Positions 1 to 64,000 of a stretch of 64,000 nt of DNA are shown one piece after another. Origin of the DNA: Calothrix brevissima NIES-22 (GTDB lineage: Bacteria; Cyanobacteriota; Cyanobacteriia; Cyanobacteriales; Nostocaceae). The stretch covers positions 2,525,083 through 2,589,082 of the forward strand of contig NZ_AP018207.1 of NCBI RefSeq assembly GCF_002367995.1, in the 5' to 3' direction. The stretch's first letter is position 1. Every line of letters starts with the position of its first letter. The translations under genes were made by a program, and so were the position numbers. The notes under the pieces were generated by a model, which was not told the DNA's origin, made no database searches, and was given only the letters and a program-made list of their open reading frames with translations.

Positions 1-287
1 CCCAGAACTTGAAGAAGATGGGTTCAAGTATTCCCGGAATTCGCCCTGGTAAAGCAACTAGTGAGTATATCGAGCGGGTAATTAATCGACTGACTTTTTT
101 AGGTGCAATCTTTTTGGGCTTTGTGGCAATTATCCCCACTGCTGTGGAAAGTGCTTTAGGAGTACCAACCTTTAAGGGATTAGGAGCTACATCTTTATTA
201 ATCTTGGTTGGTGTGGCAATTGACACGGCGAAGCAAGTCCAAACCTACGTAATATCTCAGCGCTATGAAGGAATGGTGAAACAATAG
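1..287 (+). CDS. secY: SecY, C-terminal part (5' end outside window)
   Basis: This is the end of the protein-conducting channel subunit of the Sec translocase in the plasma and thylakoid membranes. About 95 residues are visible. They include the conserved PGIRPG loop, two hydrophobic segments corresponding to the last transmembrane helices, and a short cytoplasmic tail. The frame is open through the left window edge, so the gene starts upstream. Its TAG stop overlaps the GTG start of adk (TAGTG), which suggests translational coupling. secY followed by adk is the usual order at the end of the spc ribosomal operon. Confidence 0.95.
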
Positions 288-841
288 TGACGCGATTAAT
301 CTTCTTGGGGCCACCTGGAGCTGGTAAAGGAACACAATCTCAAAAATTGGCTCTTCACTTGCAGATTCCCCATATTTCTACGGGTGATATCTTAAGACAA
401 GCGATGAAAGACCAAACTCCTTTGGGAGTTAAAGCTCAAAGTTATGTTGATAGCGGTGAGTTAGTTCCCGATCAGCTAGTACAGGACTTGGTACAGGAGC
501 GGCTAGAGCAACCTGATGCTCAATCTGGTTGGATTCTCGATGGCTTTCCTCGGAAAGTAACACAAGCAGCTTTTTTAGGAGAACTGCTGGAAACAACTCA
601 TCAAGGTGGCGAAAAGGTAGTAAACCTTGATGTCCCCGATGATGTGGTGGTTACTAGGTTACTGGCTAGAGGGAGAAAGGATGATAGCGAAGAAGTGATT
701 CGTCGTCGTCTCGAAGTTTATCGCTCGGAAACTGCACCTTTGATTGATTATTATGGCGATCGCCAAAAGCTACTCACTGTTAATGGTAATCAGTCCCCAG
801 AAGAAGTCACAAGCGCGCTGCAAAAGGTAATCGAGTCTTAA
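287..841 (+). CDS. adk: Adenylate kinase, short form
   Basis: Catalyses ATP + AMP = 2 ADP in the cytosol. The P-loop GPPGAGKGT lies near residues 8-16 and the DGFPR motif near 83. The LID region is short and lacks the zinc-binding insertion, so the 184-aa protein belongs to the short class. The GTG start shares one base with the secY stop, and no better start exists downstream. Its place between secY and infA is the conserved bacterial arrangement. Confidence 0.96.
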
Positions 842-866
842 GCAAGCAGATATATCAGGGGTAGCC

Positions 867-895
867 GGGAGAAATCCCTAGATGAAATTTCTCCC
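867..895 (+). other. Hairpin downstream of adk
   Basis: A 9-bp perfect inverted repeat (GGGAGAAAT / ATTTCTCCC) has an 11-nt loop. No T-run follows, so it is not a clear terminator. It may be an mRNA processing or stability hairpin between adk and infA. Confidence 0.35.
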
Positions 896-1069
896 ATATC
901 CCCAATTAATTGCCCAGATAAAATTCTTGGCTGTCTGGCTGTGTAGGGCAGATAGCAACTTTAGCTAAGATATATTAAGAAACTGTTGATATATTTCGTA
1001 AAGTATGTTCTCTTGCAAATGAAGCTCAAGCAATAGAACAGGAGAATGTTGAGTTGAGGAAAAAACAAG

Positions 1070-1294
1070 TTGTCTAAACAAGATTTGATTGAAATGGAAG
1101 GGACAGTCACCGAGTCATTACCCAATGCGATGTTTCGCGTTGACTTGGATAATGGCTTTAATGTCCTGGCACACATTTCCGGCAAAATCCGCCGAAATTA
1201 TATCAAGATTTTACCTGGCGATCGCGTCAAAGTGGAGTTAACTCCCTACGACTTGACAAAAGGTAGAATCACCTATCGACTGCGCAAGAAGTAA
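1070..1294 (+). CDS. infA: Translation initiation factor IF-1
   Basis: IF-1 binds the 30S A site during initiation. The 74-aa protein is a single S1-like OB fold, starting [12 protein letters not shown] and ending RITYRLRKK, which is full length for the family. The TTG start is preceded by GAGG and gives the conserved N-terminus; no in-frame ATG would. It lies 228 bp after adk and before rpmJ, as in other cyanobacteria. Confidence 0.96.
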
Positions 1295-1409
1295 GGTTAT
1301 GTAGAGAATATTACCATATAATCCCTTTGTTGGGTGTTCCCTAGTCATTTAACTGACTAATTTCTGTAAAAATGCTATAATTCACTATTTGGAGTTAATT
1401 ACAAAAGGC

Positions 1410-1523
1410 ATGAAAGTCCGAGCCTCAGTCAAAAAGATTTGCGAAAAGTGTAACGTGATCAAACGCCGTGGTCGCGTTATGGTGATTTGTGTTAACCCCA
1501 AGCATAAGCAACGTCAAGGCTAG
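1410..1523 (+). CDS. rpmJ: 50S ribosomal protein L36
   Basis: A 37-aa protein starting [14 protein letters not shown], with the C-x2-C ... C ... H zinc ribbon of L36 ([21 protein letters not shown]). It is short but unambiguous. ATG follows an AAAAGG ribosome-binding sequence. It sits between infA and rpsM, its canonical position. Confidence 0.96.
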
Positions 1524-1638
1524 TGTTCTGATAATCAATCAGAACTAAATGCGACACAAAAACGCCAGACAAAGCCCAAAATGCGCTTAACCGCATTTTT
1601 ATCACAGCAATAGCCAGAACAAGAGGGAGAAATTCATT

Positions 1639-2019
1639 GTGGCACGTATTGCCGGAGTAGACCTGCCACGCGACAAGCGTGTCGAGATTGGTCTCACCTA
1701 TATCTACGGAATTGGTTTATCTCGGTCGCAAGAAATATTAGCGACTACAGGTGTTAACCCAGACACCCGCGTTAAAGAACTCAGTGATGCTGATATTGCT
1801 GCCCTAAGAGCCGAAATCGAAAGCAACTATCAAGTTGAAGGTGACTTGCGCCGATGGGAAGCGATGAACATCAAGCGCCTGATTGATATTGGTACTTACA
1901 GAGGTCGGCGTCATCGCATGGGCTTACCAGTAAGAGGACAAAGAACTCGCACCAATGCCAGAACCCGTCGCGGTAGAAGGCAGACAGTGGCAGGTAAGAA
2001 GAAAGCACCAGGCAAATAA
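1639..2019 (+). CDS. rpsM: 30S ribosomal protein S13
   Basis: S13 lies in the 30S head and contacts the P-site tRNA and the 50S subunit. The 126-aa sequence starts [25 protein letters not shown] and ends in the lysine/arginine-rich tail. The GTG start lies behind AGAGGGAGA. It is followed 58 bp later by rpsK, as in the standard alpha operon. Confidence 0.97.
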
Positions 2020-2077
2020 ATAATATGTTCATGCTTGCTCATCCGAGCAAGGTTTACCTTACATTCACTACACAAAT

Positions 2078-2473
2078 ATGGCGCGACAACCAACCAAAAA
2101 AACCGGAAGCAAGAAGCAAAAGCGCAACGTACCCAACGGTATGGCTTACATCCAGTCTACTTTCAACAATAGCATTGTCACCATTACCGATCAAAACGGC
2201 GATGTGATTTCTTGGGCAAGTGCTGGTTCTAGCGGTTTTAAAGGCGCAAAAAAAGGAACTCCCTTTGCTGCGCAAACTGCTGCTGAAAGTGCTGCGCGTC
2301 GAGCCATCGACCAAGGAATGCGGCAAATTGAGGTCATGGTAAGTGGACCTGGCGCAGGTAGAGAAACTGCGATCCGCGCACTCCAAGGTGCAGGATTGGA
2401 AATTACCTTGATTCGGGATATCACTCCAATTCCTCATAACGGTTGCCGTCCGCCCAAGCGCCGCCGAGTTTAA
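2078..2473 (+). CDS. rpsK: 30S ribosomal protein S11
   Basis: S11 is a platform protein of the 30S subunit. The 131-aa protein carries the family signature through [20 protein letters not shown] at its C-terminus, and has full length. It lies between rpsM and rpoA. Confidence 0.97.
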
Positions 2474-2820
2474 CACTAACCTTGAGGGCGGTGAAAGCAA
2501 GAAGTTCGAGCACGGAAAAGTCACCTGTAATGCCTGCTTGAACCAAAGAAAAGCAAACTGCTGTGGCAAAATTGTGGCTTTGGACTTCAGACGGCTTGGG
2601 TAACCTAAAAACGAGCAAATCCTAGCAACAGGAAGCTGGAAATTTTTCGGAATACCCAAAGAATTAAATATTATCGCCCAAAAGCTGAATTAGGAGTGCA
2701 ATTAGCGACATTTGCAGTTGGCAGATTGACATACCTAGAGTAAGCTTCAGGGCAAGAACTAAATTCGGGAGGCAAGCGATTTGCCTACTAGCAGCACCTT
2801 AAACAGAGGGAGGCAACTCC
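2474..2820. other. Gene-free leader region before rpoA
   Basis: A 347-bp gap separates rpsK from rpoA. A long open frame on the opposite strand covers part of rpsK and this gap but has no recognisable protein features. The gap ends with a purine-rich ribosome-binding region (GAGGGAGG) just before the rpoA GTG. No clear terminator, tRNA or small gene was seen. Confidence 0.5.
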
Positions 2821-3768
2821 GTGGCGCAGTTTCAAATTGAATGTGTAGAGTCTACAACTGAGGAAAGTCGAAGCCATTACAGTAAATTTGTCTTGGAACC
2901 TCTAGAACGCGGTCAAGGAACGACAGTAGGCAACGCCTTAAGGCGGGTTTTACTGTCCAATCTAGAGGGGACAGCAGTTACAGCAGTAAGGATTGCAGGT
3001 GTTTCACACGAGTTCGCCACAGTTCCGGGTGTGCGGGAAGATGTGCTGGAAATCCTCATGAAAATGAAGGAAGTCATTCTCAAAAGTTATTCCTCTCAAC
3101 CGCAAATAGGGCGGTTACTCGTTAATGGCCCTGCAACCGTTACGGCGGCACATTTTGATTTGCCAAGTGAAGTAGAAATCATCGATCCTACCCAATATGT
3201 AGCCACCTTAGCTGAAGGCGGCAAACTAGAAATGGAATTTCGGATCGAGAGAGGTAAAGGTTATCGCACCGTAGAACGGGGACGGGAAGAAGCCACATCT
3301 TTGGACTTCTTACAAATCGACTCGGTGTTTATGCCAGTGCGAAAAGTCAACTATAGTGTCGAAGATGCCCGTGGGGACGGCTCGATCGCCAAAGACCGAT
3401 TGCTATTAGAAGTTTGGACTAATGGTAGTATCTCTCCCCAAGAAGCACTATCATCGGCTGCGGGCATTCTGGTAGATTTATTCAACCCACTAAAAGATAT
3501 ATCACTAGAACCCACCGATACAGGTTCAGATATTCCCGACGATCCTACCGCTCAAATTCCCATCGAAGAATTACAGCTTTCTGTCAGGGCATACAACTGT
3601 CTCAAGCGCGCACAAGTTAACTCTGTAGCCGACTTGCTGGATTATACCCAAGAAGACCTGTTAGAAATTAAAAACTTTGGTCAGAAGTCAGCCGAAGAAG
3701 TAGTTGAAGCTTTACAGCGACGCTTAGGCATTACCCTACCCCAAGAAAGAAGCTCTAAACACAGCTAA
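2821..3768 (+). CDS. rpoA: RNA polymerase subunit alpha
   Basis: The alpha subunit dimer nucleates polymerase assembly, and its C-terminal domain contacts activators and UP elements. The 315-aa protein has the N-terminal assembly domain (FVLEPLERGQGTTVGNALRR), an acidic linker near residues 230-245, and the C-terminal domain (LSVRAYNCLKRA, FGQKSAEEV). GTG is the start, 6 nt after AGGCAACTCC. It is followed by rplQ, the standard order. Confidence 0.97.
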   Translation: MAQFQIECVESTTEESRSHYSKFVLEPLERGQGTTVGNALRRVLLSNLEGTAVTAVRIAGVSHEFATVPGVREDVLEILMKMKEVILKSYSSQPQIGRLLVNGPATVTAAHFDLPSEVEIIDPTQYVATLAEGGKLEMEFRIERGKGYRTVERGREEATSLDFLQIDSVFMPVRKVNYSVEDARGDGSIAKDRLLLEVWTNGSISPQEALSSAAGILVDLFNPLKDISLEPTDTGSDIPDDPTAQIPIEELQLSVRAYNCLKRAQVNSVADLLDYTQEDLLEIKNFGQKSAEEVVEALQRRLGITLPQERSSKHS

Positions 3769-3810
3769 AATCAAAACCGTTAGTACGTTAGTAATTGATA
3801 TTGCATTATT

Positions 3811-4161
3811 ATGCGTCACCGTTGTCGGGTCAAGAAACTTGGTAAACCAGCAGATCAGCGTCGTGCTTTGTTACGGGCGCTGACTACTGAACTAGTCCGT
3901 CATGGACGAATTACCACTACTTTAGTTAGAGCTAAAGTAGTACGCGCGGAAGTAGATAAAATGATTACCTTAGCTAAAGATGGCTCCTTAGCAGCACGTC
4001 GCCAAGCTTTGGGCTACATCTACGATAAATCACTAGTTCATGCTCTATTTGAGCAAGCTTCCACTCGCTATGCAAATCGTCAAGGTGGTTACACCCGCAT
4101 CCTGCATACAGTACCTCGTCGGGGCGATAATGCTGAGATGGCGATTATTGAACTAGTTTAA
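3811..4161 (+). CDS. rplQ: 50S ribosomal protein L17
   Basis: The 116-aa protein starts [22 protein letters not shown] and ends EMAIIELV, typical of L17, which surrounds the 50S exit-tunnel region. It lies 42 bp after rpoA. A heptamer repeat array begins directly after its stop. Confidence 0.97.
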
Positions 4162-4162
4162 A

Positions 4163-4230
4163 TCAACAGTCAACAGTCAACAGTCAACAGTCAACAGTCC
4201 AATGACAACTGACAACTGACAATTGACAAA
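4163..4230 (+). repeat. Heptamer tandem repeats between rplQ and truA
   Basis: Five perfect copies of TCAACAG (4163-4197) are followed by three TGACAAC-type heptamers. These are short tandemly repeated repetitive sequences of the kind common in heterocystous cyanobacteria. A 27-bp segment (4196-4222) recurs exactly at 5088-5114, so truA lies between direct copies. Confidence 0.9.
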
Positions 4231-4240
4231 ACAAATCTGT

Positions 4241-5089
4241 ATGATAGAAAGCCACCAGCCAAGAGAAACTCATCGAGTAGCCCTAGTAATTCAATACTTG
4301 GGCACTCATTTTCATGGCTGGCAACGGCAAAAGCAACAGCGTACAGTTCAAGAAGAGATAGAAACAGCGATCGCGAAAATTCTTGGGTATCATGTAACAC
4401 TACATGGTGCAGGCAGAACCGATGCGGGAGTTCACGCCGCCGCCCAAGTCGCCCATTTTGAAGCTACGGGTTTAATTCCACCTCAAAAGTGGGCAGCCGT
4501 TCTTAATAGCTATTTGCCCAATGATATATTAATCAGGGCTTCAGCAGGTGTAGGTCACCGTTGGCACGCTCGTTTTAGTGCAGCCTATCGACGGTATCGC
4601 TACACGATATACACTGAAGATCAGCCGAACTTGTTTGTGCGACCCTTCAGTTGGCATTATTATTATGCACCCCTAGATGAAACCTTAATCAAAGCTGCCC
4701 TGAAACCCCTGCTGGGAAAGCATCATCTAGCTGCTTTTCATCGTGCAGGCTCAAAGCGATCGCATTCTTGGGTAGAAGTACAAGCAGCAGAATGTCATCG
4801 TAACGGGCCATTAATTCATATTGAAATCCAGGCAGATGGATTTTTGTATGGCATGGTTCGGCTATTAGTAGGGATGCTGGTACAAGTAGGTACTGGACAG
4901 CGCACCCTAGCTAACTTTACTGAATTGTGGAAAGCTGAACGACGAGAAGAAGTGAAATATGCCGCACCTCCCCAAGGTTTGTGCTTGTTGCGAGTCGGCT
5001 ATCCAGATTTCCCTTTTTCCCCAAATGTTTGGTATGACAATCTGCCAAAATTCGTTTTTAGTCAAGAGTCAATGGTCAACAGTCAATAG
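4241..5089 (+). CDS. truA: tRNA pseudouridine(38-40) synthase TruA
   Basis: Converts uridines 38-40 of the tRNA anticodon stem-loop to pseudouridine. The catalytic Asp is about residue 61 in GAGRTDAGVHA, and the fold continues to GLCLLRVGYP. I chose the ATG at 4241; upstream in-frame codons lie in the heptamer array and give non-conserved residues. The last nine residues (SQESMVNSQ) are encoded by the next heptamer array, so the repeat has entered the reading frame and supplied the stop. The protein is 282 aa, near normal length. Confidence 0.94.
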   Translation: MIESHQPRETHRVALVIQYLGTHFHGWQRQKQQRTVQEEIETAIAKILGYHVTLHGAGRTDAGVHAAAQVAHFEATGLIPPQKWAAVLNSYLPNDILIRASAGVGHRWHARFSAAYRRYRYTIYTEDQPNLFVRPFSWHYYYAPLDETLIKAALKPLLGKHHLAAFHRAGSKRSHSWVEVQAAECHRNGPLIHIEIQADGFLYGMVRLLVGMLVQVGTGQRTLANFTELWKAERREEVKYAAPPQGLCLLRVGYPDFPFSPNVWYDNLPKFVFSQESMVNSQ

Positions 5090-5118
5090 TCCAATGACAA
5101 CTGACAACTGACAACTGA
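5061..5118 (+). repeat. Heptamer repeats at the truA 3' end
   Basis: Degenerate GTCAACA/GTCAATA heptamers inside the truA C-terminus run into ACTGACA copies after the stop. The segment 5088-5114 is identical to 4196-4222 upstream of truA. Confidence 0.88.
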
Positions 5119-5148
5119 CAACCAAAAATGACAAGGGACAAATTACAA

Positions 5149-5604
5149 ATGACTAAAACATACCTTCCTTCTCAAGATTCTCTTGAGCGTGAGTGGTACG
5201 TAGTAGATGCTACAGACCAACGCCTCGGCCGCCTCGCTAGTGAAATCGCTATGGTTTTGAGAGGCAAAAAGAAAGCTGAATATACTCCCCACCTCGATAC
5301 AGGTGATTTTGTCATCGTGATCAATGCCGATAAGGTAGCCGTTACAGGTAAAAAACGTACCCAAAAACTCTACCGTCGTCATTCTGGTCGTCCTGGCGGG
5401 ATGAAGACAGAAACCTTCGCCAAGCTGCAACAGCGTTTGCCAGAAAGAATTGTTGAACATGCTGTGAAAGGGATGTTACCTAAAAACAGCCTGGGTAAGC
5501 AATTGTTCACCAAGCTGAAAGTTTATGCTGGCCCCACTCACCCCCATGCAGCACAACAACCAAAAGAACTCAAAGTTAATACAATTCCTGGAGCAGAAAG
5601 TTAA
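5149..5604 (+). CDS. rplM: 50S ribosomal protein L13
   Basis: Early-assembling 50S protein. The conserved stretch [20 protein letters not shown] is followed by the body [20 protein letters not shown] and HSGRPGG. I chose the ATG at 5149 (MTKTYLPSQ), which matches the usual cyanobacterial N-terminus and has AAGGG upstream. An ATG 21 bp earlier would add seven repeat-derived residues. The TAATG junction overlaps the rpsI start, so the pair is translationally coupled. Confidence 0.95.
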
Positions 5605-6023
5605 TGGTAGCAGTAGCAGAAACTACTAGCGGTCGTGCCGTATACTGGGGTACTGGCCGTCGTAAGTCAGCAATAGCAAGAGTTCGTCTCGTTCCCGGTA
5701 GCGGTCAACTGATTGTTAACGGTAAAGATGGTAACTTGTACTTCCAGTTCAACGCCAACTACTTAGGTGTCATCAAAGGCCCTCTAGAAACCTTGGGATT
5801 AGAGAGTGAATATGACATTTTGGTGAAAGCTGAAGGCGGTGGTTTGACCGGACAAGCTGATTCTATTCGTTTGGGTGTAGCTCGTGCTTTATGCCAACTA
5901 GATCCAGATAACCGTTCACCTTTAAAAACAGAAGGTTACCTAACTCGCGATCCCAGAGCTAAAGAACGGAAGAAATACGGTTTACACAAAGCTCGCAAAG
6001 CACCTCAGTACTCAAAACGGTAG
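5604..6023 (+). CDS. rpsI: 30S ribosomal protein S9
   Basis: S9 reaches the P-site tRNA with its basic C-terminal tail, which here ends [17 protein letters not shown] as expected. The 139-aa protein also has [14 protein letters not shown]. The ATG shares one base with the rplM stop. L13-S9 is a near-universal gene pair. Confidence 0.97.
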
Positions 6024-6089
6024 GGCATTGGGCATTGGGCATTGGGGAGCCACTGCGTTGGACGGGTTTCCCGGCTTGAAGCAAGTGGC
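6023..6089 (+). repeat. Heptamer array and hairpin repeat after rpsI
   Basis: Three GGGCATT heptamers follow the rpsI stop. They run into a hairpin sequence with GCCACT (6049-6054) paired to AGTGGC (6084-6089) around a central GGGTTTCCC. The same hairpin type occurs at 10085-10127. Confidence 0.75.
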
Positions 6090-6190
6090 GTAATTGGGCA
6101 TTTTTAATTATCTAGCCCCTAGCCTCTAGTCTCTAGTCCCTGCCATCATCTGAAAGTTATAATGTATATAGATTGACCACAAAAGGAAAA

Positions 6191-6430
6191 ATGGCTAAAC
6201 CTGATATTCATCCCCAGTGGTATCCAGATGCGAAAGTTTACTGCAACGGTCAAGTAGTGATGACTGTTGGCTCTACTAAGCCAGAACTGCACGTAGATGT
6301 TTGGTCTGGAAACCATCCTTTTTACACCGGCACTCAGAAGATTATTGATACTGAGGGTCGAGTAGAACGCTTCCTGCGCAAGTACGGTATGAGCAGCACT
6401 CAAACCTCAGGCGACACAGACAAAAAGTAG
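6191..6430 (+). CDS. rpmE: 50S ribosomal protein L31
   Basis: The 79-aa L31 starts MAKPDIHPQWYPDAKVYCNG and contains HPFYTGTQKIIDTEGRVERF. Only one cysteine of the zinc-type set remains (in YCNG), so it is a zinc-independent form as in other cyanobacteria and plastids. The ATG at 6191 follows AAAAGGAAAA. Six extra in-frame codons upstream are not conserved. Confidence 0.95.
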   Translation: MAKPDIHPQWYPDAKVYCNGQVVMTVGSTKPELHVDVWSGNHPFYTGTQKIIDTEGRVERFLRKYGMSSTQTSGDTDKK

Positions 6431-6434
6431 CGGG

Positions 6435-6500
6435 TTGGCTCTGCGGTTAACGACGACCCTGCAATCAGCTGGGTCGATTGTCATTTAATGCTTGAGCCAA
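6435..6500 (+). other. Nested hairpins between rpmE and prfA
   Basis: TTGGCTC (6435-6441) pairs with GAGCCAA (6494-6500). Inside it CGACCC (6454-6459) pairs with GGGTCG (6471-6476). No T-run follows. This may be an RNA element that sets the expression ratio of L31 and RF1; the role is inferred only. Confidence 0.4.
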
Positions 6501-6532
6501 TTTGTTATTTTTAAGGAGCGATCGCACTCATC

Positions 6533-7633
6533 ATGGCTGAATCATACCTGCTGGACAAACTAAAATCTGTTGAACAAACTTTTAATGAATTAACTCGTCG
6601 TCTTGGTGACCCCGATACCGCGAGAAATCCTGACGAGTTTCAACAAATTGCTAAATCTCGTTCTTCTTTGGAAGAGGTAGTTAATACCTATGAAACTTGG
6701 AAAGTAGCTCAAGAAGATTTGATCGGAGCGCGTCAGGTTTACAAAGAATCGGCGAGTGACCCGGAGTTGCAAGAAATGGCAGCCCTGGAAGTAGACGAAC
6801 TAGAACAAAAAATAGAATATTTAGAGAACCGCTTAAAAATATTATTGCTACCCCGCGATCCCAACGATGATAAAAACATCATGTTGGAAATTCGTGCTGG
6901 TACTGGCGGTGATGAAGCGAGTATTTGGGCTGGCGACTTACTGCGGATGTACTCTCGCTACGCTGACAGCCAAAGTTGGAAAGTGAAACTAGTGAGCGAG
7001 TCACTAGGGGAAATGGGCGGTTTTAAAGAAGTAATCCTGGAAATTCAGGGTGATAGTGTTTACAGTAAGCTGAAGTTTGAAGCCGGAGTCCATCGGGTTC
7101 AGCGCGTACCTGCAACGGAAGCTGGCGGAAGGGTTCACACTTCTACAGCCACAGTCGCAATTATGCCAGAAGTGGATGATGTGGAAATCCACATTGACCC
7201 CAAGGATATTGAAATGACTACGGCTCGTTCTGGTGGTGCTGGTGGACAAAACGTCAACAAGGTGGAAACTGCTGTTGACTTGATGCACAAACCTACCGGG
7301 ATTCGGATTTTCTGTACAGAAGAACGCAGCCAGTTGCAAAACAAAGAACGGGCGATGCAAATTTTGCGGGCGAAACTGTACGAAATGAAGTTACGGGAAC
7401 AACAAGAAGCTGTAACTTCGATGCGGCGATCGCAAGTTGGTACAGGATCGCGATCGGAAAAAATTCGCACCTACAATTATAAAGATAACCGCGTTACCGA
7501 TCACCGTCTGGGACAAAACTATTCTCTTAACCCTGTATTGGAAGGCGATTTAGAATCAGTTATACAATCTTGTATCTCTCAAGACCAGCAGGAACGTTTG
7601 GCAGAGTTAGCGGCTTCTGGTGCTACAAGCTAA
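6533..7633 (+). CDS. prfA: Peptide chain release factor 1
   Basis: RF1 reads UAA and UAG and triggers peptidyl-tRNA hydrolysis. The 366-aa protein has the codon-reading PAT motif in [13 protein letters not shown] and the hydrolysis motif in [16 protein letters not shown]. The PAT (not SPF) motif marks RF1 rather than RF2. An AAGGAG ribosome-binding site and a HIP1 octamer precede the ATG. The last 27 bp overlap a convergent gene on the other strand. Confidence 0.97.
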
Positions 7634-8089
7634 TTGTTCGTTTAATAAATTATCTCCAACCGCTTGTTGTGATGTTACTTTTAACACCGATAAGCGGTTT
7701 TCTAATGCAATAGAAATTGCCTCTACCATTTCCTGAAAATATTGGTAGTAAAGAAATTCATGCTTCAGAATATGATTTAATATTTTCCAATCACTTAGTG
7801 TTTGACAGGTATCAATTAATTTTTCTACTTCCTGTTGCCAACGCTGAAAAATTCGGTAGCTGAAAAAGCTGCTGCAAATATTACCTTTTTCATCCCAATA
7901 GGAAATACAAACTTGATGCTTCAGGCAATGGATTTTCTTGATTTGCTTCACCTTGTAGCCTTTAGCGTTTAAAGCTGCTTTCGCCTCAGGATGAGAAATA
8001 AACCATTGTTCTGGTTTAATTTTATTAGACCTAATCAGGCTGTGACCTTTACGGCGATAGGAGTTAATTTTGCGCGGACTACACAACAT
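7607..8089 (-). CDS. Unrecognised 160-aa protein
   Basis: I do not recognise a family. The protein is basic at the N-terminus, then has a mixed region [20 protein letters not shown] with a C-x-x-H-type stretch, then a likely helical region rich in aromatics. The ATG at 8089 has AAGGTG 6 nt upstream; an upstream ATG at 8125 is possible. The last codons overlap the end of prfA tail-to-tail. A truncated copy of its 5' end, including the ribosome-binding site, lies at 8663-8697, left by a tandem duplication. It is divergent from the XRE gene at 8285. Confidence 0.6.
7658..7703 (+). terminator. Probable terminator of prfA
   Basis: AACCGCTT (7658-7665) pairs with AAGCGGTT (7692-7699), with an inner stem TGTTA/TAACA (7673-7677 / 7682-7686), followed by TTCT. 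It lies 25 bp after the prfA stop and inside the 3' end of the convergent gene. Confidence 0.6.
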
Positions 8090-8195
8090 AATGCACCTTT
8101 TAAGCAAGTAACAGTCATGGCACAAATTTACTACTGGCGTTATCTCAATATTTAAAGGAAAATTGTTATATTAAAACTTAAACTTTAATATACTA

Positions 8196-8215
8196 TTGAC
8201 AACTATCAATGTCAA
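8196..8215. promoter_or_regulatory. Inverted repeat upstream of first XRE gene
   Basis: TTGACA and TGTCAA are separated by 8 nt in the divergent intergenic region. The left half also looks like a -35 box. A binding site for the adjacent regulator is possible but not shown. Confidence 0.3.
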
Positions 8216-8244
8216 TCGAAAATTAAAATTGTAAAGATTGCTGA

Positions 8245-8260
8245 TTAAACTTGTAAATAA
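8245..8260 (+). promoter_or_regulatory. Putative XRE operator half-site 1
   Basis: TTAAACTTGTAAATAA lies 25 bp before the first XRE start. The core AAACTTGTAA recurs at 8781, 8823 and 9311, always near these regulator genes. Confidence 0.4.
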
Positions 8261-8284
8261 CGCAGTTGAATAGCTAAACAAGCA

Positions 8285-8647
8285 GTGAACATTGAAAGCA
8301 GAGAAAAACTGATTGAAATTATCAAATTAGCTCGTGGTTCCATGAGTCAGCGAGCATTTGGCAAGCTTTTGGGAGTTTCGGCTACTGCTGTTCAATTGTG
8401 GGAAAAGGGTGTAAACGTTCCAGATACCGAGTATTTAGCGAAAATAGCAGCTAGAGCAGGCTATACATTAGAAGAATTACTCGGTTGCTTAGATGGCAAA
8501 CCAATACCAGAAACTTCAGATTTAAGTTTGATTTTGAGACAAATCAAGCACATGCCTCTTAACCAAGTGGCGCAAATTGTTCAGGCGGCGGCTGATAGAC
8601 TGGCTGCTGTAGCCCAAGCGTCTGAAGATGAAGCCAAAGCTAGTTAA
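8285..8647 (+). CDS. XRE-family HTH transcriptional regulator, copy 1
   Basis: A 120-aa protein with one cro/C1-type helix-turn-helix at about residues 18-65: SMSQRAFGKLLGVSATAVQL, then WEKG and PDTEYLAKIAARAGYTLEELL. The C-terminal 50 residues are helical, possibly for dimerisation. The start is GTG at 8285. It is a close paralogue of the gene at 8914; the HTH halves are nearly identical and the C-terminal halves have diverged. Palindromic AAACTTGTAA sites flank both genes, so autoregulation is likely. Targets are unknown. Confidence 0.85.
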   Translation: MNIESREKLIEIIKLARGSMSQRAFGKLLGVSATAVQLWEKGVNVPDTEYLAKIAARAGYTLEELLGCLDGKPIPETSDLSLILRQIKHMPLNQVAQIVQAAADRLAAVAQASEDEAKAS

Positions 8648-8662
8648 ACCAATCAATAACAT

Positions 8663-8697
8663 GATTTTGCGCGGCTTACGCAACATGATGCACCTTT
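8663..8697 (-). pseudogene. Remnant of the 5' end of the 7607-8089 gene
   Basis: This segment matches 8066-8100 closely: the AAGGTG ribosome-binding site, an ATG at 8686 and codons reading MLRKPRKI versus MLCSPRKI in the intact gene. After a few codons the match stops. It marks the boundary of the duplicated unit. Confidence 0.7.
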
Positions 8698-8780
8698 TTC
8701 CCCTAATTTGACAGCTTGCAGTCTGTAACGAATTTCCGCGATAAAATGGATGAGTATCGCTAATTTAGACAAATTTATAT

Positions 8781-8795
8781 TTAAACTTGTAATTG
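8781..8795 (+). promoter_or_regulatory. Putative XRE operator half-site 2
   Basis: TTAAACTTGTAATTG lies in the intergenic region between the two XRE genes. It shares the core AAACTTGTAA with the three other sites. Confidence 0.4.
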
Positions 8796-8822
8796 TCAAG
8801 CCTAGATTTAATTTACCATTGG

Positions 8823-8840
8823 CAAGTAAACTTGTAAATG
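8823..8840 (+). promoter_or_regulatory. Putative XRE operator, palindromic
   Basis: CAAGTAAACTTGTAAATG contains the inverted repeat CAAGT-AA-ACTTG. It lies 74 bp before the second XRE start. Confidence 0.45.
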
Positions 8841-8913
8841 CCTAAATGCCTAAATTAAATATTTATTTATCGGCGACAATAAACTAGTCAATTCAGGGAA
8901 AAATACTACAGCA

Positions 8914-9276
8914 GTGGATTTAGAAGCTAGAAAGAAACTGATTGAAGTCGTGAAAATGGCTCGTGGCTCGATGAGTCAAAGAGCTTTTGGTAAGCTTCTG
9001 GGCGTTTCGGCTACTGCGGTGCAATTGTGGGAAAAAGGCGAGTCGATTCCAGATACACAAAATTTAGCCAACATTGCAGCGAGAGCAGGCTATACGATGG
9101 AGGAATTGCTTAACTACCTTGGTGTTAAGCCAGTGTCAGAATCCTCCGATGTAAATCAGATTGTCAAGTACATCAAATCTATGCCGTTAAGCGAAGTCGC
9201 CATCATTGGGAGAGTGGTAATGGATAGATTAGCTGCGGCTGCGGAAGCTGCGGTAGATGAAGTTAAAGCCAGTTAA
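8914..9276 (+). CDS. XRE-family HTH transcriptional regulator, copy 2
   Basis: A 120-aa paralogue of the preceding gene with the same HTH (SMSQRAFGKLLGVSATAVQL). Differences cluster after residue 80, where copy 2 reads VNQIVKYIKSMPLSEVAIIG. The GTG start is in the same position as in copy 1. The pair arose by tandem duplication that also carried the 5' end of the divergent neighbour. A perfect 18-bp palindromic site lies 34 bp after its stop. Confidence 0.85.
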   Translation: MDLEARKKLIEVVKMARGSMSQRAFGKLLGVSATAVQLWEKGESIPDTQNLANIAARAGYTMEELLNYLGVKPVSESSDVNQIVKYIKSMPLSEVAIIGRVVMDRLAAAAEAAVDEVKAS

Positions 9277-9310
9277 ATAGTTAGTTGAATGTTTGCGATC
9301 GCGCTTCTGT

Positions 9311-9328
9311 TTACAAGTAAACTTGTAA
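9311..9328. promoter_or_regulatory. Perfect palindromic operator candidate
   Basis: TTACAAGT and ACTTGTAA flank a central AA. It is the best copy of the site shared by the XRE genes. Six bases further on is a TTGACA box (9334-9339), so a regulator bound here would sit next to a promoter reading toward the 9531 gene. Confidence 0.5.
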
Positions 9329-9333
9329 TTTTA

Positions 9334-9362
9334 TTGACATGAATATACGCAAATATTAATTT
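9334..9362 (+). promoter_or_regulatory. Possible promoter toward the 9531 gene
   Basis: TTGACA is followed after 17 nt by TAATTT. The -35 is perfect and the -10 weak. Its closeness to the palindrome at 9311 supports regulation, by inference. Confidence 0.35.
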
Positions 9363-9530
9363 TTATTACAAATAAATAATAATAAATACAAATTTTATCA
9401 AAGTCTTGCTTTTTATTTGTTGTGCATAAGATAGCACTGGTAAAGAGAAAAGTAAGCCAGGATTGGGTGTGGAAACCTTTGAAATTAATTGAGATAATGT
9501 GAAAAAATTTTATTTTTTTGAGGTGTATTT

Positions 9531-10016
9531 ATGTCACTACCTAATGAACCTTCAGCTTGGCAAGTAGAATCAAGCGATGCTTTTGTCCCAGTTTATTATA
9601 AAGGTGATTTAGCTGGGTTTTTCAAAAAAGAATATGCCAATGAAATTATTAAGTTTTTAAATGAGGATGAAGTTTTAAAAAAAGCACTGAAATTGGCTTG
9701 TATTGATTTAGTTAAAGAAACTAATGGTGAGAGCAAAGAAGTAAGCAATTTGATCAAAAAATATATCAAAATGAGTAAGCGTCCCAAGTACGGAACGAGA
9801 GCGATCGCGCTTTTATTAACTGAAAGACAAAAGGCGCTGGATTTGAGTAGTCAGGAGTTTGCTAAATTCTGCGATACATTTAAACTTTCACCAGATGAAC
9901 TCAATAATATTTATGCTGGTGAAGCTATTGAAGATAATTTATTAGCGCCACTTTCTAGGATACTAGGTATTACAAAAGAACAGTTACTAGAAGTGCGGGA
10001 TGGTTCAAAAGAATAA
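9531..10016 (+). CDS. Unrecognised 161-aa protein, possible C-terminal HTH
   Basis: No family recognised with confidence. The N-terminal half is acidic/lysine-rich and helical (AGFFKKEYANEIIKFLNEDE). The C-terminal part (ALLLTERQKALDLSSQEFAK then PLSRILGITKEQLLEVRDG) resembles a degenerate XRE-type domain. ATG follows a good GAGGTG site. It lies after the XRE pair and the operator-like palindrome, so it may be a target or partner of those regulators. Confidence 0.6.
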   Translation: MSLPNEPSAWQVESSDAFVPVYYKGDLAGFFKKEYANEIIKFLNEDEVLKKALKLACIDLVKETNGESKEVSNLIKKYIKMSKRPKYGTRAIALLLTERQKALDLSSQEFAKFCDTFKLSPDELNNIYAGEAIEDNLLAPLSRILGITKEQLLEVRDGSKE

Positions 10017-10033
10017 ATCAAAGTATTTTTTAT

Positions 10034-10174
10034 TAGGACTTAGGCACAAGTTAAGGAAAATTAAACCGCAGAGGACGCAGAGGAGGACACTTGCGTGGGC
10101 GGGTTTCCCGACTTGAGCAAAGTGTCCGTTTCACAGAGGAATAAAAGTTTGAGAGGATTTATGCGTAAGTCCTA
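10034..10174. mobile_element. 141-bp MITE-like element
   Basis: TAGGACTTA (10034-10042) and TAAGTCCTA (10166-10174) form terminal inverted repeats that continue imperfectly inward (GGCA / TGCG). Inside is a hairpin repeat (10085-10127). There is no coding capacity. It resembles the TAGGACTTACGCA-type small elements common in Nostoc genomes. Confidence 0.6.
10085..10127. repeat. Dispersed hairpin repeat, copy 2
   Basis: GGACACTT pairs with the AGTGTCC arm around GGGTTTCCC. It is related to the hairpin at 6049-6089. This one lies inside the MITE-like element. Confidence 0.6.
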
Positions 10175-10198
10175 TATATATCATAGTGGTAGAATCTT

Positions 10199-10996
10199 GT
10201 GAAAACTGACATTATATTTTATCGGCTATTTCAAGAAATACCGAGTATTTTCTTTGAACTGATTAGCAATCATCCTGACGAAGCCAACAATTATCAGTTT
10301 GCATCCGTTGAAATTAAACAAACTTCATTTCGGATTGATGGCGTATTTTTACCTGTAGAAACCATTTATAAACCGATTTACTTCGTTGAAGTGCAATTTC
10401 AACAAGATGACGAAATTTACTCAAGACTGATAGCAGAAATATGTTTATACCTGCGTCAAAATAAACCCCAAAATGATTGGAATGCTGTAGTTTTATATCC
10501 GAACAGGAATGTAGATACAGGAGATATAAAACACTATCGGGAGTTTTTTGATAGTCAAAGGGTGAGAAGAATTTATCTTGATGAATTAGGTGATACTGCA
10601 ACATTACCAATTGGCATAGCTACTGTTAAATTAGTAATTGAAGACAAAGATATAGCTATTAACCAAGCAAGGGAGTTGATCGCCAGAACTAGACAACAGA
10701 CAAACTCTCAATTACAGCAACAATTATTACAATTAATAGAGACTATTTTGGTTTATAAATTTCCCAATATGAGTCGGGAGGAAATTGAAGCAATGTTTAG
10801 CTTGAGCGAGTTAAAACAAACCAGATTTTATCAGGAAGCTTTTCAGGAAGGGAAAGAAGAAGGTGAGCGTAGAGGTAAGTTAAAAGCAGTAATACCGATG
10901 TTGTCTGCTGGGTTGACTATAGAGCAAATAGCGCAAGCTTTGGAATTGAGTGTAGAGGAAGTCAGGCAGGCCGCACAGGAGCAGTCGTGTGATTGA
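10199..10996 (+). CDS. DUF2887 / Rpn-like PD-(D/E)XK nuclease-transposase family protein
   Basis: The 265-aa protein starts KTDIIFYRLFQEIPSIFFEL and has the nuclease-like core FRIDGVFLP ... YFVEVQFQQDDEIYSRLIAE, where D, E and Q residues resemble a PD-(D/E)XK site. Relatives in cyanobacteria are often annotated as Rpn-family recombination-promoting nucleases. The C-terminal 70 residues are helical and charged and end in a small HTH-like segment (LTIEQIAQALELSVEEVRQA). GTG is the start, since the family begins with MKTD. A MITE-like element lies directly upstream. Confidence 0.8.
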   Translation: MKTDIIFYRLFQEIPSIFFELISNHPDEANNYQFASVEIKQTSFRIDGVFLPVETIYKPIYFVEVQFQQDDEIYSRLIAEICLYLRQNKPQNDWNAVVLYPNRNVDTGDIKHYREFFDSQRVRRIYLDELGDTATLPIGIATVKLVIEDKDIAINQARELIARTRQQTNSQLQQQLLQLIETILVYKFPNMSREEIEAMFSLSELKQTRFYQEAFQEGKEEGERRGKLKAVIPMLSAGLTIEQIAQALELSVEEVRQAAQEQSCD

Positions 10997-11009
10997 AAGT
11001 AAATTATCA

Positions 11010-11065
11010 AGACCTCATCCACCCAGCTTCCCTCTGGTGTTAGGAGAGGACGGAGGGTGAGGTCT
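11010..11065. terminator. Hairpin between convergent genes
   Basis: AGACCTCA (11010-11017) pairs with TGAGGTCT (11058-11065), with further interrupted pairing inside. It separates the nuclease gene (+) from the end of the dynamin operon (-). It may be a bidirectional terminator or a dispersed palindromic repeat; the T-run is poor. Confidence 0.45.
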
Positions 11066-13367
11066 ATTGCAAACGAGTTCTTTTTAATGCAATTGATAGC
11101 TGTCGTAATCGTTCGCTAACTTCTAAATTAGATTCTTGTGACTTCAAGTTATCTGGTATTTCAGCTAAGAGGAGTGGATTTTCTTGCAGCCATTCATTAA
11201 GAGCTACTCCTGTCCAAAAGCCTTTTTTTTCTCTAAAACTATCAACTAAACCCTGAAGTTCCTGAATACAAAATGACTCAAAACCAGCAGCTTCAAAAAT
11301 TGCATAACGCAAGTATTCATCAAAGGCATTAATATCATTTTCGACTTCAAAAATTACAGCTTCTTGGGGAGGCCTGAAGTCATTAGCAACATCTATTACA
11401 AGTTGTGTTGCTGCACCAGCTAATTGTGTTGCTACTCCTGTTATACCTAGTACTTGTTGGCGAATTTCAGGGTTAAAGAGTAAATCAGAACCATATTTTA
11501 CATATCTTTTGAGAACTCTAAAAGCAGGTTCTTCACCAATATAGTAGTTATCAATAATTTCAATATCTACTCCCAGGCTTTTGATAATTTTATTGCGAGT
11601 ATCACTGTTAACTGGTCCACGAATCAATGCTTCTGCTACTGGACGCGCAAATCTGAGAAATAATACACTTAAACTATTTTCTAGTTTCGCTGAAAAATAA
11701 TCCTCAGATTTTTCAATTAACATAGCTTTTACTTGATTACTTCCCCATAATAAACTTGTCATATATTCAACTAATTTCAATGCTTCATTATTTAGTTCTA
11801 AAGCAAGTTTATGAGCTATTAAAGATAAAAGCTTAGTAATATCATTGTACAAATTATCACGCCAAGCAAAATTAGCTTTCATTCGATCAAACTCTGGATT
11901 TGAGTTTGCCAGAAAGATTGTATCTTTATTTTTAAATGTATTCTTCCTTAATTCCTGCATTGTTTCGTCAACAATTCGTATATATCTTTCTCGAAAGTTT
12001 TGTATTTGAGTGAAGGATGTAGCAGTTAAATTTTCTAAAGGTTTGTTAATCACAGAATCTTGATAATATTTTTGTAAATCAGCTTTGATTTCTTCCCATT
12101 TACGATCGTACCAGGCTGTAAATGCAGTCCGCCGATTACTTTCTTCAAGAAGTTTTGCTTCTTCTGGGTTTTCTGGATACTTTTTACTGACCAGAGTATA
12201 AATTTCTTCGGAATTGCTGAAAATTTTATTAAGAGATGTCTCACATCTTTTCTTTAATATAGATACACGTTCATTATTGATATAGTTAAAGATTTTTTCT
12301 TTAATTATGGGAATACCAGTTGCATCTTTATTTAAAGTCTCTTCATCAACAATTGCAGTTAATTTCTGTAATTTAGTTTTGATAGTATTTGCATCTTCAA
12401 GCTGTAATTTAGTTTCTGCTCCGGCTAAGTTATTTAAAATCAAATATGCACCAGCAGAACCATACACAATACGTTGACTGGGTAAGTTGGCTTTTTTTAA
12501 CCAATCTTGATATGCTACATCAATATGGGTTCTCAGTTCTTCTGGACTAGCTATAGAATCAATACGACTTAAAAAAACAAAGAGTTTGTCAGCAATAGTT
12601 ACATTTTGATCGCCAAGTTCTGTAAATTTGATAATGTCAAGTTCTCCACCTCTAATACTAGGATCACGTTGTATTACTATGACAGCATCACAGTCTGACA
12701 GCATTTTTTTTGCTTCATCAACGTGCTTTGCTAAACCAGAATCAGAACCAGGAACATCATAAAAAACTATACCTTCAGCTTGGGCAAGTTTGCTAGTGTA
12801 AAGCCTAGCCTCTAAAACAGCGTGAGCATATTTTTCATCTGCTACATATTTCTTCAGTGGTTCTTTAATATCTTCCAGCCTAGTAAATGGAAAAGTAAGA
12901 TTACCTTCTCTTCTTACCTGTTGTAAAGTTATTTCGTTTTCTTTTATAGTTTTGAGGTCTACTTGCGCGTTAGCTTTTTCAAGTTCCTGGAGTAAATTAC
13001 TAAACTCCTCTTCTGTTTTCGCTTGTACCTCTAGTCTTTGTTCAGATTCATTTGCAACTGAATAAATTTGTGTTGTTGTGAATGTACATCTTCCTCTCTT
13101 CGCTGGTAGTAAATCACATTCTAACCAAGCATTAATAAAAGTACTTTTTCCGGCTTTCTCTAATCCGACAACAGCAATACGAAACTCACGTTTTTTGAGC
13201 CTTTCAAGTTGACGACGAGTTGGTTCTGCTTCCTGTAAAAGTGCTTCTTTTAATCGCAGAGGAACTTGAGCTTGGGGTAACATAGCTAAATCTACTGCGT
13301 GTCGCTGCACATTTAGAGCATCACTAAGACGAGTTTCATAATAAGAAGAGGCTGTTTTCCAATCCAT
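11064..13367 (-). CDS. Dynamin-like large GTPase, partner B
   Basis: The 767-aa protein has a GTPase domain at about residues 60-330: P-loop GLEKAGKST (68-76), switch I threonines in CTFTTTQ, DVPG (204-207), and LSRID as the base-recognition motif, which departs from the usual (T/N)KxD. Long helical stalk regions follow. A glycine/alanine-rich hydrophobic segment near residues 640-665 (VLGITGVATQLAGAATQLV) could be a membrane paddle. ATG follows AAGGA. It is the last gene of a four-gene operon, 11 bp after the small membrane protein. Bacterial dynamin-like proteins remodel or protect membranes, often as tandem pairs. Confidence 0.85.
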   Translation of the reverse strand: MDWKTASSYYETRLSDALNVQRHAVDLAMLPQAQVPLRLKEALLQEAEPTRRQLERLKKREFRIAVVGLEKAGKSTFINAWLECDLLPAKRGRCTFTTTQIYSVANESEQRLEVQAKTEEEFSNLLQELEKANAQVDLKTIKENEITLQQVRREGNLTFPFTRLEDIKEPLKKYVADEKYAHAVLEARLYTSKLAQAEGIVFYDVPGSDSGLAKHVDEAKKMLSDCDAVIVIQRDPSIRGGELDIIKFTELGDQNVTIADKLFVFLSRIDSIASPEELRTHIDVAYQDWLKKANLPSQRIVYGSAGAYLILNNLAGAETKLQLEDANTIKTKLQKLTAIVDEETLNKDATGIPIIKEKIFNYINNERVSILKKRCETSLNKIFSNSEEIYTLVSKKYPENPEEAKLLEESNRRTAFTAWYDRKWEEIKADLQKYYQDSVINKPLENLTATSFTQIQNFRERYIRIVDETMQELRKNTFKNKDTIFLANSNPEFDRMKANFAWRDNLYNDITKLLSLIAHKLALELNNEALKLVEYMTSLLWGSNQVKAMLIEKSEDYFSAKLENSLSVLFLRFARPVAEALIRGPVNSDTRNKIIKSLGVDIEIIDNYYIGEEPAFRVLKRYVKYGSDLLFNPEIRQQVLGITGVATQLAGAATQLVIDVANDFRPPQEAVIFEVENDINAFDEYLRYAIFEAAGFESFCIQELQGLVDSFREKKGFWTGVALNEWLQENPLLLAEIPDNLKSQESNLEVSERLRQLSIALKRTRLQ

Positions 13368-13378
13368 TTGTATATTCC

Positions 13379-13909
13379 TTAAACACGGTTAAATTTTTCT
13401 AAACCAGATACAGATAGAGATTTAAGACCAGCTAATTCTGTAATCACGCTTTGTCCATTAGCAGGCAAATTTCTCTTTAAAATATATGGAATTTTTTTAC
13501 CAATCATTTCTTGTCCATCAGCAATATTAATTCTGACGTAAATTTCTCCTTTTTCGCTGACATTTGCAATATCTTCGTCTGTTTCTAATCGCTGCTGAGT
13601 GGTATTAGCATCTTCAACACTCGTACATAAAAAATAGGAAGCAGCATCTATAAGTTTCTCTATTTCAGAAACATTTATTTGAGCATTTTTTCGCAAATTA
13701 CCAATCGCATTTGCTGGCACAATCAGACATAAAGCTGCTGGAAGTAATTGTCGAGGCGGAGGTACTGGCTTTGGAGGAGGATCTGCTGTTGGTGAACTTT
13801 TGGTGCTACCAGCAATTTTTTTTTGTTCCTTTGTATTTTCGATATACCAATAACATGAAGTAAATCCAGTGAGGCTACAAGCCATTACCACAATCCAAAA
13901 TAAGTCCAT
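13379..13909 (-). CDS. Small single-pass membrane protein of the dynamin operon
   Basis: The 176-aa protein starts MDLFWIVVMACSLTGFTSCY, a likely transmembrane segment or lipoprotein-like signal. A proline-rich linker (PPPKPVPPPRQ) follows, then a soluble domain with no recognised family. The chosen ATG is the last A of a 10-A run, with AGGA about 11 nt upstream. An in-frame ATG at 13933 is the alternative. The 5' end overlaps the upstream 97-aa gene by 35 bp in another frame. Loss of one A in the run would fuse the two proteins. Confidence 0.7.
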   Translation of the reverse strand: MDLFWIVVMACSLTGFTSCYWYIENTKEQKKIAGSTKSSPTADPPPKPVPPPRQLLPAALCLIVPANAIGNLRKNAQINVSEIEKLIDAASYFLCTSVEDANTTQQRLETDEDIANVSEKGEIYVRINIADGQEMIGKKIPYILKRNLPANGQSVITELAGLKSLSVSGLEKFNRV

Positions 13910-14168
13910 TTTTTTTTTCGTCCTTGAAAGCATTGAGAAATGAATCGTTGGGATTACTTATTAGTCCCTCAACAATTTTCTTGTCATCATCCAGTGTTGC
14001 AGAAGGTTTGATAGCAAGATAATTACAAATATCTGTAAAAATTGATGGATCTTTATAAAGTATTATTTGCATTACCTTATATAGAACACCCCGCCCCTGA
14101 TTTTCAATTTGAGGGTACACTTCTTCAAACACTTGATTGTACAACTCTTTGAGTTTGTTATTTGCCAC
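13875..14168 (-). CDS. Small soluble protein of the dynamin operon
   Basis: A 97-aa protein of unknown family, mostly helical (NNKLKELYNQVFEEVYPQIE), with a second half about KPSATLDDDKKIVEGL. GTG start, 6 bp after the stop of the first dynamin gene. The C-terminal residues after DEKK are encoded beyond the 10-A run and may not belong to the main product if slippage joins this frame to the next gene. An adaptor role between the GTPases and the membrane protein is only a guess. Confidence 0.6.
   Translation of the reverse strand: MANNKLKELYNQVFEEVYPQIENQGRGVLYKVMQIILYKDPSIFTDICNYLAIKPSATLDDDKKIVEGLISNPNDSFLNAFKDEKKNGLILDCGNGL
13909..13918 (-). other. 10-A homopolymer at overlapping frames (possible slippage site)
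   Basis: The coding strand has ten consecutive A. In the 97-aa frame it reads GAA AAA AAA AAT; in the next gene's frame it reads AAA AAA AAA ATG. A transcript with nine or twelve A would read through as one protein of about 260 residues with a transmembrane segment in the middle. Confidence 0.6.
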
Positions 14169-14174
14169 TCGATT

Positions 14175-16574
14175 TTAAGACTCCTCTTTTAAGGATATTC
14201 CCAAGCTAGAAAATTCTTCTGTAAGGGCTTGCGCTTTTTGTTGCATAGGTTGCCAAACTTTTCTTATGTTTTCATAATCTAAAGTAATTTCTTGGTTAGC
14301 TTTATCAAGTCTGGCTTGATAACGGTCAATAATCTCATTTTGAATTTTGTCTACGTTTTTTTTAAGACAATCAATTTGTTCTATTAACCAGCGTGCAATT
14401 TGATTGACGATTTTTAGTTCTTCCTCTTTCGACTGAAGTGTCCAACCCGTGAGTAAATCTTCTACACTGGGAATTTCAGCGTTATCGCTAGAACGTGTTT
14501 GATATTCTGTTTCATAAATTGTTTTTTTCCATAGCAACCAAATTCTTTTTTCTCTTGCTACCTGTATAGCTTCTTGCCAAGTTCCTTTATTAATAGGAAA
14601 GCCTGCTTGAAACCGGAAGTTAAATGTTGGTTGATTCTCAACTTTACTCAGTTGTGATTCCGGAAATTTGATTGCTATATTAGGTGCAATATTATTGGCT
14701 CCTGTTTCTATATAAGATAAATAGCAATTAAAAAGTTCTAGAACTGCTTGATACATTCTATTTAATTCTTGCTCAGAAATTTGCTTTAACACATCCTCCA
14801 TCACAATATTCAAATGAATAGCCAATTCATTTAACTCTTCATTTATTTGTTTAAGTTTACTTTTCTCTGCATCTGTTCTGGCTTCCATTATTTTACCTTC
14901 TTTAGCAACGGAAGCTGTATAGCCTAAATTCACTAGTCGGTTTAAGTTTCTTTCTAGCAAATTGACATTTAAAACATTTGCTTTTTTTAAATTCGGACTG
15001 TCTAAGTCTACTCGTCCAGTTTCTAAAGATTTTGCAACTGCTTCCAAAACTTGGTTGATTCCTTGACCTAATTCTCGTCGCCATCCATAAAGTGGATATA
15101 ATTTTTCTCCTAATGAGTTATAAGGTTCTACATCCTTGAGTTCCGAAATTGTTGATTCGAGATACAGCACTGGATCGTCTTCTGATTCTTCTGCTATAAC
15201 TTGTTTAATTTTTCTATCTATTTTCTCAAAAGGTTCTCTTAAATTCGTATCACTAATTTCTAAAAAATGCTGAATTCCTGATCTTATATAGGATATATTT
15301 TGGCATTCTTGCTGATATTCTTCTTCTGAACTATTAAGAATTGCTGTTGTTGTTTGTGTAGCCCATTCTGCGATCGCATTTCCTGCGGCTAAATTAAAAC
15401 GTTCTATAATTTGTGGAATTACTAACTGGGGAAAATGCTGAGTAATATGTTCCCTTAAATACTGGTGAAATTCTTCGGCATAAGACTTTTGCCATAAGGA
15501 ATCAGCAACTCTATTTCGGTCATGTCTAGACCATTTTTCAGGTTTACGCGGTAGGTCGTCTAATATATTGTCATCAATTAATCCATTAAAATGCTCATCT
15601 GCTTTTCCACAAGCTTCTAAGCTGTTTTCTTCATTACTTTTGATTTGAAGCGATAATAAAGCAGGCCATGTACTAAGTTTTACTACTTTTAAGTTATCAA
15701 TATCTTCTGTATATTCTTTTAATTGTTCTGTCAATTCAGTTTTAATACTATGTATAGTGTTTTCAACAAAGCGGTTTTCTGTGTCTGGCCAGGTTCTATC
15801 TGCTCGAAAAACGTCAATACGATTCAGGGTAAAAAGCATCCGCGCCGGAGAACCCCCTAAATCCTTGACCTGTTGTACAACCTGTTGCAACAAACTTTTT
15901 ATTTTCTGTGGATCTACCTCTACACTATTATATGTAACTATACATAAAGCTTCTCGACACTGTTTGATCACATTTGCATTACCTTCATCACCCACATAGG
16001 CTAAACCAGGTAAATCTAGAATTCTTACCTTGGTTTTTTCTGGTAGTTTTAACTGAGATTCATTTAACAGCCTGAAAGGATAAAAAATTGTAGATTGTGG
16101 ACAGGCTAAATTCGGTTGTTTGTTTCTGTTTTCGATATAACTTATCATCACTTGGTATAAGCGTTGATAAATTCTATCTTCAGTAATATTTCTCCATTCT
16201 CCACACTCCCATAATGCGCCTGGTGTTTCATGGATGATGAGAGATTTTTCTTGACTGTATTCAACAGTAACTGTCCCCGCACTCATTTCACTTACTGCTA
16301 CCGGCACAATTTCTGCTCCGCATAGCAAATTCACCAAAGTACTTTTTCCACTACTAGTAGTTCCAGTAGTAGCAAGGGTAAGAGTTGGATTACTAAGCTC
16401 ATCAACTAGTATGCTAAGAGCTTTCTCTAATTTATCTGAGAGTTCTTGCATCTCAGAATGGTAAGTTTCTGGTAAATGCTGAGATATTTCTGCGTAAAAG
16501 TTATTCCAGTATTTAGCAAGGAGTTTCGCCTTGAATTCTACACTTTCAAATATTTTGTATACTTTATTACTCAT
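14175..16574 (-). CDS. Dynamin-like large GTPase, partner A
   Basis: The 799-aa protein has a GTPase domain near residues 60-330: P-loop GTTSSGKST (71-79), DLPG (187-190) and NRID (251-254). Switch I is probably in SEMSAGTVTV. The rest is helical, with coiled-coil-like stretches near 560-620 and 720-790 (KKNVDKIQNEIIDRYQARL). No clear membrane paddle is seen. It is the first gene of the operon. It differs strongly from partner B, so the pair is ancient rather than a recent duplication. Dynamin-like identity is from motif spacing and size. Confidence 0.83.
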   Translation of the reverse strand: MSNKVYKIFESVEFKAKLLAKYWNNFYAEISQHLPETYHSEMQELSDKLEKALSILVDELSNPTLTLATTGTTSSGKSTLVNLLCGAEIVPVAVSEMSAGTVTVEYSQEKSLIIHETPGALWECGEWRNITEDRIYQRLYQVMISYIENRNKQPNLACPQSTIFYPFRLLNESQLKLPEKTKVRILDLPGLAYVGDEGNANVIKQCREALCIVTYNSVEVDPQKIKSLLQQVVQQVKDLGGSPARMLFTLNRIDVFRADRTWPDTENRFVENTIHSIKTELTEQLKEYTEDIDNLKVVKLSTWPALLSLQIKSNEENSLEACGKADEHFNGLIDDNILDDLPRKPEKWSRHDRNRVADSLWQKSYAEEFHQYLREHITQHFPQLVIPQIIERFNLAAGNAIAEWATQTTTAILNSSEEEYQQECQNISYIRSGIQHFLEISDTNLREPFEKIDRKIKQVIAEESEDDPVLYLESTISELKDVEPYNSLGEKLYPLYGWRRELGQGINQVLEAVAKSLETGRVDLDSPNLKKANVLNVNLLERNLNRLVNLGYTASVAKEGKIMEARTDAEKSKLKQINEELNELAIHLNIVMEDVLKQISEQELNRMYQAVLELFNCYLSYIETGANNIAPNIAIKFPESQLSKVENQPTFNFRFQAGFPINKGTWQEAIQVAREKRIWLLWKKTIYETEYQTRSSDNAEIPSVEDLLTGWTLQSKEEELKIVNQIARWLIEQIDCLKKNVDKIQNEIIDRYQARLDKANQEITLDYENIRKVWQPMQQKAQALTEEFSSLGISLKEES

Positions 16575-17191
16575 TTTTATATACTTAGGTCGGATAAAAC
16601 TAAAAATATTATAGACAGGCTCAACATTAAAGCGCCTGTTTTTTACATGATTTTTGATGTATTGTCGAACAAATTTCCTAATAAATTAAGTAAATACAAG
16701 TACTCAGAGAATTATAAATAAATTCTGTAATCGCCTCATAACTTTAGGGAGCATAAATTATTGTTAACAATTTAAAAGTTAAGTTACAGTTAACACTAGT
16801 TACGTTATGAACATGGAAAAAGCTTTCCCAATCCTCAAAGTATTTATCAGCTATGGTTATGATTCGCAACGGCAGTTAGTACTTGACCAATAAAACTTTA
16901 CGTTCTTTGTAATTAAGACTTCAGTCAAAAAGTCAAGGACTAAAGTCCTAACTACAAGCTTACCCACGCATCTGGCATTGGGTGAGGGAGTAATATAGTA
17001 AGCCAATGTCGAAATGGGGGCTGTAATTTAGGTATATATAACTTAATTAGATGTGAGCGTGACAATCTCAGACTCTTTTTTTATCATTGCGGAAAATTTC
17101 CCTGACGAAATATTAATTAAATTTTGTTAAGATTGACACGGCAATAGCTCTTCATCCCCCAACTACCCATCCCCTACCTGAGAGAAACTTG
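16575..17191. other. Divergent intergenic region, dynamin operon / ABC-F gene
   Basis: About 615 bp, AT-rich, with no supported gene. A TATAAT box on the - strand (16608-16613) lies 34 bp upstream of the first dynamin gene; no matching -35 is clear. A small hairpin AGGAC-TAAA-GTCCT is at 16936-16949. TTAAGATTGACACGGCAA near 17130 may belong to the ABC-F promoter. Short open frames here look random. Confidence 0.45.
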
Positions 17192-18886
17192 ATGCTGCGA
17201 CTAGAACATATTAGTAAAATTTACCCTACAGGTGAAGTTCTTAAGGACATCAACTGGGAAGTCAAACCAGGCGATCGCATCGGCTTAGTCGGTGTCAATG
17301 GCGCAGGTAAATCTACCCAGCTAAAAATTATATCTGGGGAAATGGAACCCACATCAGGCGAAATCATTCGTCCTGCGAGTTTACATATAGCTTACCTGAA
17401 CCAAGAATTTGAAGTTGACCCCAGTCGGACTGTCAGAGAAGAATTTTGGACTGTATTTAAAGAAGCGAATCAAGTACAGCTTTCCATCGCTGATGTGACA
17501 AGAGAGATGGAAACTGCAACTCCAGAGGAACTGGATAAATTAATCCACAAATTAGACAAATTACAGCGTCAATTTGAAGCCTTAGACGGCTACGGTTTAG
17601 AATCACGCATCGGGAAAATCTTACCAGAAATGGGATTTGAACAAGAAGATGGCGATCGCCTCGTTAGCGCCTTCTCTGGTGGTTGGCAGATGCGGATGAG
17701 TTTGGGTAAAATTCTGTTGCAAAAACCCGATTTATTGCTACTGGACGAACCGACTAACCATTTAGACTTAGAAACTATTGAATGGTTAGAAAATTACCTC
17801 AGAAGTCTGACAACGCCAATGGTCATAGTTTCTCATGACCGGGAGTTTCTTGACCGTCTTTGTAACCAAATTGTCGAAACTGAACGTGGTGTTTCTACTA
17901 GTTACCTGGGTAATTATTCTGCATACTTGCTACAAAAAGCAGAAAATGAAGCAGCACAGTTAAGTGCTTACGAACGCCAGCAGAAAGAAATCGAAAAACA
18001 ACAAACATTTGTTGATAGATTCCGCGCTAGTGCTACCCGCAGTACCCAAGCTAAAAGCCGCGAAAAACAACTAGAAAAAATTGAACGCATTGAAGCACCA
18101 ACCGCAGGGGTAAGAACTCTGCATTTCCGCTTCCCCGATGCACCTCGTAGCGGTAGAGAAGTGGTGAATATTAAAGATTTGACTCATATCTATGATGATA
18201 AAATCTTGTTTTTAGGCGCGAATCTCTTTATTGAAAAAGGCGATCGCATTGCTTTCTTAGGCCCCAATGGTGCAGGTAAATCTACCCTATTGCGGGTAAT
18301 TATGGGTATGGAGCCACCTACAGAAGGTACTGTAAAATTAGGCGATCACAATGTAATTCCTGGTTACTTTGAGCAAAATCAAGCAGAAGCTTTGGATTTA
18401 CAAAAAACAGTCATGGAAACAATTCACGATGAAGTTCCTGACTGGAAAAATGAAGAAGTGCGCACCTTATTAGGACGTTTCTTATTTACTGGAGACACAG
18501 TATTTAAACAAGTTGGCGCATTAAGTGGTGGTGAAAAAGCGCGTCTAGCTTTAGCAAAAATGCTCTTACGTCCAGCGAACTTACTCATATTAGATGAGCC
18601 GACAAACCATTTAGATATTCCAGCAAAAGAAATGTTGGAAGAAGCACTGCAAAATTACGATGGTACGGCGATTGTTGTCTCTCACGACCGTTATTTTATC
18701 TCCCAAGTAGCGAATAAAATTGTGGAAATTCGCGATGGTGAATTCCGCGTCTACTTAGGCGATTATCATTACTATCTGGATAAAATTGCTGAAGAAAAAG
18801 AACAAGCCAAGTTAGAGGCGATCGCAGCTGAAAAGGCTGCTAAGAAAGCCGCTAAAGCCGCTAAAGCTTCAACAAAGCGTAAATAA
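17192..18886 (+). CDS. ABC-F family ATPase (ribosome-associated)
   Basis: The 564-aa protein has two ABC domains and no transmembrane part. Walker A motifs are GVNGAGKST and GPNGAGKST, signatures FSGGWQMRM and LSGGEKARL, Walker B LLLLDEPTNHLDL and LLILDEPTNHLDI. The linker between them has the charged helical arm typical of ABC-F factors that act at the ribosomal E site. The C-terminus is a short Lys/Ala tail. The ATG at 17192 is preferred over a TTG three bases upstream. The exact subgroup cannot be set by eye. Confidence 0.92.
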   Translation: MLRLEHISKIYPTGEVLKDINWEVKPGDRIGLVGVNGAGKSTQLKIISGEMEPTSGEIIRPASLHIAYLNQEFEVDPSRTVREEFWTVFKEANQVQLSIADVTREMETATPEELDKLIHKLDKLQRQFEALDGYGLESRIGKILPEMGFEQEDGDRLVSAFSGGWQMRMSLGKILLQKPDLLLLDEPTNHLDLETIEWLENYLRSLTTPMVIVSHDREFLDRLCNQIVETERGVSTSYLGNYSAYLLQKAENEAAQLSAYERQQKEIEKQQTFVDRFRASATRSTQAKSREKQLEKIERIEAPTAGVRTLHFRFPDAPRSGREVVNIKDLTHIYDDKILFLGANLFIEKGDRIAFLGPNGAGKSTLLRVIMGMEPPTEGTVKLGDHNVIPGYFEQNQAEALDLQKTVMETIHDEVPDWKNEEVRTLLGRFLFTGDTVFKQVGALSGGEKARLALAKMLLRPANLLILDEPTNHLDIPAKEMLEEALQNYDGTAIVVSHDRYFISQVANKIVEIRDGEFRVYLGDYHYYLDKIAEEKEQAKLEAIAAEKAAKKAAKAAKASTKRK

Positions 18887-19278
18887 GCAGGTCGTCGCCG
18901 TAAAATTTAAGTCGGGTGCGTGATGCTAAAATATCTGGTTAACCAGGATTAATACTAAATTTAAGCATTACGCACTACTACGATTTAAAGATTTATTAAC
19001 CAGGAATTAACACACACTTGCAGAAATACCACTCAAGCTGCAAAATCTGTGGTAAAACGCAAGTTAGAGAATAACTACTGACGGTACACAAAAGCTTTTT
19101 TGGCATAATTAGCCCCACACAATTATCACAAATAATACGCAAAAGTTACTAAAGTTAAAAAAAATCTAAAAAATACTGAAACTTTTCATAAAAGAAGTTA
19201 ATAAGCAGAAATCCTCTTGCAGTGGTGATTAGCAGTGGTATCATTCGGGTATTACAAAAAGTAAAGGGCAATTTTACT
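18887..19278. other. Intergenic region before gpmI with hairpins
   Basis: 392 bp without a gene. It holds the palindrome CTGGTTAACCAG (18935-18946), with TTAACCAGGA repeated at 18998, and a nested hairpin at 19016-19064. The last 90 bp before gpmI are A-rich. Confidence 0.45.
19016..19064 (+). promoter_or_regulatory. Nested hairpin upstream of gpmI
   Basis: ACTTGC pairs with GCAAGT and, inside it, TACCAC pairs with GTGGTA, with near-symmetric 4-5 nt internal loops and a 16-nt apical loop. It may be part of the gpmI leader RNA. No known riboswitch class is recognised. Confidence 0.35.
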
Positions 19279-20877
19279 ATGACCAAAGCACCTGTTGCTC
19301 CTGTGGTGCTAGTCATTTTAGACGGATGGGGCTACTGCGAGGAGAAGCGTGGAAACGCGATTGTTAATGCGAAAACTCCAGTCATGGATAGCTTATGGGC
19401 AGCTTATCCACATACCCTCATCCGCACCTCAGGAAAAGCCGTAGGGTTGCCAGATGGACAAATGGGCAACTCGGAAGTTGGTCATTTGAACATTGGCGCT
19501 GGACGGGTAGTACCGCAAGAATTGGTACGCATCTCCGATGCGGTGGAAGACGGTTCTATCAAGCTCAACCCAGCACTTGTCAAAATTTGCCAGGAAGTGC
19601 GCGATCGCAATGGCAAGCTGCATATAGTCGGTCTGTGTTCCGAAGGTGGCGTACATTCCCATCTCACCCACGTAGCAGGTCTACTAGAGTTAGCTAAGGA
19701 TCGGCAAGTTTCCCAAGTTTGTATCCACGCCATTACCGATGGTCGTGACACCACACCGACCGAAGGTATCAAAGCAATTGGGCAATTGCAAGAATATATA
19801 GACCGCATAGGTATTGGGCAGATAGTCACTCTGAGCGGTCGCTACTACGCGATGGATCGCGATCATCGTTGGGATCGGGTTAAACGTGCCTATGACGTAA
19901 TGACCCAAGATGAGGTGACTGACAATCGCCAAGCTGTAGAAATCTTAAAAGCATCCTACGCTGCTGGAGTCACAGACGAGTTCATCAACCCCACACGCAT
20001 TGCTTCTGGCGCAATTGCAGCCGGGGATGGAGTGATTTTCTTCAACTTCCGCCCCGATCGCGCTAGACAACTCACTCAAGCTTTTGTTAGCCCAGAATTT
20101 ACAGGCTTTGAAAGACAGCTGATTCAACCCCTAGCCTTTGCTACTTTTACTCAGTACGATCCAGATTTAAAAGTAGCGATCGCCTTTGAGCCGCAAAATC
20201 TCACCAATATTTTGGGAGAAGTTATTGCTAATCATGAGTTGAAGCAGTTCCGCACCGCAGAAACCGAAAAATACGCCCACGTTACCTACTTTTTCAATGG
20301 CGGTCTAGAAGAACCTTTTGCAGGCGAAGATCGGGAACTCGTAAGCAGTCCAATGGTAGCAACTTACGACAAAGCCCCAGCCATGTCAGCAGAAGCAGTC
20401 ACAGATGTAGCGATCGCCGCGATTGAAAAATGTATCTACTCGTTAGTTGTAATTAACTATGCCAACCCGGACATGGTAGGACATACGGGTCAGATAGAAG
20501 CTACGATAGAAGCAATTGAAAAAGTTGATCGCTGTTTGGGTCGCCTACTTGCTAGCATTACTAAAATCGGGGGAACCACAATTATTACTGCCGATCACGG
20601 TAATGCTGAGTACATGCTAGATGATGCGGGTAATCCTTGGACAGCCCACACCACCAACCCTGTACCTTTAATTCTGTTGGAAGGAGAAAAAGTCAAAATC
20701 CCTGGACATGGTACAAACGTCGAACTGCGAAGCGATGGCAAGCTAGCCGACATTGCACCAACTATTCTTGAGATTTTACAACTACCTCAACCATCAGAAA
20801 TGACAGGGCGATCGCTAGTAGTCCCAGCCGGATATGATGTGCAACGCAGTCGTACTCCTGCCCAAGTAGGTTTGTAA
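19279..20877 (+). CDS. gpmI: 2,3-bisphosphoglycerate-independent phosphoglycerate mutase
   Basis: Interconverts 3- and 2-phosphoglycerate in lower glycolysis. The 532-aa protein has the metal-binding start VVLVILDGWG, the nucleophilic serine in MGNSEVGHLNIGAGR, AITDGRDT, GRYYAMDRDHRWDR and ITADHGNAEYM. I chose the ATG at 19279 (MTKAPVAPV), preceded by AAGGG; an upstream GTG would add 19 unconserved residues. secG follows 82 bp later, a common cyanobacterial pairing. Confidence 0.96.
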   Translation: MTKAPVAPVVLVILDGWGYCEEKRGNAIVNAKTPVMDSLWAAYPHTLIRTSGKAVGLPDGQMGNSEVGHLNIGAGRVVPQELVRISDAVEDGSIKLNPALVKICQEVRDRNGKLHIVGLCSEGGVHSHLTHVAGLLELAKDRQVSQVCIHAITDGRDTTPTEGIKAIGQLQEYIDRIGIGQIVTLSGRYYAMDRDHRWDRVKRAYDVMTQDEVTDNRQAVEILKASYAAGVTDEFINPTRIASGAIAAGDGVIFFNFRPDRARQLTQAFVSPEFTGFERQLIQPLAFATFTQYDPDLKVAIAFEPQNLTNILGEVIANHELKQFRTAETEKYAHVTYFFNGGLEEPFAGEDRELVSSPMVATYDKAPAMSAEAVTDVAIAAIEKCIYSLVVINYANPDMVGHTGQIEATIEAIEKVDRCLGRLLASITKIGGTTIITADHGNAEYMLDDAGNPWTAHTTNPVPLILLEGEKVKIPGHGTNVELRSDGKLADIAPTILEILQLPQPSEMTGRSLVVPAGYDVQRSRTPAQVGL

Positions 20878-20959
20878 ACAAGATAACAGTTAACATTTAA
20901 CTGTTAGCTTCACCCTGACACTTCTGTTTTGAAATTGACTATCTATTTAGATTGCTACC

Positions 20960-21193
20960 ATGACAGTTTCTAATATTGTTCAAGGAATTTGGGCACTTTC
21001 CGCCGTTGGTTTAATCGTCTTAGTTTTGCTGCATAGTCCTAAAGGAGATGGTATTGGAGCCATTGGCGGACAAGCTCAACTATTTAGCAGCACCAAAAGT
21101 GCAGAAAACACCTTAAACCGAATTACTTGGGCATTAACAGTAATTTTCCTCGGTTTAACAGTAGTTTTAAGCGCCGGCTGGCTACCTAAGTAA
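20960..21193 (+). CDS. secG: Preprotein translocase subunit SecG
   Basis: A 77-aa accessory subunit of the SecYEG channel. It has two hydrophobic helices (IVQGIWALSAVGLIVLVLLH and ITWALTVIFLGLTVVLSAGW) around the conserved loop with GIGAIGG and FSSTKSAENTL. Length is normal. It lies downstream of gpmI and 17 bp before the protease gene, probably cotranscribed with both. Confidence 0.93.
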   Translation: MTVSNIVQGIWALSAVGLIVLVLLHSPKGDGIGAIGGQAQLFSSTKSAENTLNRITWALTVIFLGLTVVLSAGWLPK

Positions 21194-21210
21194 CCACAGG
21201 GAATAGGGAC

Positions 21211-21951
21211 ATGGGGCAAAAAATCCAATACCCAACACCCAACCCCCGGAAAAATTTATTTCTACAACAGTTGCTAGCAGTTCTTACCTTAGCCATAGGT
21301 ACAGGGCTGCTAGTTATTTTTACTCATCTTCCTGCTACCGCCTCATTTCCTTCGCCAAAACCCCATCCTCTACCGCCAACCTTAGCCCAATGGCAAGATA
21401 ATACCAACAGTGGCGATTATTTTGGAGAAATTACACCCACTCAAGTTGGTTATCTAGTTTGGTCGCAGTTTCCTATTAAAGTTTACGTAGAAACGCCAAC
21501 AACAATTAACAGCCAGCAAGCACAAGCTTGGGTGAACAGCGTCTTACAAGCTGTGCAAGAGTGGAATGCTTATTTACCTTTATTAATAGTAGAAAAACCA
21601 GAGGTTGCAGATATTAAAATTTTGCGAAAAGCGCCACCTCTGCAAATTTCTCCTACCGATAAAATTCCCCGTGCGCGTTCAGCTTTAACAACTTACGAGT
21701 TATATACCAACAACAAAATTTTATTGCACCGCTTCACTATATTATTGAGTCCTAGCCAGACTGGTAATTATGTCCTAGCTGCGGCGCGTCACGAACTCGG
21801 CCACGCTTTAGGAATTTGGGGTCATAGTCCGTTACAAACCGATGCTTTATACTTTTCTCAAGTACGCCAACCGCCGCTGATTTCTGCTAGAGATGTGAAT
21901 ACCTTGAAACGGGTTTATGAACAGCCAACTAGTTTGGGGTGGTCTTCATAG
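21211..21951 (+). CDS. Membrane-anchored metzincin-like zinc protease (putative)
   Basis: The 246-aa protein has one N-terminal hydrophobic segment (LLAVLTLAIGTGLLVIF, residues 21-37), a proline-rich linker, then a catalytic domain ending in HELGHALGIWGHS, matching the metzincin/matrixin HExxHxxGxxH zinc site. No clear Met-turn was assigned. The product is probably periplasmic or lumenal and membrane-tethered. Substrates are unknown. Start ATG at 21211, 17 bp after secG. Confidence 0.78.
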   Translation: MGQKIQYPTPNPRKNLFLQQLLAVLTLAIGTGLLVIFTHLPATASFPSPKPHPLPPTLAQWQDNTNSGDYFGEITPTQVGYLVWSQFPIKVYVETPTTINSQQAQAWVNSVLQAVQEWNAYLPLLIVEKPEVADIKILRKAPPLQISPTDKIPRARSALTTYELYTNNKILLHRFTILLSPSQTGNYVLAAARHELGHALGIWGHSPLQTDALYFSQVRQPPLISARDVNTLKRVYEQPTSLGWSS

Positions 21952-22195
21952 TCGCTTAAGTTTTAACAGGTAAGAAAAACGTAATATGTAAAATTTTGCA
22001 ACTCACTCCAAAGCTATATTGAGCAAGGCTTAATTTAGCCAGTGTTGTTCACTGTTATTGCTCGGTCGAGGTTATTAAATTTCTTAGAATACAGTTTTCC
22101 CGTTTCGACACAGTGATTCCTACTAATTTTTACTGGTGACGTGAATATCTCCGGAAGGCTAGACTATCAGAGCAAACTGTGTTTTAAAAAACACT

Positions 22196-23974
22196 ATGAC
22201 TCTCTGCATCAATACTCAATGCCCAAAACCCCAAAATTCTGAAAATATACTGTTTTGTCAAGCTTGTGGCTCAGAATTGCTCTTGGAAGGAAGGTATCGA
22301 GTGACTCGTCAATTAGGCGCTGGTGGTTTTGCCAAGACATTTGAAGTCAACGACAGCAACACCCTCAAAGTTTTAAAAGTTCTGATGCTGATGGATGATG
22401 CCAAAGCAGTATCGCTGTTTCAGCAAGAGGCACAAGTATTAAGCCATTTGAATCACCCAGGAATTCCAAAGGGAGATGGGTACTTTACCTTCTTTCCTAA
22501 AAATAGCCAAGCGCCACTGCATTGCTTGGTAATGGAGAAAATTGAGGGGTTGGATTTGCACCAATACATGGAACAAAGAAATAATCGTCCCATTGATGAA
22601 AATTTAGCACTTTTATGGCTCACTCAGTTAACAAATATTTTATATGAAGTGCATCAGCATAACTTTTTTCATAGAGATATTAAACCACCAAATATTATGC
22701 TAAAAGCAGATGGAAATTTGGCTTTAATTGACTTTGGTACAGCAAGAGAAGTTACACAAACCTATTATCAAAAAGCAGCAGGGCAGAATATAACAGGAAT
22801 TATTTCACCAGGCTATACACCACTAGAACAAGCTAATGGTAAAGCCGTACCACAATCAGACTTCTTCGCTCTTGGTCGCACATTTGTTTATTTACTTACT
22901 GGTAAATCTCCACATCAATTTTCTGAAGATCCACGAACTGGTAAGTTAATGTGGCGAGATAGCGCCTCACAAATATCTAAACAGGTGGCTGGTTTGATTG
23001 ATTATCTGATGGAAGCATTTCCTGGAAAGCGTCCTCAGAATGCTCAGATGATTTTGAGGTGTCTATCAGAAATTAGTTCAACTGTACAGCCATATTCCCC
23101 TTCTTTACCAGCATCACAATTACCACCTACTGAAATAGAAAAGCCTAAACAAAGTAGGCAAGTTCAAACGTCAGTAACTACTGAAATTCAATCTTCAAAA
23201 ACTGAAACGAAGATATTCTCTAGTAAGACTGCCCAATTCATAGGTGGAGTAATTGCTTTCGCTATACTTTTTTTAGTTAGATTCGGTGGTAGAGAAATTT
23301 ATAAGTTATTTGATTCTCATCCGAGTCAGCCAGTTGTGACTTCAAAACCAACTGAAATACAAGCAAGCCATTCTGCGGAATCGACAAATAATTCTGAGCC
23401 AGCAAATACTGATTCTACTAGTCAACAGCCTTCTATTCCCGAGGAAAATATACCCCCAAGTGTTCCATCTGGTTGGAAGAAGTCTCAAGGTGGCGGGGCA
23501 GAATTATGGTTGCCTCCAAGTTGGGAAGATAAAGATTTATATAAATCAATTAACAAGTTAGGCAGTCACAATCCAGAAGTTCAGCAGTTTGTTCAACAAA
23601 TGCAACAAAATCCCTTAGCTTTTCCAATTTGGGCTTTTGACTCGAACAATAGTGACTCAGGCTTAGTAACTAATGTAATTGTCTCCAAAGAACAAGTAAA
23701 TTTTGCGACTAATTTAGAAACTTACTTACAAGAGGAGAGCAAGCAACTTCCTGCTCAAATTCGTATATTGGATATGAAAACTGGCTTAGTTGAAGGTTAT
23801 CAAGTAGGACGGATAATTACAGAAACATCATTCGGTATAAGCGGAAAACAAATATATTATTTCATTAAAGATGGCAGGACTATTTGGAGTGTCATTTTTT
23901 CAACTGGGGCAGATGAATTTGAAAAACGATTACCAATCTTTGAAGCAAGTATTCGTACCTTTTCAGTTAAGTAG
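22196..23974 (+). CDS. Transmembrane Ser/Thr protein kinase with N-terminal Cys motif
   Basis: The 592-aa protein begins with a zinc-ribbon-like cluster (CINTQC ... CQACG), then a Hanks-type kinase domain at about residues 34-285: GAGGFAKTF loop, catalytic HRDIKPPN, DFGTA and SPGYTPLEQ. A Ser/Pro/Thr-rich linker follows, then one transmembrane helix (345-365) and a C-terminal domain that would lie outside the cytoplasm (PSGWKKSQGGGAELWLPPSW), perhaps a sensor. Kinases of this layout are abundant in Nostocales. It is about 240 bp from its upstream neighbour and appears monocistronic. Confidence 0.9.
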   Translation: MTLCINTQCPKPQNSENILFCQACGSELLLEGRYRVTRQLGAGGFAKTFEVNDSNTLKVLKVLMLMDDAKAVSLFQQEAQVLSHLNHPGIPKGDGYFTFFPKNSQAPLHCLVMEKIEGLDLHQYMEQRNNRPIDENLALLWLTQLTNILYEVHQHNFFHRDIKPPNIMLKADGNLALIDFGTAREVTQTYYQKAAGQNITGIISPGYTPLEQANGKAVPQSDFFALGRTFVYLLTGKSPHQFSEDPRTGKLMWRDSASQISKQVAGLIDYLMEAFPGKRPQNAQMILRCLSEISSTVQPYSPSLPASQLPPTEIEKPKQSRQVQTSVTTEIQSSKTETKIFSSKTAQFIGGVIAFAILFLVRFGGREIYKLFDSHPSQPVVTSKPTEIQASHSAESTNNSEPANTDSTSQQPSIPEENIPPSVPSGWKKSQGGGAELWLPPSWEDKDLYKSINKLGSHNPEVQQFVQQMQQNPLAFPIWAFDSNNSDSGLVTNVIVSKEQVNFATNLETYLQEESKQLPAQIRILDMKTGLVEGYQVGRIITETSFGISGKQIYYFIKDGRTIWSVIFSTGADEFEKRLPIFEASIRTFSVK

Positions 23975-24126
23975 TAGAGTTCACTGTGCCAATTTAGCAC
24001 AATTAATTATACGTCCAAATTTACCTTGCGTTTTAACGCTATATCTAATCCCTTTGTTGGTGTTTTTCGACTCTTTTTGATAAATTTTTAAGTTAGCGTG
24101 AGCGCACTTTTACAGTACTTTATAAA

Positions 24127-24528
24127 TCAAATAAACAAACCACAGTCAACTCTAAAGAATTCGCCCAAAGCTTGAGCTTGAGCTTTACTCATTTCTTGCT
24201 GACCATTAAGCACTGTTGAAACAATCTCTTGGCTACCAAAAATACTAACCAAATCTGATTCTGTTATATCCCTTTGCTCCATCAGAAAACGCAATATAGA
24301 ATCAGGCTGAGAAGCTTTCCCAGGAGAATAATATTCTTGTTCAAACTTCTCAATTAAAATAATCAACAACTCATAAAGCTCATCCTCTTCAGGGCTGCGG
24401 TTAGAGCGGTGCATTAATTCTTCTACAATAGCTAAAGCTTTTTCGTTCTCTTCTTCATTCCTAATCAGTTTTGGCTGATATTGGACTAATAAATCTCTAT
24501 ATTTATCTGAATTAAAAGTACAACTCAT
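24127..24528 (-). CDS. HigA-like antitoxin / HTH regulator without adjacent toxin
   Basis: The 133-aa protein resembles HigA-type antitoxins with an N-terminal helical part (KALAIVEELMHRSNRSPEED) and a C-terminal HTH (RFLMEQRDITESDLVSIFGS then MSKAQAQALGEFFRVDCGLF). ATG at 24528. No HigB-like toxin frame of about 90-110 aa lies on either side, so it is an orphan or acts as a simple regulator. It is separated from the next gene on the same side by nearly 200 bp, upstream of which is a dispersed CTTTGCGCCTTTGCG repeat. Confidence 0.75.
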   Translation of the reverse strand: MSCTFNSDKYRDLLVQYQPKLIRNEEENEKALAIVEELMHRSNRSPEEDELYELLIILIEKFEQEYYSPGKASQPDSILRFLMEQRDITESDLVSIFGSQEIVSTVLNGQQEMSKAQAQALGEFFRVDCGLFI

Positions 24529-24535
24529 CTTTGCA

Positions 24536-24562
24536 TCTTTGCGCCTTTGCGACTTTGCGTGA
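24536..24562 (+). repeat. Dispersed CTTTGCG repeat, copy 1
   Basis: CTTTGCGCCTTTGCGACTTTGCG-like triplication directly upstream of the HigA-like gene. Related copies are at 31851-31889 and, inverted, at 39387-39401. Confidence 0.6.
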
Positions 24563-24725
24563 GCTTTTCACACTCATACTCAACAACGCCAAAATATTTA
24601 TGCAAGAGTCTAATTTTCTTAAGAAAGTTGGGTTTAAATTAAGCAATCTAAAAATTAGTATAGCTGCACTTTTCCATAATCTTAGATGCAGTGCAGCTAA
24701 CCAAAATTTATATCAGAACCTTTAC

Positions 24726-25874
24726 TTACAATCTATGAGTTAGGGGTAAAGGTCGCTGTAGTAAAACTTCGCGATACAATTGTTCCAACTGAGTAATATT
24801 ATCAGTGAGGGTATAGCGTTCCAATACACGCTTTCTAGCTTTCTGTCCCAATACAGTTGTTAACTCAGGATGATCTTGGAATAGTGGCAACAGGGTTTTT
24901 AATTGCGATCGCACTGTCTTAGTATTTAAAACTACACCCGCGCCTTTTTCCAATACTTCCCCATCAGCACCCACATCTGTAGCTAAACAAGCCAAACCAC
25001 AAGCCATTGCTTCTAACAGAGATAAAGACAGTCCTTCTACCAACGAAGGCAAAATAAATACATCCGCTCCCTGTAAAATCTCGATGCGGCGGTGTTCATC
25101 AGCAATAAATCCTAGCCAAATAATCCCTTCTTCTGCACCATAAAACGGCTGTAAAGAAGATTTCAAAGGGCCATCACCAACAATTAGCAGCTTGCTATCT
25201 GGTTCCATTTCCGACTGCTTCCAAGCACGCAGCAGGGGTTCGACGTTTTTCTCTGGTGCTATCCTTCCTTGATAGACAAATAAGCGTTCGGCTTTAAATT
25301 CTGTTTTGACTTGAGAACTTCCAGGAGTATATTTAGTGGTATCAACTCCGTTGGGAATCACAGCAACTTTTTCTTCCCGCACGCCCATCCGCCCTAATAA
25401 ATCTCGCTGAATTTGGGAAAATACAATCACGCGATCGTAGTTCACCAAAAAAGGTGCGTATAGCTGATAGGCCAAAAGTTGAGTTCCGGAGATCAGTTTT
25501 GCCCCTTTACCTGCAAATGGTGTGTGGAAAGTAGCGATTAGGGGCAAATTCAATTGCTCGCAAATTTCTGGAAGAATAAAGTCCAGGGGAGATAAAGTCA
25601 AGGAAGCGTGGACGATATCTGGTTTAATTTCCCGCAACGACTCAGTTAATACTTTGGTTGCTTTAAATGTGGGAATTGTGTAAACCTGAGACTTGTAAAG
25701 GAAGGGTAAGGAAACTTCTTGAAATTTCGGCCAGTTATCAGGTTCAGATTCTTCTTGGGCAAAGTGGAGAAAGCTAACTTCATGCCCTCGATCTAGCAAG
25801 GCATTTGTAATTTCTCGACTATAAGTGACATTGCCACAAAATGGTGATTTTTTTCCAATCCAGGCTATACGCAT
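24726..25874 (-). CDS. Glycosyltransferase family 4 (GT-B)
   Basis: The 382-aa protein has the N-terminal acceptor-side fold (RIAWIGKKSPFCGNVTYSRE), the hinge IPNGVDTTKYTPG, YQGRIAPEKN, and the donor-binding motif LPSLVEGLSLSLLEAMACGL with the E-x7-E pair. It probably transfers a nucleotide-activated sugar to a lipid or polysaccharide. The acceptor cannot be predicted. It stands alone between divergent or distant genes. Confidence 0.88.
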   Translation of the reverse strand: MRIAWIGKKSPFCGNVTYSREITNALLDRGHEVSFLHFAQEESEPDNWPKFQEVSLPFLYKSQVYTIPTFKATKVLTESLREIKPDIVHASLTLSPLDFILPEICEQLNLPLIATFHTPFAGKGAKLISGTQLLAYQLYAPFLVNYDRVIVFSQIQRDLLGRMGVREEKVAVIPNGVDTTKYTPGSSQVKTEFKAERLFVYQGRIAPEKNVEPLLRAWKQSEMEPDSKLLIVGDGPLKSSLQPFYGAEEGIIWLGFIADEHRRIEILQGADVFILPSLVEGLSLSLLEAMACGLACLATDVGADGEVLEKGAGVVLNTKTVRSQLKTLLPLFQDHPELTTVLGQKARKRVLERYTLTDNITQLEQLYREVLLQRPLPLTHRL

Positions 25875-26306
25875 TCTTTATTTAGTTATAGGAAGAGCGG
25901 GTTTAGTATTTAGTTATTTTTCCTTTATGCTTTCGCTTTTATCTTGTTGTCATCACTGGCTAGTTAGCAGTCATCAAACCTCATAATTTTCTCCGGTTCA
26001 AATAAGCAAATTCTTAGCTTGATTCAACTAGTAAATTCGGAATGGAATAAAGATAACATTCAAACTCAACAAAGGTCTAAATCTTTAGCTTTGATGTTTG
26101 CACTTCACAACAGCAACAATGTGTATTTATCGCTTTAGTTATGCTATGGAGAATTTGTTAATAGATATGAGTTAATAAAAACCCTTTGAGCCAGGATTTA
26201 CAATGCTCCCTAGTTATGCCTATGGTAATTTATGGCTGAGTTCAGTCTATCACGAAAACTTCAGCTTGCAGTAAATGATTAAGGTTGTCAAATTAATGAT
26301 TAATAA
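25875..26306. other. Gene-free region
   Basis: 432 bp between the glycosyltransferase start and the end of the MFS gene. AT-rich. I saw no convincing ORF, hairpin terminator, tRNA or repeat. The promoter of the glycosyltransferase gene should lie at its left end. Confidence 0.4.
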
Positions 26307-27920
26307 CTACCGATGAGCGTTATACCAGGTAAAGATACCTCCAAAAAAGACGATTACAGCTAATGCCAAAAACACAGCTTGTAAGCCGATAAAGGTTTCT
26401 GCAACTCCAGCTAATGCTAAAGGTAATGAAAGGGCGATATTAATGACATTATTTTGCAGACCAAAAACTTTACCCCGCATGTCTGGTGGGGTTTCTGTTT
26501 GGATTGTGGTTTGCATCGGAATGCCAACGAGTGCGCCAAAAACACCCAACATTGCTACTAACAAAAGTACGATCCAGAGGTTGGTTGTAAAGATGGATAA
26601 ACCAATCAGCGCTGCTGCCATACCCAGACAACCACAAAGACTTAAGGCTGTATAAGAGAAGCGTTGACCAAACTGACCGAGTATTGTCGCTCCGCCAGCA
26701 ATCCCGACACCACCAGCTGCTAGTAAAAAGCCAAATTGCGAGGCTTTCATGTTAGGAATTATTTCTGCCATGCGCACAGCTAAAACAGTTAAGGCAGCAA
26801 AGATAGAAAATAATATGATTAATTGCACTAAAGCGCTACGTACACGATGATTGTCTTTGAGATAACGCAATCCATCGCGTAAGTCAGCAAAAACATGGGG
26901 AAATTCCGTGGCGGCGTCGTGGGGTTTTTCTTTAGTTACCAAGAAACTCAAAATTATGCCCGCGATCGCATAACTTCCACCGACTAAAATTTCCTTACCT
27001 AATCCACCATGTCCACCTATTTGTAACCACAGTTGATCCGCGATCGCTAATAGTGGTTCTCCGACAGCAAAACCCACAATCACTGAAGCCATCATGGTTG
27101 TGGTGTACAGGGAATTAGCCGAAAGCAAATGCTGTTCTTCCACTACTAAGGGAATGGCTGTTTGTTCGGCTGGGGCAAAAAACTGTGTCAGGGTGGAAAC
27201 TAAAAAAGTCACTCCTAAAATGATCAAAAACCCGACTGGCAAAACTCCCACTGGTTTCCAATCATGGGTAAACCATAAAAGCAAGGGAATCACTAACACC
27301 AAAATCCCTCGCCAAACATTCGTGGCTACTAGCACCGTCTTTTTTGACCAACGATCTACAAATACACCAGCTAAGGAACCAAATAGCACGGCGGGAATGG
27401 TAAACGCCATCATTAAAGCGGATACCCAACCACTAATACTTTGATGACTCGCTTGAAACTGGGTATTGATCAAGGCAATCATCAGTACCAGATAAACTTT
27501 ATCTGCTAGCTGGCAAAAAACTTGACCGCCCCAAAGCGCCAGGAAATTCGGGTTTTTTAATACAGGTAAAAACCCCTTCTGGGGAAGATTATCTGAGGCT
27601 TCATCTTTACCTGAATCATTACCATTGACATCAGGCGGCTCTTGTGCAGGGGTGATGGGTGCTTGGCCATTCACCTCAGTTTTGGCTGATGTATCTTCTT
27701 CATTGATGACATCAGGTGTTGATTTTTCTGACAGCCAATTTTTATTGTTTTGGGAAATTTCCTGCGGGGAAAGATCCTGGTTGTGGATTTGACTCGGCCG
27801 AGGCTTGGGAACAGCACTCAAGTGGCTGGGTGCTGTAGAATCTGATGCTCTATTCTGTTTTTTGGCGTAACTCGGTGACAAAGGTAGGATTTTTGTATCC
27901 AAATCAGACGGTTGCATCAT
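26307..27920 (-). CDS. MFS transporter with long N-terminal extension
   Basis: A 537-aa permease with about 12 hydrophobic helices starting near residue 120 ([20 protein letters not shown]). The loop [14 protein letters not shown] matches the MFS G-x-x-x-D-R motif. It resembles exporter-type MFS proteins (EntS/macrolide-efflux-like). The first ~115 residues are Ser/Pro/Asn-rich, low complexity and presumably cytoplasmic. ATG at 27920 is preferred over an upstream TTG. The start overlaps the recO stop by 17 bp, so the two are coupled. Substrate unknown. Confidence 0.87.
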
Positions 27921-28809
27921 GGTTGGCAGCAAAGTAAGAATCGATTAAAGTGGCGGAGCGAATTTGACGACCTAAATGATACTGAGCATACTGGCGCAGG
28001 ATTTGCTCAACAGATAACCAGCCGTCATCTTTAGCGGCATTTATATGCATTATCTCTGGTTGTGACAGCTGCTGGAGTAGATAAAGTTCTCTGGCATTTA
28101 AACGCTGAGAAATTACTGGTAGCTCTTGCTGATGTACAACTGTTTGGTAGGTAGAACTGGGGGAGGTGGGAGTTGTAGGAGGTTTCCCTGAAGCATTAAT
28201 TTGTCTCTCCCGTTGTTTTTCTTTGCGCAACTCTTCCCAAGTCGCCAAACCAACTATTCCCCCAGCCGCAATACTAAATCCGACTTGCCAGTGGGGGTCT
28301 GTAAAATTTGGTACTAGCTGACGTTGCGTCAAAGCACAAACTTGCACCTGTGGTGTCAACCCTGCCAAAGCTAAAAGGTGAAATACTCCATGAGCTAGAT
28401 GTGCGAGAACACCTGCTTCGTTCTGAGACAAAGTTTCCAAACGATTGAGATGTTCGTTAAGCAACTCATAAAGTTCTGCTTGGGGTTGTTCGCTCAAAGC
28501 TTGACAGAGGACAATTTCTGCTAGATATTGACTAGCAGCTAATTTACCTAAATCTTTTGTCAACCCTGGATAGGTTTTTACTGTTTGTGCTTGTGTAATT
28601 TTATCAAGCGATCGCCCTTTGGCAATCAGTAGTTCATTGACGACAAACATGCCACTCCTACCACCCAGGCTAGAATTGTGCTTGCGTGCCCCAGGGGCAA
28701 CAGCTCGGATTAAACCGAACTCAGGTGTCAAAATTGTTACTATTTTATCTGATTCGCCTAGCGCCTGGGTTTTCAGATTAATTCCCGTTACTTGATAAGT
28801 TCTAGTCAT
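27904..28809 (-). CDS. recO: DNA repair protein RecO
   Basis: RecO loads RecA on SSB-coated single strands in the RecFOR pathway. The 301-aa protein has the N-terminal OB fold ([20 protein letters not shown]), [11 protein letters not shown], and a helical C-terminal part. A Ser/Thr/Pro-rich insertion near residue 210 ([15 protein letters not shown]) is typical of cyanobacterial lengthening. It is followed by an overlapping MFS gene. deoC lies upstream on the same strand. Confidence 0.93.
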
Positions 28810-28862
28810 TAGTCATTAGTCATAGTCATTAGTCATCAGCCATAGTCATTAGTCATTAGTTG
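28806..28862. repeat. GTCATTA-type heptamer array
   Basis: Degenerate tandem copies of AGTCATT between deoC and recO. The array begins at the recO start codon. It has no coding role. Confidence 0.75.
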
Positions 28863-28896
28863 AGTAAATAAAGACAAATGACAAAATAACAAATGA

Positions 28897-29577
28897 CTAT
28901 TCAACCTTTTCCAGGTTATCGCGCTGGCGGATTAAATCAACACCACGAGATGTACCCAATCTAGTAGCACCTGCCAAGATTAATTCTAAGGCTTGATTAA
29001 CGGTGCGAATACCGCCTGAGGCCTTAATTCCTACCCTTTCGCGGGCAATCTCCTTCAACAGACGTACATCAGAAATAGTTGCACCCCCATTCCAGCCTGT
29101 ACTGGTTTTTAAGAATGCAGCCCCAGCTTCCATAGCTATTTCTGCTGCTATTTTTTTCTCTGCATCTGTTAACAGATTGGTTTCTAAAATTACCTTCACT
29201 GTTTGCCCAGTTTCTTCACAAATCTCCGCAATTTCCCGGTGAACGGCTTCAGTTTTACCAGCTTTTAACCAACCCAAGTTGATGACTACATCAAGTTCAG
29301 TGGCTCCATTTTCCACTGCTTCTTGGGCTTCATAAAGCTTAACAACTGAAGTAGTCGCCCCAGTAGGGAAGCCGATGACTGTACAGACTTTGGGATTTTT
29401 ACCATGAAGGAGTTCTGCGGCTTGCTTAACATAGGTAGGGTGCAAGCAAACCGCCGCAAAGTGAAATCTATCTGCTTCTTCACACCATTGCTCAACCTGC
29501 TCTGGAGTAGCCGTTGGCGTTAACAGGGCATGATCGATAAATGGCGCAATATCAATGTCTGGATAGTCTGCTGCCAT
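28897..29577 (-). CDS. deoC: Deoxyribose-phosphate aldolase
   Basis: Cleaves 2-deoxyribose 5-phosphate to glyceraldehyde 3-phosphate and acetaldehyde. The TIM barrel contains the Schiff-base lysine in [12 protein letters not shown] and the second lysine in [11 protein letters not shown] chose the ATG at 29577 ([19 protein letters not shown]), which has AAAGG 5 nt upstream; a TTG 15 bp earlier is possible. The protein is 226 aa. It is probably cotranscribed with recO despite the repeat array between them. Confidence 0.94.
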
Positions 29578-29752
29578 CGTGCCTTTTGCCAATTATTGAT
29601 TATTAATCTTTATAAAAAATTAAAACATTTCTTATATATATATTAAACCACATTTATTACGAGTTTATCCCGAAAAACAGGCTACTGTATAGGTTTTAGA
29701 TGAGGGCTTTACAAGTAGCCTGAAATTACCTACGTAGTTATAGCATTTGAGC

Positions 29753-29777
29753 TAGGGGCTAGGGGCTAGGGGCTAGG
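29753..29777. repeat. GGGGCTA tandem repeats
   Basis: Three perfect copies of the heptamer GGGGCTA plus one degenerate copy lie between deoC and the methyltransferase gene. It is another heptamer family with its own sequence. Confidence 0.8.
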
Positions 29778-29834
29778 GATTAGAGAAGAGATTAATGGTT
29801 ATAAGTCGTAGTCAGGACTTTAGCGATCAAAACT

Positions 29835-30971
29835 TTACGATGAACTAATAGCTGTTAAAAAATCAAAAATAGTTTGCGCTAATGCCTTTGATGCTAAATA
29901 TGGCACGCCATTACCAATAGTTTTAAACATATTTGTGAGTGACATATCCTCTGGAAGGGCGAAATTTGCAGGTAAAGATTGAATCGCTAAAGCTTCAGCC
30001 ACAGAAATTCTTCTAACTTGGTAGGGATGTAAATGTACTTCATTATTGCCATAACAAGCAGTTGGTGAATAGCGCCATCTGTGTAGGCGTTTAAAAGACT
30101 TTTTAGAATCATCTCCCTCAGCAACTGAAGCAAATTTTGTTATCCCCCCTCTAGGTTGAAAATAATGTTTAGCATTGGGATGTTGCAACACATTATTTTT
30201 TCTAAACCAGTATTCAACTGTAAGTTCTTGAGGAATATTTTCAGGACAAGTAATTATAGAGTTTTCTTGAAATGGTTCGCACTTTCGCCAAGGATAAGTA
30301 AAAACTTTATCTTGAGGATATAAAATGTAATTTTTCCAAGGAAATACATCTGTAAGTGTTACATTCTCATTAATAAATTTTTGAATTAAGCTATTTCGGA
30401 AGCCAATTAAAATAATTCTTTCTCTATCCTGCGGTACTCCATATTCAATAGCATTAATTAAGCGTTCCGTTAATATATAACCTGCGTTTTGTAATTTTAA
30501 TTTTAGAGAGTCAAAAAATAAACGATGTTGTTTCGTGCGCCATAAACCTTTAACATTCTCAAATAAAAAGAAATCTGGTAAATGATGACAAATTAATTCA
30601 ATATAAGCAGCAGACAGTTTACCATTATCTCCCAAATGACCTTTATTTTTCCCGCCAATTGAAAAATCTGGACAAGGAGGCCCGCCAATAAAACCAGTAA
30701 TATTATAAAATTTACGGCAATCTTGGACTAATTCTCTCAGTCGTTTAGCTGGTAATTCTTCTAAAAGTTTGCTTACATCTGCGTCTTCCTCCTGAGAATA
30801 TCCATATTCAGGCAACGGTAGGTTGAGAATTTGCCTAGAATAGCGGTATGCTGCCATGAATGGGGCAAATATTTCATTGACATAAACAATATTAAAACCG
30901 CTAGTTTCAAAACCTAAATCGAGGAAACCTGAACCGGCGAAGAAAGAGAATATACAAGGCTGAAGACTCAT
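29835..30971 (-). CDS. Orphan C5-cytosine DNA methyltransferase
   Basis: The 378-aa protein has the ordered m5C motifs: I FSFFAGSGFLDLGFE, IV with catalytic Cys near residue 100 (GGPPCPDFS), VI FLFENVKG, VIII QDRERIILIG, and X IGNGVPYLAS. The variable target-recognition region lies between VIII and IX, so the recognition site cannot be read off. No restriction endonuclease is adjacent. It may be a solitary methyltransferase, as cyanobacteria often have, or a decayed restriction system. A MITE-like element lies upstream. Confidence 0.93.
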   Translation of the reverse strand: MSLQPCIFSFFAGSGFLDLGFETSGFNIVYVNEIFAPFMAAYRYSRQILNLPLPEYGYSQEEDADVSKLLEELPAKRLRELVQDCRKFYNITGFIGGPPCPDFSIGGKNKGHLGDNGKLSAAYIELICHHLPDFFLFENVKGLWRTKQHRLFFDSLKLKLQNAGYILTERLINAIEYGVPQDRERIILIGFRNSLIQKFINENVTLTDVFPWKNYILYPQDKVFTYPWRKCEPFQENSIITCPENIPQELTVEYWFRKNNVLQHPNAKHYFQPRGGITKFASVAEGDDSKKSFKRLHRWRYSPTACYGNNEVHLHPYQVRRISVAEALAIQSLPANFALPEDMSLTNMFKTIGNGVPYLASKALAQTIFDFLTAISSS

Positions 30972-31535
30972 TTTATGAATACATAATTCAGAAATAAATT
31001 TTTATTTAATATCATGAATAATATATTTTATTTAATAGAATAACATAAAAATAATGTCATTAGCTTAAAGCATATATATAAATTATTTAGCAGACTATGG
31101 TTTGATTAATATATAGCTAAATAAATCTCTAATCCAATACAGTTCAGTTAGCGTTGAAAACATTAAACTTTGTAGGTTGGGTTGAGGAACGTAGACGCGG
31201 AGAGGCTTCCCGCAGGGTAACCCAACATTTCCGGGGTTTTGTTGGGTTTCACTTCGTTCAACCCAACCTACGATTATCCTTAACTGAACCGTATTGATCT
31301 ATAATCAACAATCAAATAAAAAGCAATAACTATGAGTTACTAATTAATGATATCTTTATACATTTATCCTAGCTGGCTTGTCCCAGTCGAACAAATTAGA
31401 AATAAAAGTGAAATTATCACCTTTATTCAACAGATAGCCCAGCAATAATTAGATAGAATTTTGTTAAAATATGTCTTTTGCTTTAATGTGCTTTATATAT
31501 TATGAATTGATATTAAGTAAAAATTTCCAAATATT
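30972..31535. other. AT-rich intergenic region with MITE
   Basis: 564 bp between the divergent methyltransferase and the small 31542 gene. It is very AT-rich except for the 160-bp inverted-repeat element at 31136-31295. No other feature was found. Confidence 0.5.
31136..31295. mobile_element. 160-bp MITE-like element with nested inverted repeats
   Basis: The outer ends AATACAGTTCAGTTA (31136-31150) and TAACTGAACCGTATT (31281-31295) pair at 14 of 15 positions. Inside, TAGGTTGGGTTGA (31173-31185) and TCAACCCAACCTA (31258-31270) pair perfectly. The centre contains a dispersed GAGGCTTCCCGCAGGGTA segment. No coding potential. Such palindromic elements are typical of Nostoc genomes. Confidence 0.75.
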
Positions 31536-31541
31536 ATGAAT

Positions 31542-31793
31542 ATGTCTGAACCTTTCGTTGACCTTGACGCAATTTTTAATCTTGCTATGAAAGAAACCGA
31601 AGAATTGATGAAACTTGGCTTTGATATTAGCGATGCTTGTGCTGTCACATCATTAGAATGGTATGCCAATAAATATCCAGAAATTGCAGAAAGGTGTAAT
31701 GATGCCTTGCTAGAACTAATTGAGAAGCAGGCTGCAACTACTCCTGCATTGGTTGGTGCTGCTTACTCTGACAATGATTTAGATGCTTTTTAA
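31542..31793 (+). CDS. Small unrecognised 83-aa protein
   Basis: An acidic, helical protein starting MSEPFVDLDAIFNLAMKETE. The second part (DISDACAVTSLEWYANKYPE) could be a short ubiquitin-associated-like or helical bundle domain. No family is assigned. An ATG six bases upstream (31536) is equally possible. It is followed by a hairpin shared with the convergent GTPase gene. Confidence 0.55.
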   Translation: MSEPFVDLDAIFNLAMKETEELMKLGFDISDACAVTSLEWYANKYPEIAERCNDALLELIEKQAATTPALVGAAYSDNDLDAF

Positions 31794-31850
31794 GTCATCA
31801 GTTAGATTATCTGTGGTTGAACAATATTTAGTGATATTAAAATTATTTTG

Positions 31851-31889
31851 CACGCAAAGACGCTCAGAATAACTTTGCGCCTTTGCGTG
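31851..31889. terminator. Hairpin between convergent genes (CTTTGCG repeat, copy 2)
   Basis: CACGCAAAG (31851-31859) pairs with CTTTGCGTG (31881-31889). It contains the dispersed CTTTGCGCCTTTGCG repeat and may serve as a bidirectional terminator. Confidence 0.45.
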
Positions 31890-31892
31890 AAA

Positions 31893-33332
31893 TTATCCGA
31901 CAGCCTTCTCAACAGCAACTTCTGGTAACAAACGCTTAACACCTTGCTTAACAAAACCTTGCAGAAAAGCCATCTGCTGATTTTTCTGGAAGACATTTTG
32001 TAAAGTTTGCCGCAATTTCTCTAAATTCAAGTTATTACCCGAATCTAAAGCTATTTCTTGTTGTTGGAAATACTCTACTAAACTTAACCCAGCTACTCTG
32101 GTGAGATAAGCTGCGCTGACTCCCTGTACTACACCACCAGCAACAAAGGTGACGGCGTTACTTTTGAGTACAGTACTCACCGCTTTTGTGGAAAGTTCGA
32201 CTAAACCTAGTTTCAGCATTAAACTTCCCATTGTTCCAGCTACGGTTTGCGCCTGTTCCAAAGAGAATTTCTGCTGATAAATATTACCCAAATCTATTAC
32301 CATTTGGGCGTTAATCGCCGCAGTCGCTAAAACATCAAGTGCAGGAACTGGGTTAGCAAAAGCCGCAGCCGCAGCTATCCATTGATATTGTTCTATAGTT
32401 GGGGTAGCGCGATCGCGTCTGACAGCATTTACCCAGTTTTTCGCCTCAGCTTTGAGTAACTTAGCTTTTCTCCATGTCGTCGCCCAAACTAACTTTTGGG
32501 CTTGCTGAGTCACAATTTCGCTGAGTTGCTGTGTTAAATGCTGGATATCTGCTGCTGGTTGTTCTAACCACTCTTGTACAGAACCGTCAGTCTCATGCTT
32601 CCTGACTTTAATAGCAAGGGGAGACGCAGCTGTTGCAACTAAATTTCCTTGTGTCCGTTGTTGTAATGACAGCAAGATACTAGCACGTTCATCTGGTAAA
32701 TACTGGTCTTGCTTGTTGAAAACCAGCATTACAGGTTGATTGGCGGCTTTTAGCTGCTGTAAAGTCTGAAATTCCGAATCTGTTAAATCGCCGTTGGTAA
32801 GAAACAGGACAAAATCAGATGTCTCTACTTCTGTAACAACATCGGTTTCTGAATTATCGCTAGCTTTGATAAATAATGGTGCTGTCTCGTAGAAGCTGAA
32901 TTTCTGCTTGATTGTTGCTTGCCAGTTAGACTTTAAAACTTCTATCAAGGTGGTTTTACCCACCGATTTACCACCAGTAACAGCTAGTTTAATTTCTTGG
33001 CGATCTAAATCTAAGAGTAATTGGTTAACTTGTTCTCGTAGGTACCCTATAGCTGGATGATTTTCTGATTCTTGTACGAGTTGGTTAATGACGAGTTCAA
33101 CTTTAGCGATCGCATTTTCTACATCGGCTCTTTCTACAAGCTTAATATCAAACTGCTCCACAATAGCTTGCGGGCGATTTTTTTGGAATAACCACAATCC
33201 CCCACCAATAGCTAAAGCACTCAATAAACCAAACTCGCTAACTTGCACTATAGAATCGTGCCAACTCTCTAACATCCACAGAGAAAAGGACAGTCCCAAT
33301 CCTCCCACTAAAATTGGTCGTTGTAACTTCAC
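31893..33332 (-). CDS. Membrane-associated GTPase with DUF697-like C-terminus
   Basis: The 480-aa protein starts with a hydrophobic segment (ILVGGLGLSFSLWMLESW, and LLSALAIGGGLWLF further on), then a GTPase domain with P-loop GGKSVGKTT and NKQD. The C-terminal half is Ala-rich helical with hydrophobic stretches (AAAAAFANPVPALDVLATAA), typical of the YcjF/DUF697 region. I chose the GTG at 33332 because GGAG lies 10 nt upstream and the open frame before it overlaps the endonuclease gene. A start at 33422 would add 30 residues. Role unknown, probably membrane-linked. Confidence 0.82.
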   Translation of the reverse strand: MKLQRPILVGGLGLSFSLWMLESWHDSIVQVSEFGLLSALAIGGGLWLFQKNRPQAIVEQFDIKLVERADVENAIAKVELVINQLVQESENHPAIGYLREQVNQLLLDLDRQEIKLAVTGGKSVGKTTLIEVLKSNWQATIKQKFSFYETAPLFIKASDNSETDVVTEVETSDFVLFLTNGDLTDSEFQTLQQLKAANQPVMLVFNKQDQYLPDERASILLSLQQRTQGNLVATAASPLAIKVRKHETDGSVQEWLEQPAADIQHLTQQLSEIVTQQAQKLVWATTWRKAKLLKAEAKNWVNAVRRDRATPTIEQYQWIAAAAAFANPVPALDVLATAAINAQMVIDLGNIYQQKFSLEQAQTVAGTMGSLMLKLGLVELSTKAVSTVLKSNAVTFVAGGVVQGVSAAYLTRVAGLSLVEYFQQQEIALDSGNNLNLEKLRQTLQNVFQKNQQMAFLQGFVKQGVKRLLPEVAVEKAVG

Positions 33333-33400
33333 AACCGTTACTCTCCGCGCTTTTTGGATGGTTTCTACTCCAGAATAGATCAAAACCCTGTTTGTCCGAG

Positions 33401-33859
33401 TCACACAGGCGAACAAACACAATTTTCTTTACTTACCGCTTGTAAAATTAATTCCCAAGCGTCGCGATACTCTGCTGAACGAGGTTTACGCTGTCGTTTT
33501 TCAGTTTCCACAAGATGAATTTCGCTACCATAGCCGATGAACACATCGATTGGGAAGATATAAAACAGGTCAAGTTTTTCTATATATACCAGGGCAAAAT
33601 CAAAGTCGGTTGGCTTATATGCTTCTCTTAGCATTAGCCGACGATTTGTTTTGGTGCGGCGATTATCTACAACATAATTACCGGAAGGCTGATCGAACCA
33701 AGCATATTTGACTTGAATTTTGATTACAGTTCCTTCTACATCAAATGCTAAATCGTAAGGTAGCCTGTCGCCTATAGGTTTTAAAACTCCCCAACCCCGC
33801 TTTAAGGCGTGAAAAACAGCAGCTTGTTCTGCAATATCTCCTTTGAGCTTTGTGTCCAT
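33401..33859 (-). CDS. I-Ssp6803I-like PD-(D/E)XK homing endonuclease
   Basis: The 152-aa protein MDTKLKGDIAEQAAVFHALK matches the family of the Synechocystis tRNA-fMet intron endonuclease. Its active-site pattern falls at E11, D36, Q49 and K51 (PYDLAFD and KIQVK). The downstream region has GNYVVDNRRTKTNRR and IGYGSEIHLVE. I chose the ATG at 33859; the open frame extends to 33898, but that part overlaps the tRNA terminator. The gene lies 76 bp downstream of the interrupted tRNA rather than inside the intron. Its target should be the intron-less tRNA-fMet anticodon region. Confidence 0.87.
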   Translation of the reverse strand: MDTKLKGDIAEQAAVFHALKRGWGVLKPIGDRLPYDLAFDVEGTVIKIQVKYAWFDQPSGNYVVDNRRTKTNRRLMLREAYKPTDFDFALVYIEKLDLFYIFPIDVFIGYGSEIHLVETEKRQRKPRSAEYRDAWELILQAVSKENCVCSPV

Positions 33860-33881
33860 GTACTCGTAACGCACAATCACT

Positions 33882-33925
33882 AAAACAAAACCCTGCAAAC
33901 AATAAAGCTTGCAGGGTTTTGTTTT
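33882..33925 (-). terminator. Strong rho-independent-type hairpin after tRNA-fMet
   Basis: A perfect 17-bp inverted repeat (33882-33898 and 33909-33925) with a 10-nt loop and T-rich arm (GGGTTTTGTTTT). It lies 10 bp after the tRNA 3' end and before the endonuclease start, so it should separate the two transcripts. Confidence 0.85.
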
Positions 33926-33935
33926 GTTGTTAATT

Positions 33936-34256
33936 TGGTGGCGGGAAGTGGATTTGAACCACTGACCTTCGGGTTATGCTTACCATCTACAGCTTTCGCT
34001 GCCCAGATTTACTGGTTTGTGGTCTGGACTGTCCCTTCACCCTCGTCTTTATCGTTAGGGTGCCTGCCTTCCAGTCTCTACACCTTCTCTATTTCTAGAG
34101 CTTGGTTCGGGATTACCACGCTAATGGCTTCCCCGAGTTTGACAGGTAAACGCACGTAAGTTTCTTTACGTACCGCCCAATACAAAATTAACTGATAAGC
34201 GTTTAGTTAACTTTGCTTGTTGAGCCCGACGAGCTACCAGGCTGCTCTATCCCGCG
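33936..34256 (-). tRNA. Initiator tRNA-fMet (CAU), split by a group I intron
   Basis: The exons join into a 77-nt initiator tRNA including an encoded 3' CCA. Exon 1 (34223-34256) runs CGCGGGATAGAGCAGCCTGG through GTCGGGCT. Exon 2 (33936-33978) begins CATAACCCGAAGG and ends CCCGCCACCA. Initiator hallmarks are the C1-C72 mismatch and three G-C pairs (GGG/CCC) at the base of the anticodon stem. The intron lies between U33 and C34, directly before the anticodon CAU. A promoter and a terminator flank it closely. Confidence 0.95.
33979..34222 (-). other. Group I intron in tRNA-fMet, 244 nt
   Basis: The 5' exon ends in U and the intron ends in G, as group I splicing needs. Inside are segments resembling conserved core elements: AATCCCGAACCAAGC (Q-like) and GGACAGTCCAGACC (S-like). 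Joining the flanks restores a canonical initiator anticodon loop. There is no room for an intron ORF. The Synechocystis tRNA-fMet gene also carries a group I intron. Confidence 0.9.
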
Positions 34257-34274
34257 TCGCTTGTTCACTCTTTT

Positions 34275-34304
34275 AGTATAAACCTAAAGTTTAGATTTTG
34301 GCAA
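34275..34304 (-). promoter_or_regulatory. Promoter of tRNA-fMet
   Basis: TTGCCA (34304-34299) and TATACT (34280-34275) are 18 nt apart; each differs from consensus by one base. The -10 box lies 18 bp before the tRNA 5' end. The -35 box begins just after the asparaginase stop. Confidence 0.7.
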
Positions 34305-35258
34305 CTATAAAAGCGATAATTCTCCGACAACTTCTAAACGCTTGTATTTTCCTAAGATCATGAACTTCTCAGATAAGCTTTCGGCAACGCTGGGAGTAAT
34401 CCAACCCATTTGTTGCAGTAAGTGAATGGCAACTGCGTATTTTGCTCGCTTGCTTCCATCCATGACTTTAATTGCTAATCCCATGCCTTCTCCCAGCCTG
34501 CCAATGCACTGTACGCCTTCTGCACCGGCTTTACTTACCAATTCCCCAGGAGTTAAGCGCATAAGTTCGGTATCAAATTCCCCATCTCCCGCTACCATTG
34601 TTGGGTGATGAGTCATAGCTCTAACAATCCGCTCCATATCTAAAGTTTTCCCGGAGGCTAACAAGGCATAAAGCGAACCCATCTGACCCAGTTGCATCAA
34701 GTAAGTGGGCGCGCCACAATCATCATGAACGCCGATAAATTCCTCAGATGGCATTCGCAGCAATTCCGCTACCTTGCTGAGAATTAGCTGTTGAACTGGG
34801 TGCTTGCGTTCTAAGTAATTATTTAAAGGCCAATGGCGTTGCTGACATACAGCTAACATTCCCGCATGTTTCCCAGAGCAATTGTATTCTAGAGGACTCC
34901 GCTTACCTTCGGGAACCGGACATTGGAGGGTGCTGGGGTCAAGATCGGCTCGCCACAGGATATTAAATACCTGTCTGACTTGCTCTATGCTACCTTTGTG
35001 GGAACTAGTGATGATAGCTAAGTCGCGATCGCTGAGGTCGTAACGTTCTAAAGTACCTGTAGATGTAATTGCTAGGGCTTGAAATGGTTTGAGTGCTGAA
35101 CGGACAAATGTAGCCGTTTCCGCATTCCCAGCAACGGATAAAACCCGTCCCCGTTCGTCGCAGACAACAGCTTGGACTATGTGCCTGGATTCAATAATTC
35201 CTTCCCGGAGCAACCTGACTTCCAAGGCTGCGGCTTGAGTTCGCTTTCCCATTGTCAT
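34305..35258 (-). CDS. L-asparaginase, Rhizobium-type (asparaginase II family)
   Basis: Hydrolyses asparagine to aspartate and ammonia. The 317-aa protein belongs to the thermolabile/Rhizobium etli type fold (PF06089-like), with FVRSALKPFQALA, ITSSHKGS, EYNCSGKHAGML and HDDCGAPTYLM. It is not the E. coli AnsA/AnsB type, since TGGTI-like motifs are missing. The start could also be two codons later (ATG at 35252). It lies upstream of tRNA-fMet on the same strand. Confidence 0.88.
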   Translation of the reverse strand: MTMGKRTQAAALEVRLLREGIIESRHIVQAVVCDERGRVLSVAGNAETATFVRSALKPFQALAITSTGTLERYDLSDRDLAIITSSHKGSIEQVRQVFNILWRADLDPSTLQCPVPEGKRSPLEYNCSGKHAGMLAVCQQRHWPLNNYLERKHPVQQLILSKVAELLRMPSEEFIGVHDDCGAPTYLMQLGQMGSLYALLASGKTLDMERIVRAMTHHPTMVAGDGEFDTELMRLTPGELVSKAGAEGVQCIGRLGEGMGLAIKVMDGSKRAKYAVAIHLLQQMGWITPSVAESLSEKFMILGKYKRLEVVGELSLL

Positions 35259-35334
35259 GGGTTAAAATTTATCTCTTATTGTTATTTTTTATGATTTGTC
35301 AGTTGTCAAAGACGCGATTGATGGCGTCAGTTGT

Positions 35335-35364
35335 CAGAGACGCGATTAATCGCGTCTGTACAAT
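35335..35364. repeat. Dispersed palindrome, copy 1
   Basis: AGACGCGATTAATCGCGTCT at 35338-35357 is a perfect 20-bp palindrome, followed by GTACAA. A near-identical copy is at 41616-41645. A half-copy (AGACGCGATTGATGGCGTC) lies just before it. It is flanked by TTGTCAG heptamers. Confidence 0.8.
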
Positions 35365-35399
35365 TGTCAGTTGTCTAATGACAAATGACTAATGACGAG

Positions 35400-35900
35400 T
35401 TATAACAAATGCCAAACTATACTACCAGCAACAAACATTCCTGCCAAGCCAGCAAAGGTTAGTTGCAAGCGCCGGAGAATGGGTTTGATTTCGTAGGTGG
35501 CGATTAAGCGATCGCGGTTTAATATTTCCTCGGGTTTGATCCAAGTTTGACCGTCATACCATCCAGACTCTTCATAAAATACTGCGCGGCTAGTTAGGCG
35601 ATCGCTTACGTAATACCAACCTAAGTACAAACGTACCAGAATCAGGATAACGCCAATACTTGCGCCTGCTGCACCGCAAAGAAGAAACTGGCCAATCTGC
35701 TTATGTGGTGGAAAACTAGCTGCGGCTACAGGGCCAGCTATAATCCAGGAAAAACTCCAAAGCATGAGCATTTTGGTGATATGTTGCCGCCAATTTAGGG
35801 CACAATCACTAAATAGCCAAGATGTTCTTAATTGTTCGTACTCATTGAGTGGTTGTTGTTCAGTCGGAACTGGGCAATTAGAAACCGAGGATCTTATCAT
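35400..35900 (-). CDS. CGLD27/Ycf36 family membrane protein
   Basis: The 166-aa protein matches the green-lineage-conserved CGLD27 (DUF1230, plastid Ycf36) family: [20 protein letters not shown] at the N-terminus, two hydrophobic helices ([18 protein letters not shown] and [20 protein letters not shown]), then [20 protein letters not shown] and another C-terminal helix. Function is unknown; in chloroplasts it is linked to photosynthetic membranes. It overlaps the rsfS stop by 4 bp (ATGA), so the two are coupled. Confidence 0.87.
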
Positions 35901-36355
35901 GTTGGCTTACCCCCACCGTCGTCGGCTGTTGGAAGTTCTAAACGTTCAGCATGAGACCAGAATGCTTCTAAATTATAAAACTCCCGCTCCTTCGGCATCA
36001 TGATGTGGACAATCACTTCGCCATAATCTTGCAATACCCAACTTCCTTCGGCTTTACCCGCAGTGCGCAAAGGATTTCGTTGCAAATCTGTTGCTACTTG
36101 TTCTTCTATAGCTTCAGCGATCGCTCTCACTTGGACGCGAGAATAGCCTGTCATCACCACAAAATAATCTGCTAAGTACGATACATCTCCTACTCTTAGC
36201 AATAAAATTTCCCCAGCTTTGCGGTCTGATGCAGCTTCGGCTATAGTTATCGCTAATTTCCTGGCTTCATCGGTTTCGGTTTGTAGGCTAGCGATCGCGC
36301 TTTTTTTCAAAGATACGGATTGTATAGGAAAATCTCCTTGGTAAAATTCAGACAT
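35897..36355 (-). CDS. rsfS: Ribosomal silencing factor RsfS
   Basis: Binds L14 and blocks subunit joining when nutrients are scarce. The 152-aa protein has the Iojap/DUF143 core: [40 protein letters not shown] and [10 protein letters not shown]. The N-terminal 30 residues are a cyanobacterial extension. It is cotranscribed with the CGLD27 gene. Confidence 0.93.
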
Positions 36356-36873
36356 TAACCCTCAGGTGCTTTATGCCTTTTGTTACATCTTTTTACAATT
36401 TTTCACAACCCATTAGCTTGTAGCTGTTTAAATTGTTTTTTTTGCATCCTAACAAAAAAAAGGTCTGTTTGGATTTTGAACTCAGTAAGCAACCCTGTTT
36501 TGCTGAGTTAGCTCAGGGAGTAGAAAGTATGATTTCAGCTAAATCTCTCGTGAGAATGAGAGACAGACTCAATATGGTTAGTTACTGAGCAATTTTATAC
36601 TGCAAGCAATTAGTCGCAAATTACATTTATACTTCAAAATGTATTATAATTATAGCTACATACTCTATACTATTCCTCTTCTCATAGGAAGAAAGCATAG
36701 AGAAATCATACTTACTACAGAGTATCTGACACAATCAATAAAAATTGAGGTTGTTAACAGTCCCAGATAAATAGTCAATTGACTATGGACTATTGACAAC
36801 CTCAATTTAATTATCACCATATCGTCAGCTTGATTGCTGATAGTTACTATCGCTACATACTGTTGTGGCAATT
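36356..36873. other. Intergenic region with long hairpin
   Basis: 518 bp between rsfS (start) and the glycosyltransferase end. It contains the inverted repeat at 36742-36808. A 68-codon open frame on the - strand (36665-36871) crosses this hairpin and has no recognisable protein features. Confidence 0.45.
36742..36808. terminator. Inverted repeat after the glycosyltransferase gene
   Basis: AAATTGAGGTTGT (36742-36754) and ACAACCTCAATTT (36796-36808) pair perfectly, with partial pairing of GTCAATTGAC-type sequence inside. On the - strand it lies 65 bp after the glycosyltransferase stop and could terminate it. Confidence 0.5.
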
Positions 36874-38145
36874 TTAAACTTCTTGATTCGAGATTGTTGT
36901 TGCATTAATTACTGGCTCATCTACCAGAAGAGATTCACATAATGACTCATAGTTATTTAAAGCTTGCTCAAATGCATATTGTTCCACAGCATATTGACGG
37001 CTTTTATAACCAAGATTTTTGACTTTTTTGGGATTTTGATACAAGTCTAAAATTGCATTTGCTAAAGCTTGAGGATTTTCTGGAGGTACAACAAAGCCAC
37101 CACCACTTTGCTTAATTGCTTTAGCAGCAGTACCATTTTCCGGTACAGAACCAATTAATGCTCGTCCACTAGCAAGTAATACTTGTATTTTTGACGGCAT
37201 ATTGAAAGATATCACATTTTTCTTTTGCACCACTAATCCCACATCCGCAGCAGCTAGCATTTGTGGTAATTTTTCTCTGGGTTCAAAGGGTATCAGTAAA
37301 ACGTTGTCTGCACCATAATTAAGACATTCCTGTTGTAGCCTACGTAACCCTTTCGCCTCCCCTGCGATCGCAAATACAATATCTGGGATATGGCGTAACA
37401 TCGCAGCAGCTTTCACCACTGTTTCTAAGCCTTGGGTAAGTGCAATATTTCCTGAATAGAGAACTACAAATTTATTTTGAAGATTGTGTGTGGCGCGAAA
37501 TTGATTATTTTCTTGAGGTAAAGGACGAATAAAATTCACATCTACCCAGTTAGGAATAGAGACAATTTTGTGAGATGGTACACCCTTTTTGAGCAAATTA
37601 TCGATGAAACCATCAGCAATCACGCTAATTTTTGTAGCGCTGTGATAAGCAAATTTTTCTAACTGTGTAAATAGCTCGATCAGTAATTTATTTTTCAGTA
37701 TTCCTAAGTGAATAGCCGCTTCTGGTAAAATATCTTGCAAATTTAAAATTAGAGGACAGTTATATAACAAAGCTAAAAGGGAAGCTGGCAAGCAAACAGG
37801 TAATGATGGCGATGTAGAAATAATTACATCAGGTCGCCAGCCCAACAGTGCAGGTACAAAACTGGTGACGACAAAACTAGCATCTAATAATATCCGATCG
37901 AGCAACTTAGGTTCTGGACGAACCCAAACATAACTGCGTTGAATTTCCACTCCATTTTTATATTCTGTATGAAACAACTTACCCTGGTAGTTAGAGTAGA
38001 TTTGACGTTCCGGGTAATTTGGCATAGCTGTAACAACACGCACCTGATGTCCTCGCTTTACCAGTCCCTCTGCTAGTTCCGTCATTAGCGGAGCAATACC
38101 AATAGGTTCTGGATAGTAGTTGTAAGAATAAATCAAAATCCGCAT
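36874..38145 (-). CDS. Glycosyltransferase family 4 (WcaI-like)
   Basis: The 423-aa protein begins MRILIYSYNYYPEPIGIAPL, the N-terminus of WcaI-type colanic-acid glycosyltransferases. It has PNWVDVNFIRPL, VLYSGNIALTQGLETVVKAA and the donor-binding part MPSKIQVLLASGRALIGS. It probably adds a sugar in exopolysaccharide or LPS synthesis. The ATG at 38145 is preferred over 38187 because it gives the family N-terminus. The STAS-sugar transferase at 45.8 kb could act in the same kind of pathway but is not linked by operon. Confidence 0.88.
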   Translation of the reverse strand: MRILIYSYNYYPEPIGIAPLMTELAEGLVKRGHQVRVVTAMPNYPERQIYSNYQGKLFHTEYKNGVEIQRSYVWVRPEPKLLDRILLDASFVVTSFVPALLGWRPDVIISTSPSLPVCLPASLLALLYNCPLILNLQDILPEAAIHLGILKNKLLIELFTQLEKFAYHSATKISVIADGFIDNLLKKGVPSHKIVSIPNWVDVNFIRPLPQENNQFRATHNLQNKFVVLYSGNIALTQGLETVVKAAAMLRHIPDIVFAIAGEAKGLRRLQQECLNYGADNVLLIPFEPREKLPQMLAAADVGLVVQKKNVISFNMPSKIQVLLASGRALIGSVPENGTAAKAIKQSGGGFVVPPENPQALANAILDLYQNPKKVKNLGYKSRQYAVEQYAFEQALNNYESLCESLLVDEPVINATTISNQEV

Positions 38146-38296
38146 AAAAAATAAGTCAGAGTTATCTGGTTTGGTATTGAAAAACAATATTTATTCCCAA
38201 GATTTTTTGAACTTCTGACACACCCTAATTTATTCTCCCTTTAGTCTATTTTTCTGTCATTGATTTTTCTATGAAGATTAAGTAAAATTTGATATA

Positions 38297-38310
38297 CTTA
38301 CTTAAGTAAG
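38297..38310. promoter_or_regulatory. 14-bp palindrome upstream of the glycosyltransferase
   Basis: CTTACTTAAGTAAG is a perfect palindrome about 150 bp before the glycosyltransferase ATG and 130 bp beyond the ABC ATPase stop. It may be a regulator site; the regulator is unknown. Confidence 0.3.
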
Positions 38311-38441
38311 CAGTAAATCAACTGTAAATAATTACATCTATAAAGAGTAGTAATAGCTAGTAATATTACTTACGTATAATTCGGGTTTTTTATCTTGATG
38401 AGACGGCAAAATATTCAAGTTCTCAGATTAAATACTGAAAG

Positions 38442-39188
38442 TTAGAGAATTTGCGATAAAAACTTGCGAGTTCGCTCTTGTTGAGGCTGGTTGAAAAAGG
38501 AATCTGGTGTCCCTGATTCGATGAGAAAACCACTATCCATGAGGATTACCCTATCAGCAACTTCACGAGCAAATCCTACTTCATGGGTGACTACTACCAT
38601 TGTCATTCCTTCACTGGCTAGATTGCGCATTACATCCAAAACTTCCCTAACCATTTCCGGATCTAAAGCTGAGGTCGGTTCATCAAATAGCATGATTTTA
38701 GGCTGCATAGCTAAAGCACGAGCGATCGCTACCCGTTGTTGCTGTCCTCCAGATAACTGTCCGGGATATTTATGGGCTTGTTCTAAAATTCCCACTCTTT
38801 CTAGCAATTGCATAGCTAAATCTTGGGCTTTTGTCTTCGTCCAGCGACGCACCCAAATAGGAGCTAAGGTAATATTTTGCAGTACTGTTAAATGAGGAAA
38901 TAAATTAAATTGTTGAAATACCATTCCCACTTCTTTGCGAATTGCGTCAATATTGCGCAAATCATTGCTAAGGGTAATACCATCGATAATAATTTTGCCT
39001 TTTTGATATTCTTCTAAGGCATTAAATGTGCGGATAAAGGTAGATTTACCTGAACCAGAAGGGCCCATTAATACAACGACTTCGCCACGATTGATTGTTA
39101 AGCTCACACCTTGGAGTACATGAAATTTCCCATACCATTTATGAACATCTTCGGCAATAATGATGGGATTTGATGTTGATTCTGGCAT
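38442..39188 (-). CDS. Polar amino-acid ABC transporter, ATP-binding subunit
   Basis: The 248-aa protein has Walker [10 protein letters not shown], the Q-loop [15 protein letters not shown], signature [14 protein letters not shown], Walker [14 protein letters not shown] and the switch His [10 protein letters not shown]. It is closest to GlnQ/AapP/BztD-type ATPases. It is the last gene of the cluster with two permeases and a binding protein; a repeat-rich 275-bp gap with a MITE-like element separates it from them. In Anabaena N-II-type uptake the permeases use a distant ATPase, whereas here one is adjacent. Confidence 0.93.
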
Positions 39189-39222
39189 AAAAATTCACCT
39201 TTAATAACTAATTACTATTTGA

Positions 39223-39268
39223 TATGTGAACTAAGGGGACAAGGAGGACAAGGGGGACAAGGGGGATA
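39223..39268. repeat. GGGGACAAG tandem repeats
   Basis: Four degenerate 9-bp copies follow the start of the ATPase gene on the upstream side. Similar arrays lie at 44617-44657 and, in the opposite orientation, 57115-57162. Confidence 0.75.
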
Positions 39269-39299
39269 AGTATTTATGAATTATTGAAGATTGCTATAT

Positions 39300-39438
39300 T
39301 AGACTTCTTGCATAAATATTTTGGCGTTGTTGATTAATCATTTGAAAGGCTCACGCATAGACGCGAAGCGGCTTCCCGCAGGGTAGGCGCAAAGGCGCAA
39401 AGAAGAACTCGAAAATTAGGACTTTTGCAAGAGGTCTA
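39300..39438. mobile_element. 139-bp MITE-like element
   Basis: TAGACTTCTTGCATAAAT at the left end pairs with GGACTTTTGCAAGAGGTCTA at the right end at about 16 of 20 positions. Inside is a dispersed segment AGCGGCTTCCCGCAGGGTAG and the CTTTGCG repeat in inverted orientation. No ORF. It splits the amino-acid transporter cluster. Confidence 0.65.
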
Positions 39439-39470
39439 TTGACCATTGACCATTGACCATTGACTATTGA
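39437..39470. repeat. TTGACCA heptamers
   Basis: Three TTGACCA copies and one TTGACTA run up to and into the permease stop region. The final residues of the permease are encoded just inside the array. Confidence 0.75.
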
Positions 39471-40615
39471 CTAATTTGCTTTTCTAACCGCCGAGATGCT
39501 AAAGACATGGAGTAACAAAATACCCAATAAATCAAGCCAATAAATAAATAAACTTCTGCATATCTGCCAATAAACTGCGGCTGTGCCAAAATTGAACGGG
39601 AAATTCCTGTTAGTTCTACTAATCCTACTAAAGATAAAAGTGAAGTATCTTTAAATAAGCCGATAAATTGACCAACAATTGCGGGAATTACAGCCCTTAA
39701 AGCTTGAGGTAGCACAATTAATATAATCGCTAACAGAGAATTTAATCCTAGTGCTTTCGCTGCTTCTACTTGTCCGCGCGATACAGCCTGAAGTCCGCCA
39801 CGCACGTTTTCTGCCATATAAGCCGCGCTAAATAAAACGAGTCCGGTAATTGCGCGTACTACTCGATCTAAACGTAAATCAACTGGTAAAAATAATGGCA
39901 GCATTACCTGAGCGAGAAACAAAATGCCAATTAGAGGTAGTCCTCGTATTATTTCAATATAGAGTAGAGAAAACCAACGGATGATTGGTAAACTACTCGT
40001 GCGTCCTAAAGCTAATAACACTCCAATTGGGAAGGAAAGAACAATACTCACTGCTGCCATTAATAAGGTAAGTAGCAACCCATTCCACAAATTTGTTGAT
40101 ACAGATTGCAAGCCTAATCCGCCACCAATTAACCAGAGAATTTCGCTAAAAGATAATAACCATATTAGGGAAATCCAAGATGATATTAATTTAGATAACT
40201 TTCTACCAATTCCAAAGCCGACCGCTAACAAAACAGCAATTAATAGCAACCAGAGGCGGGATGTGAAATCAGGAGTTACAACGATTAGAAAAACAGCAGC
40301 GATAGAAGTATAAATTGCAATTGTCCGCTTGTTTAAATGTTGTTTGCTCGAAAATACACCCCATGTTATTGCAGTTAAAGTGGACGCGATCGCCAAAACA
40401 ATCCACACTCGCCAATATAAGGATTGGGGAAATCTACCAACTAAGAATAAACGTAAGTTAACTTGAACTACTGCCCATTGTGCTTGGGTAGTTGTCCAAA
40501 TAATAATGCTTTTGGCTATCCAAATGAGGAATGCTATACAGATAACAGTCAGTAAGCTGTTGTACCAAGTATTAAAAAGATTTTTACGCAGCCATAATAG
40601 TTGAGGATTTGTCAT
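39464..40615 (-). CDS. Polar amino-acid ABC transporter permease (AapM/NatH-like)
   Basis: The 383-aa permease has about eight hydrophobic helices. The EAA cytoplasmic loop is EAAKALGLNSLLAIILIVLP, preceded by GIGRKLSKL and the C-terminal HisM/GlnP-type domain. The long N-terminal part with extra helices is typical of the AapQM/BztBC branch that imports acidic and neutral amino acids. It pairs with the permease upstream. The - strand gene ends in TTGACCA repeats. Confidence 0.9.
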   Translation of the reverse strand: MTNPQLLWLRKNLFNTWYNSLLTVICIAFLIWIAKSIIIWTTTQAQWAVVQVNLRLFLVGRFPQSLYWRVWIVLAIASTLTAITWGVFSSKQHLNKRTIAIYTSIAAVFLIVVTPDFTSRLWLLLIAVLLAVGFGIGRKLSKLISSWISLIWLLSFSEILWLIGGGLGLQSVSTNLWNGLLLTLLMAAVSIVLSFPIGVLLALGRTSSLPIIRWFSLLYIEIIRGLPLIGILFLAQVMLPLFLPVDLRLDRVVRAITGLVLFSAAYMAENVRGGLQAVSRGQVEAAKALGLNSLLAIILIVLPQALRAVIPAIVGQFIGLFKDTSLLSLVGLVELTGISRSILAQPQFIGRYAEVYLFIGLIYWVFCYSMSLASRRLEKQISQ

Positions 40616-40676
40616 TTGTCATTTGTCATTTGTCATTGGTCATTGGTCATTGGTCATTTGTCAGTTGACTCTCTCA
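40616..40676. repeat. GTCATTT/GTCATTG heptamers between permeases
   Basis: About eight tandem heptamers (TTGTCAT, then TTGGTCA variants) fill the gap between the two permease genes. The unit sequence changes gradually along the array. Confidence 0.85.
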
Positions 40677-40681
40677 ATTCT

Positions 40682-41605
40682 TTATCTTTCTTGAATTTGT
40701 ACTATGCGGTTGAATAAATTCATGACTATGGAAATGGTCAAACTCAGGGTGAGGTAGGTAAGCATAATTAGTAACATGACTTCTACTGCGCGCCCGGTTT
40801 GATTAAAGGTGGTGGAGGCGACAAAATAAATATCGGGGTAGCCAATGGCGATCGCTAAACTGGAATTTTTGGTCAAATTGAGATATTGACTCGTTAGCGG
40901 TGGGATGATTACCCGCAAAGCCTGGGGAAACACCACCAACCGCATGACTAACCCTGGTTTTAAACCAAGCGATCGCGCAGCTTCCCATTGTCCTTTAGGT
41001 ACTGATTGAATCCCAGCGCGGACAATTTCAGCAATAAATGCGCCTGTATAAAAAGTTAAACCTAGTAGTAAAGCAGAAAACTCTGGAGATAAAGTAAACC
41101 AAGGAAATTCTGCACCATTTTGGCTCAGGTAAATCAACCCCCACAGAGAGATTTTATTTTCAACTTTGGGGAAACCAAGAAATACCACAAAGTACCAAAA
41201 TAGTAATTGCAGCAGTAAGGGAGTATTGCGAAAAATTTCTACATAAACTAGGCTGATTTTTCTGACTAACCAATTATCAGAAAGTCGTGCAATTCCTGCA
41301 CTAACTCCAACAATTGTTGTCAGCACAATTCCGATAATTGCTATGCGCAATGAGTTAATTAATCCAACCCATAAGGCTTGACTATAGCTATCAGTTGGTT
41401 TGTAAGCAATTAAAGTTTCACCAATATCAAAAGATGCTTGTTGCTGGAGAAAATTAAAACCAAACTGAATACCGAGTTGCTGTAAATTGCGGTTGAGGTT
41501 ACTCCAGAGAATTGTGACTACAAATGCTGCTAAAAATACAGCGATTAATTGTCCTGCAATTCGCCAAAATCGGCGATCGCGCCATAATAATTTGAAATTA
41601 GTCAT
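40682..41605 (-). CDS. Polar amino-acid ABC transporter permease (AapQ/NatG-like)
   Basis: The 307-aa permease has an N-terminal helix, a periplasmic stretch, then the HisM/GlnP-type core with SAGIARLSDNWLVRKISLVY and the EAA loop EAARSLGLKPGLVMRLVVFP. It forms a heterodimer with the 39464 permease by family analogy. It is followed by heptamers and preceded by a dispersed palindrome (41616-41645) between it and the binding protein gene. Confidence 0.91.
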   Translation of the reverse strand: MTNFKLLWRDRRFWRIAGQLIAVFLAAFVVTILWSNLNRNLQQLGIQFGFNFLQQQASFDIGETLIAYKPTDSYSQALWVGLINSLRIAIIGIVLTTIVGVSAGIARLSDNWLVRKISLVYVEIFRNTPLLLQLLFWYFVVFLGFPKVENKISLWGLIYLSQNGAEFPWFTLSPEFSALLLGLTFYTGAFIAEIVRAGIQSVPKGQWEAARSLGLKPGLVMRLVVFPQALRVIIPPLTSQYLNLTKNSSLAIAIGYPDIYFVASTTFNQTGRAVEVMLLIMLTYLTLSLTISIVMNLFNRIVQIQER

Positions 41606-41615
41606 TGCTCAGAGA

Positions 41616-41645
41616 CAGAGACGCGATGAATCGCGTCTGTACAAT
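41616..41645. repeat. Dispersed palindrome, copy 2
   Basis: AGACGCGATGAATCGCGTCT (41619-41638), one base from a perfect palindrome, followed by GTACAA. It is the same repeat as at 35335-35364. Confidence 0.8.
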
Positions 41646-41678
41646 GGTTTCTTTATGTGCGTTTTTTTCATCCCTCGA

Positions 41679-42773
41679 TTAACGGAAGGGTGGAGAATAG
41701 AGTAATCCGTTTTTTGACCACAGTTGATTTTGACCGCGTGCTAGATTGAGTTTTGTTTTGGGGCCGAGATTGCGATCGTAAACTTCGCTATAGTTGCCAA
41801 CATGCTTGATGATTCTGGCTGCAAAGTCGTTGGTTAACCCCAGACTCTCACCGAGGTTTCCTTCTGTACCTAAAAACCGCTTGATATCTGGATCGCTACT
41901 AGTGGCAAATTGTGCGAGATTTTGAGAATTAATCCCTAATTCTTCAGCTTTAATTAGGGAATAAACTACCCATTTGACAGTATCCGCCCATTTTGTGTCT
42001 CCTTTGGCGACTGCTGGCGCTAATGGTTCGGATGAAATGACTTCATCAAGAATTACATTGTCTTCTGGTTTGGGTAGAAGCGATCGCCTCGCCACTAACG
42101 CAGAGCGATCGGCTGTAATTCCGTCGCAACGTCCTTGTGAATAGGTCGCAAAAGTAACGTTAACATCCTCAAATACTACGGGTTTATAAGTAATACCCCG
42201 TTTGCGCATTTGGTCGGCTAAATTCTGTTCAGTAGTCGTTCCAGTTTGCACGCAGATAGCCTTATCTTTTAGGTCAGCTAATGATTTTACACCGCTACTT
42301 TTGCGTACCATAATCGCTTGACCATCATAAAAAACCACAGGTGCAAATTCCAGACCGACAGAGGTTGTACGGCTTAATGTCCATGTGGTATTGCGGCTGA
42401 GAATATCTACTTCCCCAGTTTGTAAGGCTGTAAACCGTTCTTTGGCGCTGAGATTGCGAAATTCCACTGCATCCGGGTTGTCAAATAAAGCTGCGGCGAC
42501 AGCGCGACAAACATCAACGTCAATTCCGCTATATTTTCCATCAGTTCCCACAAAACTAAATCCTGGAACTTCACCACTCACACCACAAATTAGCTGATTC
42601 CGGTTTTTTACCGTATCCCAGCGATTTTTAACTGTTGGTGCTGCTTGCGGACTAGTGGTGCTATTTGCATTGTTATTTGCATTTTGGGATTCGCCACCAC
42701 AAGCACTAATGGCAAAGATAAGAGGTGCGATCGCTAAAATTAAAGCTGATTTACCCATAAAAGTTGTGGACAT
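41679..42773 (-). CDS. Polar amino-acid ABC transporter, periplasmic binding lipoprotein
   Basis: The 364-aa protein has a signal with lipobox (IFAISAC, Cys near residue 25), a low-complexity Asn/Ser linker, then the family 3 solute-binding fold: RDTVKNR-like start, GVSGEVPGFSFVGTDGKYSG, DVDVCRAVAAALF, SRNTTWTLSRTT, ICVQTGTTTEQNLADQMRKR. This matches AapJ/BztA/NatF binders for acidic and neutral amino acids. An ATG five codons later is an alternative start. First gene of the transporter operon. Confidence 0.92.
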   Translation of the reverse strand: MSTTFMGKSALILAIAPLIFAISACGGESQNANNNANSTTSPQAAPTVKNRWDTVKNRNQLICGVSGEVPGFSFVGTDGKYSGIDVDVCRAVAAALFDNPDAVEFRNLSAKERFTALQTGEVDILSRNTTWTLSRTTSVGLEFAPVVFYDGQAIMVRKSSGVKSLADLKDKAICVQTGTTTEQNLADQMRKRGITYKPVVFEDVNVTFATYSQGRCDGITADRSALVARRSLLPKPEDNVILDEVISSEPLAPAVAKGDTKWADTVKWVVYSLIKAEELGINSQNLAQFATSSDPDIKRFLGTEGNLGESLGLTNDFAARIIKHVGNYSEVYDRNLGPKTKLNLARGQNQLWSKNGLLYSPPFR

Positions 42774-43286
42774 TTACATGATAAAATGTGTTTACTACTA
42801 CAATTTTTCTGTAAAAACCAGTAGATGTTTGTAATATAAAACTTTTTGGTATCCTGTATTAAAAATTTAGCTAATACAAAAATATTGTTTGATAAAAAAT
42901 ATAAAATTTTCACCAATCAAAAGCAGTATTATGTTGCTTTTAATCTGAAAAAATAATTATTTAACTATAGTCGAAAATCTATAAAGTTGAACTTCTACTC
43001 AGCATTAACTAGCTAATATAAGACTCATGCACAGTCTATCAATTCCTGTGTAAACTCTCTAAATTCTTGGCGTACTTGGCATCTACCCTGCGGGAAGCCA
43101 CTTCGTGTCTAATGCGGTTCAATAAATTCAGTGTTTTTGGAATTCTTGCGTAAATCCTGTAATCAACAAAAGCTGAATTGCATAATTCTAGGAAAGCAGA
43201 AGTAGCTGTACTAACTTAGGCAGATGCCGCTAGCAGGTTAAACTAGGTTTGGTAACAGCTGCTCCAGCATTCCTTATGAGGCTATT
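42774..43286. other. Divergent region, amino-acid transporter / YbjN-like gene
   Basis: 513 bp without a gene. The left half is AT-rich and should hold the transporter promoter; I found no clear GTA-N8-TAC NtcA box. A degenerate element near 43020-43160 contains a dispersed segment TACCCTGCGGGAAGCCACTT (43085-43104) between weak terminal repeats. Confidence 0.45.
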
Positions 43287-43844
43287 ATGGGAGCTCATCT
43301 GAAACAGATTGCTAAATATTTAGACAACCTTGGTTGGGATTATCGTGTTGATGACGAAGAAGAGCGGATTATCACAGGTGTGGAAGCCGATCACCTAGAA
43401 GACTTCCTGATAGTTGTGCAATTGGATGAGGAAGGCAAATTTTTTCGGGTATTTGCACCTCAAGTGATCGCCGGAGTTCAAGAGCATCCTTATAAGGGAG
43501 CTATTCTACAAACCATGTTGGCGATTTCTTGGGAAACCAAAATGCTGCAATGGGAATATGACCCATCAGATGGCGAAATCCGTGCGATTATCGAGTTTCC
43601 CTTAGAAGACTCCATCCTCACAGAGAAACAATTTAACCGTTGTTTGAGCGGGTTAATTCAAATTGTTGATAGCATTGCCATGCCAAGGTTAAAAGAAGTC
43701 ATGGAAACAGGTCACGACCCTGGTAATATCGAACTGGGCGAAAGACTGTTACTGAGTATTCAAGAAGAGGCTCCGGGATTATTAGAAATCCTCGAAAAAG
43801 CAATGGAAGCCAGAAAAAAGCGCGGAAGTTTTCCTAACGAGTGA
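43287..43844 (+). CDS. YbjN-domain-like conserved protein
   Basis: The 185-aa acidic protein starts MGAHLKQIAKYLDNLGWDYR and resembles the YbjN / type III secretion chaperone-like fold (VEADHLEDFLIVVQLDEEG; LQWEYDPSDGEIRAIIEFPL). Cyanobacteria have such proteins of unknown role. ATG has GAGG upstream. It is followed by a hairpin and then the DUF3318 gene in the same direction, possibly one transcript. Confidence 0.75.
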   Translation: MGAHLKQIAKYLDNLGWDYRVDDEEERIITGVEADHLEDFLIVVQLDEEGKFFRVFAPQVIAGVQEHPYKGAILQTMLAISWETKMLQWEYDPSDGEIRAIIEFPLEDSILTEKQFNRCLSGLIQIVDSIAMPRLKEVMETGHDPGNIELGERLLLSIQEEAPGLLEILEKAMEARKKRGSFPNE

Positions 43845-43890
43845 GGCGGATTATCACTGAAATAGCTATACTCCAAAGTGATACCCTCAC
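43841..43890 (+). other. Hairpin between YbjN-like and DUF3318 genes
   Basis: GTGAGG pairs with CCTCAC and inside it TATCACT pairs with AGTGATA. It begins at the end of the first gene. No T-run; it may partly attenuate readthrough. Confidence 0.4.
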
Positions 43891-43921
43891 TATATACTGA
43901 ATTTTTCTAGGGCTGGATTTT

Positions 43922-44566
43922 ATGACATCCTATGCAACCTCCTCTGCCAAAGCAGAAATGAGTGAACTTCGGCGTTTAAAAGGCTTACTACCGCCAGAAT
44001 TGCAGAGCTGGGTCACCGTTGAAGGCACAACTGAGGTCAATCCACCCCTGATCCGTAGCGAAGAAATTGGTAAAGACCAAGTAGAAATTCAAATTGACTT
44101 GGTGAAATGGGACAGCCTAGCTATGGATCAGCGTAATCTGCTATTTTGGCACGAAGTCGCCCGCATTCAAAATGACACAATTCCCAAAGATGGTTGGGAA
44201 ATGGCAGCATTAGCTATTGGTTTAGGTGGTGCTGTTGGTGAGTTGTGGGTACAGGATGGATTGTTACTAGTTTTAGCATTAGCACTTTGCGGTGTTTCTG
44301 GTTGGCGTTTATACCAAAAAAATAATGGAGAAAAGCAACTAAAAGAATTAGTTGATGCTGATGAAAAAGCGATCGCACTAGCAACTCGCTTTGGTTACAG
44401 TCTCCCGAATGCTTATAAAAGTTTGGGTAGTGCTTTAAAAACTTTAATTGACACCACCGCTAGCAAGCGCCAGCGCTCAAAATATGAAGCAAGACTTTCT
44501 GCCCTCAAACGCAGTGCCAATAAAGCAAAATCTAAATCAAGACCTGTAGATGAAGGTGGATTTTAA
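43922..44566 (+). CDS. DUF3318 family protein
   Basis: The 214-aa protein is a cyanobacterial-lineage DUF3318 member: SELRRLKGLLPPELQSWV, then LLFWHEVARIQNDT, two adjacent hydrophobic helices (MAALAIGLGGAVGELW and LLLVLALALCGVSGW), and a Lys/Arg-rich helical tail. The pattern HEVAR recalls zinc-protease helices but lacks the rest of the site. Function unknown. Confidence 0.82.
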   Translation: MTSYATSSAKAEMSELRRLKGLLPPELQSWVTVEGTTEVNPPLIRSEEIGKDQVEIQIDLVKWDSLAMDQRNLLFWHEVARIQNDTIPKDGWEMAALAIGLGGAVGELWVQDGLLLVLALALCGVSGWRLYQKNNGEKQLKELVDADEKAIALATRFGYSLPNAYKSLGSALKTLIDTTASKRQRSKYEARLSALKRSANKAKSKSRPVDEGGF

Positions 44567-44616
44567 TCAATGTTTTTACCCGCTTCCTAGTTGCTTGTGT
44601 AACTAGGGAGCAGGGG

Positions 44617-44805
44617 AAGGAAGGGGACAAGGAAGACAGGGAGGACAAGGGGGACAAACAATTCAAAATTCAAAATTCAAAATTCAAAATTCAAAATTAA
44701 GAATTCAAAATTAAGAATTCTATTTGACTGTTGACTGTTGACTGTTGACTGTTGACTGTTGACCAATGCCCAATGCCCAATGCCCAATGCCCAATGCCCA
44801 ATGCC
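44617..44805. repeat. Composite repeat island: 9-mers, AATTCAAA, TGACTGT and ATGCCCA arrays
   Basis: Four distinct tandem arrays lie side by side: GGGGACAAG-like units, about five AATTCAAA-type units (44659-44720), five TGACTGT units (44726-44761), and six AATGCCC units (44764-44803) ending at the queE stop. All have 7-9 bp periods with no spacers. Confidence 0.88.
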
Positions 44806-44808
44806 CTG

Positions 44809-45606
44809 TTACAACTGATTCAACATTTTATGAGTTTGCGGCACAACACGAACGTGATGCACAAACTTTTTCATTAGAGCTTGCCACTTCAAAACCTGTT
44901 CTGGTAAAGGTGCAAGTATAGGTTTATTTGCCAATTTCTGCCAGTCAGCCAAAGGTGTGACAGGTTGTAAAAAAATCGGGATTTCAGGACTCACATCTGC
45001 CACTAATAAAGCTGAACGCTCTAATTCAGTTGGCTCTGTGTTTTCGGAAATAATTATCTTGACAAAAACATCTAAATGTGAGTCATAACCTAATTTAAGG
45101 CATTGAGCGTGTTCTTGCCAATAGCTTTCACCGCTAACACTAGGTAACTTAAAATCCATGCCTACGGAATCTAAATAGGGTAGGAGCATAGCTAACTGTT
45201 CTGGACGATGACCTCCAGTCTCTAGATATATGGGCAGATTGGTGAGCGATCGCACTTGGGGGAGAAATGAAGCCAAAAAAGGCGCATGAAGCAAGGGTTC
45301 GCCCCCAGTTAAGCTGATGCTATCGTGTAGAAAAGGAATATTTTGCCGTTCAACCCATTGTAATAATGTGGGTAGGGAGACAGGATTAGAATGCACTTCA
45401 AAATCCCGTAAGCCCGGGGTTTGCTCTATATTACAGGTGTCCGGTGCATTCCAAGTATGGGCGCTATCGCAAAAGTGACAGCGTAAATCACAAAAAGCAA
45501 AGCGAATAAAAATCTGCCTTGTCCCGACATTGAGTCCTTCCCCTTGAATAGCAGAAAAGACCTCTATCAGACGTGCAGTAGGATTAAGCGTAGTTTTAGA
45601 AGTCAT
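44809..45606 (-). CDS. queE: 7-carboxy-7-deazaguanine synthase QueE
   Basis: Radical SAM enzyme that contracts 6-carboxytetrahydropterin to the deazaguanine precursor of queuosine. The cluster motif is C-x3-C-x2-C (FCDLRCHFCDS). GEGLNVGTRQIFIRF, LTGGEPLLHAPF and LETGGHRP are also typical. Length 265 aa. The tail runs up to a heptamer array. It is divergent from the STAS gene. Confidence 0.92.
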   Translation of the reverse strand: MTSKTTLNPTARLIEVFSAIQGEGLNVGTRQIFIRFAFCDLRCHFCDSAHTWNAPDTCNIEQTPGLRDFEVHSNPVSLPTLLQWVERQNIPFLHDSISLTGGEPLLHAPFLASFLPQVRSLTNLPIYLETGGHRPEQLAMLLPYLDSVGMDFKLPSVSGESYWQEHAQCLKLGYDSHLDVFVKIIISENTEPTELERSALLVADVSPEIPIFLQPVTPLADWQKLANKPILAPLPEQVLKWQALMKKFVHHVRVVPQTHKMLNQL

Positions 45607-45827
45607 GGGATGATAGCCAGGCGATCGCGCTGCGTCTTCACAACAGCAAGTAAGATTTTTTAGTCTCTTGTTCTATTGTGAATCGTCGCAGTCATCTACA
45701 GTCTCTACCAAGTCACCCGCAATTAGTCCTGATTTCTAATCATTGCAGGTGATGATAAGTAATTACATGAGGACAAAATTAACGTTTTGCAGCTTACATT
45801 TACCCAGCAATTAAAGTGCAGAGCTTC

Positions 45828-46853
45828 ATGACTAGCCAACTTCAAGAGGTCGATTTTCTCGTTACTTATTTAAATGAAATAGCAATAGTGCAGGTACCTA
45901 TCCGATTGACTGTGCTTGAAGGCGTAGAATTCAAGCAAACTTGCCAAAAGTTAATTCAGGAAAATGCACAAATTAAGCAAATAATCATCGACTTTCACCA
46001 AACTACTTTTATGGATAGTAGTGGTTTAGGTGCTTTAGTCAGTAATTTCAAAACCGCCAAGGAAAAACAAGTATTATTTATACTACGTAATGTAACTCCT
46101 CCAGTAATGGCAGTCCTCAACCTCACAGGATTGGATCGAGTTTTTCCTATTGAAGCCTTGGATATATTAGCGCAAAAAGAACAACATAGTCTGCCAAGTA
46201 CTCAGGTATCGTCTGCGCGTCAGGTTGAGCAGCTACCTACTACTCATCCTTCTGTAGCATCTTGGATGAAACGGTTGATTGATATAGTGGGAGCGCTCTT
46301 TGGTTTAGTAATTACAGGATTTTTGCTGATTCCCATTGCTATTGCTATTACAATTGACGATCCCGGCCCGATTTTCTTTAGTCAAACCCGTTGTGGTTGG
46401 ATGGGGAAGCGGTTTGAAATTTGGAAATTTCGCTCCATGTGTGTGGATGCAGAAGCCAAAAAATCCCAGGTAAAAAACCAAGTACAAGGTGCTTTTTTCA
46501 AAAATGAAAGCGATCCTAGAGTCACAAAGTTAGGGCGCTTTTTACGGCGTACTAGTCTCGATGAATTACCACAATTTTGGAACGTTCTTCAAGGAGATAT
46601 GAGTTTAGTTGGTACTCGACCACCTACACCTGATGAAGTAGAACGCTATGAAGTACCAGAATGGCAACGTTTAGATGTCAAACCTGGGATGACAGGCGAA
46701 TGGCAGGTAAATGGTAGGTCAAAAGTACGTAGTTTTGAAGATGTAATTCGCTTGGATTTACAGTATCAAAAAAATTGGAGTTTACTGTATGACCTCAAGC
46801 TAATTTTCAAAACTATAGTCATTCTTTTTAATAAAAACAGTGGTGCAGTTTAG
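45828..46853 (+). CDS. STAS domain-bacterial sugar transferase fusion
   Basis: The 341-aa protein has an N-terminal STAS domain (residues ~10-105) with the phosphorylatable-serine region FMDSSGLGALV, a short Ser/Gln-rich linker, a transmembrane hairpin (GALFGLVITGFLLIPIAIA), then a polyprenol-phosphate sugar-1-phosphate transferase domain: KRFEIWKFRSM, DPRVTKLGRFLRRTSLDELP, PQFWNVLQGDMSLVGTRPP. It starts lipid-linked polysaccharide synthesis. The STAS part suggests control by an anti-sigma-antagonist-type kinase or phosphatase. An upstream GTG at 45816 is an alternative start. Confidence 0.88.
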   Translation: MTSQLQEVDFLVTYLNEIAIVQVPIRLTVLEGVEFKQTCQKLIQENAQIKQIIIDFHQTTFMDSSGLGALVSNFKTAKEKQVLFILRNVTPPVMAVLNLTGLDRVFPIEALDILAQKEQHSLPSTQVSSARQVEQLPTTHPSVASWMKRLIDIVGALFGLVITGFLLIPIAIAITIDDPGPIFFSQTRCGWMGKRFEIWKFRSMCVDAEAKKSQVKNQVQGAFFKNESDPRVTKLGRFLRRTSLDELPQFWNVLQGDMSLVGTRPPTPDEVERYEVPEWQRLDVKPGMTGEWQVNGRSKVRSFEDVIRLDLQYQKNWSLLYDLKLIFKTIVILFNKNSGAV

Positions 46854-46902
46854 CCAATTACCTGCATTTTAAATTTGTGGGTAACTCATAAATCACAAAA
46901 TT

Positions 46903-46949
46903 AATCTGTGAGTCTCAGTTGAATTTACTCTGAGGCGCACAGATTTTTT
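46903..46949 (+). terminator. Rho-independent terminator after the sugar transferase
   Basis: AATCTGTG (46903-46910) pairs with CACAGATT (46938-46945), with an inner CTCAG/CTGAG pair, followed by a six-T run. It lies 50 bp after the stop. Confidence 0.8.
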
Positions 46950-47058
46950 ATTAACTAACTGTTAGAGAGTTAAGGCGCAATGGGAAGACTGAAATAAGTA
47001 CAGAGAGTTTTTGCGATCGCTCTACCGAAACTAAGAGTTAAAAAGCTAGGAGAAGATT

Positions 47059-48465
47059 ATGAGTTTACCCATACATGTAACTTTTACACTTGCTAGTTGG
47101 ATTGTCAAAGGACTGGCAGATGGAAGCCTTGAAAGGGTTGGGGGTGTAATTCGAGATGTCGGTAGTAAGCAAGTTGTTACTTGGTTACGAGATATAACTG
47201 GTCAAAAATCCCAAATCATACCTACAGGTGGTTCCTCTAATAATTTGCTGAACGTTATGTTTTCTGGCGCAAATCTTGTGGCTTCGGGGGTTAATACTGC
47301 TGTTACAGGAAAAGGATTGGCTGATGTCAACGAGCGTTTAGGCGGAGTTGAACAGGTTGGTTTAGGTAATATTGCTGTCTCCGGGGTAAATCTGATTGGC
47401 ACAGTTGCTAATGCGGCTATTGCTGGTAAAGGCTTTGCAGATGTTAATGGAAGATTAAATGGAATTGAAAATCAGTTAGGAGAAATTGCTCAAAATATAG
47501 AACTAAATCAAGGAATTTTACAGCTAACCACTGCAACTAGCATACTGAATTTAGGTGTTTCAGTGATGAGCTTTGCTGTAATAGCACAAAGACTTAAAGA
47601 ACTCGAAAAACGGTTACAAGAATCACAAGAATTGTTAACCAAAATGAATCGTAAAATTGACTTAAGTTTTTATGCTAACTTTCGTGCAGCTATTGAATTA
47701 GCAGTTAATGCTTTTACTATGAGTAAAACTGAAAATCGTAGAAGTAGTGCCTTACAAGCAATTAACCGTTTTTTAGAAGCAGAACATATTTATACTGAAT
47801 ATGCTGATATTGAAATTGAACAACAAAGCCAAATAGCTGATGAATATTTACTGACTTTATCTTTAGCTTACTTGGCTGAAGCTCGTTGTTATTTAGAATT
47901 AGAAGAACACAATACAGCACTTCGTCGTTTCCAAGAAGGAGCAAAAGTTGTACGTTCTCGTATTTATCAATATGTTGACCTTTTACTTACTTCTAACCCC
48001 GCAGCATACTTACAACCTCAGTTACAAGGCCAAATTGATTTGCGAAGATTAACTCGCATTTACCAATGGATTGACCCAGCTTTTGATGAAAATGCAGTCT
48101 TTGAGATGCAACGTGAGAATCTATTCAAAATAGTTCAAGACCCTAAAACATGGGTAGACTCACTACCACCAGCAATTCTAACTCGTATTGAAGTTAAAGG
48201 AGGATGGTTCGGCCCAAGCCAGGATGATTTGAAGCAAGAAGCCTACAAACGTCTTCCTCAAGTTTTGGAAATTATAGAATCAATGATTGAAACTAATCGC
48301 CGATTTGAAGCATATCAAACGGAAGTCGAAGCAATCTCGCAATTAGGAATTAGCTTTCATGAATGGCTGAAATTAACTCCCTCAACAGAAAGTCAACCAG
48401 AGGCCGCAGAATTGATGTATATTACTCCCTTAGAGCCTCTAAACTTGTTAACTGGAGCGCTTTAA
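47059..48465 (+). CDS. Unrecognised 468-aa protein with internal duplication and hydrophobic core
   Basis: No family assigned. Residues 69-98 and 109-137 repeat each other (SG-NL---VN-A--GKG-ADVN-RL-G-E). A hydrophobic segment follows at about 153-177, then a coiled coil (178-205, KELEKRLQESQELLTKMNRK), then a helical region at 240-330 that could be TPR-like (YLAEARCYLELEEHNTALRR). The layout recalls helical membrane-active or scaffold proteins but nothing proves it. ATG at 47059 has AGGAG upstream. It precedes the PIN toxin pair, GmrSD-like and XisHI genes. Confidence 0.7.
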   Translation: MSLPIHVTFTLASWIVKGLADGSLERVGGVIRDVGSKQVVTWLRDITGQKSQIIPTGGSSNNLLNVMFSGANLVASGVNTAVTGKGLADVNERLGGVEQVGLGNIAVSGVNLIGTVANAAIAGKGFADVNGRLNGIENQLGEIAQNIELNQGILQLTTATSILNLGVSVMSFAVIAQRLKELEKRLQESQELLTKMNRKIDLSFYANFRAAIELAVNAFTMSKTENRRSSALQAINRFLEAEHIYTEYADIEIEQQSQIADEYLLTLSLAYLAEARCYLELEEHNTALRRFQEGAKVVRSRIYQYVDLLLTSNPAAYLQPQLQGQIDLRRLTRIYQWIDPAFDENAVFEMQRENLFKIVQDPKTWVDSLPPAILTRIEVKGGWFGPSQDDLKQEAYKRLPQVLEIIESMIETNRRFEAYQTEVEAISQLGISFHEWLKLTPSTESQPEAAELMYITPLEPLNLLTGAL

Positions 48466-48491
48466 ATAAGCTACTTTATTACATAGTTGAA

Positions 48492-48527
48492 AGCGATCGC
48501 ACTTGAGAATTGAGGAGTGCGATCGCT
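48492..48527. terminator. HIP1-based bidirectional hairpin
   Basis: AGCGATCGCACT (48492-48503) and AGTGCGATCGCT (48516-48527) form a perfect 12-bp stem with a 12-nt loop. Both arms contain the HIP1 octamer. It lies between the convergent 468-aa gene and the PIN toxin gene. Confidence 0.6.
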
Positions 48528-48543
48528 AAATAAGTTTAAACTA

Positions 48544-48999
48544 TTAATTAATATTTTGCCATTCACGAGCATTTATAAATAATGATAAATGTTTAAGATT
48601 AGTAGTAGCAATAGTAACTTGATGCCCTTTTAATTGTTCAATTTTCGCTTGTGCTGCTAAAATAACATCACCATCAAGAGATTTAGGATCAGCAGTAGGA
48701 TTTCCTGTATTTCTAACTTCAGCCCACAAATTTGCAGCTAGAAGCATTACAGAAGTAGTAATAGGTAAATAAGTAATTGCTTGTTTAAGTTGATCTAACC
48801 GTTTAATACCTGATGTTTTTCCTGCTCTCAGTAGCTCTCGCCTTACTTCATAATCAGTAATTTCAGGTAAGATTATTTGATACCCTTTTAGGGGTAGTTC
48901 ATCTAACCAGGCTTTACACTCCTGACAAATAGTATTACTACTTTTAGGATTTGTTACCATTCCTAAAACATTCGTATCTAGGAAAACCAGTTTACTCAT
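48544..48999 (-). CDS. PIN-domain ribonuclease toxin (VapC-like)
   Basis: The 151-aa protein has the PIN start FLDTNVLGMV (Asp8), an acidic residue in LPEITDYEVRREL (~46-55), and the C-terminal acids in DPKSLDGDVILAAQA (~104-117). PIN toxins cleave RNA. The partner antitoxin gene lies 17 bp upstream in the same direction, a typical toxin-antitoxin arrangement. A convergent hairpin follows. Confidence 0.85.
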   Translation of the reverse strand: MSKLVFLDTNVLGMVTNPKSSNTICQECKAWLDELPLKGYQIILPEITDYEVRRELLRAGKTSGIKRLDQLKQAITYLPITTSVMLLAANLWAEVRNTGNPTADPKSLDGDVILAAQAKIEQLKGHQVTIATTNLKHLSLFINAREWQNIN

Positions 49000-49016
49000 A
49001 AACGTGGATGCCCATT

Positions 49017-49352
49017 TTAAAAGGGATTGTCATCACTTACTTGATTTAAAGATTCCCAAGTTTCTGTTTGTTCATCTCCATCTCCTTGTTCTAACCATTG
49101 TTTTGTTAATTCTTTAAGTGCTTGATGTTGGTGATTTAAAATTTTTTGTTCGTGTTTATCTAACTCTTGTTGAGATTGGCTTATTAATTCAGGTTTAATA
49201 GTTACACTTTTCCGAAAAACTCTGACAATTTCCAGCAGGTTCTCCCAATATTCTTGAGGTGTTTGTTGGATTTCACTTAAAATTTCTATCAAAAAACTTT
49301 CATCACTACTCTTAGTGAATTCAGATTTATTAATTAAATTGGATTGAGACAT
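49017..49352 (-). CDS. Putative antitoxin of the PIN toxin
   Basis: The 111-aa acidic helical protein (MSQSNLINKSEFTKSSDESF; ELDKHEQKILNHQHQALKEL) has no recognised DNA-binding fold. Position directly upstream of the PIN gene, 17 bp apart, and its small size suggest an antitoxin. This is inferred from context. Proteins of this type in cyanobacteria are annotated only as hypothetical. Confidence 0.65.
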   Translation of the reverse strand: MSQSNLINKSEFTKSSDESFLIEILSEIQQTPQEYWENLLEIVRVFRKSVTIKPELISQSQQELDKHEQKILNHQHQALKELTKQWLEQGDGDEQTETWESLNQVSDDNPF

Positions 49353-49591
49353 TAGAAATTATTCCTCATTATCATCAGTGAAGGTGAACTAAAAGAGCCG
49401 CACCCTAATTAAACTATACCAACAAGGTAGGAAAATTAAGAGAGGCGATCGCCTGAATTTACCCTTCTCATCCTTTCGGAAAAGTGAGCTACATCAGTAG
49501 AGAAGGACGTGGAAGGGTAAAGGATTTGTGTAAGAGATGCCAATACTACTGCTTGCTACCAAAAGCTGATCGCTAATAATCAATAATTTTG

Positions 49592-51280
49592 TTATCTAGG
49601 CCAAACTTTAATGGCTATCTCAGCTAAGTTTTCTGCACGCTTTTTGATTGCCTCTTCATTCCAAGTATCTATTTTTCTGAAATAATGATTTAAAGATAAA
49701 TTACTATTATTGAAATAAAGCAATTTATCTGAGAAAGGTTTATTACCCATCTCAGAGTTATATCCTGTTAATGTAAGGTTACCCAAAGTGTGAAGCCATC
49801 TTTTATGAACAGCAGCATAATTCACTTCTAACATTGTTTTCCATTCTTTATTCAATGTTTGGGGCATAATATGTTCAACAGTTAAATTTTCAGGATTAAC
49901 CTTTTCCTTAGTAAGATATGATTCTAAACTTTCTAAAAGAAGCTTTGCCCTATCACTCAAACTATTACTATATACACTTTCTGAAAATATACCCTTCTTA
50001 AAAGCATCATCATCAGGCCAGACCTTATTTTTATCATAACCATTTAAAACTTGTTTTAAGCCCTCAACTAAATCATCAGGATTTGCATTTTTAACTTCCC
50101 GATATAATGTATTGAAAACTGTTCCTAATATTTTTGTAGAGACTCCAGCAAATAAACGACGTACAAAATAAGACTCTAAATAGAGTAAAATATTTTCAAA
50201 GTATTCAAGTGATAATCTTTCTTCTTCATACTCATGATAAACATTTAATAAAAAGATATGACAAGTATTAAAATCAAGCCTGTTCAGTCGTTTAAACCAA
50301 TATCTTAATTTAGTATCAGGTTCTTCATCACAAAAATTAAGACGTTGATAATATTTTGCGAACTGTATCAATTTTTGCAATTCAGCTTTCACACCAATCT
50401 CCGAATTATCAAAGCGTTTTTTTAGAGCTTTGTAAACTTCTTTTTGGTTAACAGCTTCACCATCTTTACGGAGATAAAACCAAAATGCATTTGTAAGTTC
50501 GTCTGCATATTCTTTCTGACCTAGACTAAGCTTAAAACTTTCTTGAAAGGGTAACCATTCATTTTCATAAACTTCCTGTCTTTCTTCGTAAGGCAATTTC
50601 ATGAATATATAGTTACGAACTAAGTCTGCTTGTGTAAGTTCTTCGCCTTTGTTATTTAAACTTTCAAAAATTAGGTAAGGATTATCCGTATCATCAGTAG
50701 TAATATTGACTAACATCAATCTTTCTAACAAAATAGTTTTAAATTTAGCATAGTCAATAGAAATATTTTCTTCTGGATCGGGTTTTTTAAATTTGTTTTC
50801 AAAAAATTTATAAGCTTCGTATATTTGCCCTTCTTTTTTCACATCTTTAAGCGACTTGTTCTGAATGATACTTTTATATGTTTCCCGATCATCTTGGGTA
50901 GGAAGAACTTTATAAATATCATCATTTTTCTTAAATTTATTTATCAAGTACAACTCATCTATTTCTTGTGCCATATCTTTGTTGTTCTTTTTAAGATAGC
51001 TACGTAGTGCTGCCAAGATGATAGTTAGAGTAGTCAGGCGTTGTTGTCCATCTATAACAATATAAGGAGATATCCCGTCGGCTGTTCCAAGTACAGCTTG
51101 AGTAACTATAGGCCCAAGGAAATAAAAGCCTTTTACTTCATCATTGTAGAGACTCATTAAATCTTCCCAAAGAGTCTCCCAGTTGTTCTTTTTCCAAGAA
51201 TATGGACGTTGAAAAAGAGGTATTTGGAATTGTTTACCACCTTCTAGTAAGTTGCGGAGCGTTGTTTCTGAAGCTTTCAT
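49592..51280 (-). CDS. GmrSD-like DUF262-DUF1524 protein
   Basis: The 562-aa protein has the N-terminal DUF262 (ParB-like/GmrS) domain with IPLFQRPYSWKKNNWE and IDGQQRLTT (residues 76-84), and a C-terminal DUF1524 (GmrD-like) domain with VEHIMPQTLNKEW and LGNLTLTGYNSEMGN, resembling His-Asn-His nuclease motifs. Proteins with this fusion act as type IV restriction against modified DNA in known cases. No partner gene is visible. It stands next to xisHI and a toxin-antitoxin pair. Confidence 0.85.
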   Translation of the reverse strand: MKASETTLRNLLEGGKQFQIPLFQRPYSWKKNNWETLWEDLMSLYNDEVKGFYFLGPIVTQAVLGTADGISPYIVIDGQQRLTTLTIILAALRSYLKKNNKDMAQEIDELYLINKFKKNDDIYKVLPTQDDRETYKSIIQNKSLKDVKKEGQIYEAYKFFENKFKKPDPEENISIDYAKFKTILLERLMLVNITTDDTDNPYLIFESLNNKGEELTQADLVRNYIFMKLPYEERQEVYENEWLPFQESFKLSLGQKEYADELTNAFWFYLRKDGEAVNQKEVYKALKKRFDNSEIGVKAELQKLIQFAKYYQRLNFCDEEPDTKLRYWFKRLNRLDFNTCHIFLLNVYHEYEEERLSLEYFENILLYLESYFVRRLFAGVSTKILGTVFNTLYREVKNANPDDLVEGLKQVLNGYDKNKVWPDDDAFKKGIFSESVYSNSLSDRAKLLLESLESYLTKEKVNPENLTVEHIMPQTLNKEWKTMLEVNYAAVHKRWLHTLGNLTLTGYNSEMGNKPFSDKLLYFNNSNLSLNHYFRKIDTWNEEAIKKRAENLAEIAIKVWPR

Positions 51281-51360
51281 TGTAAATATTGGTATAATTG
51301 GATCTACGTTAACAATAATAATGTTAATTTTACTAAAAAAGTAACATCGAAAGAAATATA

Positions 51361-51388
51361 AGAAAAGCCCGTTTTCACGGGCTTTTCT
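51361..51388. terminator. Hairpin terminator upstream of the GmrSD-like gene
   Basis: AGAAAAGCCCG (51361-51371) and CGGGCTTTTCT (51378-51388), a perfect 11-bp stem with a 6-nt loop. It could end transcription from xisHI before the GmrSD-like gene. Confidence 0.7.
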
Positions 51389-51451
51389 CTAAAAATATTA
51401 GTTAAAATCTAAAATTGTATAATCAATTATTACTACGTTGTCGCAGTATAG

Positions 51452-51528
51452 GTAGGGTGTGTTAGGACGGAGTCCGTAACGCACTAAAGCCTTTGGACGG
51501 TGCGTTACGCTTCGCTAACACACCCTAC
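51452..51528. repeat. 77-bp palindromic element
   Basis: GTAGGGTGTGTTAG (51452-51465) and CTAACACACCCTAC (51515-51528) pair perfectly, and inside GTAACGCAC (51476-51484) pairs with GTGCGTTAC (51500-51508). It is a cruciform-type dispersed element, GC-rich against an AT-rich background. Confidence 0.75.
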
Positions 51529-51574
51529 GTGTATTTCAAAAATTAAATATGAGTTCTATATCTAACTTAGCTTT

Positions 51575-51919
51575 TTAGGCGAGCGCAAACTCAGTCAATT
51601 TACGAGTTTCTGGAGAGTGAAAAGCTAAAACAATATCTTCTTTCGGTATACCTTCCCTTAATAACTCAGTAGCGATTCCTTCTTCTGTCCAATCTTCCTC
51701 AATGTAAATCTTCTCATTTTTGATGCGAACATAAACAGAAATTGCTTTGACACGTTTTCTTTCATTCCAACCAATATCAAACCACAGATATTGGTCTCTT
51801 TCTTCATCAAAAGCTAATACAGTATCTACTCCAGATATATTAGGAGTTTGTCGAAAGATTTGATCGTATTCAGTTAATATTTTTTTAATGAGTGAACGGT
51901 AATAATTTAATTTATCCAT
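51575..51919 (-). CDS. xisI: XisI family protein
   Basis: The 114-aa protein starts MDKLNYYRSLIKKILTEYDQ and has GWNERKRVKAISVYVRIKNE and IYIEEDWTEEGIATELLREG, the XisI pattern. XisI was named for control of fdxN-element excision in Anabaena. Most XisHI pairs in cyanobacteria lie far from such elements and their role is unknown. It overlaps xisH by 13 bp. Length is normal. Confidence 0.93.
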   Translation of the reverse strand: MDKLNYYRSLIKKILTEYDQIFRQTPNISGVDTVLAFDEERDQYLWFDIGWNERKRVKAISVYVRIKNEKIYIEEDWTEEGIATELLREGIPKEDIVLAFHSPETRKLTEFALA

Positions 51920-52323
51920 TGCACAATTTCCTCTCGATCAATATTAATAACAACAAGGAAAATTTGATATTGTTCGATAACCAGTTTTATACCTGGTTGC
52001 TGAAAAAAAGTTTCATAAATTTCTTGTTCAATCCCCAAATAAACATTTTGCTGAGGATTAATCACAGATAAAAGTGTACGGTATAAAATATATTGACCTA
52101 AAGCACATTGAAATTCATGAATGGGAGAAAGACCAAGAAAACTCTTAATCTCAACTACTATATTAGCTTCGGCTTTTTGTGCAGAAAACAATTTTTTACC
52201 TGACAGATCGGCAAATAGCTTTAGCCCCTCGTAGATTATAGTATAAGGATCGCGAGTAATTGTCCAACCATCCTTAATTAAGGCGTTTTTAAATCCATCA
52301 TGGTAGGTATCTTTTGCTGGCAT
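51907..52323 (-). CDS. xisH: XisH family protein
   Basis: The 138-aa protein starts MPAKDTYHDGFKNALIKDGW and contains YEGLKLFADLSGKKLFSAQK and AEANIVVEIKSFLG, the XisH signature; the E-x-K centre resembles a PD-(D/E)XK nuclease fold. I chose the ATG at 52323, the family N-terminus, over an ATG two codons earlier. It is cotranscribed with xisI. No excision element boundaries were seen nearby. Confidence 0.93.
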   Translation of the reverse strand: MPAKDTYHDGFKNALIKDGWTITRDPYTIIYEGLKLFADLSGKKLFSAQKAEANIVVEIKSFLGLSPIHEFQCALGQYILYRTLLSVINPQQNVYLGIEQEIYETFFQQPGIKLVIEQYQIFLVVINIDREEIVQWIN

Positions 52324-52346
52324 TGTCACCCTGTTAATAACAGTCA

Positions 52347-52365
52347 GGTGGGCATTACACCCACC
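52347..52365. terminator. Short hairpin between acnB and xisH
   Basis: GGTGGG pairs with CCCACC around a 7-nt loop. Weak: the stem is short and no T-run follows on the acnB strand. Confidence 0.35.
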
Positions 52366-52373
52366 AGATAAAA

Positions 52374-55004
52374 CTATACTAACAAAGCCTGCTGCTCCTT
52401 AGTAATCACGCGCCCTTCATCCTCAAAACCGGCGATTTGATCGAAGTTCAAATATCGATACAAATTGTCAGCAAAAGGATTAATCTTCTTCGCCACAATA
52501 TCCAAGTATTCTTGTACTGTGGGAATGCGTCCTAATAACGCACAAACTGCGGCTAATTCTGCGGAACCTAAATACACTCTTGCACCTTTACCCATGCGAT
52601 TATTAAAGTTGCGGGTAGAGGTAGAAAATACAGTTGTGCCATCAGCAACTCGCGCCTGATTTCCCATGCATAAACTGCATCCTGGCATTTCTGTTCTTGC
52701 ACCAGCCGCACCAAATACGCTATATACACCTTCTTCTTTTAATTGGTTTTCGTCCATGCGGGTGGGTGGTGCTATCCACAGGCGTGTTTTTACTTCACCT
52801 GCGCCTTCTAAAACTTTTGCTGTTGCCCGATAATGACCGATATTTGTCATACAAGAACCAACGAATACTTCTTGCACCGGATCATTAGCAACTTCCGATA
52901 ATAATTTAACATTATCAGGGTCATTGGGAGCAGCAACAATTGGTTCTTTAATTTCGTTCAAATCAATTTCAATGATTTCGGCATATTCTGCATCTGCATC
53001 GGCTTCAAGTAATACGGGATTGGCTAACCATTCTTCCATTTTGGCGACACGACGCATGATTGTACGCTCATCATGATAGCCTCTGGCTACCATGTTCTTT
53101 AACAGCGCAATGTTAGAACGCAGATATTCAGCAATTGTTTCTGGACTCAGTTTAATTGTGCAACCTGCGCAAGAACGTTCTGCAGATGCATCTGTTAATT
53201 CAAAGGCTTGTTCTACTTTTAAATCGGGTAAGCCTTCCATTTCTAAAATCCGCCCAGAGAAGACATTTTTCTTGTTCTCTTTCTCTACTGTGAGCAATCC
53301 TTTTTGAATGGCGACGTAGGGAATGGCGTTAACAATATCTCTGAGGGTAATTCCTGGTTGTAATTCTCCTTTAAATCTTACCAAAACTGATTCTGGCATA
53401 TCCAAAGGCATGACACCTAAAGCAGCAGCAAAAGCTACTAACCCGGAACCTGCGGGGAAGGAAATTCCTAAAGGAAAGCGGGTGTGAGAGTCGCCGCCAG
53501 TTCCGACGGTATCGGGTAACAGCATCCGGTTTAGCCAAGAGTGAATGATACCATCACCAGGACGTAGGGCAACGCCACCACGTTGGGCGAAAAAGTCTGG
53601 TAAGTCGTGGTGGGTTTTGATATCCACTGGTTTGGGATAAGCTGCGGTGTGACAGAAACTCTGCATTACCAAATCAGCACTGAAACCAAGACAGGCGAGT
53701 TCTTTTAATTCGTCGCGGGTCATGGGGCCTGTGGTATCTTGGGAACCAACGGTAGTCATGATCGGTTCGCAAGATGTACCAGGGCGTACACCGGGTAATC
53801 CGCAAGCTTTCCCTACGATTTTTTGGGCGAGGGTGTAGCCTTTACCTGTATCTTCCGGTGCTTGGGGACGAATAAATAAGGTGCTGGGTTCTAAACCTAA
53901 TGCTTGGCGGGTTTTGTCGGTGAGGGTACGCCCAATTAACAAAGGTATACGTCCACCTGCACGGACTTCATCAAGAATTGTATCGGGTTTGAGGGTGAAG
54001 GTGGAAATTACTTCGCCGGCTTCGTTGGTAATTTCGCCTTTGTAGGGATGGATGGTAATCACATCACCTGTTTCTAATTTGGTGACATCGCACTGAATTG
54101 GCAAAGCACCAGCATCTTCAGCTGTATTAAAGAAAATAGGCGCGATCGCACCACCTAAAATATATCCCCCTGCGCGTTTGTTGGGAACGAAGGGAATATC
54201 ATTTCCCATGTGCCACAATACGGAATTGATAGCAGATTTCCGCGATGAACCCGTACCCACTACATCCCCAACATAAGCAACCGGATGTCCTTTTTGCTTT
54301 AACTCGGCAATGGTTTTTAAACTTCCCGGTTGCCGTGACTCTAGCATCACTAAGGCGTGTAGGGGAATATCCGGGCGAGTGGTAGCACTTTGGGCGGGGG
54401 ATAAGTCGTCGGTGTTGGTTTCCCCAGGAACTTTGAAGACTGTAACGGTAATTGCTTTGGGGAGTTGGGGACGAATGGTAAACCACTCCGCTTCTGCCCA
54501 TGAATCTATCACGCGCTTGGCAAAGGGATTGGTTTTAGATAATTCCAAAACATCATGGAAAGCATCATACACCAACAGAATTTTACTTAGGGCGTTAGCG
54601 GCGTATGCGGCGATGGGTTCTTTTCCTTGTCCCCCCATCACCAAAGGAGTTTCGGAAGAGTCGGAGACAGAAACGGTGGGAGTTTGCAGCAATTCAATTA
54701 AAGCTTGGACATTGTAGCCGCCTACCATCGTTCCTAGTAATTCTACCGCCTGGATACGGGAAATTAAGGGGCTTTTAGTTTCACCTTTAGCGATCGCAGT
54801 TAAAAACCCTGCTTTCACATAAGCAGCAGCATCAACTCCAGGGGGTACGCGATCGCGCAATAAATGCAATAATGTATCTTCTTCCCCTTGAGGCGGATTC
54901 TTAAGTAATTCGCACAATTCTGAAGTTTGTTTTGCATCTAGCGGTAAAGGGGGAATTCCTAATTCTGCTCTTTCAACAACGTGTTGACGATATGATTCCA
55001 ACAT
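52374..55004 (-). CDS. acnB: Aconitate hydratase B / 2-methylisocitrate dehydratase
   Basis: Isomerises citrate and isocitrate through a [4Fe-4S] cluster. The 876-aa protein has AcnB order: N-terminal HEAT-like region ([20 protein letters not shown]), swivel domain, then the catalytic domain with the cluster cysteines in [12 protein letters not shown] and [14 protein letters not shown] chose the ATG at 55004 with GGAG 7 nt upstream; in-frame codons to 55052 are not conserved. This is the only TCA-cycle gene in the window. Confidence 0.95.
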
Positions 55005-55291
55005 TTTACACTCCAAATATTCGCCACAGATGGTTTTAGTGTTTATAATCACTGCCTATATTTCAGGAGATTTCAAGCTTACAAGTCTTTATCGACAGTA
55101 TCAACTGCTAATAAGTCTCCCTACTTGAAGTTTTTGGTCTGGCCAGGACTTATAATTATCACTGTATAGCTACTTTTGCCAATAAATGCTATTTGAAAAT
55201 AATTTCTGAATTAGCATTTCTCGACTTGGTTGTGTGTCTATTTATCAGATAAAATATTTCCTTTGTAAGTTAAGTTACATCCATTTTGTAT

Positions 55292-55609
55292 ATGTCCAAA
55301 ACATACACTGTTGAAGTTATCCATCAAGGCAAGAGTCATACTTTACAAGTCCCTGAAAATGAAACTATCTTAGCAGTTGCCGATAAAGCTGATTTAGAAT
55401 TACCTAGTTCTTGTCATGCAGGTGTTTGTACAACTTGTGCAGGTAAAATTATTTCTGGAACTGTCGATCAAAAGGATGGTATGGGCGTTAGTCCAGAGTT
55501 ACAAAAACAAGGTTACGTGTTGCTTTGTGTAGCTAAACCTCTTTCTGATATCAAAGTGGAAACAGAACAAGAAGATACACTTTATCAACTGCAATTTGGC
55601 AAAGACTAA
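55292..55609 (+). CDS. Plant-type [2Fe-2S] ferredoxin
   Basis: The 105-aa protein has the cluster motif C-x4-C-x2-C...C in LPSSCHAGVCTTCAGKI and VLLCVAKP. The C-terminal end (LYQLQFGKD) is longer than in the main photosynthetic ferredoxin PetF, so it is probably an isoform. The isoform cannot be named from sequence alone. The ATG at 55292 gives MSKTYTVEVIHQGK. A hairpin follows. Confidence 0.92.
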   Translation: MSKTYTVEVIHQGKSHTLQVPENETILAVADKADLELPSSCHAGVCTTCAGKIISGTVDQKDGMGVSPELQKQGYVLLCVAKPLSDIKVETEQEDTLYQLQFGKD

Positions 55610-55616
55610 TTTAAGA

Positions 55617-55675
55617 ATGAAGTATTAAGGCTAAAGGATGAAAAATTGACAGAAATTTCTCTTTTAATACTTCAT
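55617..55675 (+). terminator. Hairpin after the ferredoxin gene
   Basis: ATGAAGTATTAA (55617-55628) and TTAATACTTCAT (55664-55675) pair perfectly with a 35-nt loop. CCTTTAT follows. Likely terminator or transcript end. Confidence 0.55.
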
Positions 55676-55729
55676 CCTTTATGCTGATATCAGTTATTCT
55701 AGAAACACAGTTCGCGAGAATAAGCAACA

Positions 55730-55912
55730 ATGACTACCCATTTTATTACCGCAGAAATCGACCTCCAAGAAACTCCCACAGAGTTAGAGCAAGCGATCGC
55801 CGCCGAATTGCAAAAACAAGGTGAACCTTTACGTTGGGCAATTACTGCTGTGGATACAGAACAACAAAAGGCTACTGTGGAAGCTGTTGTCACTACAGCA
55901 AGTGCAGAGTAA
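55730..55912 (+). CDS. Small conserved 60-aa protein
   Basis: A short protein starting MTTHFITAEIDLQETPTELE with a mixed alpha/beta pattern (LRWAITAVDTEQQKATVEAV). I recognise it only as a small hypothetical of the kind found near this region in cyanobacteria. It lies 120 bp after the ferredoxin and 87 bp before the DUF3326 gene. Confidence 0.75.
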   Translation: MTTHFITAEIDLQETPTELEQAIAAELQKQGEPLRWAITAVDTEQQKATVEAVVTTASAE

Positions 55913-55998
55913 CGAGTAACGAGTTCTGAGTAGTTGAACATGAAACAAAAGTTAAACTACTGATGACTAATCTGACTACTCAGCACTCAGGAATTGAT

Positions 55999-57063
55999 AT
56001 GCAACGTCCATATACTGCTATTTTAATTGTACCAACTGGTGTTGGCGCAGCAATCGGCGGTTATGCCGGGGATGCTTTACCAGTAGCCAGAGTTATCTCA
56101 CAGGTGTGCGATCGCCTAATCACCCATCCCAATGTCCTCAACGGTGCAAGTTTGTACTGGAATCTACCCAATACTTTCTATGTGGAAGGTTACGGACTTG
56201 ACAAATTTGCCGCAGGGTGCTGGGGTTTGCGTCCCGTCCATAAAAATAAAATAGGTTTGCTTTTAGACCAGGGTATAGAACCAGAATTAAGGCTGCGACA
56301 CTTGCAAGCAGCCGATGCAGCTAGAGCGACATTAGGCTTAACCCTGACAGATTATGTAGTTACAGATACGCCATTAAATATAGAATTACGCACATCACCA
56401 TCGGGGATTAGTTGGGGAACCATTGGTAACCCCGATAGTTTATTAAGAGCAGCAGAGGTATTAATTAAACAAGCAGGTGCAGATGCGATCGCAGTAGTCG
56501 CCCGTTTCCCCGATAATATGGAAACCGAAGCAGTCGAAAACTACCGCCAAGGTAAAGGCGTAGATCCCTTAGCAGGTGCAGAAGCCGTAATTAGCCATTT
56601 AATCGTGCGTAGCTTTCAAATTCCCTGCGCCCATTCTCCCGCATTAGCTGCTGCGCCACCAGAGGCAAATTTATCTCCCCGTTCCGCCGCCGAAGAAATA
56701 GGCTATACTTTTTTACCGTGCGTACTTGTCGGTTTAAGTCGCGCACCGCAATTTATCATAGAGAAAGGAACGAGCAAATATCTACCAGAAGATATTTGGG
56801 CAGAGCAAATTGATGCTGCAATAATACCAGCAACCGCTTGTGGTAATAGTGCAATTCTCAGCTTAAATCACAGCCGATGCCAAATTATCACAGTTGCGGA
56901 AAATCAAACTCAAATCCAAGTTCCTCCTCAACCCTTAGGGATCAAATCCATCCAAGTAAACTCTTATTTAGAAGCAGTCGGTGTATTAGCCGCACACAAA
57001 GCAGGCGTCGATCCTCATATTCTCCATCCACAAATAAATTCTTTAAACCAACTGAATTATTAG
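55999..57063 (+). CDS. DUF3326 family protein
   Basis: The 354-aa protein MQRPYTAILIVPTGVGAAIG matches DUF3326, conserved in cyanobacteria and some plants, of unknown function. It has a Rossmann-like glycine-rich start and later GKGVDPLAGAEAVISHLIVR, IPCAHSPALA, PATACGNSAIL. The ATG at 55999 has AGGA six bases upstream; an upstream ATG at 55963 adds 12 residues. The heptamer array begins just after the stop. Confidence 0.87.
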   Translation: MQRPYTAILIVPTGVGAAIGGYAGDALPVARVISQVCDRLITHPNVLNGASLYWNLPNTFYVEGYGLDKFAAGCWGLRPVHKNKIGLLLDQGIEPELRLRHLQAADAARATLGLTLTDYVVTDTPLNIELRTSPSGISWGTIGNPDSLLRAAEVLIKQAGADAIAVVARFPDNMETEAVENYRQGKGVDPLAGAEAVISHLIVRSFQIPCAHSPALAAAPPEANLSPRSAAEEIGYTFLPCVLVGLSRAPQFIIEKGTSKYLPEDIWAEQIDAAIIPATACGNSAILSLNHSRCQIITVAENQTQIQVPPQPLGIKSIQVNSYLEAVGVLAAHKAGVDPHILHPQINSLNQLNY

Positions 57064-57162
57064 TCAACAGTCAACAGTCAACAGTCAACAGTCAATCACT
57101 TACAAATTATTTCCTCCTTGTCCCCCTTGTCCCCCCTATCCCCCTTGTCCCCCTTCCCTTCC
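57062..57162. repeat. CAACAGT heptamers and CCCTTGTCC 9-mers
   Basis: Five AGTCAAC heptamers (57062-57095), like those at 4163, then GTCCCCCTT-type 9-mers in reverse orientation relative to 39223 and 44617. The array ends just before the CPBP start. Confidence 0.85.
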
Positions 57163-57173
57163 CCTAAACACCC

Positions 57174-57755
57174 GTGGTTGAACAACAAAAACAAGAACCA
57201 GAAATTCCTTACCTAACACGCATCCAAGTACTAGGAGCGATGGGAGCGACTGCTATCATTTTATGGATAGTCGCTAAATTATGGTTGCGCTTTGGTGAAG
57301 TCTCCATATTTCCTTGGCGTTGGCATGAAAAAGATTTACTCTTAGGGGTGGGGTTGGGATTAATTATCACTACTTTGAGTGGTTTAACTTATCGCTTAAT
57401 CCCCGCCTATCGTAAAAGTGCAGATTATTACTTAGATTTGGTACTCAAACCTTTAGTTTTACCAGATATTATTTGGCTGGGATTACTACCAGGATTAAGT
57501 GAAGAATTATTATTCCGAGGCGTGATGATTCCCGCATTAGGTGCGGATCATGTAGCTGTTATCGTCTCCAGCCTTTGTTTTGGTGTATTGCATCTGAGTG
57601 GTTCCCAACAATGGCCTTACGTGCTGTGGGCAACAATTGTCGGTTTAATGTTAGGATACAGCGCAATATTGAGTGGTAACTTATTAGTCCCAATTATTGC
57701 CCATATTATCACTAATTTGATTTCTAGTTATATGTGGAAATTGCGCAAAGCGTAA
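57174..57755 (+). CDS. CPBP-family intramembrane metalloprotease
   Basis: The 193-aa protein has about four to five hydrophobic segments and the CPBP (Abi) motifs: EELLFRG (EExxxR type), FGVLHL and IAHIITNLI with the third histidine region. The family includes prenyl-protein proteases and bacteriocin-immunity proteins. The GTG at 57174 gives MVEQQKQEPEIPYLTRIQVL. The substrate is unknown. Confidence 0.87.
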   Translation: MVEQQKQEPEIPYLTRIQVLGAMGATAIILWIVAKLWLRFGEVSIFPWRWHEKDLLLGVGLGLIITTLSGLTYRLIPAYRKSADYYLDLVLKPLVLPDIIWLGLLPGLSEELLFRGVMIPALGADHVAVIVSSLCFGVLHLSGSQQWPYVLWATIVGLMLGYSAILSGNLLVPIIAHIITNLISSYMWKLRKA

Positions 57756-57791
57756 ACAAAATAATTAACTAAAACTGTTGATATTTTCCCT

Positions 57792-57832
57792 AAAAAATGT
57801 AGTGGTGAGCAATGCCAACCACTACATTTTTT
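57792..57832. terminator. Bidirectional rho-independent terminator
   Basis: AAAAAATGTAGTGGT (57792-57806) and ACCACTACATTTTTT (57818-57832) form a perfect 15-bp stem. T-runs lie on both strands. It serves the CPBP gene (+) and purN (-). Confidence 0.9.
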
Positions 57833-57838
57833 TAACTT

Positions 57839-58513
57839 TTAAACATGATTGAGGAGAAGCGGTCGCCTTTGTGCCGCTAGGGCGATCGCCTGTGGTAAAA
57901 TTCGATGTTCCTCAATTTGAATCCTGGTATGAAGGGTCTCTGCCGTATCATCTGGTAAAATTGGTACTGCTGCTTGCATAATGATGGGGCCGCTATCTAC
58001 TTCTAGACAAACTAAATGCACCGTACAACCAGTAATTTTTACCCCCGCACCTAAAGCTTGTTCTACTGCATGGATACCCTTGAAACTTGGTAATAAGCTG
58101 GGATGAATATTAATAATTTGTTCGGGAAAAGCATCAATTAAAACTGGTGTTAACAGCCGCATCCAGCCAGCTAAAATCACCCATTCTACATCATAGTTTT
58201 GTAAAGTTTGTACAAGTTGCTCATCAAAATTTTCTCGGTTTTTGTAATCGCGGTGATTCAATAATATTGCTTCCACGCCCCGATTTTTAGCTTTAATTGC
58301 CGCTTTAGCATCAGGGTTATTGTAAATTAAAACTTGAATTTGCGCGTTCAGCTTTCCCGTATCAATAGCTTGAGCTACTGCCTCAAAATTGCTGCCATTT
58401 CCTGAAGCGAGAATACCTAATTTTATAGGCGTGGTAGATGCTAATTGCTGATGAGAAATAGAGGGAGAAATTAAACTAGTCGTAGCAGTATCAATAACAG
58501 AACGATCGCTCAT
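57839..58513 (-). CDS. purN: Phosphoribosylglycinamide formyltransferase
   Basis: Third step of purine synthesis: transfers a formyl group from 10-formyl-THF to GAR. The 224-aa protein has GILASGNGSNFEAVAQAIDT, IINIHPSLLPSFKG (catalytic Asn/His) and LVCLEVDSGPIIMQ (catalytic Asp). An N-terminal extension of ~28 residues is Ser/Thr-rich. It overlaps the upstream secreted-protein gene by 4 bp (ATGA). Confidence 0.94.
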   Translation of the reverse strand: MSDRSVIDTATTSLISPSISHQQLASTTPIKLGILASGNGSNFEAVAQAIDTGKLNAQIQVLIYNNPDAKAAIKAKNRGVEAILLNHRDYKNRENFDEQLVQTLQNYDVEWVILAGWMRLLTPVLIDAFPEQIINIHPSLLPSFKGIHAVEQALGAGVKITGCTVHLVCLEVDSGPIIMQAAVPILPDDTAETLHTRIQIEEHRILPQAIALAAQRRPLLLNHV

Positions 58514-59058
58514 AAATTAAGGTCGATAATTTGGATATTATCCGGTAATTTGGGATTATCAGAAACTTTAGTAAATAAAGTTGCTGTACCAGAAAAAGCT
58601 GTAGGTCTAGGTTTATCCGGATCGGTATTATCTAATTGCACTCTTAACTGACCATTAGCAGTAAATTCAAAAATTGTGAGTGCCTTTTTTTGCTCCTGGG
58701 AAATAATCAAATCAAGATGCATTGGTTGTGGATTTTGGTTAATGCTGTACCCAAATTTCACAGCCATCGGCTTTTGGGAATTAGGCGAAAGAATATATAA
58801 TTTACCATCTGGCGAGAACACAAAGGTAAGTATTAACTCAGAGCCAGGATATTTACTTTCCCATTGACCTATTAGTTGCTGTGCAATTGGGTTACTTGGC
58901 TGATTTGTCGCTGGTGCAGTTGGGGTTGGTGCTGGTGCTGGTGTTGTTTGAGCTAGCACAGCCTTGTTCAAAGTCATTGATAATGCTATAAGTAGGCAGT
59001 TAGTCAGCATTGTGCTAGCGATCGCAAATCTGCCAAAGTAGGGGAAAATTTGAGGCAT
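58510..59058 (-). CDS. Secreted or membrane-tethered conserved protein
   Basis: The 182-aa protein has an N-terminal hydrophobic segment (FAIASTMLTNCLLIALSMTL), a Pro/Ala/Thr-rich linker (TTPAPAPTPTAPATNQP), then a beta-rich domain around QQLIGQWESKYPGSELILTF. No family assigned. It is coupled to purN by 4-bp overlap, but the link is probably only transcriptional. Confidence 0.72.
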   Translation of the reverse strand: MPQIFPYFGRFAIASTMLTNCLLIALSMTLNKAVLAQTTPAPAPTPTAPATNQPSNPIAQQLIGQWESKYPGSELILTFVFSPDGKLYILSPNSQKPMAVKFGYSINQNPQPMHLDLIISQEQKKALTIFEFTANGQLRVQLDNTDPDKPRPTAFSGTATLFTKVSDNPKLPDNIQIIDLNL

Positions 59059-59143
59059 TGGTTTAAGCCAAATCGATTGACAGGATCTTAGCAGTACCTC
59101 TTGAGAGAATCACACCCCACCGCATTTCACTGCCAAAATAGTC

Positions 59144-60034
59144 ATGACTAAATCCCGTTCCCATCAAACCCATCTGCTAGATAATGATACAGTCGCCGCT
59201 TGGATTTTTCTCACACCAGCCCTGATTTTACTAGGTTTATTTATCATTTGGCCAATCGCCTATTTGTTTTACCTCAGTTTCACATCTGGTAGTTTTACCT
59301 CCAAAGGAACTTATCTCGTAGGCTTAAAAAATTACTGGCGCTTGCTATTCAATGCCGATTTTTGGCAAGTCTTGGGTAACACTGCTTACTTTACCATTGC
59401 CACAGTCATTCCCAGCTTAGTCATTCCCTTAGGGTTAGCAGTATTATTAAACCGTTCTTTGGCTTTACGGGGTGTCCTGCGCAGCGCCTATTTTTTACCT
59501 TCAATTATTTCTCTCGTCGCTGCTGGCTTAGGTTTTCGCTGGCTATTCCAAACCACTGGCCCTGTAAACAGCTTTTTAAATATCTTTGGTATCCCATCTA
59601 TTCCTTGGTTAGGCGATACATTTTGGGCTATGCCAGTACTTATTTTACTAAGTATTTGGAAACAACTCGGCTTTAATATGGTCGTATTTTTAGCCGGATT
59701 GCAAGCCATACCCCCCAGCCGTTACGAAGCCGCCGAACTCGATGGTGCAAACGGTTGGCAACAATTTTGGCATATTACCCTCCCCGGATTGCGATCGACT
59801 TTAATATTTGCAATTGTTACCACAGCAATATTTACCTTACGCAGTTTTGAGCAAGTTTACGTAATTACAGGCGGTGGCCCCCTAAATACTACAAATTTGC
59901 TAGTTTATTACATTTATCAAGAAGCTTTTGGTCAATTTGATTTTGGTTATGCGGCGGCGGCTGCAACAGTACTACTAGCCGTCACCTTAGTATTTGTGTA
60001 TTTGCAATTGCGAACCTGGGGTGAGGAATCTTAA
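59144..60034 (+). CDS. Sugar ABC transporter permease (MalF/UgpA-like), single gene
   Basis: The 296-aa permease has six predicted helices and the EAA loop EAAELDGANGWQQFWHITLP typical of carbohydrate uptake (CUT1) transporters. Neither its usual second permease, binding protein nor ATPase is adjacent, so partners must be encoded elsewhere. ATG at 59144. It is divergent from the secreted-protein gene. Confidence 0.9.
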   Translation: MTKSRSHQTHLLDNDTVAAWIFLTPALILLGLFIIWPIAYLFYLSFTSGSFTSKGTYLVGLKNYWRLLFNADFWQVLGNTAYFTIATVIPSLVIPLGLAVLLNRSLALRGVLRSAYFLPSIISLVAAGLGFRWLFQTTGPVNSFLNIFGIPSIPWLGDTFWAMPVLILLSIWKQLGFNMVVFLAGLQAIPPSRYEAAELDGANGWQQFWHITLPGLRSTLIFAIVTTAIFTLRSFEQVYVITGGGPLNTTNLLVYYIYQEAFGQFDFGYAAAAATVLLAVTLVFVYLQLRTWGEES

Positions 60035-60372
60035 AGACGTTTTTGTCATCACTCTTACACCCGGAACAAAAATGTTAAATTTATTAAAAATAACCAAATA
60101 ATTTTCGCTAAACTATGGTTAAACTATCATGTACAGCAACTCAAAATTAGTTGTTGCGTAGTTGCCAAAATAGCTCCATAACTGGTTGTCAAATTTCAGT
60201 GAAATTAATGATAGTAAAATTACCAGTATATTAGGTCAGGAAAATTCTAACTTTAGGAACTCTTCAAAGGTTTTCCAGCAAAAATGACCTGGCATAAATC
60301 AATTTTCCATCACAATAATGGAGTGAGAGTATAAAACTACTCACCATCATTCGTGCAGCGAGTTGACAGTGC
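60035..60372. other. Gene-free region before the SpkB-like kinase
   Basis: 338 bp with no supported gene, hairpin or repeat. It should contain the kinase promoter; I could not place it with confidence. Confidence 0.4.
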
Positions 60373-62001
60373 ATGAGCTACTGCTTAAATCCTACTTGTT
60401 CTCATCCAGAAAATTTGGCAACTAGCCGAAGGTGTCAGTCTTGTGGCTCACAACTACTTTTAAACAATCGCTATCAGGTGGTTAAACCATTAGGTCAGGG
60501 GGGCTTTGGTGCAACCTTTTTAGCCCAAGATCAAGGCTTACCTGGAGAACCCAGTTGTGTGATCAAGCAGCTACGTCCCTCAGCCACCGCACCACATGTT
60601 TTACAAATGGCGCGGGAACTCTTTGAGCGAGAAGCTAGAACCTTAGGTAAAATTGGTACCCATCCTCAAATCCCCAGGTTACTAGACTACTTTGAAGCCC
60701 AACAGCAATTTTACTTAGTTCAAGAATATATCAGTGGTGCTACTCTTCAGCAGGAAGTGCAACGTAATGGTAGCTTTACAGAAGCTGGAGTCAAGCAATT
60801 TTTAAGCGAAATCTTACCATTGCTGCAGTATATTCACGACCAAAAGGTAATTCATCGCGATATTAAACCAGCTAACTTGATTCGCCGCACTCAAGATTCC
60901 CGCATGGTACTAATTGACTTTGGTGCAGTTAAAAATCAAGTCACCCAAGGTTTTCCCGGACAATCCGAGCAAACAGCATTAACTGCTTATGCAATTGGGA
61001 CTCCAGGTTTTGCACCCCCAGAACAAATGGCGATGCGCCCAGTTTTCGCTAGTGATGTCTACGCACTAGGGGTAACTTGTATTTATTTATTGAGTGGTAA
61101 AACACCTAAAGATATAGAATACAATCCCTCCACAGGGGAAATGATTTGGGAGCCACTGGTACAAGTGAGCGATCATTTAGCCAGCGTGTTGCGGAAAATG
61201 CTGGAAGTGTCAGTCCGCAATCGCTACAAGTCAGCCCAAGAAGTACTTAGAGGGTTGGAAATGGAACCCTATCTAGATAGTTTAGCTAAGGGACTGCTGG
61301 TTAAATCAGATGGATCTGTGAAAGAGCAGACACATAACCGGATGGCAGATTCGGCAATTTTGTCCAACAATCCCGCCAGCAATCCCAATAATCTAGGAGT
61401 AGCCAATGTAGCAGCCGCTATTAGAGCTAGACGAGCTAAATCTTCAGAAAGCCTGGGATTGCATCATCGGGGAACGCGCTCAGGGGTGGTAATGGCAAAA
61501 CCCACAATGATGGAGAGTAACAATAGTAATAACAGTAATAACTCGTCAAATCAAAATCCTAAAGTAGTACGAAAATTAAGTACTCAAGATTTACTAACCG
61601 CCTATGTTAAAGGCAGAAGAGATTTTGCTTTACACAATTTAAAAATGCTCAACCTGCAAGGTGCTGATTTATCAGGAACAAATTTCCATTCTGCGCAATT
61701 GCAAAAAACTAACCTTCAGGGCGCTAATCTCCATGACAGTGACTTTGGCAGAGCTAGTTTAAATGAGGCTAATCTACGAGATGCGAACCTCAGCAAAGCT
61801 TACTTTAGCAACGCTGATTTAGAAGGTGCAGATTTACGCGGCGCTGACCTTAGCTATGCTTATCTCAGCAATGCTAATCTTCGCGGTGCTAATCTTTGTG
61901 GTGCTAATCTCACAGGTGCCAAAATTACTGATGAGCAACTGGTAGTAGCAAAAACAAATTGGATGACAGTCCGCCCTAATGGCAAAAGAGGTTTATTGTA
62001 A
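60373..62001 (+). CDS. SpkB-like Ser/Thr kinase with pentapeptide repeats
   Basis: The 542-aa protein has an N-terminal Cys motif (CLNPTC ... CQSCG), a Hanks-type kinase domain near residues 34-300 (GQGGFGATF, K in CVIKQL, HRDIKPANLI, DFGAV, GTPGFAPPEQM), an Asn/Ser-rich linker, then at about 430-525 pentapeptide repeats of A(D/N)L-x-x type (NLQGADLSGTNFHSAQLQKT). This order matches Synechocystis SpkB. An FHA protein gene follows 420 bp later and could bind phosphorylated targets. Confidence 0.92.
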   Translation: MSYCLNPTCSHPENLATSRRCQSCGSQLLLNNRYQVVKPLGQGGFGATFLAQDQGLPGEPSCVIKQLRPSATAPHVLQMARELFEREARTLGKIGTHPQIPRLLDYFEAQQQFYLVQEYISGATLQQEVQRNGSFTEAGVKQFLSEILPLLQYIHDQKVIHRDIKPANLIRRTQDSRMVLIDFGAVKNQVTQGFPGQSEQTALTAYAIGTPGFAPPEQMAMRPVFASDVYALGVTCIYLLSGKTPKDIEYNPSTGEMIWEPLVQVSDHLASVLRKMLEVSVRNRYKSAQEVLRGLEMEPYLDSLAKGLLVKSDGSVKEQTHNRMADSAILSNNPASNPNNLGVANVAAAIRARRAKSSESLGLHHRGTRSGVVMAKPTMMESNNSNNSNNSSNQNPKVVRKLSTQDLLTAYVKGRRDFALHNLKMLNLQGADLSGTNFHSAQLQKTNLQGANLHDSDFGRASLNEANLRDANLSKAYFSNADLEGADLRGADLSYAYLSNANLRGANLCGANLTGAKITDEQLVVAKTNWMTVRPNGKRGLL

Positions 62002-62419
62002 TTTCCGGTTCTTCAGAACAGTCGCTCAGATTTCTTTACTCAACATTAGTAGCTAAAAGGTTGGTGAAAAAACCTAGTGCTGATGATATGGCGATTATTT
62101 TTGCAACAGCTATTTACTTTAGCTTTAATTTTTGAGCATAGGTGTGCCTAAAAGATATCGTTATTTTAATTATTAGTGAGAAATTTTAATAATTTTTTTA
62201 TATTTAAAATCTGTTACATTATTAAAAAATAATTTACAATAAAAAATAAACCGAAACAATAATTTTTCATAAAACATTCTGATGAAATGTATTTATTTTT
62301 ATTTACACAAGAAAACTGTTACCTAAAAAACGAGCAACTTAACGCCCTAAGCTACCTCTGTTTTTAATTAGTAGCGATAAGTAAATTGTTCACTGATAGT
62401 AGGCTGAGAAGAAATATTA
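62002..62419. other. AT-rich gene-free region
   Basis: 418 bp, very AT-rich, between the kinase and the FHA gene. No ORF, terminator or repeat is convincing. Confidence 0.4.
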
Positions 62420-63199
62420 ATGACCGAAATCAGAAAATCACATTTTTTGCCAATTAAAGGCTTATCTATGCAGGCTGAGTTGCAAGAGAAAGAACTAGAA
62501 CGGCGATTAAGTTTATTTCAAGTATTTCTCAAATTATATGAACAACATAGCAACGTTCTAGATGACTTCCTGCAATTAGAAAACCTAGCTCAAACATCAT
62601 CAGCAGTAAATAAGATTTACGTCCAAGGTGTTGTAGAGGGTTCTACAGTTTATATAATTACTAATCTGTGTGACCAAAAAACCCAAGCTTTGCAACAACC
62701 CCAGGGAATTTGGACTATAGGTAAAGATGAGAGCAATGGTATATCAATTGCCGATCGATATCTATCAGATCGCCATGCAGCGATTCAATATATTGACAAT
62801 CAAGGCTTCTACTTGATTGACTTTAACAGTGCAAATGGTTCATTTATCAACGGTGAACTAGTTTACCAGCCGACTAAACTTAATGATGGCGATCGCATTC
62901 GTTTAGGAATGATAACTTTTGATTTTTTTGTGAATCAAACTCGCTCCACTCTACCCACAGTGGCTGTAGAGTTACTGATGCAGCTTGTACCCGCAAGGAA
63001 TGATAATTCACTAAATTTACTTAATTCCATCAGCAACCAAAAAAATTATAAAATTCAGTCTCTGAACGGTACTTTACAAATTACTAAAGGCTCATACTTA
63101 ATTGATGATTTAAAATATGAGCAATCTCACTTTACTGAAGAGGAAAAGTCTGAGATTTTAGATCGCTTTTTTAGCAGACATAAGTCTCATCTGCTTTAA
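62420..63199 (+). CDS. FHA-domain protein
   Basis: The 259-aa protein has an N-terminal helical region (QAELQEKELERRLSLFQVFL), then a forkhead-associated domain at about 95-180: WTIGKDESNGISI, LSDRHAAIQYI, NSANGSFINGE, DGDRIRLG. FHA domains bind phosphothreonine. The C-terminal part is unassigned. An ATG at 62468 is an alternative start. Adjacent to the SpkB-like kinase. Confidence 0.87.
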   Translation: MTEIRKSHFLPIKGLSMQAELQEKELERRLSLFQVFLKLYEQHSNVLDDFLQLENLAQTSSAVNKIYVQGVVEGSTVYIITNLCDQKTQALQQPQGIWTIGKDESNGISIADRYLSDRHAAIQYIDNQGFYLIDFNSANGSFINGELVYQPTKLNDGDRIRLGMITFDFFVNQTRSTLPTVAVELLMQLVPARNDNSLNLLNSISNQKNYKIQSLNGTLQITKGSYLIDDLKYEQSHFTEEEKSEILDRFFSRHKSHLL

Positions 63200-63325
63200 A
63201 TTAAAGACAAAATGAGTTCGTTGTCATACCAATGAAAAAAAGAATGCCACAGATGATATAGGCATTGCTATGCCCTCTAGAATATATTGATGTGCCGCTT
63301 TAGTGGCTAAGAATTCATCAAAACT

Positions 63326-63366
63326 AATATGGGATATATAGTTAATTGAGCTATATATCCCATATT
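63326..63366. terminator. Terminator hairpin after recA / FHA gene
   Basis: AATATGGGATATATAG (63326-63341) and CTATATATCCCATATT (63351-63366) form a perfect 16-bp stem with a 9-nt loop. T-rich sequence follows on the + strand; on the - strand AGTTTT follows. It lies between the convergent FHA and recA genes. Confidence 0.75.
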
Positions 63367-63373
63367 TTTGCGT

Positions 63374-64000
63374 TTATTCTTCTTCTTCTAAATCTTCTTC
63401 TTCCTCTTCCTCGTTTACCTTAGTGACAGAGTTAGCAGAAACAACTGCACCTTTGTCTAATTTTTCACGAACTAACTGCTTCATTTGTGCAGCAAAGTCT
63501 GGCTTTTCTTCTAAATATTTAATAGCGTTGTCTCGACCTTGAGAAATATTATCGCCATTGAAACTATACCAAGCACCCTTACGGATGAGAATACCTGTTT
63601 CCTCAGCTAGGTCAACCAGACAACCTAAAGTAGAAACTCCTTTACCAAAAATAATGTCAAATTCCGCCACTCTAAAAGGCGGTGCTACTTTATTTTTTGC
63701 TACCTTAACTTTGACGCGGTTACCAAACTCATCTGTACCTTTTTTCAAGGTTTGAATCCGGCGAATATCTAAGCGTACCGAGGCGTAGAATTTTAAGGCA
63801 TTACCACCAGTTGTGGTTTCTGGGCTACCATAGGTAACGCCGATTTTTTGCCGTAATTGGTTGATAAAAATTACTGTGCAGCCAGATTTACCAATATTAC
63901 CAGTGATTTTCCGGAGAGCTTGGCTCATTAACCGAGCTTGCAAACCAACGTGAGCATCTCCCATATCACCTTCGATTTCGGCTCTGGGTACTAGAGCGGC
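63374..64000 (-). CDS. recA: RecA recombinase, 3' part (5' end outside window)
   Basis: The frame is open to the right edge, giving 208 residues of the C-terminal half. It includes [20 protein letters not shown], the L2-adjacent [20 protein letters not shown] ([14 protein letters not shown] follows), and the C-terminal domain. It ends in a highly acidic tail ([13 protein letters not shown]). RecA catalyses strand exchange and SOS derepression. A hairpin terminator follows. Confidence 0.96.

Follow-up and report, generated by a model that had tools for sequence, protein, structure and literature searches.

Eleos is an antiphage system composed of LeoA and LeoBC, and dynamins also carry out ordinary membrane upkeep. 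The role of bacterial dynamin pairs is a long-standing question. Tandem A and B dynamins have been reported from cyanobacteria, including the Nostoc BDLP (PMC5827413). JukB, from the Juk system (JukA-JukB), is reported to open pores in the EPI vesicle of the phage, and phospholipases are reported among the Juk effectors (PMC13282480). The DO-GTPase/GAP1 conflict systems are described as combining GTPases, in many cases two of them, with effectors that vary (PMC7159879).

We analyzed 64,000 nt of Calothrix brevissima NIES-22 (GCF_002367995.1, NZ_AP018207.1, positions 2,525,083-2,589,082 of the forward strand), here together referred to as the window, and found an operon that resembles Eleos and Juk and is a member of neither. 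As originally predicted, four closely spaced open reading frames share one strand, and the two large products are dynamin-like GTPases. The frames, of 799, 97, 184 and 767 aa and all read from the minus strand, are separated by 6 bp at the first junction, overlap by 59 nt at the second and are separated by 11 bp at the third. The first gene, A (14175..16574, minus strand), encodes the 799-aa protein, a Leo-type dynamin GTPase, and the third gene, B (11064..13367, minus strand), the 767-aa dynamin GTPase that is our proposed effector. Both are above the Pfam Dynamin_N cut-off (8e-11 for A and 8.7e-15 for B), so that both possess the dynamin G-domain that marks bacterial dynamin-like proteins. 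Between them lies a gene here named M, read in the window as the 97-aa and 184-aa frames; the predicted tandem dynamin pair with a previously unplaced membrane protein was correct. The hydrophobic C-terminal segment claimed for B did not hold up, since the Kyte-Doolittle score of B stays at or below 1.4 in every 19-residue stretch. It is M that contributes the system's clear membrane helix, with a score of 1.52 (weak) in the window copy and up to 3.1 in relatives. A scan for promoters and terminators gave fewer sites than in shuffled sequence.

The likeness to Eleos lies in two dynamin-type GTPases encoded in one operon and in the PADLOC matches of window A to LeoA (1.3e-8, best stretch 222-764) and LeoBC (4.4e-8). 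These matches are weak and uneven. In the nearest relative, from Nostoc paludosum (L051), A matches LeoA at only 0.0025 and LeoBC better, at 1e-8. Window B is not LeoBC-like (just 0.035), and the Nostoc paludosum B, which is 83% identical to it, reaches 1.3e-4 over 48 residues. Unlike in Eleos, a membrane-anchored M sits between the GTPases here, and the A-type GTPase also pairs with a non-dynamin protein, X; the LeoABC account in PMC4159319 likewise describes no M. The likeness to Nostoc BDLP1 (PDB 2J68) and its tandem partner is that of a cyanobacterial dynamin pair with a short G-domain similarity, 2J68 matching the B profile over 58 residues (E 0.001) and the A profile over 63 residues (3.4e-4). 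However, neither A nor B shows full-length similarity to 2J68, and the profiles of A and B align with each other at the G-domain start only. Elsewhere, the window genome contains a separate BDLP1-type gene (693 aa, 1372 bits to 2J68) whose neighbour encodes 745 aa, with no M between the two (L134:3360-7957).

The likeness to Juk comes through sister modules, where 12 of 14 third proteins, called X, begin with a JukB-like N-domain. Here, however, X is partnered by a dynamin and by M, and the window operon is without X. JukB models matched none of the four window proteins, and in the scan of these four and of X no JukA model matched. Membership in the DO-GTPase/GAP1 systems was considered and rejected: according to PMC7159879, those GTPases form another TRAFAC family, accompanied by GAP1, and the word "dynamin" is absent from its main text.

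The split gene M and its probable internal start

The original prediction treated the two small frames as separate genes. We searched both fragments in 195 genomes of the order (counts include the own genome); the 97-aa query matched 6 of them and the 184-aa query 18, at least one of these 18 by chance. In all five other genomes that the 97-aa query matched, the two parts are joined in a single frame of 254–304 aa, and M of Nostoc paludosum is an intact single frame. Likewise, among 45 relatives with M directly before B, 35 have an undivided M frame of 240 aa or longer; it is shorter in the other 10, and some short copies are without the N-domain. Single M frames in relatives thus rule out four separate genes, and by this homology the two small ORFs are the halves of one gene M. 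The N-terminal half (13875..14168, minus strand), which holds the N-domain, is homologous to the start of the single-frame proteins; the C-terminal half (13379..13933, minus strand) holds the membrane helix, the Pro-rich linker and the conserved C-domain. The point where the reading frame shifts is marked by ten consecutive A on the coding strand (13909..13918, minus strand), the longest homopolymer in the 64 kb. Only two homopolymer runs (A/T of at least 9, G/C of at least 8) occur in the window, 13909-13918 and 13816-13824, and both are in M. The split may impair the window copy.

Across 46 M proteins, a variable N-domain is followed by one membrane helix and a Pro-rich linker; the C-domain comes last, has ~120 residues and closes, in the consensus, with SGLE-x-FNRI. 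The net charge is −0.15 before the helix and +2.31 after it in 39 genes, being higher after it in 32 of the 39, and because basic residues follow the helix, the C-domain is predicted to be cytosolic. For the 97-aa and 184-aa window proteins, nothing in Pfam scored better than 0.05, and NCBIfam and PADLOC gave no match; any single Pfam family matches at most 4 of the 46 members, and none scores better than 0.007. A PDB search with M gave no clear relative, the best match (0.0028) being to a designed protein, and we dismissed such weak matches as noise from coiled coils or low complexity. The Nostoc paludosum M also gave two NCBIfam matches (1.1e-4 and 2.4e-4), which are far below the cut-offs and were likewise dismissed. 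Three M-like matches were set aside as chance. One, to the 184-aa query in G121 (L049), is a 486-aa transporter-like protein; the other two, at G000:C1:6338264 and in G289 (L198, L201), both stand beside a thymidylate-synthase-like gene, and the L198 protein matches dCTP deaminase (3.2e-8). M is therefore a family without a Pfam model or a clear PDB relative, and in the open-licence literature we found no paper recognisably about M or about the A-M-X arrangement. At two loci (L062:5885-7488 and L063:1340-2940), two M genes are adjacent between A and B, the second being N-terminally shortened.

The relatives also carry a candidate start codon within M. Of 37 M genes, 26 have a Met in the interval from −10 to +4 around the beginning of the helix, compared with 15% for windows of equal size; this window was chosen after the sequences had been seen, and the loci are partly related. 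Of these 26 Met codons, 12 have a Shine-Dalgarno match of at least 5 bases. The background at internal Met codons is 4.5% in A (n = 352), 4.1% in B (n = 294) and 7.4% elsewhere in M (n = 94). By the same score, the starts of the longest frames reach 62% in B (n = 55), 41% in M (n = 46) and 4.5% in A (n = 44), those of A thus scoring no better than background. With both Met and Shine-Dalgarno matches enriched near the helix, an internal start that gives a short form of M, helix plus C-domain, is the simplest reading and a likely one. The junction Met of the Nostoc paludosum M has no strong Shine-Dalgarno match. In the window, these statistics make the ATG at 13909-13907 (minus strand) the likelier start of the C-terminal half, giving 176 aa, and a Shine-Dalgarno-like AAGGA (13921..13925, minus strand) stands 11 bases upstream. 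The motif AAGGA precedes each of the two homopolymer runs of M (13816-13824 and 13909-13918) on the coding strand.

Distribution of the operon and exchange of its third gene

A genome scan with the B alignment retained 80 of 125 confirmed loci. We counted 53 of these (L051-L103) and dropped L077 and L092, where B lies at a contig edge, which left 51. M adjoins B in 45 of the 51 loci, and the order A-M-B, with A whole or partial, is found in 43. The expectation that the middle part recurs beside homologous GTPase pairs thus stood, as one gene and not as two. In six of the 51 (L071, L082, L095, L096, L098, L100), M was missing by the first profile, and neither M nor M′, its counterpart in the sister modules, was found in the 27 distant loci L104-L130. 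The relatives include Proteobacteria, such as Methylococcales (L083-L087) and Desulfobacterales (L098), mostly as metagenome bins. No relative of the operon was found in the viral contigs scanned.

Among 386 cyanobacterial genomes, 13 contain a full-length B and all 13 contain M. In G155 the contig ends within B and M is present. Sizeable B pieces (121–383 of 752 model positions) without an M match occur in five genomes (G097, G390, G398, G448, G275) and scraps of B only in G128, G154 and G411, while G153 has A-M and no recognisable B. Copy numbers are minima, as only the best candidates per genome were scored (two for A and for B, six for M). The distances among A, M and B co-vary over 35 loci (r 0.80–0.87, 0 of 2000 permutations), as shared ancestry alone could also produce. 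At one locus (L039:6376-14168), a partial tandem copy, an A piece and then M, precedes a complete A-M-B.

We then searched the 386 genomes with a further alignment, A3, of nine rows including three A′ (threshold E 1e-20), and inspected all 34 genomes that matched. A-M-B was present in 14 of them, and 13 had a sister module, A′-M′-X, at loci L199, L200, L050, L204-L212 and L215. A profile of A built from A-M-B operons only scores 210 bits against A′ in L199, 205 in L050 and 192 in L200 (part), and the profiles of M and M′ match with E 4.4e-9 over helix, linker and C-domain. A′ is broken or has stops in L200, L210, L211 and L215. The other matching genomes are G153, with its A-M; G265, where A-M occurs three times and both B and X are missing; G064, which has an A′ piece and X and in which no M′ was found; and G392, G083, G238 and G228, with an A-type gene or piece, where neither M nor X was found. 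Two tandem A-M pairs without B or X occupy L203:3877-10684 in a 2.6-Mb cyanobacterial genome. The helix score of M′ exceeds 1.8 in ten cases; a Met lies near the helix in 8 of these 10 and has a strong Shine-Dalgarno match in 4 of the 8 (L200, L050, L205, L215), although in L205 this Met is residue 15 and may be a plain start.

The X proteins have 391–462 aa in 12 of 14 cases, 585 in L212 and 304 in L213, where the N-terminus is missing. Their JukB-like match covers just the ~110–130 N-terminal residues. In the X of L212 (L212:9064-10818), the JukB-like part is replaced by a class-3 lipase N-terminus (Lipase_3, 1.2e-31) ahead of the same C-terminal part. B and X have no detectable relation, and the weak PDB matches of X (best 0.0048) were rejected as coiled-coil or low-complexity noise. 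Mixed forms also exist: at L098, M′ stands directly before B, and at L082, A′-M′ faces B on the opposite strand. These data suggest that X is interchangeable with B as the third gene on a common A-M core.

A proposed conflict system and its alternatives

The architecture of the module is well supported by comparison, as regards the gene order, the A–A′ and M–M′ homologies, the swapped third gene, the empty sites given below, and the Met and Shine-Dalgarno enrichment. A common A-M with an interchangeable third gene argues for sensing and transmission by A and M, with execution left to B or X. Our preferred reading, which we hold to be somewhat probable, is a modular, membrane-directed conflict system, probably antiphage, with A as switch, M as adaptor and B or X as interchangeable effector. 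A JukB-like or lipase third gene and the patchy distribution of the cassette lend indirect support to a role in membrane surveillance or phage defence.

GTPase A, as the probable sensor or switch, would respond to an infection-related disturbance of the membrane and assemble at M. As membrane adaptor, M would couple A to the effector at the membrane through its C-domain, and the internal start would supply a short form without the N-domain. A at M could then drive B, a second dynamin and putative membrane-remodelling effector, to remodel or breach the membrane, so that phage production would stop; a dynamin in the effector slot would work on membranes mechanically, a role that we ascribe to B from its position. 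In the sister modules the same A-M core would drive X, JukB-like or lipase, instead. Of these steps, we infer the use of the internal start, the sensing, the direction of signalling, the effector role of B and phage as the trigger. A bolder version, which we offer tentatively, is that A-M could be an undescribed general membrane-targeting platform in which a dynamin GTPase and a two-product membrane adaptor, M in its full length and in the internally started short form, load interchangeable membrane-attacking effectors (second dynamin, JukB-like pore former, lipase), with the run of ten A possibly switching the long form of M in the window strain. The A-M core ties dynamin pairs to JukB-like and lipase proteins, and with components in common with the X modules, swapping effectors becomes a way to test what a dynamin pair does. 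The internal start of M is testable as well.

The same genes could instead form a module for membrane repair or stress, in which A and B would be a hetero-oligomeric fusion or fission machine, M its receptor and X an alternative membrane-stabilising partner. Bacterial dynamin genes mostly come in pairs, whose products may work as hetero-oligomers (PMC6104087), and DynA of B. subtilis has been tied to phage resistance as well as to surveillance of the membrane against antibiotics (PMC8844932). We nevertheless think this unlikely, as a patchy cassette with decayed remnants, in which B is replaced by a lipase or JukB-like protein, suits attack better, and the BDLP1-type pair in the same genome does without an M. 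It is quite improbable that the pair promotes the production of membrane vesicles as LeoABC does, with defence a side effect or absent. Knockouts of leoA or leoB in ETEC cut vesicle release by roughly 50% (PMC4159319) and A does match LeoA weakly, but that similarity is uneven, and M and X are without a Leo counterpart in the same paper.

Another explanation bears on the split of M only and not on the system, namely that the window operon is decaying or mis-sequenced and that the split, which would serve no function, either arose by recent mutation or reflects a base-calling error in the homopolymer. We judge this to be an even call. The split falls in the run of ten A while most relatives have a single frame, and dN/dS relative to Nostoc paludosum is higher in M (0.41 for the N-part and 0.32 for the C-part) than in A (0.13) and B (0.19). 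However, neither A nor B is disrupted in the window, the two parts of M still differ from their Nostoc paludosum counterpart mainly by silent changes, and an internal start would keep a form with helix and C-domain expressed.

The insert and its empty sites in the genus

The operon is held in an insert of ~6.0 kb (10966..16997, edges ± ~30 bases) that is absent at the same site in all seven other genomes of the genus. The flanks, 6.0 kb apart in the window, are 43–114 bases apart in these seven, so either the operon is a compact insert or seven separate losses took place. Of the eight genus genomes, one has a full-length A, and G198 has a 98-residue partial match. Target-site repeats were sought at the insert ends and none was established. 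The empty sites provide natural strains with and without the operon for comparison.

We also compared 81 flanking proteins (130–900 aa) beside 13 operons with a control of 81 proteins drawn at random from 126 in 13 stretches. The flanks matched 57 PADLOC families and the control 59, with no clear enrichment of defence genes. Among the 25 families listed per set, matches to Csx1 and to Cas12f/TnpB-like proteins (3 each of 81, too few to count) appear near the operons only.

A gene for a DUF2887 protein (4.2e-85; 10199-10996) runs up to the insert's left edge and is mostly missing in two of the seven genus genomes (L226 and L230). Beside the insert site there is also a tandem pair of similar XRE-type HTH genes (8285-8647 and 8914-9276), whose copy number, as the alignments suggest, varies among the genomes of the genus.
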